From the NCBI GenBank assembly GCA_015492495.1, contig WGEY01000109.1:1-39874 (forward strand): a DNA stretch of 39,874 bases, read 5' to 3'. How positions within the stretch are numbered: position 1 is the stretch's first letter; every line of letters starts with the position of its first letter. This DNA is from Deltaproteobacteria bacterium (GTDB lineage Bacteria > Desulfobacterota > GWC2-55-46 > DRQE01). Position numbers and translations under genes: made by a program. Below, piece by piece: positions 1 to 39,874 of the stretch. Under the pieces are notes generated by a model. That model saw nothing but the letters and a program-made list of their open reading frames with translations. It was not told the DNA's origin and made no database searches.

Positions 1-160
1 GGGCGGGATATTTGACGGAACAGTCTTCCGCGTGGAAAAGTCTTCCGGGCAGGATGTGTCAGGTTTTTTGAAGACTCCCTAATAGCAAGCTGCGTGGCAT
101 GCAGTCGCTATGCATCTCCGAGAGCCAATCGTGGAAAGGGGCTGCCTGAGGAGGATGCAG
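1..160. other. Downstream flank of fliW, no gene seen
   Basis: This stretch follows the fliW stop codon in the direction of transcription. I see no supported gene and no clear intrinsic terminator. The short word AGTCTTC occurs near positions 22 and 49, and its inverse appears near 80, but these are too short to interpret. In related loci flagellin genes often follow csrA-fliW, but nothing here shows one. Confidence 0.4.
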
Positions 161-640
161 CTACCTTTTCTTCGATTCTTCGGTCCTTTTGAGCTCGACC
201 TCGTACCGGCAAGGGTAGTCCTCCCTGTCTATGATAAACTGTCGTGCCGTCATGTTCAGGGAGTTGAAGACGATCGGTCCTTTCAGGTTCAGGCTCATCA
301 CGCTCTTTTCCCTGTCGAAACAGACCATTACAAGGGTTACAAGGCCCTGAAGGCCGTCTGCTCCGAGTGTCTTGAGATCGGACTTGCTCAGAAAGACCCT
401 GTAGTCGGGCCTGAATGTATTGGGGTCGGTCAGCAGGAAGGCCACCATCGGATCGTCTACCGCCTGAAGCCACTTGAAGTTTCCTTCTGGATCATGGTCT
501 ATAAGTATGTACCTTCTAAGCCTTTCGAACCCGGGTATCCCGTGCACGAAGCTTATCACCTTGTCCTCGGTGATGGTGATCTCGCCGAAGCGGCTTGTAT
601 AGAACTTTATTATCTTCTGGTCCTTTGCCGTAAGGTTCAT
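161..640 (-). CDS. fliW: FliW, flagellar assembly factor and CsrA antagonist
   Basis: This 159-residue protein has the length and pattern of FliW. It includes the segment [16 protein letters not shown] near residues 35-50 and a [10 protein letters not shown] segment near 80. In the family FliW binds CsrA and flagellin, so that free FliW releases CsrA repression of flagellin translation once flagellin is exported. The ATG overlaps the csrA stop codon by four bases (ATGA), so the two proteins are probably translationally coupled and made in fixed ratio. The gene is last in the flgM-flgN-flgK-flgL-csrA-fliW unit. The TAG stop is at 161-163. Identification is firm from sequence and context. Confidence 0.95.
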
Positions 641-867
641 CTGTCACTCACCTTGCCGATGGCGTCCGCTATGTCGTCCGGCATCAGGGTTGCCGCGGAC
701 TTGTTCTCCTGCTGAATTTTAAGGTATATCTCTTCGCGATGGACGGATTTGTCAAGCGGGGCCTCTATGCCCAGCTTTATCTGGTTATCCCTCACCGATA
801 CGACGACGACCCTCACATCGTCGCCGATCCTGATGGCTTCCCCCGACTTCCTTGTCAGTACCAACAT
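637..867 (-). CDS. csrA: CsrA, global translational regulator
   Basis: A 76-residue protein beginning [17 protein letters not shown], the canonical CsrA start, with the conserved RNA-contact region VHREEIY near residues 42-48. CsrA dimers bind ANGGA motifs in mRNA leaders and block ribosome access; in flagellar loci the main target is flagellin mRNA. It is a little longer than the typical 61-75 residues because of a polar C-terminal tail. The gene starts 36 bases after flgL and overlaps fliW by four bases. Its own Shine-Dalgarno region (872-878) contains an AGGGA word that would fit a CsrA site, so self-regulation is possible but unproven. Confidence 0.97.
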
Positions 868-871
868 AACG

Positions 872-879
872 CCCTCCCT
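872..879 (-). promoter_or_regulatory. csrA ribosome-binding site overlapping an ANGGA word
   Basis: Read on the minus strand, the csrA leader contains AGGGAGGG, ending four bases before the ATG at 867. This is a strong ribosome-binding site. It also contains AGGGA, which matches the ANGGA core recognised by CsrA. The overlap is what direct autorepression would need. Only one GGA is present in the short leader and I see no clear hairpin presenting it, so the regulatory reading is inference. Confidence 0.45.
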
Positions 880-903
880 GGCCTATTTTTTTGATGATTT
901 ACA

Positions 904-1782
904 TCAGACCTTGAACAGACTCAAATCAAACACCCTTGACGCCGATGTCATGGCGGCCTCGAGCGCCACCTGCCTTTTCGACATCTCGGAGATGACCTCG
1001 GTCACATCGGCATCCTCCATGCCGGACAGGACCACGCGCAGGTCTATCTGCGAGTTTTCGAGATCCTCCTTCGTGGCGTTCAACCGCTGGACCCTGCCGC
1101 CGAGGTCGGATACCGCGGTCGCTACCTGATCAAAGGCCGTATCGAGCCGCCCCACGGCCGTCTTTATCCCGTCCGTATCATCGGAGTTGAGCGCGGTTAT
1201 CAGATCCGACATGACCTGAAATACGTCTATTCCGCCGCCTGTTCCCTTCAGCACCTCTCCGCCGTTTATGCCCACGGTTATGGTCTTGTTCTGTTCTACC
1301 TGTATCGCATACTCTCCGGTGTCGCCCGAGTAGTTGCCAGAGGAGTCGAAGGGTGCCGTACCGTTCTTATAGCCTGCGAAGATGTAGTCGCCCTGAAAGT
1401 TCTGATTGCCGAGGCTCACAAGCTCATCGAACATCTGTGAGACCTCGAAGGCGGCGTTAAGCCTCGATCTGGCGTCTGCGGTGCCGGTTGCCTGGACAAC
1501 GGCCACCTCCTTGGCCCTTATGAGCACATCCTTGACCCTCTCAAGAGCGGACTCTGCGACAGAGAGGTATGCAAGGCCTGAATCGATATTCCTTATGTAC
1601 TGTTCGTAGGATGAAAGTATGGTCCGCGTACCCAAAATTCTACCGACATTTACGGGATCGTCTGAAAGGGTGTTTACAGACTTGCCTGTGGAAAGCTGCT
1701 TGTGGAGATCGAAGAGGGTCTCCTGATGCTTCCTTATGTCGTTCAGGTACGTGTTGAATATTATGCTTTCCGTTATCCTCAT
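904..1782 (-). CDS. flgL: FlgL, hook-filament junction protein (HAP3)
   Basis: A 292-residue flagellin-superfamily protein. The N-terminal D0/D1 helix region carries LSTGKSVNTLSDDP near residues 30-43, and the C-terminal D0 helix ends MTSASRVFDLSLFKV. FlgL forms the second junction layer between hook and filament, next to FlgK, and is exported by the flagellar type III apparatus with the FlgN chaperone. The start is ATG at 1782 with GGGGGA about six bases upstream. It lies 17 bases after flgK. The middle domain is short, as usual for FlgL in this group. No damage is visible. Confidence 0.95.
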   Translation of the reverse strand: MRITESIIFNTYLNDIRKHQETLFDLHKQLSTGKSVNTLSDDPVNVGRILGTRTILSSYEQYIRNIDSGLAYLSVAESALERVKDVLIRAKEVAVVQATGTADARSRLNAAFEVSQMFDELVSLGNQNFQGDYIFAGYKNGTAPFDSSGNYSGDTGEYAIQVEQNKTITVGINGGEVLKGTGGGIDVFQVMSDLITALNSDDTDGIKTAVGRLDTAFDQVATAVSDLGGRVQRLNATKEDLENSQIDLRVVLSGMEDADVTEVISEMSKRQVALEAAMTSASRVFDLSLFKV

Positions 1783-1799
1783 TGGATTCCCCCAGCATA

Positions 1800-3446
1800 C
1801 TACTTTATGTCCAGCAGCGTCCGGAACATTTCATCGGCCACCGTGAGCACCCTGGCAGCAGCCTCGAAGGACCTCTGCAGCTTTATAAGCTCCACGGCCT
1901 CCTCCTCAAGCGAAACACCGGAGGTTGATTCGCGGTTGACCTCGAGCTGCTGGAGGTAGGTTTGCTGCGATTCCGTATTCAGAGATGCCGTGTTCGAGGC
2001 GACACCGACCTCGGTAAGTATTCCATTGTAGAAGTCATTGAATGTTCCGTTGTTTATTATCTTGGAATCCTTTAGGGCGGCAAGTGCAAGCGCGTTCCTG
2101 TTGTCGCCAGGCAGTGCGGCGGAGTCCGTGGCCGCCGCGACTTTATCCGTATCGGTTACTGCAACGTCTATGTTCCTTGCGGTGTCCTTCGTGGCACTGA
2201 CGGAAAACACGTCACCGGTGGCCGGGGATGACGTCACGTCGCTTATCGTGACGCTCATTCCGTCGAAGGTGATGGCGCTCCCGGATGTGTACGTTCCGCC
2301 AGCTATGACCACCTGTCCAGTGTCGACGTTGACCACGGTGTAGGTGGTGGAGCTGCTGAACCTCACCTCATAGTCATTAAGCGTGAGGGCGCTCAGGTCT
2401 GTTATTGCGGTTGTGCTCACCTGTGCTCCACCGGTATTCGCATCGTCAGCGCTACCGGTGACCTGGAGACCCGAAAAAAAGTCATTCCCGGTGGACGAAT
2501 CAAGTCCGTACCCAGCGCGGTGCTGGATGTTTACCTCCTTTATCAGCGAGGCCGCAAGCAGATTGAGGTCATCCAGCGTCTCGACGATCTGGTCCCTGCC
2601 CTCTACAAGCCCCTTTATCTTGCCGCCCGTTAGCCTGTCGGTAAGGTCGACGTCACCGCTGAGTATCTTGTAGGTGCCCGAGGTCAGATCAGGTGCTACA
2701 AGGCTTATCTCCGTCACATCCGTGCCCGCGACAAGCTTGACACCGCTGCCTATAAGCACACTCACCTCGCCCCTCTCGTCCTGATACGTGGATATGTCGA
2801 CTATCTCTGCTAGCTCGCTCAAAAACTTGTCCCTTTCATCCAGGAGATCATTGGGGTTCAGGTTCTTGGCCTCTATGAAACTTATCTCGTTGTTTATGTC
2901 CGCAATACTCTGGGCGAGCTGGTTCACGCGGTCCACCAGGCCATCGAGCTCCTCCTCTATGCTGCTCAGGTTGTGTCTGATCCGGCTGTCCACGTTGTTG
3001 AAGGCATCGACGAGCACCGCTGCGCTGGAAAGAAGCGACACCCGCTCGGAAGAGGATGATGGGTCGCTGGAAAGGTCCTGAAAACTGTTGAACAGGCCGT
3101 CGAGCGCAGCCGAAAGGCCGGTGGTTTCATCAAGATCGTTCAGTATCCCCTCGATATTCTGCAGTACCGAGCTCTTAGAGTTAAAGTATTCGTACCCGGA
3201 CTTGGCGTCCCTGAGCGCGACATCGAGGTAACGGTCATAGATCCTTTCGACATCGGCTATCTTTACACCGCGCCCATAGAGCAGCCCGCCGTACTCCGTA
3301 GCCTCCATTGGTTCGAAGACGGCCCTCTGGCGTGTATACCCTTCGTTGTTGGCGTTGGCAATATTGTGAGATACAACACTTACTGCCTTCTGCGTCGACA
3401 GTAACGCACTCTTTGCTATGGATAAAGCTGTGGTTATATCGGCCAC
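1800..3446 (-). CDS. flgK: FlgK, hook-associated protein 1
   Basis: A 548-residue hook-filament junction protein. The N-terminal rod/hook-family motif NIANANNEGYTRQR lies near residues 28-41. A long coiled-coil segment with LNPNDLLDERDKFLSELAEI lies near 195-215. The C-terminus has the heptad-rich VELIKLQRSFEAAARVLTVA typical of axial proteins. The central region is Ser/Thr/Asp-rich, as expected for surface-exposed FlgK domains. The start is GTG at 3446, six bases after the flgN stop codon. FlgK is a late protein exported with the FlgN chaperone encoded immediately upstream. Confidence 0.96.
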   Translation of the reverse strand: MADITTALSIAKSALLSTQKAVSVVSHNIANANNEGYTRQRAVFEPMEATEYGGLLYGRGVKIADVERIYDRYLDVALRDAKSGYEYFNSKSSVLQNIEGILNDLDETTGLSAALDGLFNSFQDLSSDPSSSSERVSLLSSAAVLVDAFNNVDSRIRHNLSSIEEELDGLVDRVNQLAQSIADINNEISFIEAKNLNPNDLLDERDKFLSELAEIVDISTYQDERGEVSVLIGSGVKLVAGTDVTEISLVAPDLTSGTYKILSGDVDLTDRLTGGKIKGLVEGRDQIVETLDDLNLLAASLIKEVNIQHRAGYGLDSSTGNDFFSGLQVTGSADDANTGGAQVSTTAITDLSALTLNDYEVRFSSSTTYTVVNVDTGQVVIAGGTYTSGSAITFDGMSVTISDVTSSPATGDVFSVSATKDTARNIDVAVTDTDKVAAATDSAALPGDNRNALALAALKDSKIINNGTFNDFYNGILTEVGVASNTASLNTESQQTYLQQLEVNRESTSGVSLEEEAVELIKLQRSFEAAARVLTVADEMFRTLLDIK

Positions 3447-3452
3447 TTTCCG

Positions 3453-3950
3453 CTACACCCCCTCCGACAGGCGCGAACCCTTGAGCTCGAGGCTTCCCAC
3501 CCTGCCCGTCGGTTCGTAAGTATCCTTTATCAAAAGATTACCGAGAAGACCGAGCGTCTTGTTGATATTCTCAAGCGAGGTCCTCACCGCCTGACAGTTG
3601 ACCTTGTTGATCTCAAAGGCACTGTCCCTGAGCGCCTTGAGCGTATCACAAAGCCCCCTCAGTTCATCCCTCTGATCAACGGAACAAGGGATCTCCTCAA
3701 TAATGGATGCAAGGGGCGTTTCACCGCGTGACATGCCCAGCTCCTTGCATAGCCTGTCGGTCAGCTCGTCCCTTGCCCTGCCCGCCTGCTCCAGGCTGCC
3801 GAGGATACTCTCCTTGTGGACCACTACGTCGTAGAGTCCCCTGTAGTCCCTCTCGACGACCGCCCTGGTCTCACCCTGCAGGACGGCTACAAGCTCCTTG
3901 TAAAGTGATATTTCCCTTCTGAGATTTTGTGCGAGAATCTTCGTATCCAC
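3453..3950 (-). CDS. flgN: FlgN-like export chaperone for FlgK and FlgL
   Basis: A 165-residue, highly helical, soluble protein in the FlgN position between flgM and flgK. It has no signal peptide or membrane segment. The predicted helices ELVAVLQGETRAVVERDY and LEQAGRARDELTDRLCKELG match the FlgN coiled-coil fold. FlgN keeps FlgK and FlgL unfolded and delivers them to the export gate. The start is GTG at 3950. Sequence conservation in this family is weak, so the call rests on size, helical character and gene order together. Confidence 0.88.
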   Translation of the reverse strand: MDTKILAQNLRREISLYKELVAVLQGETRAVVERDYRGLYDVVVHKESILGSLEQAGRARDELTDRLCKELGMSRGETPLASIIEEIPCSVDQRDELRGLCDTLKALRDSAFEINKVNCQAVRTSLENINKTLGLLGNLLIKDTYEPTGRVGSLELKGSRLSEGV

Positions 3951-3981
3951 TGTAACAACTTCCAGTACGTTTTATTGGTGC

Positions 3982-4293
3982 TCAACGCTCCCTGTAAAGT
4001 GAATCCCTTATGGCCCTCTCCAGCATCCTTTCCGCCACCTTCTCCACATTCACCCTGTAGTTACCGCTCTTGATATCGGTCTTTAGCCTTACAACCATCT
4101 CTTCCCTGATCTCCGGAGAGGCATCGATCAGTGTATTGACCCTCTTGAGTATCTTGGCCTTCTGTGAGAGATCGACGCTGTCCGCCTGGCTGCCCGCTCT
4201 TTTAGCTCCCTTCGCTTTGCCTCCACCCTTGCCTGCAGCCTGGCCGATCTGGGTGTTACTACTTATGCCCGGTTTTTGACCGTTAATTTTCAT
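3982..4293 (-). CDS. flgM: FlgM, anti-sigma-28 factor
   Basis: About 103 residues. The first half is basic and low-complexity (PGISSNTQIGQAAGKGGGKA), which in FlgM is unstructured. The second half has the family core VDLSQKAKILKRVNTL near residues 41-56 and SGNYRVNVEKVAERMLERAI near 76-95. FlgM binds and holds FliA until the hook is complete, then is exported through the flagellar channel. An ATG at 4293 and a GTG at 4296 both sit behind AGGAGG; I prefer the ATG. The gene is first in a FliA-dependent unit, so FliA drives its own inhibitor. Confidence 0.95.
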   Translation of the reverse strand: MKINGQKPGISSNTQIGQAAGKGGGKAKGAKRAGSQADSVDLSQKAKILKRVNTLIDASPEIREEMVVRLKTDIKSGNYRVNVEKVAERMLERAIRDSLYRER

Positions 4294-4331
4294 CACAGGT
4301 CCCTCCTTAAGGTATATAGGTCACGCCATAG

Positions 4332-4359
4332 TTATCGGCACTCCCTGAAAAAAACTTTA
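4332..4359 (-). promoter_or_regulatory. Sigma-28 (FliA) promoter for flgM-N-K-L-csrA-fliW
   Basis: Read on the minus strand, this is TAAAGTTT, 12 bases, then GCCGATAA. Both boxes match the enteric FliA consensus exactly; the spacer is 12 rather than the usual 11. Predicted initiation is near 4325, about 30 bases before the flgM start, in the only sizeable gap between flgJ and flgM. Confidence 0.9.
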
Positions 4360-4444
4360 ATTCGGAACCTGTTGATTTGTCAATAGAATTTTAACAAAAC
4401 CGGGGCCTCCTCGACTCAAATCAAGGGTTATTGAACCTATAAGC

Positions 4445-4930
4445 TCATCGCTCCACGCCTCCGGCGTCTTTGCCATCATGCAGTTTGGGGGAGGCGGAAC
4501 TTTCAACCTTCCCTGAGGCCGCGTAAGGATTCGTCTCAAGTCCTTTCCGGTACTCACCGACGGCCCTGGGCAATGAGACCCGAAGGGGTCCCCCGGCCCC
4601 TGGTCTATTTACATCAATTCCTTCAAACCGGGAAAGCTGCTCCAAGAGAATCCTTCCAAGCCCAAGCCCCTCGCCGCTGGCAAGCGCCCTTGAAAGCTCC
4701 ATATCTACCATGGATGTATAGATATCCTTCTGCCTGCTTGACGGAAAGAGGTCGCTTTTCATGACGGTCTCCCTCATTATCTTGAGCATCTGGTAGATAA
4801 AGAGCGACTCGAACTCGGCCACAGCCTTTTTAAGTTCCTTTGGCGAGCCTTTCCTACTGGCATCTTCCCCGACAAGGTCCGCCTGAAAACCGCTGTTCGT
4901 CACGCCTTCGATCATAAAAAGACTCTCCAT
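4445..4930 (-). CDS. flgJ: FlgJ-type rod-binding protein, single domain
   Basis: A 161-residue protein with the rod-binding core of FlgJ: LKKAVAEFESLFIYQMLKIM near residues 32-51, followed by YTSMVDMELSRALASGEGLGLG. In the cell it caps the growing rod in the periplasm. Enteric FlgJ is about 310 residues because of an added glucosaminidase domain; here that domain is absent, so peptidoglycan opening must be done by another enzyme. Downstream of the core is a polar, Gly/Pro/Ser-rich tail. It follows flgI directly and is the last gene of the sigma-54 rod/ring unit. Confidence 0.92.
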   Translation of the reverse strand: MESLFMIEGVTNSGFQADLVGEDASRKGSPKELKKAVAEFESLFIYQMLKIMRETVMKSDLFPSSRQKDIYTSMVDMELSRALASGEGLGLGRILLEQLSRFEGIDVNRPGAGGPLRVSLPRAVGEYRKGLETNPYAASGKVESSASPKLHDGKDAGGVER

Positions 4931-4943
4931 ATCGTGTTTCCCC

Positions 4944-6056
4944 TTATATTATCTCCAGTTCAGCCTGAAGTGCACCGGCCGCCTTTATGGCCTGCAGTAT
5001 GGCAACAAGGTCCCTCGGTGTGACACCCACGAGGTTCAGCGCCTTAACCACATCACCTAGCGTAACACTCTCCGGCAGATACACGAGCCTCGCCTTCTTT
5101 TCGGTCACATCGACCTCTTCGACGGGCTGCACCACGGTCTCGCCCTCGGAGAAGGCTCCGGGCTGGGATATCAGGTACTGCGTCTTGATCTCTATGGTTA
5201 TGTCGCCGTGGGAGACCGCAACGGCCGATATCGTGACGTTTTTGCCCATCACGACCGTACCGGTCCGCTCATTCACCACGACCTTTGATACGCTGTCGGC
5301 CTTCACATCAAGCCCCTCTATGCTTGCTATAAAGTCCACCATGTCACCGCGAAATCCAGACGGCATTTCAACCCTTATCCTGCCGCCGTCCACTGCCGTT
5401 GCGACATTCTGGCCGAGCTTCTCATTGATGGCCGTTGCCATCCTCATGGCCGTGGTAAAGTCCGGATCCCTGAGCGTGAAAACAACCTCGCGAAGCCCGT
5501 TGAGCCTAAAGGTCAGCTCTTTTTCTACCGTGGCTCCGCCGCTTATCCTGGCGGTTGTCTGGTGGTTCTTGGTCACACTTGTCCCACCGCCTCCCCCTGC
5601 GGAAAAGCCTCCCAATGAAACAGCTCCCTGGGCAACTGCGTAGATCCTCCCGTCGGCCCCCCTCAGGGGCGTCGCCACAAGTGTACCGCCCTGAAGGCTC
5701 TTTGCATCACCCAGGGACGATACAAGCACATCGATCTTCGTACCCGACTTGGCAAACGGCGGAAGCTCTGCGGTCACCACCACGGCGGCTGTGTTCTTGA
5801 TCCTGAGCTTTTTCGGGTCCAGCTTCATGCCCATCTTGTTTAGCATGTTGGCAATGCTCTGGTTCGTGTACACGGCACCCGTCTTGTCGCCTGTCCCGTT
5901 GAGCCCCACCACGATCCCGTAGCCCACCAGGTGGTTCGATCTTACGCCTTCCACAAAGGCTATATCCTTTATCCTCGCTCCCTCCGCAAGCCCTGAAAGG
6001 AAGAGAAGAAAGGCGACAGAGACGATGACGAGAATCTTTTTAGAACGGCCACACAT
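4944..6056 (-). CDS. flgI: FlgI, P-ring protein
   Basis: About 370 residues. I place the start at ATG 6056, where a Sec signal peptide begins (SKKILVIVSVAFLLFLSGLA) and AGGAGG lies about ten bases upstream. A longer frame to 6143 lies mainly inside flgH and is unlikely. The mature start ARIKDIAFVEGVRSNHLVGY and the NKMGMKLDPKKLRIKNTAAV segment are diagnostic for FlgI. FlgI builds the periplasmic P ring around the distal rod with the help of FlgA. The gene overlaps the end of flgH by 17 bases. Confidence 0.97.
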   Translation of the reverse strand: MCGRSKKILVIVSVAFLLFLSGLAEGARIKDIAFVEGVRSNHLVGYGIVVGLNGTGDKTGAVYTNQSIANMLNKMGMKLDPKKLRIKNTAAVVVTAELPPFAKSGTKIDVLVSSLGDAKSLQGGTLVATPLRGADGRIYAVAQGAVSLGGFSAGGGGGTSVTKNHQTTARISGGATVEKELTFRLNGLREVVFTLRDPDFTTAMRMATAINEKLGQNVATAVDGGRIRVEMPSGFRGDMVDFIASIEGLDVKADSVSKVVVNERTGTVVMGKNVTISAVAVSHGDITIEIKTQYLISQPGAFSEGETVVQPVEEVDVTEKKARLVYLPESVTLGDVVKALNLVGVTPRDLVAILQAIKAAGALQAELEII

Positions 6057-6735
6057 TGTCCAAAGCCCTCCTGAGCCATCCCGGCTTCTGTTCATCCGAC
6101 AGAATGCCCTTACCTGAGTACTCGAGCCTTGCATCCGAGACATAGGTTGAGAGTATGGTGTTGTTGGTACTTATATCCGCGGGCCTCACGATCCCGCTCA
6201 GCACAATATACTGGAGTTCGTTGTTCAGAAGTGACTCCTTCTTTCCCTCCACGACGAGGTTGCCGTTGGGAAGGACCTCGACCACCCTTACGGTTATAGT
6301 GGCGTTGAAGCTGCCGCTCCTCTTCGTCTTGCCCGAGCCGTCGAAGTCGGCGGCATAATCGCTCTCCACCTCCGGACTGAAGGCCTTGCCAGTACCAAGG
6401 AAGTTGGTCATCTTCATATTAAGCGGGACCCCTAGGAGCTTGCTTATGGCCAACTCCATCGAGGAGTCCCTCGATGTCGATGTTGTAGCCTCCTCGGTGG
6501 CGCTGGTCTTCTCCGAGATCACCACGGTGAGCACATCGCCCACGTTTCTCGCCCTGAAGTCCTGGAAGAGGTTGTTAATGGATGTCTCGCCCGGCCATAT
6601 CGAACCCGGGGTGGCCGGTCCAAGACTCCTCTGAACCGGCATGCTCGTAGTGTCTATCTTCCTCGGCTCAGGGGTAGCGCAGCCCGCCACAACACCCGCT
6701 AGTACCAGCATGCAAAAAAGTAACAGCCTTTTCAT
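6040..6735 (-). CDS. flgH: FlgH, L-ring lipoprotein
   Basis: A 231-residue outer-membrane lipoprotein. The N-terminus has a charged start, a hydrophobic stretch and the lipobox VAGC with Cys19 as the lipidation site. Conserved FlgH features are GSIWPGETSINNLFQDFRAR near residues 44-63 and NVGDVLTVVISEKTSA near 64-79. The C-terminal half carries VVEVLPNGNLVVEGKKE. FlgH forms the L ring that lets the rod pass the outer membrane, so it is direct evidence for a two-membrane cell. It begins 15 bases after flgA and overlaps flgI. Confidence 0.97.
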   Translation of the reverse strand: MKRLLLFCMLVLAGVVAGCATPEPRKIDTTSMPVQRSLGPATPGSIWPGETSINNLFQDFRARNVGDVLTVVISEKTSATEEATTSTSRDSSMELAISKLLGVPLNMKMTNFLGTGKAFSPEVESDYAADFDGSGKTKRSGSFNATITVRVVEVLPNGNLVVEGKKESLLNNELQYIVLSGIVRPADISTNNTILSTYVSDARLEYSGKGILSDEQKPGWLRRALDNVWPF

Positions 6736-6750
6736 CTCAGCATCTCCGGT

Positions 6751-7449
6751 TCAAAACCTTACCAAAAGATCTCCGTTCTCGGTGACAAGGCCGAAGAGGG
6801 ATTTGCCGCCTGCGGTCCTGGCCTCTATGAAGCTGCCGGGGTACCCGTCCTCCAAGGCCGTGGCCACGGTCCTTATCCTCATGGTCCTGCTCTCGGCGAC
6901 AACTGTCACCGCCTCCCCGCGCCTTACGAGCGTTTCCGGCTCCAGATAGTTTCTCTTGATATAGCTTCCGGCGCGCACGGGTCTTCTCACCATCATGCCG
7001 ATGACCTCGTCTAGGGAGCTTACCACACCGGTTGAGAGGTCCTTCAGCTCGACCCTCTCGACCCTTACATCCCCTGGGCCAACCTTCTCATGTATCTTGA
7101 GGGTCCTGGCTGCCACCACCACATCCTTGAAGACCCTTACCCTGACGGTAGCCCACAACCTTTTTACCGCCACGCCGTCCCTGACGAGAACGACAGTGAC
7201 AGGGACCCTCCTGGCAGGTCTCACGCCGTAAGGCGCCTCGATGCGGACACCGTCGAAGTCAAGTGCTGGGTTTACCTCGCTCTTGATGGACACATCCTCT
7301 ACCTCGACAAAGGCGTCGTATTGGCGGAGGCTGTCTGTGATGTAGTCCCTGATCTCGGCAACGATCCGCCCATCCCCTGCCGCCGCGTTGACGCAAAGGA
7401 CGACCAGTGCGATCATGACTATGGATATGGTTCCTGCAAGCCTTGCCAC
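6751..7449 (-). CDS. flgA: FlgA, P-ring assembly chaperone
   Basis: A 232-residue periplasmic protein with an N-terminal signal sequence (LAGTISIVMIALVVLCVNAAA). The C-terminal half contains an SAF-type domain: AARTLKIHEKVGPGDVRVER, IGMMVRRPVRAGSYIKRNYL and VRRGEAVTVVAESRTMRIRT. FlgA binds FlgI and promotes P-ring polymerisation. The start is GTG at 7449 behind AAGGGGGAG. It lies between flgG and flgH, a common arrangement outside the enteric bacteria. It is a normal full-length gene. Confidence 0.95.
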   Translation of the reverse strand: MARLAGTISIVMIALVVLCVNAAAGDGRIVAEIRDYITDSLRQYDAFVEVEDVSIKSEVNPALDFDGVRIEAPYGVRPARRVPVTVVLVRDGVAVKRLWATVRVRVFKDVVVAARTLKIHEKVGPGDVRVERVELKDLSTGVVSSLDEVIGMMVRRPVRAGSYIKRNYLEPETLVRRGEAVTVVAESRTMRIRTVATALEDGYPGSFIEARTAGGKSLFGLVTENGDLLVRF

Positions 7450-7459
7450 ATTCTCCCCC

Positions 7460-8248
7460 TTACCTCTTGAGCGAGTTTATGTTCCTGAGCATATCATCCG
7501 TTGTCTGTATGGCCTTGGAGTTGAGCTCGTACGCCCTCTGGGAGACGATCATGTTGACCATCTCCTCGACTACGTTTACGTTGGACATCTCGAGGTAACC
7601 CTGCGCTATGGTGCCGGCACCTTCGGTGCCTGGAACCACGCTCACCGCGTCTCCAGAGGCCTGCGTGGCAAGGTAAAGGTTCTTTCCTATGGCCTTGAGA
7701 CCTGCGGGGTTCACGAACCTGCCGAGCTCTATATTGCCGACCTCCGTGGGTGTCGACACGCCCGGCTGGGTCACGGACACGATGCCGTCTGAGCTTATGG
7801 TTATGGTGAGCGCGTCGATGGGTATGGTGATCTGGGGCTCTATCGTATACCCGTCCGAGGTCACGAGGTTTCCCTCGCTGTCCACCTTCAACTCACCGTT
7901 TCTCGTATAGGCTATCTCTCCATCCGGCAGGGTGACCTGAAAAAAGCCGTCGCCTTCTATGGCCAGATCAAGCGGGTTCTGCGTCTGCTGGAAGTTACCC
8001 TGGCTGAAGAGCCTGTTTGTGGCAACGACCCTGACCCCCTGCCCCACCTGGAGCCCGGTGGGAAGCATGGTGGATGGCGACGAAGACGCGCCCGGAGACT
8101 TTATCTCCTGGTAGAGAAGGTCCTGGTAATCGACCCTGCTCTTTTTAAAGCCCGACGTGTTTATGTTAGCCAGGTTGTGGGCTATCACGTCTATCCTGAA
8201 CTGCTGAGCCTCCATCCCTGTTGATGCCGTCCACAAAGCCCTTATCAT
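7460..8248 (-). CDS. flgG: FlgG, distal rod protein
   Basis: A 262-residue axial protein of typical FlgG length. The N-terminal motif [20 protein letters not shown] lies near residues 28-47. The central [18 protein letters not shown] and the C-terminal [20 protein letters not shown] are near-consensus. FlgG makes the distal rod inside the L and P rings and is exported by the flagellar type III system without a Sec signal. The start is ATG at 8248 behind GGGAGG. It follows flgF by 37 bases in the sigma-54 unit. Confidence 0.98.
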
Positions 8249-8285
8249 TGCAAACCTCCCTCGACTTTACCTGAAATAGTCGTTG

Positions 8286-8990
8286 TTAAAACCCGGCCAC
8301 GTCTTTTATGGCCTTTTTGGTCATTTCATCCAGGGTCTGGATCATCTTGGTCTGTGTCTCGTATCTCCTCATGACCTCGATCATGGTGGCCATCTCCCTT
8401 ACAGGGTTGACGTTAGATGACTCGACATAGCCCTGAAGAACCCGCACCCCGGCGCCAAGCACGCCATCTACCACATCCGCATCATCCACTCTGAAAAAGC
8501 TTCCTTCCCTTCTTACGTCGGCGCCATCGGCAAAGGAGACAACCTTGAGCCTGCCGAACAAGGCCCTGTCACTGGCGACGTATCCGTCTTCATCTATGGT
8601 CACACTCGGACCTAAGACGCGTATCTCACCCTGCTCGCCCAAGACCGGATACCCATCCTGTGTCACGAGGGTCCCGTCCGGGTCGAGCGTGAAGCTTCCC
8701 TGCCTTGTGTAACGCTCACCCCACGGGGTTTTCACAACAAAAAACCCCTTTCCCTGTATGGCTACATCGAGCGGATTCCCGCTGTTTCTGAAGGCACCCT
8801 GAGACAGGTCAATATCCACGCCGCTCTCCACCGGATAGGTCCTGACCATATCGGAGAGGATGGTCTCGAAAAGAGGACTCTCTCTTTTGAACCCGGTGGT
8901 ATCGGCGTTGGCGATATTATAGGTGGTGACATCAAGCCTTCTTTCCTGCATCATGACGCCCGAAAGCGCTACGTATATCGCTCTGTCCAT
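8286..8990 (-). CDS. flgF: FlgF, proximal rod protein
   Basis: About 234 residues. I choose ATG 8990 (MDRAIYVALSG) because GGAGG lies six bases upstream. The longer GTG frame from 9014 would begin at the predicted transcription start itself. The motif NIANADTTGFKRES lies near residues 25-38; later come LDVAIQGKGFFVVKTPWGER and MATMIEVMRRYETQTKMIQ. FlgF is a proximal-rod subunit exported early. It is the first gene of flgF-G-A-H-I-J and sits 25 bases from the predicted sigma-54 start. Confidence 0.96.
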   Translation of the reverse strand: MDRAIYVALSGVMMQERRLDVTTYNIANADTTGFKRESPLFETILSDMVRTYPVESGVDIDLSQGAFRNSGNPLDVAIQGKGFFVVKTPWGERYTRQGSFTLDPDGTLVTQDGYPVLGEQGEIRVLGPSVTIDEDGYVASDRALFGRLKVVSFADGADVRREGSFFRVDDADVVDGVLGAGVRVLQGYVESSNVNPVREMATMIEVMRRYETQTKMIQTLDEMTKKAIKDVAGF

Positions 8991-9025
8991 ATCTGCCTCC
9001 TGTACGCACAACACTTAATATGATA

Positions 9026-9041
9026 TGCAACAAATGTGCCA
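9026..9041 (-). promoter_or_regulatory. Sigma-54 promoter for flgF-G-A-H-I-J
   Basis: On the minus strand this reads TGGCACATTTGTTGCA, matching the -24/-12 consensus TGGCAC-N5-TTGCA at every specified base. Predicted initiation is near 9015, 25 bases before the flgF ATG. It sits directly upstream of the operon and nowhere inside a gene. Confidence 0.92.
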
Positions 9042-9471
9042 AACCGCAACCACGAAAATATCCATAAAAATCAGGCCGGTCGTGTCAGGAAGGGCACTTA
9101 TTTTCCGGACCGCGAGGCATAATTTTCCGCACGAAGCATAATTTTCCCTGTCGAAACGATGACAGGCAGAGAGACGGATTCAGCCGATGCGGATCATACT
9201 GCGAAAAAGGCCAAAAACGACTATGGGTGGAAAGATGAAGATACTCGGTGGTCGATGGATGGATGTGTGCAGTAGGTTGTCTGCACGGAGACCGCGACTT
9301 CGGCGGCAAGCCGCGGGAGAGACTTAAATATGGGAAAGGCGTCTTTTGTATTCGCTACGCATTTTCATTGTGTGTGAGAGATAAGGGCGTGATCTCTAAG
9401 TGCAAAATCGGCGTACAAGCCCCAGCCGTACCGCGTCGAGAGTAATGAAACTTATGCGGAAAGGATGCGGT
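9042..9471. other. 430-base intergenic region upstream of the flgF promoter
   Basis: No convincing gene on either strand; a 65-codon plus-strand frame at 9248-9445 has no recognisable features. The part nearest the promoter holds repeated TTTTCC words and is a candidate activator-binding region (see the separate repeat entry). I see no intrinsic terminator for the gene ending at 9472. Confidence 0.5.
9101..9147. repeat. Three phased TTTTCC words, two within GCATAATTTTCC copies
   Basis: GCATAATTTTCC occurs exactly twice, at 9117-9128 and 9136-9147. A third TTTTCC lies at 9101-9106. The TTTTCC cores begin at 9101, 9123 and 9142, spaced 22 and 19 bases, close to two helical turns. They lie about 85-135 bases upstream of the predicted sigma-54 start, where enhancer-binding activators usually bind. 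Function is inference. Confidence 0.5.
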
Positions 9472-9933
9472 TCAATCAGATGCCAGTCGCTCAAGCGACG
9501 AAAGAAGCTCCACTTCACCCTTGTACAACTTGAGCTTCTCCGACACCTTCTCCAACGGCTCTCCTGTCCTTAATAGCTCCTTTGCCCTGGCTATCTCCTC
9601 TTCCCTGTTCTTTAAGGGATCGGGGCTGGAGAGTGCTTCAAGGACCTCATCAACCTTGGCTATAACATCTGAAAGGCGTTGCTGTTTACGCTCAAGCTCG
9701 GCGTTGTAGGTTTCCATCTCAGCACGTCTTTTTTCAAGGTCTTCGACGATGCATCTCATCTTGTGGAGTTCGGCCTCTAGTTCTACGTGTACGGCATCGT
9801 CCCTGGAACGGGAGGCGGATTGCCGGGCCTGTGGAGTATCTCCGTAGGTGTTCTTTAGCCTTAACAGGAGGTACAGCACCGCTCCCATAAGGATGAGATC
9901 CGAACCCAGCAATATGATATTCCAGGTTTCCAT
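9472..9933 (-). CDS. DUF2802/DUF6115-like membrane-anchored coiled-coil protein
   Basis: A 153-residue protein with one N-terminal membrane segment (IILLGSDLILMGAVLYLLLR, residues 6-25), a charged coiled coil at about 50-100, and a compact C-terminus, ARAKELLRTGEPLEKVSEKL then YKGEVELLSSL. That C-terminal pattern resembles the DUF2802/DUF6115 families, small proteins often found beside flagellar and chemotaxis genes, with no defined function that I know. It is predicted to sit in the inner membrane with the coiled coil in the cytoplasm. It lies 39 bases after a small gene and precedes the flgF region. The family call is moderate; the topology is read from the sequence. Confidence 0.7.
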   Translation of the reverse strand: METWNIILLGSDLILMGAVLYLLLRLKNTYGDTPQARQSASRSRDDAVHVELEAELHKMRCIVEDLEKRRAEMETYNAELERKQQRLSDVIAKVDEVLEALSSPDPLKNREEEIARAKELLRTGEPLEKVSEKLKLYKGEVELLSSLERLASD

Positions 9934-9972
9934 ACAGGCTCACCAACTACCGCCCGAAGTAAAAGATGATCA

Positions 9973-10182
9973 TCACGCCAGGATATCTATCTTACCCTTC
10001 TTTTCTTCCGGTTTCTGTGCGATGTCCTCTTCGTGGGGTGTTTCAGACTTTACACGCCTCCTTTGCCTGCGTTCGGACGTAGCCCCCTCTTTATCCTCCT
10101 TCTTGCGTACCGCTCTGACACCATGAAGAGGATAAATCGTGTCTACGGATGAGCCCGATATGCCTGCAGGTTTATCGACCAT
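9973..10182 (-). CDS. Small basic hypothetical protein
   Basis: A 69-residue protein starting at ATG 10182 (MVDKPAGISG). A TTG six codons upstream would also be in frame. The middle is extremely charged, with ERRQRRRVKSE near residues 37-47, and the end is KKGKIDILA. There is no signal peptide or membrane segment. The order suggests it is co-transcribed with the DUF2802-like gene 39 bases downstream. I do not recognise the family. The basic centre could bind nucleic acid or an acidic partner, but nothing shows which. The ATG has no visible Shine-Dalgarno sequence and lies very near a TATAAT box, so translation may be leaderless. Confidence 0.6.
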   Translation of the reverse strand: MVDKPAGISGSSVDTIYPLHGVRAVRKKEDKEGATSERRQRRRVKSETPHEEDIAQKPEEKKGKIDILA

Positions 10183-10188
10183 AATCGT

Positions 10189-10217
10189 ATTATAAGACAA
10201 TCGTACGTAAAAATAAA
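10189..10217 (-). promoter_or_regulatory. Possible sigma-70-type promoter at the small basic gene
   Basis: On the minus strand, TTTATT is followed by 17 bases and TATAAT, with the TATAAT ending six bases before ATG 10182. The -10 box is perfect and the -35 box is weak. If used, the RNA would begin at or next to the start codon. This would make the two small genes housekeeping-transcribed, unlike all other units in the window. Confidence 0.4.
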
Positions 10218-10298
10218 CACCTTTGAAGATCCCTGCAGCAGACCCGGTGAACCTTCTCTGTCAAGGATTGTCAGATTATGTTTTCTTGTTGTGCATGT

Positions 10299-11141
10299 TC
10301 AGGCGACACCGGACTTCACATTGTCAACGAGACCGGTAACCTCTTCCGCATCCATGTCGAGCAGTTCCCTGAGCTCGTCATCATCCATTACACCTTCGAC
10401 CTGGCATCTCCATCCGATGCCGAGCTTCTGGCATATCCTGTCAGACGTCACCACGGACTTGGCGATGCTGTAAAGGTATTCGTCGGTGGAGAGGCTCTCT
10501 ATGTTGTCGAAGTACTTTATCAGCATCTCCATGGATTCGGGAAAGCTCCACTTCCTTACCACAAGGGCCCCTACCTGCATGTGGTTGAAGCCGAATATCT
10601 CGTCCTCCACCTCCCTGAAGGAACACCCTTCGTTATAAACCCTCTCCATGACCACGTGGAAGGAATCGGGATCTTCGTTGTTGAGGACGACCTTTCCGAC
10701 ATCATGAAGCAGTCCGCCTATGAAGGCGTCCTCGGCATAGGCCGGACTTGAACGTCTCGCGATGATATGCGATATTACGGCTGCTCCTATGGACTGTTCC
10801 CACAGAAGCTTTTCCGTAAGGCCGAACCTCTTGTACACCCCCTTCATCGAGGCGGCCATGACTATGTTCTCAACCGCCCTGAAGCCGAGTCGCATGATAG
10901 CCTGAGAAAGGTTCTGTATGCTTCTGTGTCCGCCGTAGAAGGCGGAGTTCGCTATCTTCAGTATCTTGGCGGTAATACCAGGATCGGCCATGATGACGTC
11001 CTTTAGGCCCTCGACGCTGATATCGGGGTCGGACATCATGGCAAGCAGCTTCTGGGCCGTTGCCGGCAGGACAGGAAGGTCGCATGTCCTGAGTATAAGA
11101 TCATCCAAGTCGGTGTTGCCGCGCCTCTGTTCTTTCTGCAT
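10299..11141 (-). CDS. HDOD-domain signalling protein
   Basis: A 280-residue protein made almost entirely of an HDOD domain (HD-related output domain). It begins after about 12 residues with DLILRTCDLPVLPATAQKLL. Diagnostic stretches are KILKIANSAFYGGHRSIQNL, the HD-like FIGGLLHDVGKVVLN, and IFGFNHMQVGALVVRKWSFP. HDOD proteins are non-catalytic or of unknown catalysis and act as partners in signalling, often next to chemotaxis genes. There is no receiver or GGDEF domain attached. The ATG at 11141 has an in-frame stop just upstream and no strong Shine-Dalgarno sequence. A FliA promoter 136 bases upstream places it in the flagellar regulon. Confidence 0.92.
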   Translation of the reverse strand: MQKEQRRGNTDLDDLILRTCDLPVLPATAQKLLAMMSDPDISVEGLKDVIMADPGITAKILKIANSAFYGGHRSIQNLSQAIMRLGFRAVENIVMAASMKGVYKRFGLTEKLLWEQSIGAAVISHIIARRSSPAYAEDAFIGGLLHDVGKVVLNNEDPDSFHVVMERVYNEGCSFREVEDEIFGFNHMQVGALVVRKWSFPESMEMLIKYFDNIESLSTDEYLYSIAKSVVTSDRICQKLGIGWRCQVEGVMDDDELRELLDMDAEEVTGLVDNVKSGVA

Positions 11142-11145
11142 AGGG

Positions 11146-11253
11146 CTATGCTACCTTGGAAGAAGAGATTTCATTCCCAGACCTTCGATGACCACCTTCG
11201 GCCGGCTCCGGGTCGCCTGGGTCGAGGCTTCCGATGTTGAAGGTTTCCGGCAT
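11146..11253 (-). CDS. Candidate 35-residue leader ORF before the HDOD gene
   Basis: Within the leader between the predicted FliA start (about 11277) and the HDOD gene there is an open frame starting ATG CCG at 11253, with a GGGG run about ten bases upstream. It ends TAG at 11146, four bases before the HDOD ATG. The peptide begins MPETFNIGSLDPGD and is acidic then basic. It is not recognised. A second, overlapping frame of the same length starts at 11258, so chance is a serious alternative. If translated, it could couple translation into the HDOD gene, which lacks its own good ribosome-binding site. Confidence 0.25.
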   Translation of the reverse strand: MPETFNIGSLDPGDPEPAEGGHRRSGNEISSSKVA

Positions 11254-11283
11254 GGCATGAGTTCCCCGGCCCTTTACTATTTA

Positions 11284-11310
11284 TTATCGGTGAAGTTCGA
11301 GAACACTTGA
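11284..11310 (-). promoter_or_regulatory. Sigma-28 promoter for the HDOD gene
   Basis: On the minus strand this reads TCAA, 15 bases, then ACCGATAA. Against the FliA consensus (TAAA-N15-GCCGATAA) there is one mismatch in each box. Predicted start is near 11277. It lies in the cheW-HDOD intergenic gap. Confidence 0.72.
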
Positions 11311-11378
11311 GCCCGCCGGCCTATAGCTCCCGAGGGGCAACATACGCCCCGCGGATCTTGAGAAGGGTGGCCTTATCG

Positions 11379-11408
11379 AAAACTGGCATGCTGCCGGCTA
11401 CTATGCCA
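11379..11408 (-). terminator. Possible terminator at the end of cheW
   Basis: On the minus strand a TGGCAT/ATGCCA stem with a 13-base loop (11384-11408) is followed by GTTTT. The stem overlaps the cheW stop codon. The loop is large and the U-run short, so this is a weak candidate. Confidence 0.35.
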
Positions 11409-11895
11409 TGGATGATCCAGCAACTGACCCCACGGCCTCCTTTTCGCCGTCGGTCAAAAGCTTTTCCACGTCCAGAAGCATTATCAATCTGTCGTCCAGC
11501 TTGCCGACCCCCCGTATGTAATCGATCTCCGCCCCGCTCACTATCGACGGCGGCGGTTCGACCATATCCACAGGAAGCCTCAGCACCTCGGAGACTGCGT
11601 CCACCTTGAAGCCAACGGTCCTGCCACCAAGCTCCACCACGATTATCCTTGCCTCAGAGGTATCCTCGGTCGGCTCCATGGAGAACCGCCTTCTCAGGTC
11701 CATCACCGGAATGACTCTGCCCCTCAAGTTTATGACCCCGTCCACAAAGGCAGGGGCCCTTGGTACGCGCGTAAGCTCCATGGGCCTTATGATCTCCTGG
11801 ACCTTCAGTATATCCATTGAGAACTCTTCACTGCCGAGCCTGAATGTGACAAGCTGCAATACCTCTACGGCATCCTGACCCTTCTTGTCGTCCAT
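11401..11895 (-). CDS. cheW: CheW, chemotaxis coupling protein
   Basis: A 164-residue CheW. Core motifs are LVTFRLGSEEFSMDILKVQE near residues 16-35, RAPAFVDGVINLRGRVIPVM near 46-65, and VDAVSEVLRLPVDMVEPPP near 99-117. CheW bridges receptor tips to CheA in the chemosensory array. The start is ATG at 11895 behind AGGAGAT. It follows the receptor gene by 53 bases and is probably co-transcribed with it, separate from the main che operon. A short acidic N-terminus and a small C-terminal extension are unremarkable. Confidence 0.96.
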   Translation of the reverse strand: MDDKKGQDAVEVLQLVTFRLGSEEFSMDILKVQEIIRPMELTRVPRAPAFVDGVINLRGRVIPVMDLRRRFSMEPTEDTSEARIIVVELGGRTVGFKVDAVSEVLRLPVDMVEPPPSIVSGAEIDYIRGVGKLDDRLIMLLDVEKLLTDGEKEAVGSVAGSSMA

Positions 11896-11920
11896 AGAAC
11901 ATCTCCTCTTTGCGATACGC

Positions 11921-11941
11921 GGCCGTTGTCATATAACGGCC
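11921..11941 (-). other. Intercistronic hairpin between mcp and cheW
   Basis: A perfect 7-base-pair stem, GGCCGTT/AACGGCC, with a 7-base loop starts eight bases after the mcp stop codon. It has no U-run, so it is not a standard terminator. It could stabilise or partly attenuate the message and adjust receptor-to-CheW ratio. Confidence 0.5.
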
Positions 11942-11948
11942 TTCATGC

Positions 11949-13985
11949 TCAGGCGACCTTTGAAGAATCCGTATCGGTCGCTCCATCGGGCGCATCATTA
12001 CCAGTATCCCGTTGGGCGTCGTCCTTGTCGCCGACCGTCACGTAACCATCGTCGAGAACAAAGGTTCCGACGATGGCCCTGAGCTCCTCGGCCACCCTCG
12101 AGAGGTCCTCCGTTGCCACGGACATCTGCCTTATACCCTCGGCGTTCTCCTCGGCCGCGGCTGAGATCTCACTCACATTCGATGTTATCTCCTCGGACGT
12201 GGCGCTCTGTTCTTCCGCGGCGGTTGCTATCTGCCTTACCATGTCGGTCACCCTCTCGACACTGCTCACTATCTGCTGGAGCGCCTCACCGGCCTCGCCT
12301 GCAAGCTGCACCCCCTCTTCCACCTGCTTGGTGCCTTCGTGCATCGATGATATGGCTCCACGCGTCTCTGTTTGTATGGTCTTTATCATGTCGGCTATTT
12401 CCTTGGTGGCCTTGGTTGTCTTCTCGGCGAGCTTTCTCACCTCGTCGGCCACCACTGCAAACCCCCTGCCCTGCTCACCGGCCCGTGCGGCCTCTATCGC
12501 GGCGTTAAGGGCGAGGAGGTTGGTCTGGTCCGCTATGTCGTTTATTACGGCAACGATGGCCCCAATCTCATCCGAACTCTTGCCGAGCGCTTCTACCGTG
12601 GATGCGCTAGTCCTAACGGTCTCTGCAACACTCATCATCCCCTCGGCCGCCTTGCGCACGACCTCACCGCCCTGAACGGCTATCTCCTGCGTTTCAGCGG
12701 CGGACTCAGCGGCGTTCTGCGAGTTTCTGGACACCTCTATGACTGTGGCGCTCATCTCCTCCATGGCCGTGGCAACCTGATTGGTCTGGAACGACTGCCT
12801 GTCGCTGCTCTGGACTATCTGCGACGACGTTGCGGACAGCTCCGTGGCCGCGGACGCCACATGGTCTGACGAGCTCCTTATCCTGCCGAGGATCTCGTTG
12901 AACCGTGCCTTCATACTGTTCAGCGCCTGGCCGAGCTTGCCGACCTCGTCGCGGCTCCTGATGTTCATGTCAGGTACGCCGAGGTTGCCGTCGGCCATGC
13001 TCTCGGCCATTTCCACGACCTTATCAACCGGTCTTACGATGAAGTGGATGACCACGAACCACCCGGCTACGGCCACACACAGAGTAAGTACAAGCAGCAC
13101 TATCTGGGTCGTCTTCAAAGCCCGTACCTTGTCTAGCGACGCCCTCTCATAGAGGCCCACGGCAGCATTCATCGCCTTGAGAAGCGGTACGTTCGTAGCC
13201 AGCATGTATTCCATGTGCTTGTGTTTTCGGTTCTCCCTGAGAAGCTCGATGAGCTCATCCATGTTCGCCTTGAATGGCCTCCACCTGTCCGCAACACTCT
13301 GAAGCTGCCCCCTTACGAGGGGATCGGTGGAAGGTTTAAGTCCAAGCGACTGATCCCCTCTAATTAGACCGGTTAGCGTCCTGTCGAAGAGGGCCACCGT
13401 CGAGGCTACCTCCTCGGCATCCACCGATCCGATCTCGACCGCTAACGCCTCCTTGGTCATCTTCTGGGTGAGCATCCTCTGGCGGCCGGCCAGGTTTATG
13501 ATACGCGAATCGACCCCGGCCTTTTCCATCATCGCCACGGCCTTGCTCATCTCCCTGAGAAGAGGTATGTTGTTCTCAATAATGTAGTCGTAGATCTTTT
13601 GCCTTGTCTTGGAGTGTTCCGCTATCTCCTCGAGGTTGGACTTGAACCCGTTCCACATGTTGCTGACCTTCTTCAGTTGCGCCAGAGTTTCCGGATCATC
13701 GGTGGGTGGTATGCCAAGCTCCGCATCACCAGAGACGAGGGCCTTGAGGCTTGTATCAAAGAGCTTCGCCGTGGCCATGACATCGTCCGCATCGGCCTTG
13801 CCAAGCCTTAGTGCGAGCGCCTCCTTGGTCATCTTCTGGGTGAGCATCCTCTGGCGGCCAGCCAGGTTTATTACCTTGCTGTCGCTCTGCTGAGAATCAA
13901 TGGTCCAGAACGTAACGGCTATGGTAGCGACAAAGAAGACGACGAGGCCGGCGATCACTGTGCCGAGTTTGTACTTTATACTCAT
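11949..13985 (-). CDS. Methyl-accepting chemotaxis protein with two PilJ-type sensor domains
   Basis: A 678-residue inner-membrane receptor. Membrane segment 1 is at about 7-28 ([20 protein letters not shown]) and segment 2 at about 287-310. The periplasmic part holds two PilJ N-terminal-type domains, each with the motif [19 protein letters not shown] (about residues 39-57 and 163-181). A HAMP domain follows ([20 protein letters not shown]), then a long signalling hairpin whose tip is [20 protein letters not shown] and [20 protein letters not shown]. No C-terminal NWETF-like tether is present; the end is acidic. PilJ domains have been linked to nitrate/nitrite or pilus-associated sensing in other proteins; the ligand here is unknown. 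ATG at 13985 has AGGAG upstream. Confidence 0.95.
13446..13499 (-). repeat. 54-base near-identical repeat, sensor copy 2
   Basis: This segment matches 13818-13871 at 53 of 54 bases (the difference is at 13488 versus 13860). Both encode the conserved PilJ-type helix [15 protein letters not shown] in the two sensor domains of one receptor. The rest of the two domains is much more diverged, so the DNA identity is local. Confidence 0.9.
13818..13871 (-). repeat. 54-base near-identical repeat, sensor copy 1
   Basis: Partner of the repeat at 13446-13499, offset 372 bases in the same orientation and the same reading frame. See that entry. Confidence 0.9.
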
Positions 13986-14149
13986 ATCTCCGCTCCTTAT
14001 GTTGGAAGTTCATTGAAAAATGCATGGCATTTGACTACACTAAGTGCTTATTTCTGCAACGCCTCCACGCGAGAAGCCCCGCCCCATCCTAATCGCTTGC
14101 AAAGATACGAAGACACCAACAAACAAGATTATTCATGTCCTTATTATCC

Positions 14150-14177
14150 ATATCGGCGCCATGCCAACAAGACTTTA
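14150..14177 (-). promoter_or_regulatory. Sigma-28 promoter for mcp-cheW
   Basis: On the minus strand this reads TAAAGTCT, 12 bases, then GCCGATAT. It differs from the FliA consensus at one base in each box and uses the same 12-base spacer as the flgM promoter. Predicted start is near 14143, giving a leader of about 158 bases before the receptor ATG. Confidence 0.8.
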
Positions 14178-14908
14178 ACTTAAGAAGAAAAAACTTAGGT
14201 TTAAACATAGTTGTGGCATCTTCCAAAATGTATCAACGATAGAGCCATACAGGCCATGGGGAATCTAAATGCGGTGATCAGACCTCTAAGCAGGTCACCA
14301 TGTATCTCCTTTAGACCGTAATGGCCGTCCTGTGCAGCCGTGACGGATGTAGTTGGCAACGATTAAAAGAGACCTCCCGCCACGCAGGTATACGCAGTGG
14401 AGCAGAAAGATGATCCGGCGAAACCTCCTTGTTACAGTAACTCACTCCAAAATATTTGCAACAATCATGCCAGCATGAATCCTATTGATAGATAGAAAAA
14501 AGTCTGAAATATCACCTCATAATCATGAATGACCTTCCATCGTAAACCGAATCGCGTCAAGAACATGACATGGATATGGCAACAAATCTGACACGGATCA
14601 TCTGAAGCCGGCTCTGTACTTGGCAGGATGAAACGGTCACAAGATGGTCCTGTGACGATACTAATGAATGGTCTCGCGATCTATCCTACGATATCTGGAT
14701 GTGATGCTGTGGTAGGTTGGCTGGCTGCGGCCGCGGCGTTCTTAAAGGATGGACATTATTCCTTTTCCCGAGCCTGTGTATCTGTGAAGTCACGCTTCGG
14801 CTCAGGCAGAGCTCAAACGGCGGCAATAGATCTTACTGACGGTTGTGTACCTGTAACAACGGGACGGACACGCTGTGCAGGACCGGAGCTCAATACATGG
14901 ATCGTTCA
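14178..14908. other. 730-base gap between cheB and the mcp promoter
   Basis: I find no supported gene here. A plus-strand frame from 14628 continues antisense through cheB and is a shadow. The minus strand holds a sigma-54-like site at 14457-14472, a strong AAGGAGG at 14424-14430 with no start codon at the right distance, and AAAGGAGAT before a seven-codon frame (14278-14301). No terminator for the che operon is evident. The region could hold a small RNA or a decayed gene, but neither is shown. Confidence 0.4.
14457..14472 (-). promoter_or_regulatory. Sigma-54-like promoter in the cheB-mcp gap
   Basis: On the minus strand this reads TGGCATGATTGTTGCA, matching TGGCAC-N5-TTGCA except for T in place of the last C of the -24 box. 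The invariant GG and GC and their spacing are intact. Predicted start is near 14446, about 460 bases upstream of the receptor gene, so the product could be a long leader or a separate RNA. Confidence 0.6.
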
Positions 14909-15955
14909 TCAGCAGGCCACTTTCACGATCTCTTCGGCCATCTCATCGAGTGAGACCACCTTGTCGGCAAGGGCCGCATCGACCACGGCCTTCGGCATGC
15001 CGTATACAGTGCACGTGTCTTCACTCTGCGCGATGGTCGTCCCGCCTTTCTGCTTGATGACCCTCATACCGTTCATTCCGTCACGCCCCATCCCGGTGAG
15101 GATGACGCCGACTGTGCGCGAAAGGAACGCCTCGGCAGCGCTTGTCATGGTTATGTCTATGCAGGGCTTGTATAGGACATCCTTCGGTTCGTCGCTTATT
15201 TCAACACCAAAGACCCCGGCGGACCTTCTCCTGATCCTCGTCTGCATCCCGCCAGGTGTTATAAAGATATGGCCGCTTTTAAGCGCCTCTCCCCCCTCTG
15301 CCTCCTTGACCTTGAGGGCGCACAATGCATCCATCCTTTCTGCAAAGGCCTTTGTAAACGCCATCGGCATATGGACCGCGACGACGAAGGTGGTTGTCAT
15401 CCCCCCTGGTATCCGCGGCAGTATCTCCTGCAGGGCCTTGGGGCCGCCTGTGGAGGCCCCTATCACTACGATGTCGGCCTTGCGTGAGCCGGAGGTAGGA
15501 CGTGGAATATGCACGGGTGAATGTTTAACGATCCTCGGTCTGACCAGCATCCTTCCTCTTCTGGCCACGGCCTTGACCTTCTCCACCAGCTCGGTCTTGA
15601 CCTTTATTATATCGATTACCGAGCGGGATATGGTCTTTGTTACGTAATCCGCAGCCCCTTTGTCCAGCGCATCCAATGTAACCTTGGCGCCTTCTGTCGT
15701 TATGGAGCTCAAAACCAGGATCGGTCTGGGGGACCTCTCCATAATGACCTCTATCGCCTCGAGACCGTTCATCCTCGGCATCTCGATATCCATGGTGACG
15801 ACATCGGGGGAGTACTCCAAGACCATTTCGACCCCCTCGCGCCCGTCCTTTGCTGCCCCGATCACCTCTATCGCCGGATCTGATTCCAGCATCTCCCGCA
15901 CGACCCTTCTCATGAAGGCTGAATCATCTACTATAAGCACCCTTATCCGATTCAC
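14909..15955 (-). CDS. cheB: CheB, receptor methylesterase and glutamine deamidase
   Basis: A 348-residue response regulator with a catalytic domain. The receiver has acidic D10/D11 and phospho-acceptor D56 (DVVTMDIEMPRMNG). The methylesterase has the catalytic triad Ser168 (VIGASTGGPKAL), His195 (VAVHMPMAFT) and Asp292 (GMGRDGMNGM). It removes methyl groups from receptor glutamates, opposing CheR, and is activated by CheA phosphorylation. The start is GTG at 15955 with AAGGAG nine bases upstream. It is the last gene of the che operon, 17 bases after cheA. All key residues are intact. Confidence 0.98.
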   Translation of the reverse strand: MNRIRVLIVDDSAFMRRVVREMLESDPAIEVIGAAKDGREGVEMVLEYSPDVVTMDIEMPRMNGLEAIEVIMERSPRPILVLSSITTEGAKVTLDALDKGAADYVTKTISRSVIDIIKVKTELVEKVKAVARRGRMLVRPRIVKHSPVHIPRPTSGSRKADIVVIGASTGGPKALQEILPRIPGGMTTTFVVAVHMPMAFTKAFAERMDALCALKVKEAEGGEALKSGHIFITPGGMQTRIRRRSAGVFGVEISDEPKDVLYKPCIDITMTSAAEAFLSRTVGVILTGMGRDGMNGMRVIKQKGGTTIAQSEDTCTVYGMPKAVVDAALADKVVSLDEMAEEIVKVAC

Positions 15956-15972
15956 GGCATCTCGCTCCTTGC

Positions 15973-17805
15973 CTACTTCAGCGCCAGGTTACCCGCCGTG
16001 CTGTATCTGCTCCTGACCACATCCAGCAGGCCTCCCATATCGAGTATAAGTATCACCTTGCCGTCGCCTGTCACGCATGCCCCGGCTATACCGGCGGTGC
16101 CCTTAAGGTACTCTCCCATGGACTTCATCACTATCTCTTCCTGTCCGTGCAATCTGTCCACCAAGAGACCCAGTCGCCGGTCGCCTAACTCCACTATCAC
16201 CAGATACATCCACTCGGACTCGCTGCGCACGGATGCGCGCCCAACAAGATCATCCAGGCTTACCACCGGAAGGACGTTGTCGCGTATGTTGATGATCTTC
16301 CTTTCGTTCATGGTCTTTATCTCGTTCTTGTTGACCCTTATATTCTCCATGACCGTGGTGAGCGGTATGGCGTAGAGTTCACCTCCAGCCTCCACGGTAA
16401 GCGCGTTGATGATCGCCAGGGTAAGCGGCAGCCTGAAGGTTATACAAGTGCCACGGCCGGGTCTAGTATCAACTATGACGGAGCCGTTTATCTTGGCGAT
16501 GTTGGTCTTTACGACATCCATGCCAACTCCCCTGCCCGATATGTCGCTGACCTCACGTGCGGTTGAAAAGCCTGGCATGAATATAAGGTCGCAGGCCTCC
16601 TTGTCCGTAAGCTTGTCCGCTTCCTCCTTCGATATGAGCCCCTTGTTGACGGCGCTCTCCTTCACGCGCTCAACATCGATGCCCTTTCCGTCATCCTCCG
16701 CGGTGATGAAGATATTGCGCCCCTCCTGGTAGGCCGTAAGGGTTATGGTCCCATGCCTGGGCTTGCCCTGCTTGACCCTTTCGTCCGGCGGTTCGAGGCC
16801 GTGATCAATGGAGTTCCTTATTATGTGCACAAGGGGGTCACCTATCTCCTCTATGACGCTCTTGTCGACCTCGGTCTCTTCCCCTTTTATGACAAGCTCT
16901 ACCTCCTTCTTCTTCAGCCTCGCAAGATCCCTGACCATCCTGGGAAATCGGTTGAAGACCTTGCTTACGGGCTGCATCCTCATCTTCATTACCGCAAGCT
17001 GCAGGTCGGTGCTGACGAGGTTCAACTGGGAGATGGCCTCGTCCATCTGAACTACCATCTCGTTTTCATGATCCCACTCGTTTAGCTTCGTGCCCAGTCT
17101 CATAAGTCTGTTCCTTGCAAGCACCAACTCGCCGACGAGGTTCATAACATTGTCGAGCCTCGATATATCGACCCTTATGCTGTACTCCTTATCCCTTCCA
17201 CGCGCCGTAGCGGACTTCTTCTCCTCCTTCGCATCCTGCGCTGCAGGTGTTCCGGAAGGTGACTGCTCCCGGGGCTGAGCAATATCCTCGTCTTTATTCT
17301 CCCCTTCCTTGTCATCAACGCCCTTCTCCTCCGCGCCTTCCTCTGCCTTTACTTCATCAGTTCCTTCAGCACCCTCCTGCACATCCACGCTGTCCGCTGG
17401 TATCTCTCCCCCTTTCAGGATGAACGACAGGAGGTTCACAACAGGGGCGGTATCGACCTTCTCCTCGCACTTTTTTTCCTCTATTATCTTGAGAAGGACC
17501 TTTATGAGGTCCACCGCCTGGAGGATCGCGTCCATGATCTGGGGCGTAAGCTTCATCTCGCCTTTTCTAAGGCGGTTCAACACATCCTCGGTGACATGGG
17601 AGACCTCGACCGTCTGCTCGAAACCGAGGAATCCCGCCGCCCCCTTTATCGTATGGATGCTTCTGAAGACCTCGTTCAAAAGATCCACGTCACCTGGCGA
17701 CTTCTCAAGCTCCAGGAACTTCTGCTCCAGCGAGTCGAGCGACTCCGAAGACTCCACGATGAAGTCCTGTATTATATCGTCCATTCCTTCCATATCCATT
17801 GCCAT
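15973..17805 (-). CDS. cheA: CheA, chemotaxis histidine kinase
   Basis: A 610-residue kinase. The P1 phosphotransfer domain has phospho-acceptor His51 (FRSIHTIKGAAGFLG). Residues about 130-205 are an acidic low-complexity linker in place of a clear P2 domain. P3 dimerisation follows (SIRVDISRLDNVMNLVGELV), then P4 ATP binding with HIIRNSIDHGLE, ITAEDDGKGID and ISGRGVGMDVV, then a CheW-like P5 (LPLTLAIINALTVEAGGELY onward). It phosphorylates CheY and CheB in response to receptors. The absence of an obvious CheY-docking P2 is an unusual but known variant. ATG at 17805 has AAGGAG upstream. It lies between cheZ and cheB. Confidence 0.98.
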   Translation of the reverse strand: MAMDMEGMDDIIQDFIVESSESLDSLEQKFLELEKSPGDVDLLNEVFRSIHTIKGAAGFLGFEQTVEVSHVTEDVLNRLRKGEMKLTPQIMDAILQAVDLIKVLLKIIEEKKCEEKVDTAPVVNLLSFILKGGEIPADSVDVQEGAEGTDEVKAEEGAEEKGVDDKEGENKDEDIAQPREQSPSGTPAAQDAKEEKKSATARGRDKEYSIRVDISRLDNVMNLVGELVLARNRLMRLGTKLNEWDHENEMVVQMDEAISQLNLVSTDLQLAVMKMRMQPVSKVFNRFPRMVRDLARLKKKEVELVIKGEETEVDKSVIEEIGDPLVHIIRNSIDHGLEPPDERVKQGKPRHGTITLTAYQEGRNIFITAEDDGKGIDVERVKESAVNKGLISKEEADKLTDKEACDLIFMPGFSTAREVSDISGRGVGMDVVKTNIAKINGSVIVDTRPGRGTCITFRLPLTLAIINALTVEAGGELYAIPLTTVMENIRVNKNEIKTMNERKIINIRDNVLPVVSLDDLVGRASVRSESEWMYLVIVELGDRRLGLLVDRLHGQEEIVMKSMGEYLKGTAGIAGACVTGDGKVILILDMGGLLDVVRSRYSTAGNLALK

Positions 17806-17861
17806 CCCAAACGCTCCTTAACGTTTTACGAAGTTTTGTATGTCCGGAGCTTATCCGACTA

Positions 17862-18458
17862 TCACTGCATCTCCTTCAGTATCTTGTCGACAACGTCCTG
17901 CTTGAGTTCCATTGAAACCGAGACATCCTTCAGCTCATCCAGCAGTCCTTCCTTGTCCGACGGATCCTTGTTGCTCTGGAGACCGAAGTGCACGGCCAGC
18001 TCGAGTATCTTCGACTGTACGTCCGAGAAGGCACTCATCACCTTTCTGAGCTTCTGGCCGGAAAGGTCGTGAAAGGAGAGGTTCGTCAGGATATCCATCA
18101 TGTCGGCCTTCATCCTGACGATAACACCCTCGAGCACCTGGATAATGCCGAGCCCTTCGCTGGCGTTCTTCTCCTCGAGGTCCTCGGCCCAGCTCTTCAG
18201 TATGCCCAGAAGGTTCAGCGATCTCTCCTGTTCCCTCATAACCCTCTCTAGGATGGACATTATCGTGTTGGCCGCCTTCTCGAGGTCGCCGGTAACGCAC
18301 CTTATATGGTCGGTAGCCTCTGGAAGCTTTTCATTACCGGCCTTCACCGTGGACTCGATACCGTCCAGACCCTTCTTCGTTTTTTCAACGAAGTTGGCAA
18401 GCTCCGAGAGCTCGCCCTTGATGTCATTCAAGACCGCATCCCACTTTTCTTCGCTCAT
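17862..18458 (-). CDS. cheZ: CheZ, CheY-P phosphatase
   Basis: A 198-residue helical protein. The catalytic signature of CheZ, D-L-S/T-G-Q, is present as SFHDLSGQKLRKVM, with Asp131 and Gln135 matching the catalytic Asp143 and Gln147 of enteric CheZ. The extreme C-terminus KQDVVDKILKEMQ resembles the CheY-binding C-terminal helix of CheZ. The long helices on each side fit the hairpin fold. It dephosphorylates CheY-P to end the tumble or reversal signal. It sits between cheY and cheA. CheZ is less common outside the beta and gamma proteobacteria, so annotation pipelines may label it only as a chemotaxis or coiled-coil protein. Confidence 0.9.
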   Translation of the reverse strand: MSEEKWDAVLNDIKGELSELANFVEKTKKGLDGIESTVKAGNEKLPEATDHIRCVTGDLEKAANTIMSILERVMREQERSLNLLGILKSWAEDLEEKNASEGLGIIQVLEGVIVRMKADMMDILTNLSFHDLSGQKLRKVMSAFSDVQSKILELAVHFGLQSNKDPSDKEGLLDELKDVSVSMELKQDVVDKILKEMQ

Positions 18459-18516
18459 CGGAAATCTCCTTTTTCATTTTTGTCGAGCATAAGGACATCC
18501 ACGCTCTACCCAATGG

Positions 18517-18539
18517 GGTGCGGCCTCAAGCACCGCACC
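18517..18539 (-). other. Hairpin between cheY and cheZ
   Basis: A 7-base-pair GC-rich stem (GGTGCGG/CCGCACC) with a 9-base loop lies 15 bases after the cheY stop codon. There is no U-run on the minus strand. In an operon such stems often mark RNA processing or partial attenuation and could set the CheY:CheZ ratio. Role is inference. Confidence 0.5.
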
Positions 18540-18553
18540 ACCCCGTTACCGTC

Positions 18554-18931
18554 CTACTGCTTGAAAATGAGGTCTATCTTTTCCTTGAGACTCGCTGCAG
18601 TAAAGGGTTTCACGATATAATTGCTCACCCCGGCCTGAACGGCCTCTATCACATTCTCCTTCTTTGCCTCGGCCGTGACCATGAGCACCGGTATACTCTT
18701 CAACTCCTCGTCGGCCCTGATCGCCCTCAGAAGATCTATGCCTGACATGCGCGGCATGTTCCAGTCGGTTATGACGAAGTTGAAGCCCCCGCCCCTGAGC
18801 TTCTCAAGGGCCATTGCTCCATCCTCGGCCTCTTCCACATTGGTATAATCGAGCTCCTTCAAAAGGTTTCTTATGATCCTTCTCATGGTCGGGAAGTCAT
18901 CGACCACCAGGATCTTCATATCGTTATCCAT
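18554..18931 (-). CDS. cheY: CheY, single-domain response regulator (motor-binding type)
   Basis: A receiver-only protein of about 125 residues, very close to classical CheY. The segment [20 protein letters not shown], the phospho-acceptor Asp in [17 protein letters not shown] (near residue 56), the Thr in [13 protein letters not shown] and the Tyr-Ile-Val-Lys-Pro of SNYIVKPF are all present. CheY-P binds FliM at the motor; the fliM gene in this window has the matching N-terminal peptide. GTG 18934 and ATG 18931 are both possible behind GGAGGAG; I use the ATG. It sits between the other cheY and cheZ. Of the two CheY proteins, this is the more likely motor regulator. Confidence 0.96.
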
Positions 18932-18980
18932 CACTCATCTCCTCCGTTGACTTGATGTAGGGTGATATCTAATCCACCGG

Positions 18981-19358
18981 CTAATCGGATGGCGGCTCTA
19001 AAAACTTGGCTATCTCGCTCACGAGCCTCTGAGGAGAAACGGGCTTCACCAGATAGCTTGTCACTCCCGACTCTCTGGCAACCCTCATGTCCTCCTCTCC
19101 CGACTCGGTGGTAATCATTATTACCGGAAGATCCTTGTAGGTCTCGTTGTAGCGTATGTTTCTCGAAAGTTCCAGCCCGTCCATCTGAGGCATGTTGAGA
19201 TCCGTGACCACGAGCCCGATGTCATGAGTGGCCAGTTTTTCGAGCGCCTCTATGCCGTTGCATGCGCCTACGGTGGAATAGCCCCTCTCCCGTACCATGT
19301 AGCTCAGGAGCTTTCTTGTGGTGTTGCAGTCATCGACTATCAGTATATGTTTCTTCAT
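18981..19358 (-). CDS. Second CheY-like single-domain response regulator
   Basis: A 125-residue receiver with Asp9/Asp10, phospho-acceptor Asp53 (LVVTDLNMPQMDGLEL), switch Thr in VIMITTESGEED and Lys in SYLVKPVSP. It is clearly a functional receiver but diverges from classical CheY: the start is ILIVDDCNTTRKLLSYMVRE. It may act as a phosphate sink, an adaptation regulator, or a partner of the HEAT-repeat or HDOD proteins. It is 9 bases after cheR and 46 bases before the classical cheY. Exact role is unknown. Confidence 0.92.
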   Translation of the reverse strand: MKKHILIVDDCNTTRKLLSYMVRERGYSTVGACNGIEALEKLATHDIGLVVTDLNMPQMDGLELSRNIRYNETYKDLPVIMITTESGEEDMRVARESGVTSYLVKPVSPQRLVSEIAKFLEPPSD

Positions 19359-19367
19359 GGCTTAACC

Positions 19368-20225
19368 CTATACCTTCTGATAGACCACGGAATTTTTTAT
19401 ACTCACAGGCCTGAACAGCCGTGTAATGTTATGAAGCGACTCGGAGAATCCGACAAAAAGATACCCTCCTTTGACCAGGCTGTCATAGATATGATTTATG
19501 ACCCTTTTTTTGGTGTCATCGTTGAAGTAGATAAGAACATTTCTGCAAAAGACTATGTCCCTTCTCCTGACCATCCTTGTCTCGCTTGAATCAATGAGGT
19601 TGATCCTCTTGAACTTCACGAGCGAGTTGACGGTACCCTTCACGATGTAGGAGTGGCCGTTCTTGACGAAGTACTTGTTCAGGATCCTCTCCGGCGTGTT
19701 ACGTACGGAGTAGTTTTCATACCTGCCCTTCATGGCGGCATCCAGAACCGTGTTGCTTATGTCGCTGCCTATTATGTCTATCGTCCAACCCTTGTTCAGT
19801 AACCCCTCTTCCAGTAATATCATTGCGAGCGTCAATGGTTCCTCGCCTGTGGAGCAGGCCGCGCTCCACAACCTCAAGGTCTTGTCATTCATACGGGACT
19901 TTTCTTCGATCACCTTCGGCAGCACCCCTTTTCTGAAGACATCGAGTTGCACAGGGTCACGAAAAAAACTCGTCTCGTTTGTCACCACCACATTGAAGAG
20001 GTTTTTGTATTCAAGCTCCCTGGCGCTGTCGTAAGTGAGAAAATATAGATAGTCCTCGAAGGACTTGAGGTTTCTCTGTTCCAGCCTCCTCAAAAGCCTC
20101 TTCTCAAGAAGATACCTCTTGTTGTCCGCAAAATATATCCCGCACCTCTCGGCCACTATGTCCCTGAGCTTACGAAAGGTCTCCACCGAAAGGGCAGGCT
20201 TGTTATCTACCCTGAATGTAACCAT
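19368..20225 (-). CDS. cheR: CheR, receptor glutamate methyltransferase
   Basis: A 285-residue SAM-dependent methyltransferase. The N-terminal helical domain includes RCGIYFADNKRYLLEKRLLR. The SAM-binding domain has LRLWSAACSTGEEPLTLAMI, the acidic strand end WTIDIIGSDIS, and DIVFCRNVLIYF. It methylates receptor glutamates, opposing CheB. The usual GEEPYS/T is GEEPLT here, a conservative change next to the SAM site. The ATG at 20225 overlaps the end of the HEAT-repeat gene by 19 bases with GGAG upstream. This indicates tight co-translation with the upstream gene. Confidence 0.97.
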   Translation of the reverse strand: MVTFRVDNKPALSVETFRKLRDIVAERCGIYFADNKRYLLEKRLLRRLEQRNLKSFEDYLYFLTYDSARELEYKNLFNVVVTNETSFFRDPVQLDVFRKGVLPKVIEEKSRMNDKTLRLWSAACSTGEEPLTLAMILLEEGLLNKGWTIDIIGSDISNTVLDAAMKGRYENYSVRNTPERILNKYFVKNGHSYIVKGTVNSLVKFKRINLIDSSETRMVRRRDIVFCRNVLIYFNDDTKKRVINHIYDSLVKGGYLFVGFSESLHNITRLFRPVSIKNSVVYQKV

Positions 20226-22150
20226 CTTATCGACTCCGCCGCCTCTCTGGCCGCTTCACTCACATTCGGATCCGGATGATCAAAGAGCTCTTCAAGCGCC
20301 GGCAGTCCTTTCTGCGTACCCATGTTTTCAAGAGCCCTTGCGGCAGCCGCCCTTACGGGAGGTTCGTCGCTGGAGAGCAACCCTATAATCAGATCCTCGA
20401 AGCCGTCAACCCTCACCTCGCCGAGCAGTTGAACGGCCATGTACCTTACCCACATGTTCTCGTCATTCAACGCCCCCTTCAACGCCTCCGCAAGCTTATC
20501 GACCGGCCATGCCCCGTCTGACTCGGCGATCGCCTTCAAGACAGCCTGCCTTACCCCTTCATCTCCGTCTTTCAGCCCGTCGATGGCACACTCAAAGGCC
20601 TCTGGCAGGTTCAAGCGTACCATGGCCCTGTAGATGGCCTTCCGCACCCTCGGGCTCTCGTCTCCAAGGGCGGCCCTGAGATGTTCGAGGGCACAGGCGG
20701 CACCTACGGCACCAAGGCCACGGGCGGCCATCGACCTCAACGCCTCGCTCGGGCTGGAAAAGAGCTCTACAAACCCCTTCACCACCTCCTCGGACGGCAT
20801 GCCGGCTAGGACGTCTGTTATATCCTCCATGACGTCCTCGTACGGTTCGGCCCTCAACACGTCAAAGAGAGCTGGCACGGCCTCCGTACCGACGAGTTCG
20901 GCTATGGCCCTTACCGCGGCCCTCCTCACGTGCCCTTCATCCCATCTCACGAGAGACCAGAGGATCTCGACAGATTCATCGGAGTTTATCTGTTCGAGTG
21001 CTTCAACGATCTCCAGAAGCTCATCCTTTCCCACCAGGTCGAGCAGGTCGGAAAGGGCAGGTATCGCCTCTTTGGCCCTCAACCTGCCGGCCACCCTTAT
21101 GCAGACCCTGAGAGGTCCGGTGCCGTTGCTCCTCAATCCGTCAAGCACTGCATCCGGCACCACGCCATCGCCTGCCATGGACACAACGGCATCGACTACG
21201 AGGGACTCTGTCTCCTCATCGAGCTCCGCCAATCCGTCTATGTACTTCAAAACCCTCTCTATACCGCGGCGGTCCTTCAGCAACGCAAGCCCCCTTAACG
21301 CCTCCTTTTCGACCTCCCTTTGTCCATCCTCAAGTGCTTCCAAAAAGAAATGGAAGAAGACATCCTTCGAGTCCCGGTCAAGATCAAAGTCCCCGCCAGG
21401 CATTGAAGCCTTCTCGAACATGTCCACAACGGCCGGAACCGGCAGGCAATGGCCCTGGGCCAACAGCTCCTTGAACTTGGAGAGGATGGTCGCGCAACTG
21501 GCCGGCGTAGAGACCTTTCCGACCGCATCTATTGCGCCTATCTTCACGATCATGCTGTCGTTGTCGAGGGCCTTCAAAAGCGGCTCGAGCGGTGCATCAT
21601 CGAGTTGCCCGAGCGCCTCTACCACCGAGAACCTAACCCACTCCTCCCCATCGTCAAGCAACGAAAGCAACACCTCACAGCTCTCCCTGCCCTGCACATT
21701 GCCCAGACAAACCGCAACGGCCGCCCTGATATTGGGGTTGATGTGCGAAACAAGCGGGATAAGATGCTCCACCACCCTCGGATCGCTCCATGAGCTTATG
21801 ATGTCAAGGGCGTGTTTTACGATATCGTCGTCAGCGTCGCGCAGAAGCGACACCACCACGTCAAAGGCATCCTCACCCAACGCCTCCAGCACCTCTACCG
21901 CAATATTTCTCATGGACGCCTCGCTCGAGGTCAAAAGAGGCACCACCGCCTCGGCGACATCCTCTCCGCCTATGGATACCAGCGCGTTCAGCGCGGCCTC
22001 CTTGACGCCGACGTCATCATCAGAAAGCAGGGTTACGAGTTCCGGGATATACTCCACCCTTCTTTCCTCGGCGATGACCGCGCAACCATCCCTTCTTTCG
22101 GAGGGATCTTCGCTTCTCAGACAGTCGCTTATGTTGATAGTTTCAGGCAT
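20207..22150 (-). CDS. HEAT-repeat protein leading the chemotaxis operon
   Basis: A 647-residue acidic protein built almost wholly of about twenty HEAT (PBS-lyase-like) helical-hairpin repeats of roughly 31 residues. Typical copies are EAALNALVSIGGEDVAEAVV near residues 50-69 and AAARALENMGTQKGLPALEE near the C-terminus. No catalytic domain, signal peptide or membrane segment is visible. Such solenoids usually form protein-binding scaffolds. It is the first gene after a FliA promoter and overlaps cheR by 19 bases, so it is made with the adaptation and signalling proteins. Likely partners are CheR, the second CheY or the receptor array; this is inference. HEAT-repeat genes beside che genes occur in some deltaproteobacteria, but I know of no assigned function. 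Confidence 0.9.
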   Translation of the reverse strand: MPETINISDCLRSEDPSERRDGCAVIAEERRVEYIPELVTLLSDDDVGVKEAALNALVSIGGEDVAEAVVPLLTSSEASMRNIAVEVLEALGEDAFDVVVSLLRDADDDIVKHALDIISSWSDPRVVEHLIPLVSHINPNIRAAVAVCLGNVQGRESCEVLLSLLDDGEEWVRFSVVEALGQLDDAPLEPLLKALDNDSMIVKIGAIDAVGKVSTPASCATILSKFKELLAQGHCLPVPAVVDMFEKASMPGGDFDLDRDSKDVFFHFFLEALEDGQREVEKEALRGLALLKDRRGIERVLKYIDGLAELDEETESLVVDAVVSMAGDGVVPDAVLDGLRSNGTGPLRVCIRVAGRLRAKEAIPALSDLLDLVGKDELLEIVEALEQINSDESVEILWSLVRWDEGHVRRAAVRAIAELVGTEAVPALFDVLRAEPYEDVMEDITDVLAGMPSEEVVKGFVELFSSPSEALRSMAARGLGAVGAACALEHLRAALGDESPRVRKAIYRAMVRLNLPEAFECAIDGLKDGDEGVRQAVLKAIAESDGAWPVDKLAEALKGALNDENMWVRYMAVQLLGEVRVDGFEDLIIGLLSSDEPPVRAAAARALENMGTQKGLPALEELFDHPDPNVSEAAREAAESIRWLHSG

Positions 22151-22165
22151 GATTACTCTCTATTT

Positions 22166-22192
22166 TTATCGGATACGCCGCCGATTTCTTTA
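22166..22192 (-). promoter_or_regulatory. Sigma-28 promoter for the HEAT-cheR-cheY-cheY-cheZ-cheA-cheB operon
   Basis: On the minus strand this reads TAAAGAAA, 11 bases, then TCCGATAA. It has TAAA and CCGATAA intact at the canonical spacing; only the first base of the -10 box differs from consensus. Predicted start is near 22159, about nine bases before the ATG at 22150, so the leader is very short. Confidence 0.85.
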
Positions 22193-22532
22193 ATCCTTTT
22201 CCCAGGGCTGCCGAAGGATCGGGTTCTTAAAATACAGCCCTACACCCGGCAAGACAGCGGAAGGCGCATGGTCGTGCATCGATGGTTGTACGCTGCGTGT
22301 GGATCAGGTGTGTCATAAAAATCTTAGACACCGTAAAGCGGTATTATTGTATGCGCTTGCCGTGCATCTTAAACTTCAGTCGCTTACTGGGGAAGGTGTA
22401 AGGCGGTACGGGGGTAGGTGACATCCAAGGTCCTTTGCACGCATGGACGGGCACCTCGATCGCAGGGGAAACGGATAGTAGTAGGAAGCGGGTAACGATA
22501 CCTTACGGCAGGGGATGCGCCTTGACGCACAT
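22193..22532. other. 340-base gap between fliA and the che operon promoter
   Basis: No gene is supported. A 6-base-pair stem (22515-22532) with one G-U pair abuts the fliA stop codon but has no U-run. Otherwise I see nothing distinctive. Confidence 0.45.
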
Positions 22533-23294
22533 TCACTTTTCCAGATACTTTCGCAGCCGTCCCTTCAGCCTGTGAATGCTCTGGCTGTGAAGCTGGCAGA
22601 CACGTGACTCGGTGATATCGAGCACCTTGCCTATTTCCTTCATGGTAAGCTCGTCATAATAGTAAAGAGATATGACGAGCTTCTCCTTTTCCGGCAACGT
22701 GTCAACGGCCTCTTTTATTATTTCCTTGAGTTCGTTCAGCCTGTGGATCGTGACCGGATCCTTGCCGTTCGGGTCCTTTATGCAGTCAAGTATATTCAGA
22801 CCCTCGCCTTCCTTGAGACCCAGGTCTTCGATATTGAGCACGCTGAACGAGCTCACCTCTCTGAGGAGTTTGAATAGGTGCTCTTCGCTTATTCCAAGGA
22901 ACTCCGCGACCTCTTCGCTCTCGGCAGGCCTTCCCATGCGTTTTTCCACGGCGTCATAGGCCTTGGCGAGCTGATTGGACTTCTCCCTCATCGAACGGCT
23001 CATCCAGTCCATGTTTCTGAGCTCGTCCATTATCGCGCCGCGTATCCTTATGGTCGCGTAAGTCTTGAACTTGACCCCCCTGGAAGGATCGAACTTGTCG
23101 ACGGCCTCGATCAGCCCAATGGTTCCTGAGCTTACGAGGTCGTTTATCTCTATGTGTGGTGGCAGATGAATTGCAAGCTGGTGCGCTATGATCTTGACAA
23201 GGGTGGCGTTCTCCGTAATCAGCTTATCCCTCTGGGCGCTGTTGTTGAAGTATTTGTTTGGTTGTGAGCCGTACATGGCAACCCCTCTGTTCAT
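22533..23294 (-). CDS. fliA: FliA, flagellar sigma factor sigma-28
   Basis: A 253-residue sigma-70-family factor of group 3. Region 2 includes SSGTIGLIEAVDKFDPSRGV and FKTYATIRIRGAIMDELRNM. Region 3 is near residues 100-150. Region 4 has LTMKEIGKVLDITESRVCQL followed by HSQSIHRLKGRLRKYL, the -35 recognition helix area. It directs RNA polymerase to the late promoters found at four places in this window, and is held inactive by FlgM (gene at 3982-4293). Starts at 23294 or 23276 are both possible; each has a modest ribosome-binding site. It is the last gene of the long sigma-54 operon, 15 bases after flhG. Confidence 0.97.
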   Translation of the reverse strand: MNRGVAMYGSQPNKYFNNSAQRDKLITENATLVKIIAHQLAIHLPPHIEINDLVSSGTIGLIEAVDKFDPSRGVKFKTYATIRIRGAIMDELRNMDWMSRSMREKSNQLAKAYDAVEKRMGRPAESEEVAEFLGISEEHLFKLLREVSSFSVLNIEDLGLKEGEGLNILDCIKDPNGKDPVTIHRLNELKEIIKEAVDTLPEKEKLVISLYYYDELTMKEIGKVLDITESRVCQLHSQSIHRLKGRLRKYLEK

Positions 23295-23309
23295 ATCATC
23301 CTGCCCTGC

Positions 23310-24194
23310 CTAAAACCCGCTTCCTACCATCTTTCTCCAGAAGAACTGGATCCCGCCTTTAAGTTCGTTGCATACCGAAAGCTCACTCAAACCCTTTGCG
23401 ATCTCACGGTAGCAGACACTGGCCATGGTGGAAGGAAACGCCTCGAGCACGGCCCGCTGCTGTATGACGGAGTTCTGAACGTTCTCATCGTACAGAACGC
23501 AGCCCAGGTAATCGACCGAGACGTTCAGGAACTTAGCAGCCACGAGGCTCAGCTTACGATAAACCTCCATGCCTTCCTGGCGGCTCTTGACCGAATTCAC
23601 GAGCAGCTTGAATGCCCTTTCCCCGTACTTCTTGTGCATCACCTTCATCATGGCATATGCGTCTGTTATCGAAGTGGGCTCAGGAGAGGCGACCACGACT
23701 ATCTCCTGTGCCGCCATGTTGAAGAAGAGCACGTTGTCGGATATGCCTGCGGCCGTGTCTATTATCATGATATCGATCCTTTCGGCAAGCTCTTCGAGGT
23801 GGGCGTCCAGGGCAAGGCGTTGCTCCGCAGCGAGGTCCGTTAGCTCCGTAAGCCCCGATGATGCCGGCAGTATCATGACGCCGGCCGGCCCGTTGACTAT
23901 CACCTCGTCCAGTGTCTTCTCGCCCCTCAGGAAGTGCCCTATGTTGTACTTCGGTGCAAGACCGAGGAGTATATCCAGATTGCCGAGGCCGAGATCGGCA
24001 TCCAGAAGAAGCACCCTCTTACCCATCTGTGCAAGGGCGACGGAGATGTTGGCCACGGTATTGGTCTTCCCCACACCACCTTTTCCGCTCGTGACGGCTA
24101 TGACCCTTACATTGTGGCAAGTACCATCCGGTGCAGTTCCCTCGTCCTCCTCCCCTCGTGCGGCGATCTTCCTAAGTGTGAATGCCTGATCCAT
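23310..24194 (-). CDS. flhG: FlhG (FleN/YlxH), MinD-like ATPase controlling flagellar number
   Basis: A 294-residue MinD/ParA-family ATPase. The N-terminus MDQAFTLRKIA carries the DQA-L-R motif with which FlhG stimulates FlhF GTPase. The deviant Walker A is VTSGKGGVGKTNTVANIS near residues 34-51; then VLLLDADLGLGNLDILLGL and MIIDTAAGISDNVLFF. The C-terminal part has the amphipathic region expected for membrane association. FlhG limits flagellar number and in some species also restrains the sigma-54 activator. The order flhA-flhF-flhG-fliA is conserved in polar flagellates. Confidence 0.96.
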   Translation of the reverse strand: MDQAFTLRKIAARGEEDEGTAPDGTCHNVRVIAVTSGKGGVGKTNTVANISVALAQMGKRVLLLDADLGLGNLDILLGLAPKYNIGHFLRGEKTLDEVIVNGPAGVMILPASSGLTELTDLAAEQRLALDAHLEELAERIDIMIIDTAAGISDNVLFFNMAAQEIVVVASPEPTSITDAYAMMKVMHKKYGERAFKLLVNSVKSRQEGMEVYRKLSLVAAKFLNVSVDYLGCVLYDENVQNSVIQQRAVLEAFPSTMASVCYREIAKGLSELSVCNELKGGIQFFWRKMVGSGF

Positions 24195-24220
24195 CTCTCC
24201 TCCACCGTTACAAAAGTGTG

Positions 24221-25255
24221 TCAGTTTGCCAGAAAAAGCCTCTGCAATCTGTCGAGTGTTGCCGTCTCTATGTCCTCCGGAACGCGTTGCCCGGTTGTCA
24301 GGTAGGCGATCGGCTTCTTTGAATACAATGCCGTATTGAGTATGGGACCGACCCCTCCTGCCTCATCCAGCTTCGTAAGTGTCAAGCAATCCACGGGCAT
24401 TGAATCAAACCTCTTTATTGTGTCATAGAGACATTCGTCCCTCGTATTGACGCTCAAAACAAGGTTGAACTTTACAGACGGAATCAAGGCGGCAAGTTCC
24501 TTCAGCTGCCTGATCTGGGCCCCGTCACCTCTTCCCCTGCCGGCCGTGTCTATCAATATCAGCTCCTTGTCCCTGTGCTTGTCTACAAGTCCCGAAAGTT
24601 CGTAGGGAGTTTCAGCCACATCCACCGGGACACCGATTATGTTCCCGTAAAGCTTGAGCTGTTCAGCGGCTGCTATGCGATACGTGTCCATCGTCAGCAG
24701 TGCTGTGCGTCTTTTTTTCTTAAGTGCGAGGATGGATGCGAGTTTTGCGATCGTGGTCGTCTTGCCTACTCCCGTAGGACCGACAAAGGTCATTACGGTC
24801 CTTTTTCCATTATCGGCAAATGGATTCTTTAACTTTACACTGTTGAGCAAAGTTTTTTTAACATCGCTCAACAGCGAGTCCACATCCGGGATCCCGTTGT
24901 CTGTTCCTGCCCTTGAAAGGACCGACAAGAGAAGATCCCTGACGAATGCCCTGTCGACACCTGCCTTGGACAGCTCCTCCTCTATCCTCTGAAAGCTTCT
25001 GCCCGCAGGTGTATGGTTGTGCGTAACCATCAAACCCATGAGTTCCCGCAGTTCCCGCAGCTCCTTCAGGACCGCAGAGTCATCCCGCTCCACGCGTGAT
25101 TCCCTCAGTTCTCGGTCCACCGCGGCGACCACCTCCACGGAATCACCGTCCGGGGCCTTCCTTGTCTCGAGTATCAGCGCCTCGTCCCCGAGTTCCTCCT
25201 TTACGGCACGCATTGCCTCGTTTGCATCCTTCCCACTGAATCTCTTTATATGCAT
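24221..25255 (-). CDS. flhF: FlhF, SRP-like GTPase for flagellar placement
   Basis: A 344-residue protein with a basic N-terminal domain (MHIKRFSGKDANEAMRAVKE) and an SRP-type NG domain. GTPase motifs are FVGPTGVGKTTTIAKLASIL near residues 157-176, MDTYRIAAAEQLKLYG, LIDTAGRGRGD, and LTKLDEAGGVGP. It marks the pole or other site where the first basal-body proteins assemble. The B domain is shorter than in some homologues. It begins one base after the flhA stop codon, so the two are coupled. Confidence 0.96.
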   Translation of the reverse strand: MHIKRFSGKDANEAMRAVKEELGDEALILETRKAPDGDSVEVVAAVDRELRESRVERDDSAVLKELRELRELMGLMVTHNHTPAGRSFQRIEEELSKAGVDRAFVRDLLLSVLSRAGTDNGIPDVDSLLSDVKKTLLNSVKLKNPFADNGKRTVMTFVGPTGVGKTTTIAKLASILALKKKRRTALLTMDTYRIAAAEQLKLYGNIIGVPVDVAETPYELSGLVDKHRDKELILIDTAGRGRGDGAQIRQLKELAALIPSVKFNLVLSVNTRDECLYDTIKRFDSMPVDCLTLTKLDEAGGVGPILNTALYSKKPIAYLTTGQRVPEDIETATLDRLQRLFLAN

Positions 25256-25256
25256 G

Positions 25257-27338
25257 CTACAACCTCACAACCTTGAGGGTCTTCACCCTGACGTTGTCGG
25301 CGATCTCGTTATGAGACAGCACGGATATCGATGGAAACGACTTCTCCACCAGCTTGCGAACAAAGCGCCTCACCTCCTGTGAGACCAGGATCACCGGCTG
25401 TGTCCCGGTTGCAACCGCCTCCTCAAGCGCGTCACCTATCTTTGTAAGCACGCGGTGGGCAAAGGTAGGCTCTATGGCGAGGTAGGCCCCCTGGGCGGTT
25501 TCCTTGACCGAGGAGGTGATCTTCTCCTCTATGTCGTGGCTGAGGGAGATGGCGGGGATGGTCGAATCGGCGCCAACGTGGGCGTTGGATATTCTCCTTG
25601 CGAGCCGCACCCTCACGTACTCGGTAAGGAGATCCGGATCCTTGGTCACCATGCCGTAATCAGCAAGTGTCTCCAGTATGGTCTGAAGATCCCTTATGGA
25701 CACCCTCTCCCTCAGGAGGTTCTGCAGCACCTTCTGCACCATGCCGACGGTCAAGGTGTTCGGAACAAGCTCTTCAACCACCTTTGGATGAGACTTCGCC
25801 ACCTTGTCAAGCAGCGTCTGGACCTCCTGCCGTCCCAGGAGCTCCTCGCAATTGGCCCTTATGAGCTCGCTTATATGTGTCGCCACAATGGCGGAATGCG
25901 TCACAACGGTGTACCCGAGAACCTGGGCCTTCTCCTTGTTGGACTCCGGCACCCACAGGGCGGGCAGACCGAAGGCCGGATCCCTGGTGGGAATACCGTC
26001 GAGCTCCCCCTTGGCATTGCCGGGATCCAGCGCCAGGAAGTAGCCCTGCATGAGCTCACCCCTGCCGACCTCGAGCCCCTTTATCAGGAAGACATACTCG
26101 GTTGGATTGAGCTGGAGGTTGTCCTTTATGTGTATAGACGGCACTATAAGCCCCATCTCCTCAGCGAACTGCCTTCTTATACCCCTTATCCTTTCGAGCA
26201 GTTCCCCGCCCTCGGATTCATCCACAAGCGGTATGAGCCTGTAGCCGACCTCGAGCCCAAGGACATCCAACAGAGGCAACTCGTCGATGGGCTCGGCCCT
26301 GCGCACAGGTTCCGCCTTCTCCTTCTCCTTTTCAAGCAACGCCCTCTCGGCCTTCTTCTTCTCTTCCCTGAAGAGCATGTAACCCGTGCCGAGCGCGATG
26401 GCGGAAAGGATAAAGAACGGAATCTGGGGAAGTCCAGGTACAAGCCCCATGGCGAATATGATCCCCGAAGCGATCATGATCGGTTTGGGGTGGAACATGA
26501 ACTGCTTGCCCAGACGGATATTGAGCCCCGACTCTGAACTTATGTTGGAAACAACGATACCGGCTGCGGTGGAGATGACAAGGGCCGGTATCTGGGCCAC
26601 AAGGCCGTCGCCCACTGTAAGCAGGGTGTACGTCATGGCGGCGTCCTTAAGCCCCATGCCCTGTTGAAGCACACCTATAATCAGCCCGCCGCCTATGTTT
26701 ATGAAGGTTATAAGCACACCGGCCACGGCGTCACCCCTGACGAACTTGCTTGCACCGTCCATGGAGCCGTAAAAGTCGGCCTCCAGGGCGATCTCCTCCC
26801 TCCTTTTGCGCGCCTCTTCCTCGCCTATCAGGCCGGCGTTGAGGTCCGCATCTATGCTCATCTGCTTTCCTGGCATGGCGTCCAGGGTAAACCTTGCGGC
26901 CACCTCTGCTATGCGCCCCGCGCCTTTCGTGATGACAACGAAGTTTATGATGACGAGTATCGCAAAGACTATGAAGCCAACGGCGTAGTTGCCGCCTACG
27001 ACGAAGTTGCCGAACGACTTTATGACCTCTCCGGCTGCATCCGCTCCTTCGCTTCCCCTGAGCAGTATCAGCCTCGTGGTCGCAACGTTGAGCGAAAGCC
27101 TGAAGAGGGTCGCCACAAGAAGTATCGTTGGGAAGGTGGAGAACTCGAGCGGCCTTCTGATGTACACGGCAACAAGGAGTATTATGAGTGCAAAGGTTAT
27201 GTTGAAGGTCAGAAGAAGGTCCAGCAGGAACGGCGGCAGCGGAAGTATCATGACCGCCAGCACACCAACTATCCCCACGGGAAGCAGAAACTCTCCGCCT
27301 TTTCTGAGCCTCTCTATGTTCTCGATGATAGTTGCCAT
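25257..27338 (-). CDS. flhA: FlhA, flagellar type III export gate protein
   Basis: A 693-residue inner-membrane protein with about eight membrane segments in the first 320 residues (VGIVLAV-type start GIVGVLAVMILPLPPFLLDL). The FHIPEP-family signature RFTLDAMPGKQMSIDADLNA lies near residues 147-166. The large cytoplasmic C-terminal domain binds substrates and chaperones such as FlgN. It forms the nonameric export ring above the FliP/Q/R gate and couples proton flow to export. The start is ATG at 27338, 12 bases after flhB. Full length, no irregularity. Confidence 0.98.
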   Translation of the reverse strand: MATIIENIERLRKGGEFLLPVGIVGVLAVMILPLPPFLLDLLLTFNITFALIILLVAVYIRRPLEFSTFPTILLVATLFRLSLNVATTRLILLRGSEGADAAGEVIKSFGNFVVGGNYAVGFIVFAILVIINFVVITKGAGRIAEVAARFTLDAMPGKQMSIDADLNAGLIGEEEARKRREEIALEADFYGSMDGASKFVRGDAVAGVLITFINIGGGLIIGVLQQGMGLKDAAMTYTLLTVGDGLVAQIPALVISTAAGIVVSNISSESGLNIRLGKQFMFHPKPIMIASGIIFAMGLVPGLPQIPFFILSAIALGTGYMLFREEKKKAERALLEKEKEKAEPVRRAEPIDELPLLDVLGLEVGYRLIPLVDESEGGELLERIRGIRRQFAEEMGLIVPSIHIKDNLQLNPTEYVFLIKGLEVGRGELMQGYFLALDPGNAKGELDGIPTRDPAFGLPALWVPESNKEKAQVLGYTVVTHSAIVATHISELIRANCEELLGRQEVQTLLDKVAKSHPKVVEELVPNTLTVGMVQKVLQNLLRERVSIRDLQTILETLADYGMVTKDPDLLTEYVRVRLARRISNAHVGADSTIPAISLSHDIEEKITSSVKETAQGAYLAIEPTFAHRVLTKIGDALEEAVATGTQPVILVSQEVRRFVRKLVEKSFPSISVLSHNEIADNVRVKTLKVVRL

Positions 27339-27350
27339 CTGCGGTTTCTC

Positions 27351-28421
27351 CTAACGTGACCCGCCCTTCGGCCTCAGGCTGTAGACGTAGGCAAGCACCT
27401 CCGCCACGGCCCTGTAGAGGCTTTCGGGTATCTCCATGCCGACTTCAACGAACTTGAAGAGGCTTCTTGCCAGGGGCTTGTTCTCAACAACGGGTATGTC
27501 ATGCTCCCTGGCTATCTCCTTTATCCTTTCGGCGATGAGCCCGGCACCCTTGGCCACCACTACCGGTGCACGCGAGCTCTTCCTGTCGTACTTTAGCGCG
27601 ACGGCAAGGTGTACCGGGTTTGTGACCACCACGTCCGCCCCCGGAACATCCTGCATCATCCTCTTTCTGGCCAGCTCTCTCTGTATACTCCTTATGCGTG
27701 ATCTTACAAGCGGATCACCCTCCGTCTCCTTGTGCTCCTCCTTGACCTCCTCCTTGGTCATCCGCAGACCCCTCAGGTAATTCCACTTCTGGTACGCGTA
27801 GTCGATGACGGCTATGACGGCGAGCACCCACACGGTCCTTGTGAGAATCCTCAATGTCACCCTTCCGGTGTATGCCATTGAGCTCACCACCTCCATATCC
27901 ACAAGGGACGGCAGTGTCCGCCACTCCTTTGCAACGGATGTGTAAACCACGTAGCCGAGCACGGCGATCTTGAGAAGCGACTTGAACAGCTCGGCTATCG
28001 ACGTTACAGAGAAAAACTTCTTGGCGCCTGAAATCGGGTCCAGCTTGGCCATGTTGGGCTCAAGCGGCTTGGTCGAAAACACGATCCCGTTCTGAAGAAG
28101 ATACGCAGCCACGCTGAACAGCGGTATTATCACGAAGGCTGGCGACAGGATCACAAAGAGCCTGTAGGTCGTCCTGAAAAAGAGGTCCCTCATCTCATGT
28201 ACCCCCATCTCCGTCCCACTCAGACCGGAAAAGGCCGCCTTCATGAATGCGCTCAACCCCTCCATCATCCATATGCCGAGAAAAGATATGACAATCAGGC
28301 CACCGAGGACGGTAAAGAACGTGCCGACCTCCTTGCTTATCGCCAGGTTGCCCTGTTCGCGTGCTTCCTCAAGCCTTCGCGATGTTGGCGATTCGGTTTT
28401 TTCCCTGTCGTCATCGGCCAT
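27351..28421 (-). CDS. flhB: FlhB, export-gate substrate-specificity switch
   Basis: A 356-residue protein with four membrane segments in the first 215 residues and a soluble C-terminal domain. The N-terminus has EKTESPTSRRLEEAREQGN, diagnostic for the family. The autocleavage site reads VVVTNPVHLAVALKYDR: Asn268-Pro269-Val270-His271 in place of the usual Asn-Pro-Thr-His. Cleavage occurs after Asn, and Asn, Pro and His are kept, so cleavage is probably retained, but the Thr-to-Val change is notable. FlhB with FliK switches export from hook to filament proteins. It starts one base after the fliR stop codon. Confidence 0.97.
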   Translation of the reverse strand: MADDDREKTESPTSRRLEEAREQGNLAISKEVGTFFTVLGGLIVISFLGIWMMEGLSAFMKAAFSGLSGTEMGVHEMRDLFFRTTYRLFVILSPAFVIIPLFSVAAYLLQNGIVFSTKPLEPNMAKLDPISGAKKFFSVTSIAELFKSLLKIAVLGYVVYTSVAKEWRTLPSLVDMEVVSSMAYTGRVTLRILTRTVWVLAVIAVIDYAYQKWNYLRGLRMTKEEVKEEHKETEGDPLVRSRIRSIQRELARKRMMQDVPGADVVVTNPVHLAVALKYDRKSSRAPVVVAKGAGLIAERIKEIAREHDIPVVENKPLARSLFKFVEVGMEIPESLYRAVAEVLAYVYSLRPKGGSR

Positions 28422-28422
28422 C

Positions 28423-29193
28423 TCACATCACCTCGAGCAACCTGAAGACCCTCCACCACATGTCTTGCATCAACCTCACCATCGCCCCCTGGAAAAAGGG
28501 CATTGACATCGCCATAACGAGGAACCCCACTATGGTGGCCACCGCAAACCCTATAACGAACATATTCAACTGCGGCACAGTCCTCGCCATGATACCGAGG
28601 GAGGTGTTCATGAAAAGAAGCGTGGCCATAACCGGGGCCGCAATCTTCACACCGGTCACAAAGACATTGCCGGATATATGGAGTATGTGTTGCATCAGGG
28701 TACCGGTCAGGTGAGTCCCGTAGGGAGGAACCGTCTCAAAGCTCTTCTTCAGCGCCGCGATCACCAAGAGGTGACCGTTTATGGAGAGGAATATAAGAAG
28801 GCTCAGTATGCTCATCAGCCGACCGAGGACCGTTATCTGGACGCTGTTTATGGGATCGTAGACATTGGCCATCCCCAGTCCCATCTGAAAACCGCTCACC
28901 TGCCCGGCGAATTCGAATCCGGCGAAGACGAACCTCACTGTAAGACCGATGGTGAAGCCTATCAGCAGCTCGCCCGCGATGCCGAGGCACAGACCTATGA
29001 GATCCCCGGGCATCTCGACCGGCGGCACTATGGACATGAGCACGAGGCTCAGGACTATGGCCAGGCCCGTCTTTATACGCAACGGCACGTTGGGCGTGCC
29101 GAAGACCGGGGCGAGCATCAACATCGAACCGGTCCTTATGAGTACGAAGAGGAAGGTCGATGCGTTGTTTGTGATATATTCCACGAGTTCCAT
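28423..29193 (-). CDS. fliR: FliR, export gate membrane protein
   Basis: A 256-residue hydrophobic protein with about six membrane segments. It shows LIRTGSMLMLAPVFGTPNVP near residues 18-37 and FVFAGFEFAGQVSGFQMGLG near 88-107, both conserved in FliR. FliR forms the export gate with five FliP and four FliQ subunits. It lies 13 bases after fliQ and one base before flhB. Confidence 0.96.
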   Translation of the reverse strand: MELVEYITNNASTFLFVLIRTGSMLMLAPVFGTPNVPLRIKTGLAIVLSLVLMSIVPPVEMPGDLIGLCLGIAGELLIGFTIGLTVRFVFAGFEFAGQVSGFQMGLGMANVYDPINSVQITVLGRLMSILSLLIFLSINGHLLVIAALKKSFETVPPYGTHLTGTLMQHILHISGNVFVTGVKIAAPVMATLLFMNTSLGIMARTVPQLNMFVIGFAVATIVGFLVMAMSMPFFQGAMVRLMQDMWWRVFRLLEVM

Positions 29194-29206
29194 CGGTGCA
29201 CCTTGG

Positions 29207-29476
29207 CTATCTTATGTAGGACGGCAGGTTGGTGAATATCTCCGCCGTGAACCTCAGTATGGTCTGAAGCATCCACGCAGAAAAGACCAGGAGCGCGACA
29301 AATACCGCTATGATCTTGGGGACGAAGGTCAGGGTCATCTCCTGTATCTGGGTCACTGCCTGAAAGATACTCACCGTAAGCCCCACGGCCATGCCGCAAA
29401 GTAGTATGGGCACGCTCAGCATGAGCGCCACCTCTATGGTGCCTTTTCCTATGGATACAACGAACTCAGGTGTCAT
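29207..29476 (-). CDS. fliQ: FliQ, export gate membrane protein
   Basis: An 89-residue protein with two membrane segments, the usual FliQ size. Motifs are TIEVALMLSVPILLCGMAVG near residues 13-32, SIFQAVTQIQEMTLTFVPKI near 36-55 and a second hydrophobic stretch after it. It packs around the FliP/FliR core of the export channel. The start is ATG at 29476; 51 bases separate it from fliP. Confidence 0.96.
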   Translation of the reverse strand: MTPEFVVSIGKGTIEVALMLSVPILLCGMAVGLTVSIFQAVTQIQEMTLTFVPKIIAVFVALLVFSAWMLQTILRFTAEIFTNLPSYIR

Positions 29477-29527
29477 TTTTAACCCCGTTTACTGTTATGT
29501 TAACCGGTACGGATCCAACCCCACGTA

Positions 29528-30349
29528 TCAGCCGAAGCTGTTTACAAGAGAACCCACCAGAAGGTACCATCCATCGGCGAGCACAAAGAGCATGAGCTTG
29601 AACGGCAGCGATATCATCACCGGGGGCAACATCATCATTCCCATGCTCATCAAGACACTTGCAACGACCATATCGATGACCAGAAACGGCAGGTAAATAA
29701 GAAAACCTATCTGGAAGGCCGTCTTGAGCTCGCTCGTCACAAAGGCCGGTATGAGCACATACAGCGGCACATCCTCCTTACTGGCAGGCCTCTCGGCCTT
29801 TGTAATGTCGACAAAGAGCTTCAGGTCTTTCTTGCGGACGTTCTTCAGCATGAACTCCTTCAACGGTGTAGCGGCCTCGGCCAGAGCCGTCTCCTGGGTG
29901 AGAAGCCCCTCCCTGTAGGGCTGAATCGCATTTGCATTTATGCTCTTGAAGGCCGGATGCATCACAAAGAAGGTAAGGAAGAGCGCCATGCCTATAAGCA
30001 CCTGGTTGGGCGGAGCCTGCTGCACGCCGATCGCCTGCCTCAGCAGGGCAAATACGATGACGAGCCTCGTAAAGGAGGTCATCATTACAAGGATGGATGG
30101 AACAAGGGTCAGTACGGTGAGCAGTAATACTATCTGAATTGCCGGTGTAAGGCCCTCGGATTCACCGGAACCGCCGAATGTTATGCTGAGCGCAGGAAGA
30201 ATCTCGCCATCCTCGGCCGCAATGGCTATCGCCGGGATCAAGAATACAACCGCCGCTATCAACATAGGCAAGGACAACCTCTTCGCAAGCGGCCTCAATC
30301 GGACCCGCGGTGGACATCTGAAGTGTGAAACAAAACGGCTATGCATCAT
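29528..30349 (-). CDS. fliP: FliP, export gate membrane protein
   Basis: A 273-residue protein with an N-terminal signal sequence (MLIAAVVFLIPAIAIAAEDG, about residues 29-48). Conserved FliP segments follow: LVPSILVMMTSFTRLVIVFA, LRQAIGVQQAPPNQVLIGMA and the late DMVVASVLMSMGMMMLPPVM. It forms the pentameric core of the export gate with FliQ and FliR. The ATG at 30349 overlaps the fliO stop codon, giving an unusually long basic leader before the signal sequence. A shorter start within it cannot be excluded. Confidence 0.95.
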   Translation of the reverse strand: MMHSRFVSHFRCPPRVRLRPLAKRLSLPMLIAAVVFLIPAIAIAAEDGEILPALSITFGGSGESEGLTPAIQIVLLLTVLTLVPSILVMMTSFTRLVIVFALLRQAIGVQQAPPNQVLIGMALFLTFFVMHPAFKSINANAIQPYREGLLTQETALAEAATPLKEFMLKNVRKKDLKLFVDITKAERPASKEDVPLYVLIPAFVTSELKTAFQIGFLIYLPFLVIDMVVASVLMSMGMMMLPPVMISLPFKLMLFVLADGWYLLVGSLVNSFG

Positions 30350-30734
30350 CCGTACCCGCCCCGCTGTTTGATCTCGAAAAATTCAGCTTCTGATGCAGCA
30401 CTTCCAGAAAAGGGCGTCCTCCCCGTGCTTGATACCTTCTCACCTCATCAATGGCCTCTGGGCGCTCAAGCTTTGTAAGACAGACTATGGAATTCGGGGT
30501 AAGACCAAGCACGAGCACCTCCCCGGCAACATCCACTATCGCTATGTTCTTCTTAGGTCCGAGATAGCTCCTGGCGATGATCCTCACGGGTGAGGTGCCC
30601 ATGGAATGCAAACCGGTCTTCAGCCCTCGCCTTGTAAACAACCTGAAGAGAAAAAACGAGATCCCGAAGAGCCCCAGGACCGTAAGGAGGGCGACCATCG
30701 CCTTCATCAGGTGATACCAGTAAGAGTCCGTCAT
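30339..30734 (-). CDS. fliO: FliO, export gate assembly protein
   Basis: A 131-residue protein with one membrane segment near the N-terminus (AMVALLTVLGLFGISFFLFR, about residues 12-31), then a small cytoplasmic domain with IIARSYLGPKKNIAIVDVAG, typical of FliO. FliO helps assemble the FliP ring. The ATG overlaps the fliN stop codon (ATGA) and its end overlaps fliP, so all three are coupled. Weak conservation is normal for this family; position makes the call secure. Confidence 0.92.
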   Translation of the reverse strand: MTDSYWYHLMKAMVALLTVLGLFGISFFLFRLFTRRGLKTGLHSMGTSPVRIIARSYLGPKKNIAIVDVAGEVLVLGLTPNSIVCLTKLERPEAIDEVRRYQARGGRPFLEVLHQKLNFSRSNSGAGTDDA

Positions 30735-31285
30735 TTTAACTGGTTTATCCTTTCCGCCACGCTTACTATGTCAGTAAGCCTTACGCCGAACTTGTCATTG
30801 ACAACAACGACCTCCCCCCTGGCGATGAGCTTGCCGTTCACCAGTATCTCCATTGGCTCACCGGCCAGCTTCTCAAGCTCGAGGACCGAGCCCTGGCCGA
30901 GCTGCAAGAGGTCGTTTATGAGTATCTTTGTCTTGCCGAGCTCAACCGAAAGGGTCACCGGGATATCGAGGATCATATCAAGGTTTGCGACACTTCCCTT
31001 GCTTTCACCGGCCAGGTTTGAGAAGCTGGCCGGCTGCACATCGGCCTGTTGCTGTCTTACAGCTTCCTCGAACTCCTTTGACGCCGCCTCCTCTGCCTGC
31101 TGCTGTCTTACGGCCTCTTCGAACTCCTTCGCGATACCGTCAGCATCGTCCCCGGTTGCCGTATCGGATGTCTGCGTATCGGCTCCGGATTCCCCGCCTG
31201 TCTCATCCTGATCCGTCACACCGCTGCCGGCCTGTCCGTTCAATTCATCCCGGACATCTGTATCGTTCTGCTGGTTCTCAGTCAT
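30731..31285 (-). CDS. fliN: FliN, flagellar switch C-ring protein with acidic N-terminal extension
   Basis: A 184-residue protein. The C-terminal SpoA domain (about residues 102-182) has MILDIPVTLSVELGKTKILI, LGQGSVLELEKLAGEPMEIL and GEVVVVNDKFGVRLTDIV. The N-terminal 100 residues are acidic and low-complexity and contain KEFEEAVRQQQA twice (residues 53-64 and 70-81). FliN forms the bottom of the C ring and helps dock the export ATPase complex. Typical FliN is 110-140 residues, so the extension is the odd part. The ATG overlaps the fliM stop codon by eight bases. Confidence 0.96.
   Translation of the reverse strand: MTENQQNDTDVRDELNGQAGSGVTDQDETGGESGADTQTSDTATGDDADGIAKEFEEAVRQQQAEEAASKEFEEAVRQQQADVQPASFSNLAGESKGSVANLDMILDIPVTLSVELGKTKILINDLLQLGQGSVLELEKLAGEPMEILVNGKLIARGEVVVVNDKFGVRLTDIVSVAERINQLK
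31043..31129 (-). repeat. Two-copy in-frame repeat in the fliN N-terminal region
   Basis: Two 36-base units at 31094-31129 and 31043-31078, with a 51-base period, each encode KEFEEAVRQQQA. They sit in the disordered acidic extension, not in the SpoA fold. Copy number of such in-frame repeats can change without loss of the frame. Confidence 0.85.
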
Positions 31286-32273
31286 TTTTCCCCCCTCTTT
31301 TTACTGCTCCTAATATCTCAACCGCGTAGTTCTTTCCGGCCAATCCAGGTTTTCCGTGAAACTTCGGAACGCACTCTATGCAGACATCCAGAGGTTCGGT
31401 AACCTTCCTGTCGAGTTCTATCACATCCCCAACCTGAAGCCCCATGACCTCTGAGACACTTATCTCTGCAGAGCCGACTACACAGGTTATGCCGAGCTCT
31501 ATGCCCATCACATGGTTCTTCAGCCTTACCACCCACTCGGAGCTGGTCTCGATAAGCTCAGCCTGCGTGCCGTAAAGCTTTTCCTTGATCGGCTCGATGG
31601 TGTAATAAGGGATGCAGAGATAGAAGTTGTTGGTCTTGCCGTCTATCTCCATGGCGAAGGTCACCAGGCTCACAACCTCGGTTGGATTCATTATGTTTGC
31701 AAACTGGGGATTCGTCTCCGTCCGCAGATACTCGAACTGAACGGGATAAACCGGCTTCCAGACCTTCGTAAACTCGGCGAATATGAGATCCACCACCTTC
31801 TTGATCACCATCTGTTCGAGCGGGGTAAAGTCCTTGCCCTCCACCCGGGTTGCGAACCTGTTGTCTCCGCCGAAGTAGCTGCCGACTATCTGAAAGACAA
31901 GATTCGGATCGAGTGCGAGTATACCGTTGCCCCTGAGCGGAGGCATCTGGAATATATTCATGCTGGATGGAAGGGGGAGGTTCTTGAGAAAATCGCCGAA
32001 CTTCATCATCTGCGGCGGTTCCGAGGTGATGTCTATAACCTTGTTTATGAGAGTCGATGCCGAGCTCCTTGTCTGACGGCAGAACTTTTCATTGACCATC
32101 TCGAAGGCGGGCATCCTCGCCCTTACCACCCTGGTGTGGCTGGTGAAGTCGTACTTCTCGACCCCATCGACGGATTCAGGTTCCGCCTTCTTTTCCGAGA
32201 CCTTTATCTCACCGCCCGAGACACCCTTTAAGAGGGCATCTACTTCATTCTGTGATAGTATCTGTTCAGCCAT
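31278..32273 (-). CDS. fliM: FliM, flagellar motor switch protein
   Basis: A 331-residue C-ring protein. The N-terminal CheY-P docking peptide is present: ILSQNEVDALLKGV (residues 5-18). The middle domain has GSYFGGDNRFATRVEGKDFT and PLEQMVIKKVVDLIFAEFTK, and the C-terminal SpoA domain has ISVSEVMGLQVGDVIELDRK. CheY-P binding here changes motor direction; the cheY at 18554 is the likely partner. The ATG at 32273 has no obvious Shine-Dalgarno sequence. It is 51 bases after fliL and overlaps fliN. Confidence 0.98.
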   Translation of the reverse strand: MAEQILSQNEVDALLKGVSGGEIKVSEKKAEPESVDGVEKYDFTSHTRVVRARMPAFEMVNEKFCRQTRSSASTLINKVIDITSEPPQMMKFGDFLKNLPLPSSMNIFQMPPLRGNGILALDPNLVFQIVGSYFGGDNRFATRVEGKDFTPLEQMVIKKVVDLIFAEFTKVWKPVYPVQFEYLRTETNPQFANIMNPTEVVSLVTFAMEIDGKTNNFYLCIPYYTIEPIKEKLYGTQAELIETSSEWVVRLKNHVMGIELGITCVVGSAEISVSEVMGLQVGDVIELDRKVTEPLDVCIECVPKFHGKPGLAGKNYAVEILGAVKRGGKND

Positions 32274-32324
32274 GAATACGTGCGTTTTTACGTTTACCGC
32301 GGCGTCGATGCAGACGCTGCTGCG

Positions 32325-32909
32325 CTACTGAACCACGAACTCGGTGAAATATACAGTCTTCACCTTGTCACCCTTCATCACATGGTTGATCCGTTCCACT
32401 ATCTCGTCTCTGAGCCTGTACTTGCCCTGTATATTGCCGATATCCCTGTAGCTCTTGCTGCTCAGAAGGATTATCAGCGAGTTCCTTATCTTGGGCCTCA
32501 AGCTGTTCATCCTTTCCACAGAAACAGGCTCCTTGAGCTCGAGGCCTATTTGAAGCCTCAGATACCTTGTACCCGAATTGTCCTGCAGATTCACGACAAA
32601 CGGCTTGAGCTCGAAGACCTCGCCCTGTTCTTTCGACCCCCCCTTCTTTACAACATCACCTGAAGCGGCTTCAGCCCCCTTATCCGCCTCGGCGGTGGCC
32701 TGGACATCCTGAGCGCTCTCAGCGCCGTCCGGAGCGGAAGATCTCAGAAAAAAGAAAGCTCCAGCGCCTATAACTATGACGGCCGGTGCCACAAGGACTA
32801 TCAGGCGTTTTTTTCCTGTAAGCCCCGCGAGAAGGCCCTTTATACCACCCTTCTTCTCCTCCGGAGTCTCCTCGGCCCCGGTCTTCTTATCCTCTTCCTC
32901 GTTGGCCAT
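32325..32909 (-). CDS. fliL: FliL, stator-associated membrane protein
   Basis: About 194 residues. I choose ATG 32909 (MANEEEDKKTG) because AGGAGG lies nine bases upstream; a longer frame to 32987 runs through a hairpin in the leader. A charged cytoplasmic tail is followed by a membrane segment (LIVLVAPAVIVIGAGAFFFL, about residues 36-55), an Ala/Glu linker, and the periplasmic FliL domain (EVFELKPFVVNLQDNSGTRY onward). FliL rings surround the stator units and help recruit or stabilise them. It is the first gene of the long sigma-54 operon. Confidence 0.95.
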   Translation of the reverse strand: MANEEEDKKTGAEETPEEKKGGIKGLLAGLTGKKRLIVLVAPAVIVIGAGAFFFLRSSAPDGAESAQDVQATAEADKGAEAASGDVVKKGGSKEQGEVFELKPFVVNLQDNSGTRYLRLQIGLELKEPVSVERMNSLRPKIRNSLIILLSSKSYRDIGNIQGKYRLRDEIVERINHVMKGDKVKTVYFTEFVVQ

Positions 32910-32957
32910 ATTGAATATCCTCCTGCAAGGTTCGAATCCCCCCGGCCCGTTTGAGAA

Positions 32958-32977
32958 CCTGCCCGCCGACAGGCAGG
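32958..32977 (-). repeat. CCTGCC/GGCAGG hairpin in the fliL leader
   Basis: A 6-base-pair perfect stem (CCTGCC, 8-base loop, GGCAGG) lies in the predicted fliL mRNA leader. Its sequence resembles the CCTGCC-rich palindrome at 35754-35788, so both may be copies of a dispersed extragenic repeat. Confidence 0.4.
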
Positions 32978-33040
32978 GGGGCTTCAAATATGGGAAGTTT
33001 CGATCATCTACCTTCTCAATGCATCTTCAATTAAGGTTAT

Positions 33041-33056
33041 TGCAATAGTCGTGCCA
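33041..33056 (-). promoter_or_regulatory. Sigma-54 promoter for fliL through fliA
   Basis: On the minus strand this reads TGGCACGACTATTGCA, an exact match to the -24/-12 consensus TGGCAC-N5-TTGCA. Predicted start is near 33030, giving a 120-base leader before fliL. It lies downstream of the flgE terminator in the intergenic gap. Confidence 0.93.
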
Positions 33057-33174
33057 CCTGGACGGTACGACCGTGGACAGAGGTTTAAATCCGTTACTAT
33101 TTGAAAATACTGGATAAAACAGGCTTGTGTAATATATTGCGAAGCTATTGGCGGGTCGTTGAGTCAAAGGATTG

Positions 33175-33194
33175 AATTCTAACGCGTCAGAATT
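33175..33194. promoter_or_regulatory. 20-base near-perfect palindrome, candidate activator site
   Basis: AATTCT, then AACGCGTC, then AGAATT forms a 20-base palindrome with only one mismatched pair. It is centred about 155 bases upstream of the predicted sigma-54 start for fliL. Position and symmetry fit an enhancer site for a sigma-54 activator. Function is inference. Confidence 0.5.
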
Positions 33195-33224
33195 ATGACT
33201 GGAGCTTGGAGGAGGGCTTGAATC

Positions 33225-33263
33225 AAAAAGGCCGGGGCACGGTGTGATTACCGTACCCCGGCC
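33225..33263 (-). terminator. Intrinsic terminator after flgE
   Basis: On the minus strand, GGCCGGGGTACGGT and ACCGTGCCCCGGCC form a 14-base-pair stem with one mismatch and a 6-base loop, followed directly by TTTTT. It begins ten bases after the flgE stop codon. It separates fliK-flgD-flgE from the fliL operon. Confidence 0.94.
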
Positions 33264-33272
33264 ACATGTTGC

Positions 33273-34919
33273 TTACCTCTTGAGGTTCACCAGCTCGCTC
33301 AGTATCTCGTCGGTTGTGGTTATGATCCTGGAGTTCGCCTGAAAACCGCGTTGCGCTGTGATCATGTTTATGAACTCAGAGGCAAGGTCCACGTTCGAGA
33401 GCTCGAGCGTGCTCGGCTGGATGGTACCCTTTCCGGCGCTGCCCGGTTCGCCAATGAGCGGCTGCCCGGAGTTGTATGTCTCCATGAAAAGCGACCTCCC
33501 TGCGCTTGAAAGCCCGTTCGTGCTTGGAAAGGTCGCAAGCAGCACCTGTGCCAGCGTCCTGCTCCTGCCGTTCGAGAATACACCCTCGATGAGTCCGTCC
33601 GAGTTTATGTTTATCCTTTGCAGTGACCCTGCGGCATAACCGTCCTGGTTCAGCAACGTGACCGCCGATGTTGTGCCGTACTGGGTCACCCCGTCCTTGC
33701 CGGTTCCACCCGATGTCGTGGGCGTGCCGAAGTCGAAGTCTATGGCCTGGTCCTGTGTGCCCCCGCCGGAGAAGTCGAAGCCTCCGGTGGGATACGTAAC
33801 ACCGCTATCGGAATAAAGGGCACCGCTCATGTTGAATGTGAGGCTGCCGTTGGCCTGGATCTGTGTGGTGCCGGTATAGCTGTCGTCAGAGTCCACCACG
33901 GCGTACCAGTCCCATACGTTTCCGTTGGAGGTCAGCGAGTCCTTTCTGAAGTACAGAGTTATGAGGTGCTCGTTTCCCAGCGAGTCGTAGACCGTCACGG
34001 GTACCGAGAAGTTCGACGTCTCCCCTGCCTTGGCCACGAAGAAGTCACCTGCAGCGTTGTCGCTCGATGCGCTCGAGCCCACGGCTATCGTGTCAGTCGT
34101 GGTATTGTTGAAGCCGAGTATGGTCGCGGCTGAGCTTCCCGTCCAGTCGAGCTGAAGCGTGGCCGAGTTTCCGGAGGGGTTGCTTATCGAGAACTTCCCC
34201 GTCTGGTCGTCGTATGTGACCGTGTACTGATCTGATATGCCGTTTTTGGCCTCCAGCGCGTTCTTTATGGCACCGGCCACGGTCTCGCCGCTGTATGCAT
34301 TACCAGAGGTGAGCCCGCCGTCGGATATGAGATCGGCCGTTACCCACGTGGTCCCGCCGTCCACGCTCATGCGTATGTCCTCGTTGCTGCCGGTCGTGAA
34401 GACGAATCCGGTCACCTCGGAGTTCGAGTCAAGGTTAGCCGACAGGGTTACAAGGGTCGTTGCGCTCGGCTCTATGGTACTCGCTGAGAGCTGTATGTCG
34501 GTTATCGAGTTCTGCAGAACCCCGGAGGAGTTCGCAACGTAACCCTGGACCACGAGGTCGCTCGGGTTGACAAGGTAACCGTCCTTGTCAAGGTGGAACT
34601 GTCCGGCCCTCGAATAGTAGGTGCCGGAAGGGTCGCTTAGTATGAAGAATCCGTCACCGCTTATGGCGAGGTCAAGCCCCGAGGTGGTGGTCTCGAATGC
34701 CCCTTGGCCGAAGGATCTTTCAACGGCCGCCATCTTCACACCAAGGCCTATCTCCGATGCGCCCGAGCCGCCCACGCTCTGGTTCAACACGTCCTCAAAA
34801 GAGACCCTGCTCCCCTTGAAACCCACTGTATTCAGGTTTGCTATGTTATTACCTATGACCGAAAGCGCCGACATATTGGCGTTCAGTCCGCTTATTCCCG
34901 TGAACAATGAAGTCTGCAT
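33273..34919 (-). CDS. flgE: FlgE, flagellar hook protein
   Basis: A 548-residue hook subunit. The N-terminal axial motif NIANLNTVGFKGSRVSFEDV lies near residues 28-47; LDLAISGDGFFILSDPSGTY follows near 82-101. The C-terminal helix has FINMITAQRGFQANSRII. The central domains are Ser/Thr/Gly-rich and longer than in enteric FlgE (402 residues), as is common in other phyla. It polymerises under FlgD and its length is controlled by FliK. The start is ATG at 34919 behind AAAGGAGGGG. It is the last gene of its unit, with a terminator ten bases downstream. Confidence 0.97.
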   Translation of the reverse strand: MQTSLFTGISGLNANMSALSVIGNNIANLNTVGFKGSRVSFEDVLNQSVGGSGASEIGLGVKMAAVERSFGQGAFETTTSGLDLAISGDGFFILSDPSGTYYSRAGQFHLDKDGYLVNPSDLVVQGYVANSSGVLQNSITDIQLSASTIEPSATTLVTLSANLDSNSEVTGFVFTTGSNEDIRMSVDGGTTWVTADLISDGGLTSGNAYSGETVAGAIKNALEAKNGISDQYTVTYDDQTGKFSISNPSGNSATLQLDWTGSSAATILGFNNTTTDTIAVGSSASSDNAAGDFFVAKAGETSNFSVPVTVYDSLGNEHLITLYFRKDSLTSNGNVWDWYAVVDSDDSYTGTTQIQANGSLTFNMSGALYSDSGVTYPTGGFDFSGGGTQDQAIDFDFGTPTTSGGTGKDGVTQYGTTSAVTLLNQDGYAAGSLQRININSDGLIEGVFSNGRSRTLAQVLLATFPSTNGLSSAGRSLFMETYNSGQPLIGEPGSAGKGTIQPSTLELSNVDLASEFINMITAQRGFQANSRIITTTDEILSELVNLKR

Positions 34920-34940
34920 TGTTACCCCTCCTTTTTATAT

Positions 34941-35594
34941 CTAATATATTTCCTTAACCTTATCGATCGGAACGAGGTTGCTGCCCACAGAAAGGTATGG
35001 CTTGCCGTCTTCATAGTAGACGCCGGTTACGATGTCGCTGGTATAAGGCACGACCTTTACAGGCGTACCTTGACCGTCCAGGGCGCTCACAGTAAACGAG
35101 TATGCACCCGGCCCAAGGAGATTACCGTTAGAGTCCCTGCCGTCCCATACCGCCTGGTAGCTTCCCGCGGGTCCCCCCTGTGTGCTGATAGATCTCACGG
35201 TCCTTCCGCTGGCGTCGTGCACCGTAAGCAGCACCTCATTTGCAGAGCCTTCGAGTTCGTAGCCGAGGGATACCGGCTCTCCCCTGTAATCAAAGGCATC
35301 TCCTTCGGTCGTTACGACCCTGCCGACCAGACTTGATACAGAGAAGTTCTTCAATGAGGCGATACTGTCTGAGACGTTGCCCATCTCGAGCTGAAGGTTC
35401 TGTATCCCCTCGAGCGAGCTGAACTGTGCAAGCTGAGCCACGAACTCCGTGTTCTCGAGCGGATCGAGCGGGTCCTGATTCTCGAGCTGCGCCACGAGGA
35501 GCTTGAGAAACGCCTCCTTGCCGACCTCCTTTCTTACGGCCGGTTTAAACAGCGCGCTGTCGTCTGCCGCTGAATAAATGCCGCTTATCTCCAT
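34941..35594 (-). CDS. flgD: FlgD, hook-capping scaffold
   Basis: A 217-residue protein. The conserved N-terminal segment has FLKLLVAQLENQDPLDP near residues 29-45 and VAQLAQFSSLEGIQNLQ after it. The C-terminal half has the FlgD Ig-like and Tudor-like folds, including YQAVWDGRDSNGNLLGPGAY. FlgD caps the growing hook and is discarded when the hook is finished. The ATG at 35594 has GGGAGG upstream. It lies between fliK and flgE. Confidence 0.96.
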   Translation of the reverse strand: MEISGIYSAADDSALFKPAVRKEVGKEAFLKLLVAQLENQDPLDPLENTEFVAQLAQFSSLEGIQNLQLEMGNVSDSIASLKNFSVSSLVGRVVTTEGDAFDYRGEPVSLGYELEGSANEVLLTVHDASGRTVRSISTQGGPAGSYQAVWDGRDSNGNLLGPGAYSFTVSALDGQGTPVKVVPYTSDIVTGVYYEDGKPYLSVGSNLVPIDKVKEIY

Positions 35595-35849
35595 TCAATC
35601 ACCTCCCTGCGCCGAAGCGTGCCGGCTGATACCTTCTTCCGGTCGGCGCCCTTGCTTTTCACTCTGAAAGAGCCATTCCGTGTAATCTTTTCCCGCAACT
35701 TGAAGCGGGCTAGGACGACAAATTGAAGCTCCTTGCAGCTTGCTGCAGTAAATGCCTGCCTGTGCGGGCGGACCGCACGCAAACAGGCGCTCGCGATGCA
35801 TGTTCAATGTACCCAAGGCTCCCGCGCGGATTATCGCAAGAAGCCTCCA
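35595..35849. other. 255-base spacer between fliK and flgD with repeat-like palindromes
   Basis: Two short minus-strand frames are open here but overlap each other and the flgD start, and neither resembles a protein. The stretch carries a GCCTG...CAGGC palindrome (35754-35788), an AAGCT...AGCTT palindrome near 35727-35742, and a CCCGC/GCGGG hairpin near 35695-35710. I see no terminator or promoter, so flgD is probably transcribed through from fliK. Confidence 0.45.
35754..35788. repeat. Candidate REP-like extragenic palindrome
   Basis: The outer arms GCCTG/CAGGC and an inner GTGCGG/CCGCAC stem form an imperfect hairpin with an internal loop. CCTGCCTG-rich palindromes of this form are often dispersed in intergenic regions of bacterial genomes. 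A related, shorter one is at 32958-32977. Confidence 0.45.
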
Positions 35850-37442
35850 TCAGGCGAAGATATCTATACCGCTGCCGCGCGAAGCGGTGTTGATCCCTTG
35901 AAGCAGCCGGACCGGCTGCTCCGGAACATCCCGGTGCATTGGCTTAAGTGAAGACGCATCGGGACGGCCACCGTCCCCAAAATCCGAAAACTGTCTATCC
36001 CCGTGCGCGGCGGCCTGGGACCAGCCGCTGCCGAGCTCTATGGTGTACTTATCGAGCGTAAGCCCGTGCTGAGAGAATATTTCCCTGAGCCTCACAGCAT
36101 CGGCCTCGAGTACACTCTTTACCATCAGGTTGTCGACGGTAATCCTTGTCTTCACACCGCCGTCGTCATCAACCCTTATCCGTATGCGCAACTCACCGAG
36201 GCTTGCGGGATGCAGCTTAACCCTGGCCTCCCTCCCCCCCTGGGCGAGGCTCAGCCTGACCCCGTTGTCAAGCTGCAAAAAGAGGCCCTCGCCCGTCTGA
36301 CGTAACCTGGCATGCCCGGTCGACGGAGCGGCCTCCTTCACCACTCCGTGCATAACCTCGTCCGCATCAACGTTGGAGATTGGCCCGTTCCCTGCACCGG
36401 CCTTGCCATACTCCGCGAACCTGGAACCATGATTATCCTTTTGAGCCGCTGTACGGGCTTCGGTAAACAGAGGCGCCTTGGCGGAATCAAATGAAGCCGA
36501 CAGATAGGGCTCGCCCACACCAGACTTGATTAACAGCCCGTCCTCAATGCCGGCATCAACCCCGTCCACTTCATCAAAGACCGGCTCCTTTTCCGGAGCG
36601 ATCTTTTGTTCCGAAGCATGCTTTCGAAGAGCCGTATTGAGCCTAGCCTGTCCAACAGAAGCTTCCAGGGAGGAAAGGTTAGAAGGGTGCTCCCCGGTCC
36701 GGAACTGGAACTCTCCTTGTACGTCTTTCTCTGATGCCTTAACCCCGAGGAACTCCAAAAGTCCCTTAACCTCCTCTGGTCTGCCATAGCCCCGGGGCTG
36801 CTTCTTATCCACGGGCGAAGCCCCCGCCACATCGGAAACATCGGCCCTGTTCCCACCGCCTGCAACCCGCGCTTCACCATTGCGCAGATCGATCTTAAAA
36901 GCATCTTTTGGAGAATGGTTGCCAATACCCGGCTGGGGTGGGACAGTGCGTGCGGCCTCGACCTTCATGCCGTCTGGTGTTTCACCGGGCACTTCGATAC
37001 CGGCCTCCACACCATCCACCTCTGCCATATCCTTAAAGGAGCTACTCAACGGCCCACTGATCACCCCGGCGTCACGTCCGGTCTCGGCCCGGGGCTCTGT
37101 GCGGATGTCCTGTGGGGCTGCGGCGGCCTTTACTTCAACACCAGCGGTGAGTCCACCGCCTGATTCTGTCAAGGTAACAGACTCAGACACATCCCCCTCC
37201 AGGTGCTCCTTCGAATCCCAACCCGCCTTGTCAACGCCTCCGGTACCCGCTGGCTCGCCTGCAGGCTCACCCCGTATCTCTTCCGATGTTGAAAGGTGCT
37301 GAGAAAAGCCAGCTGTTGAAGATGAATCCATGGCGCGATCATCCCCAATGGGACGCATACCTGCGGAGGAGGTGCGGGGGCGTGCGTCCCCCCCGATCAA
37401 TACGCCAACAGTCTGAGTCGTCTGAATGAAAAGACCGTCCAT
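35850..37442 (-). CDS. fliK: FliK, hook-length control protein
   Basis: About 530 residues, starting at ATG 37442 (MDGLFIQTTQTV), 37 bases from a predicted sigma-54 start. A longer frame to 37541 would begin upstream of that promoter and is rejected. The first three-quarters are disordered and rich in Gly, Glu, Ala and Asp, as expected for the ruler part. The C-terminal FliK switch domain has VKLHPASLGELRIRIRVDDD, followed by an alpha-helical region and a Gly/Ser-rich tail. It measures hook length and triggers the FlhB switch to filament export. Conservation is low apart from the C-terminal domain, as usual for FliK. Confidence 0.93.
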   Translation of the reverse strand: MDGLFIQTTQTVGVLIGGDARPRTSSAGMRPIGDDRAMDSSSTAGFSQHLSTSEEIRGEPAGEPAGTGGVDKAGWDSKEHLEGDVSESVTLTESGGGLTAGVEVKAAAAPQDIRTEPRAETGRDAGVISGPLSSSFKDMAEVDGVEAGIEVPGETPDGMKVEAARTVPPQPGIGNHSPKDAFKIDLRNGEARVAGGGNRADVSDVAGASPVDKKQPRGYGRPEEVKGLLEFLGVKASEKDVQGEFQFRTGEHPSNLSSLEASVGQARLNTALRKHASEQKIAPEKEPVFDEVDGVDAGIEDGLLIKSGVGEPYLSASFDSAKAPLFTEARTAAQKDNHGSRFAEYGKAGAGNGPISNVDADEVMHGVVKEAAPSTGHARLRQTGEGLFLQLDNGVRLSLAQGGREARVKLHPASLGELRIRIRVDDDGGVKTRITVDNLMVKSVLEADAVRLREIFSQHGLTLDKYTIELGSGWSQAAAHGDRQFSDFGDGGRPDASSLKPMHRDVPEQPVRLLQGINTASRGSGIDIFA

Positions 37443-37490
37443 CGAAACCTCTGTCTTGCGGTTAAAGACCACCTGACGGTCCTTATGATA

Positions 37491-37506
37491 TGCAACCAGC
37501 GTGCCA
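37491..37506 (-). promoter_or_regulatory. Sigma-54 promoter for fliK-flgD-flgE
   Basis: On the minus strand this reads TGGCACGCTGGTTGCA, an exact match to TGGCAC-N5-TTGCA. Predicted start is near 37480, 37 bases before the fliK ATG. It settles the start choice for fliK. Confidence 0.92.
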
Positions 37507-37686
37507 GCTGGCTTGTGGCAAGTTTTCTTCTTACAAATCAAATAGTTGGAAGGATCAAAAAGGCCCTATGACGGGGAATTGGATCAGCAGGGCAGGCACA
37601 ATGTTCCTATGGTGGAAATTTTGTTCCGCCCATGAAGCGGAGAGTCGGGCGAAAGTGGATCTATCTGGGAATCTCCATCGGGGGGA

Positions 37687-38253
37687 TCACCTCAAGGGCT
37701 TGCTCATCAGCTGACTGAACCTTACGGACTTCTCCACCGCTACCATCGAGAGTATCTTGCCGGCCTTCTTTTCCTTCATCGTTGAAAGTATCATAACGGC
37801 CATCTTCTCATCCAGTTTTTCGAGTCGGGCGGCGGCGTCCTCTGGCGGCATGGATTCATATATCTTAACGATCCTCTGGGTCCGCCTGCTATTGGCCTCA
37901 TCTATCCTGCTGAGCGCCTTGTCGAGCTCGGCACGCAGCTTCTTGAGTTCCAGCATCCTTTCGTCGATCCCTTTTCTTATGGTGGTAAGCCTCTGCTCGA
38001 GGTTGGCCAAGGCCTCCTCCCTGCGGTCGAGCTCCTTCTCTCTTCGCCGTATGGCCTCAAGCAACCCCTTCTCCTCCTTGGTCACTATGCCATGCGAATC
38101 AGGACCTCTCCTCTCAACCTTCGGCTCGCTGCGGGCCAAACCCTCTTCTGCATGCACCGGGCTGTAATCGAAAAGACCGGATGTGGCCATGAGCCACCCG
38201 AGAAACAGAACCATCTTCAAAGAAAAGATTATTGTAAGAAGTCTAAACCCCAT
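37687..38253 (-). CDS. MotE-like periplasmic protein (MgtE-N-related domain)
   Basis: About 188 residues. The N-terminus is a membrane anchor or signal (LLTIIFSLKMVLFLGWLMAT). A long coiled coil at about 60-125 follows (EKELDRREEALANLEQRLTT), then the C-terminal domain YESMPPEDAAARLEKLDEKM and AVMILSTMKEKKAGKILSMV, which matches the MgtE intracellular N-terminal fold shared by MotE proteins. MotE in other flagellar loci acts as a chaperone or partner for the MotC/FliL-type stator system. The ATG at 38253 overlaps fliJ by 11 bases; a TTG at 38271 is an alternative. The gene ends the fliI-fliJ unit. Confidence 0.8.
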   Translation of the reverse strand: MGFRLLTIIFSLKMVLFLGWLMATSGLFDYSPVHAEEGLARSEPKVERRGPDSHGIVTKEEKGLLEAIRRREKELDRREEALANLEQRLTTIRKGIDERMLELKKLRAELDKALSRIDEANSRRTQRIVKIYESMPPEDAAARLEKLDEKMAVMILSTMKEKKAGKILSMVAVEKSVRFSQLMSKPLR

Positions 38254-38698
38254 CTTTCTTGTTCCTTGCAAACCTAAGGGCCGCGATCTCGTCGGTGTCC
38301 TTCTGCTCAGCCCTGTTGGCCTCCACCCTGTACGACTCCAGCGACCTCTCCTTTACGAGCTCAACGGTCTTCTTGGCCTTTGAGGACTCTACAAGTTCCT
38401 TCCTTTTCAGCTCGTATGCGGCCCTGAGCTCGTTGACGATCTTTTTCTGCTCCTCTATGTAGTGCTTTAGGCTGTTGATGTAATTGTAGTGGAGGTTCAA
38501 CTCGGTCGTTCCGCCTCCCTCTTCCTTCAGCCTGTCGAGCTCATAGACGGACTTCTGGTAGGCATCCCTGAGCGTTTCCAGCTTTCCCTCTTCCTCTTCC
38601 AGCATCCTGCCGGCCTCCAGGAAGTCCCTTCTGAAGAGCTCTTCCATCCTTTTCCTGTACTCAAGGAGCGGCTCGAGTTTGAAGACGAATTTTTGCAC
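38243..38698 (-). CDS. fliJ: FliJ, export ATPase stalk protein
   Basis: About 151 residues. I choose GTG 38698 because the protein then starts MQKFVFKLEPLLEYRKRMEE, the usual FliJ N-terminus. A frame from 38728 (TTG) adds ten atypical residues. Almost the whole protein is a two-helix antiparallel coiled coil, FliJ-like in length. It sits in the centre of the FliI hexamer and connects it to FlhA. It follows fliI and overlaps the MotE-like gene, which confirms the assignment despite low conservation. Confidence 0.9.
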   Translation of the reverse strand: MQKFVFKLEPLLEYRKRMEELFRRDFLEAGRMLEEEEGKLETLRDAYQKSVYELDRLKEEGGGTTELNLHYNYINSLKHYIEEQKKIVNELRAAYELKRKELVESSKAKKTVELVKERSLESYRVEANRAEQKDTDEIAALRFARNKKDGV

Positions 38699-38789
38699 CT
38701 TTAAAACCCCGTACAGAAGATCCTGCAAAAGCGGCAGGAGGTCTCCGAGTTTAAAGTACTCCCCCGGGAATCAAACAATCCCGGCCGTA

Positions 38790-39874
38790 TCACCCCACGA
38801 TCCCGTAGAGCATCTGAACGCTGTCCTCGTAGTCGGCCATCTCTGTCATATTCTGGCAGAGGAAGCTGTTAATCTTGTCGATAAGCCCTATAGCCCTGTC
38901 CACCTTGGGGTCGCTTCCCTGCTTGTATGCGCCTATGCTTATGAGGTCATAGGCCTTCTTGTATGTGGCCATGATACTTTTGACCTCGCGCGCGAGCCTC
39001 ATATGCTCGGGTGAGACTATATCCATCATCACCCTGCTCACGCTCGAAAGGATATCGATCGCCGGATAGTGCCCCTGGCTTGCAAGTTCCCTTGTAAGGA
39101 CGATATGGCCGTCAAGTATCGCCCTGACCGCGTCGGCTATCGGATCATTGACGTCGTCACCCTCGGCAAGCACCGTATAGAAGGCGGTTATGGTCCCCGC
39201 CGATTCCGATGTGCCTGCCCTCTCCAGGAGCCGCGGCAACATGGCAAAGACCGACGGAGGATACCCCTTGGTCGCCGGCGGCTCACCCGTTGCAAGGCCG
39301 ACCTCGCGCTGGGCGCTGGCGAACCTCGTGACCGAGTCCATCATCAACAGTACGTTTCTGCCGCGGTCCCTGAAGTACTCGGCAACAGCCGTTGCAAGAA
39401 ACGCCGCCCTCATCCTTATGAGGGGGGGCTGGTCCGACGTGGCGACAACCACGACCGATCTCTTGAGACCTTCCTCTCCGAGGTCCTTCTCTATGAACTC
39501 CTTTACCTCCCTGCCCCTCTCCCCAACAAGGGCGATCACGCTCACATCGGCCTCTGTGCCGCGCGCCATCATACCCAGCAACACGCTCTTTCCCACACCG
39601 CTTCCTGCAAATATGCCTATCCTCTGTCCCTTGCCGACCGTCAGAAGACCGTTTATGGCCTTTATGCTGACATTCAACGGCTCTTCTATCCTCCTTCTCG
39701 CAAGCGGATTGGGCGGCTGGCTGTAAAGCGGGTATTCTCCGTCAAAGTCAATGGGGCCCAAACCGTCGATGGGCTCGCCGAGCCCGTCGATCGTGCGGCC
39801 CAGGAGATTTTCCCCTACCTTGACCCCCACCCCCTTCTTCTTTATGATGATCTTGCTGCCCGGCCCTATCCCCC
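38790..39874 (-). CDS. fliI: FliI, flagellar export ATPase (5' end outside the window)
   Basis: The C-terminal 361 codons of a type III secretion ATPase are present; the frame stays open to the right edge. Near the visible start is VGENLLGRTIDGLGEPIDGL. The Walker A motif is IGIFAGSGVGKSVLLGMMAR, and the family motifs SVIALVGERGREVKEFI and VLLMMDSVTRFASAQREVGL follow. The end is YEDSVQMLYGIVG. FliI hydrolyses ATP at the base of the export gate with FliH and FliJ. About 75-80 N-terminal residues are missing. fliH and fliG are expected to lie just outside the window. Confidence 0.97.
   Translation of the reverse strand, partial: GIGPGSKIIIKKKGVGVKVGENLLGRTIDGLGEPIDGLGPIDFDGEYPLYSQPPNPLARRRIEEPLNVSIKAINGLLTVGKGQRIGIFAGSGVGKSVLLGMMARGTEADVSVIALVGERGREVKEFIEKDLGEEGLKRSVVVVATSDQPPLIRMRAAFLATAVAEYFRDRGRNVLLMMDSVTRFASAQREVGLATGEPPATKGYPPSVFAMLPRLLERAGTSESAGTITAFYTVLAEGDDVNDPIADAVRAILDGHIVLTRELASQGHYPAIDILSSVSRVMMDIVSPEHMRLAREVKSIMATYKKAYDLISIGAYKQGSDPKVDRAIGLIDKINSFLCQNMTEMADYEDSVQMLYGIVG

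Follow-up and report, generated by a model that had tools for sequence, protein, structure and literature searches.

A HEAT-repeat solenoid encoded with cheR is very probably an unrecognised component of the machinery tuning how bacteria steer

We analyzed a HEAT-repeat protein gene (hereafter HEAT) in a contig of a Deltaproteobacteria bacterium, WGEY01000109.1; the whole stretch of 39,874 nucleotides is referred to as the window. HEAT is retained phylum-wide, and appears and disappears together with CheY2, a second, stand-alone CheY; very probably, therefore, it belongs to the chemotaxis machinery and has so far gone unrecognised there. We propose, with a probability of about 0.5, that HEAT serves this family of chemosensory systems as a dedicated accessory scaffold, binding CheY2 and linking it to the CheR methylation branch.

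The HEAT gene, its promoter and its operon

The genes on the minus strand are arranged in the order flhB-flhA-flhF-flhG-fliA-HEAT-cheR-cheY2-cheY1-cheZ-cheA-cheB. The features of this region of the window are as follows.

22533 to 23294, minus strand: fliA, sigma28, directly upstream of HEAT (FliA_WhiG 9.5e-79, above the cut-off)
22166 to 22192, minus strand: sigma28 (FliA)-type promoter, TAAAGAAA-N11-TCCGATAA (sole exact match in the window)
20207 to 22150, minus strand: HEAT-repeat solenoid gene, gene 1 of the che operon (ORF, HEAT_2 match, AlphaFold2 model, orthologs)
19368 to 20225, minus strand: cheR, gapped beta-subdomain, pentapeptide-independent type (CheR 2.4e-54; gapped against 1af7)
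18981 to 19358, minus strand: cheY2, divergent stand-alone receiver (Response_reg 6e-28; alignments; co-occurrence with HEAT)
18554 to 18934, minus strand: cheY1, canonical motor CheY (phmmer 2e-53 to enterobacterial-type CheY)
17862 to 18458, minus strand: cheZ, CheY-P phosphatase (PF04344 6e-11)
15973 to 17805, minus strand: cheA, kinase (Hpt, H-kinase_dim, HATPase_c and CheW domains)
14909 to 15955, minus strand: cheB, methylesterase (PF01339 2e-61)

The HEAT ORF encodes 647 amino acids from an ATG start. The product matched HEAT_2 at 1.9e-75 (249.6 bits against a cut-off of 27.7) in eight stretches along the whole chain, which places it in the HEAT repeat family (PF13646/PF03130), and the Pfam scan revealed no enzyme domain. 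The AlphaFold2 model (mean pLDDT 87.9, pTM 0.60) contained 38 helices, corresponding to about 20 hairpins; its alignment held one homolog only, and the overall curvature is uncertain. Conservation was higher in the alternate (B) helices (3.22 vs. 2.47 bits, p < 1e-6), with the structural HEAT consensus accounting for some of it. By HEAT convention we take the B helices to form the inner face of the solenoid, and conservation there is expected if a ligand binds inside the superhelix. A fold search returned only generic HEAT solenoids. Designed alphaReps, PP2A PR65/A, SF3B1 and karyopherins share with HEAT a partner-binding superhelix fold, but this likeness is general, has low TM-scores and implies no functional kinship. 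Identity as a phycobilin lyase or NblB protein (CpcE, CpcF, CpeY) was rejected, as the scores were 104 for NblB, 54 for CpcE and 41 for CpcF against NCBIfam equivalog cut-offs of 300, 330 and 220, respectively.

The 3' end of HEAT overlaps cheR, whose product consists of CheR_N and CheR domains (Pfam), by 19 nt. On its upstream side the HEAT ATG adjoins the sigma28-type site, for which 0.01 exact matches per window were expected in shuffled sequences. Of 46 relatives, 33 had a similar site no more than 80 nt ahead of HEAT, compared with 0.04% of shuffled upstream sequences. Control of HEAT by FliA is thus predicted, and is well supported by sequence; co-transcription with the che genes is predicted likewise. 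The sequence-only reading had described a roughly 20-repeat HEAT protein without an enzyme domain, encoded by the first gene of the che operon and overlapping cheR translationally, and the fold, the ORF order and the position of the promoter bear this description out. Its terms "FliA-dependent" and "co-transcribed" are to be read as predictions from the DNA.

Elsewhere in the window, a weaker sigma28-like site with one mismatch (11285-11310, minus strand) was observed upstream of an HDOD gene (10299-11141). A gene for a coiled-coil DUF2802 protein (9472-9933, minus strand) lies between the HDOD and flgF genes, and one was also found near flgF in another genome (G006, locus L123).

Conservation of the linkage to che genes

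A scan of the collection found one HEAT homolog only, and the survey was therefore built on whole-genome searches. We examined 59 genomes belonging to the family, order and class of this bacterium; 42 carried a HEAT ortholog with 33-49% identity, full length except for a few at contig ends. In these carriers, cheR lay directly downstream of HEAT in every neighborhood read in which the downstream side was present. The reverse comparison gave the same picture: among the 45 CheR genes sharing 50% identity or more with that of the window, 41 had HEAT directly upstream, with alignment gaps of -15 to +42 nt between the two genes in the linked pairs. The four exceptions were two contig ends (G041 and G019) and two genomes of one genus, g7. 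HEAT was also directly upstream of all eight next-closest CheR genes (40-49% identity), and of 3 of the 77 remaining CheR genes compared in the same genomes. The sequence-only reading had listed a lack of conserved linkage to che genes in other genomes among what would refute it, and this refutation fails strongly.

In a sample of 395 genomes of the phylum, 65 contained a strong HEAT match (E <= 1e-50). Forty further neighborhoods from these were read. Most of the orthologs belonged to che clusters, which varied in architecture: fliA-HEAT-cheR-cheY2-cheY1-cheA, cheB-HEAT-cheR-(ParA-like)-cheW-cheY2-cheA, cheY1-HEAT-HDOD-cheR-cheY2, cheR-HEAT-cheY2-cheA and mcp-HEAT-cheR-cheB-cheY2. Some HEAT-bearing che clusters had no flagellar genes alongside. 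Orthologs with as little as 25% identity kept the linkage, while unrelated HEAT proteins were unlinked. HEAT thus has the conserved che-operon location in many species that characterizes an operon-encoded accessory protein of chemotaxis.

Inheritance of HEAT with CheY2

The presence of HEAT and that of CheY2 agreed across the 59 genomes except in G041 and G046, both at contig ends (HEAT of G002, split over two contigs, was scored as present). In genus g7 (G006, 100% complete, and G008), HEAT, CheY2 and CheZ were jointly absent; a profile search of the g7 genomes returned only small or unrelated HEAT proteins. The genus retains the order fliA-[sigma28 promoter]-cheR-cheY1-cheA-cheB, the G008 contig stopping in cheA. 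In the CheR tree, used for topology only, g7 CheR fell inside the clade of HEAT-linked CheRs, and g7 CheY1 likewise grouped among those of HEAT-bearing relatives. Because of this nesting, the g7 state is most simply explained as a loss, which counts as a single evolutionary event with CheZ included. The CheY tree, with a weak backbone, split CheY1 from CheY2-type sequences and did not show the HEAT-linked CheYs as one clade.

In family f28, HEAT, CheY2 and CheY1(TPR) genes share a cluster with RR-HD, PilZ and histidine kinase genes, and cheR and flhA are elsewhere in the genome. The CheY1-like receiver fused to a TPR array (L081:8369-9529) adjoins HEAT and CheY2 outside any cheA/cheR cluster. 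Because of g7 and f28, we rejected the idea that HEAT has no partner but CheR, and the persistence of CheR without HEAT in g7 indicates that methylation in general can do without HEAT. CheZ was likewise rejected as an essential partner, as one genome (G019) has HEAT and CheY2 and lacks CheZ. Another genome (G029) contains two HEAT and two CheY2 genes; here the operon fliA-HEAT-cheR-cheY2-cheY1-cheZ-cheA occurs in two copies (L040 and L051).

A stand-alone receiver gene on the same strand was found at 84 of 92 HEAT loci. The other eight comprised four contig ends, two ORF-length artefacts and two real exceptions. At these two loci (L112 and L113), HEAT lies between two cheR genes, and no stand-alone CheY was detected nearby. 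We also compared pairwise distances at 28 loci with the other operon genes controlled. The partial correlation of HEAT was 0.49 with CheR, 0.40 with CheY2, 0.28 with CheA and 0.00 with CheY1; since the loci are not independent and adjacent genes may mimic co-evolution, for instance by sharing recombination blocks, these values serve as supporting evidence only. What is read from sequence is the operon with its promoter, the fold, the linkage across the phylum, the joint loss with CheY2 and the pentapeptide-independent type of CheR.

Proposed role and competing explanations

In the proposed mechanism, a long HEAT superhelix would be expressed at the same stage as the late genes that depend on FliA. 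CheY2, the non-motor CheY, would be its constant partner, with CheR tied to the superhelix through operon order and co-evolution. CheA would phosphorylate both CheY1 and CheY2; CheY1-P would act on the motor and be dephosphorylated by CheZ, and phosphorylated CheY2 would dock inside the solenoid, on the conserved face formed by the B helices. HEAT would in turn hold or gate CheR, of the type needing no receptor pentapeptide, so that kinase output would feed back on receptor methylation. Binding of CheR, the dependence of CheY2 binding on phosphorylation and the feedback on methylation are predictions, and we infer that HEAT is wired to CheR and not to CheA or the array. It is possible, and we suggest it only tentatively, that HEAT, CheR and CheY2 constitute a third, undescribed adaptation feedback branch in many genomes across the phylum, in which the CheY2-P-bound solenoid would control the methyltransferase, complementing CheB phosphorylation and replacing the CheC/CheD loop and the receptor pentapeptide.

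The predicted binding of CheY2 by HEAT is supported by the precedent of Cpc7, a HEAT-repeat protein of the Myxococcus xanthus Che7 system that binds CheY7 (Darnell et al. 2014, cited in PMC11514114). Together with OE2401F (see below), Cpc7 is the closest experimental backing for the scaffold. The che7 system also includes a CheR (PMC3945109). Cpc7 resembles HEAT in belonging to a chemosensory system, and its partner is a stand-alone CheY; unlike flagellar taxis, Che7 couples aggregation and sporulation. Linkage to and co-inheritance with a stand-alone CheY, the pattern of a Cpc7-like protein, were both found for HEAT.

Another role, which we consider unlikely, is that the solenoid only concentrates CheR at receptor arrays in place of a receptor C-terminal tether, with CheY2 as a bystander. 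Adjacency to cheR with translational overlap at nearly all loci would fit such a role, as would the partial correlation being strongest with CheR. The type of CheR fits this role and the proposed scaffold alike. The HEAT-linked CheR has a gapped beta-subdomain in the alignment to 1af7, a feature that goes with pentapeptide-independent methylation, and the receptor encoded in the HEAT cluster ends in ...DSSKVA. The ungapped CheR and receptor tethering pentapeptide of the pentapeptide-dependent type were therefore not found with HEAT. The opposite was observed in a second che cluster of the same genome (L131, contig C20, 8000-24000), where HEAT is absent, CheR is ungapped and the receptors end in EFVEI/EFVEM, resembling the EFEKF pentapeptide of Geobacter 34H receptors (PMC2577667). 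Judging from these two clusters, two methylation systems seem to coexist in the genome, one of pentapeptide type and one of HEAT type. However, g7 has CheR and lost HEAT together with CheY2, f28 has HEAT next to CheY2 but away from cheR, and many bacteria have a pentapeptide-independent CheR without a known HEAT partner (PMC2577667, also cited for this CheR type, names B. subtilis and T. maritima). CheR-TPR fusions, found mostly in systems with alternative cellular functions, likewise join a helical-repeat scaffold to CheR (PMC3447774), but the repeats are TPR and fused, whereas HEAT is encoded by a separate gene.

Alternatively, HEAT and CheY2 might act as a phosphate sink, a sequestered CheY that shortens the signal, or might serve a second output unrelated to flagella, like Cpc7 in development; in either case CheR would not be acted on directly. 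CheY2 has the receiver active-site residues, and in alignments its alpha4-beta5-alpha5 region is unlike that of motor CheY and lacks the canonical FliM-binding face, in keeping with this explanation. The co-loss of HEAT, CheY2 and CheZ in g7 fits a signal-termination set, and the f28 cluster, with its RR-HD, PilZ and histidine kinase genes, is compatible with another output, as is the Cpc7-CheY7 precedent. But G019 keeps HEAT and CheY2 without CheZ, and the near-universal adjacency to cheR is left unexplained, so that we hold this role, too, to be improbable.

A motor adaptor linking CheY to the flagellar switch was rejected and is very unlikely. The model for it is OE2401F of Halobacterium salinarum, a HEAT_PBS protein of the che/flagellar region that binds Che proteins and is essential for tactic switching, its deletion abolishing switching (PMC2666748). 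HEAT resembles it in being encoded with che and flagellar genes, and the sigma28 promoter groups HEAT with late flagellar genes. However, OE2401F serves an archaeal motor with CheD and OE2402F (CheF) as partners; HEAT adjoins fliA and cheR where an OE2401F-like gene would adjoin cheF, and neither CheF (DUF439) nor CheD was found among the scanned window genes. The window FliM begins MAEQILSQNEVDALLKG, with its N-terminal motif LSQNEVDALLKG intact. We take LSQNEVDALLKG in this position to be the known CheY-binding motif; together with the canonical CheY1 it makes an adaptor unnecessary. Moreover, g7 has flagellar and che genes without HEAT, and HEAT occurs in che clusters without adjoining flagellar genes. 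The several other HEAT proteins encoded outside che clusters in these genomes might suggest a passenger of other function, co-transcribed by chance, but this is equally improbable given a linkage that survives phylum-wide rearrangement of the clusters, in orthologs and not in unrelated HEAT proteins, and the selective co-loss with CheY2.

The sequence-only reading had offered a scaffold for CheR, the second CheY or the array, or an adaptor to another process. CheY2 and CheR emerge as the likeliest partners, and a role as adaptor to the motor is not supported. The absence of precedent implied by its statement that no standard chemotaxis model includes such a protein was too strong, as Cpc7 (PMC11514114) and OE2401F (PMC2666748) are precedents; HEAT proteins of chemosensory systems are thus known in two lineages, and as a kind they are not novel. 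The Geobacter che survey (PMC2577667) was found not to mention HEAT in its main text. A HEAT family of che operons that spans the phylum, is paired with CheY2 and a pentapeptide-independent CheR, and has been lost naturally together with CheY2 appears to be undescribed in the searchable literature, most subscription papers lying outside it.

The natural deletions in g7 and the duplications in G029 make the scaffold hypothesis directly testable. In the usual textbook picture of chemotaxis signalling, CheR is constitutive and not subject to regulation, and many species carry an extra, non-motor CheY whose function the scaffold might explain. If HEAT is a phylum-wide scaffold tied to CheR and the second CheY, the feedback of output onto methylation would be built differently in many bacteria, and this CheY would gain a function.
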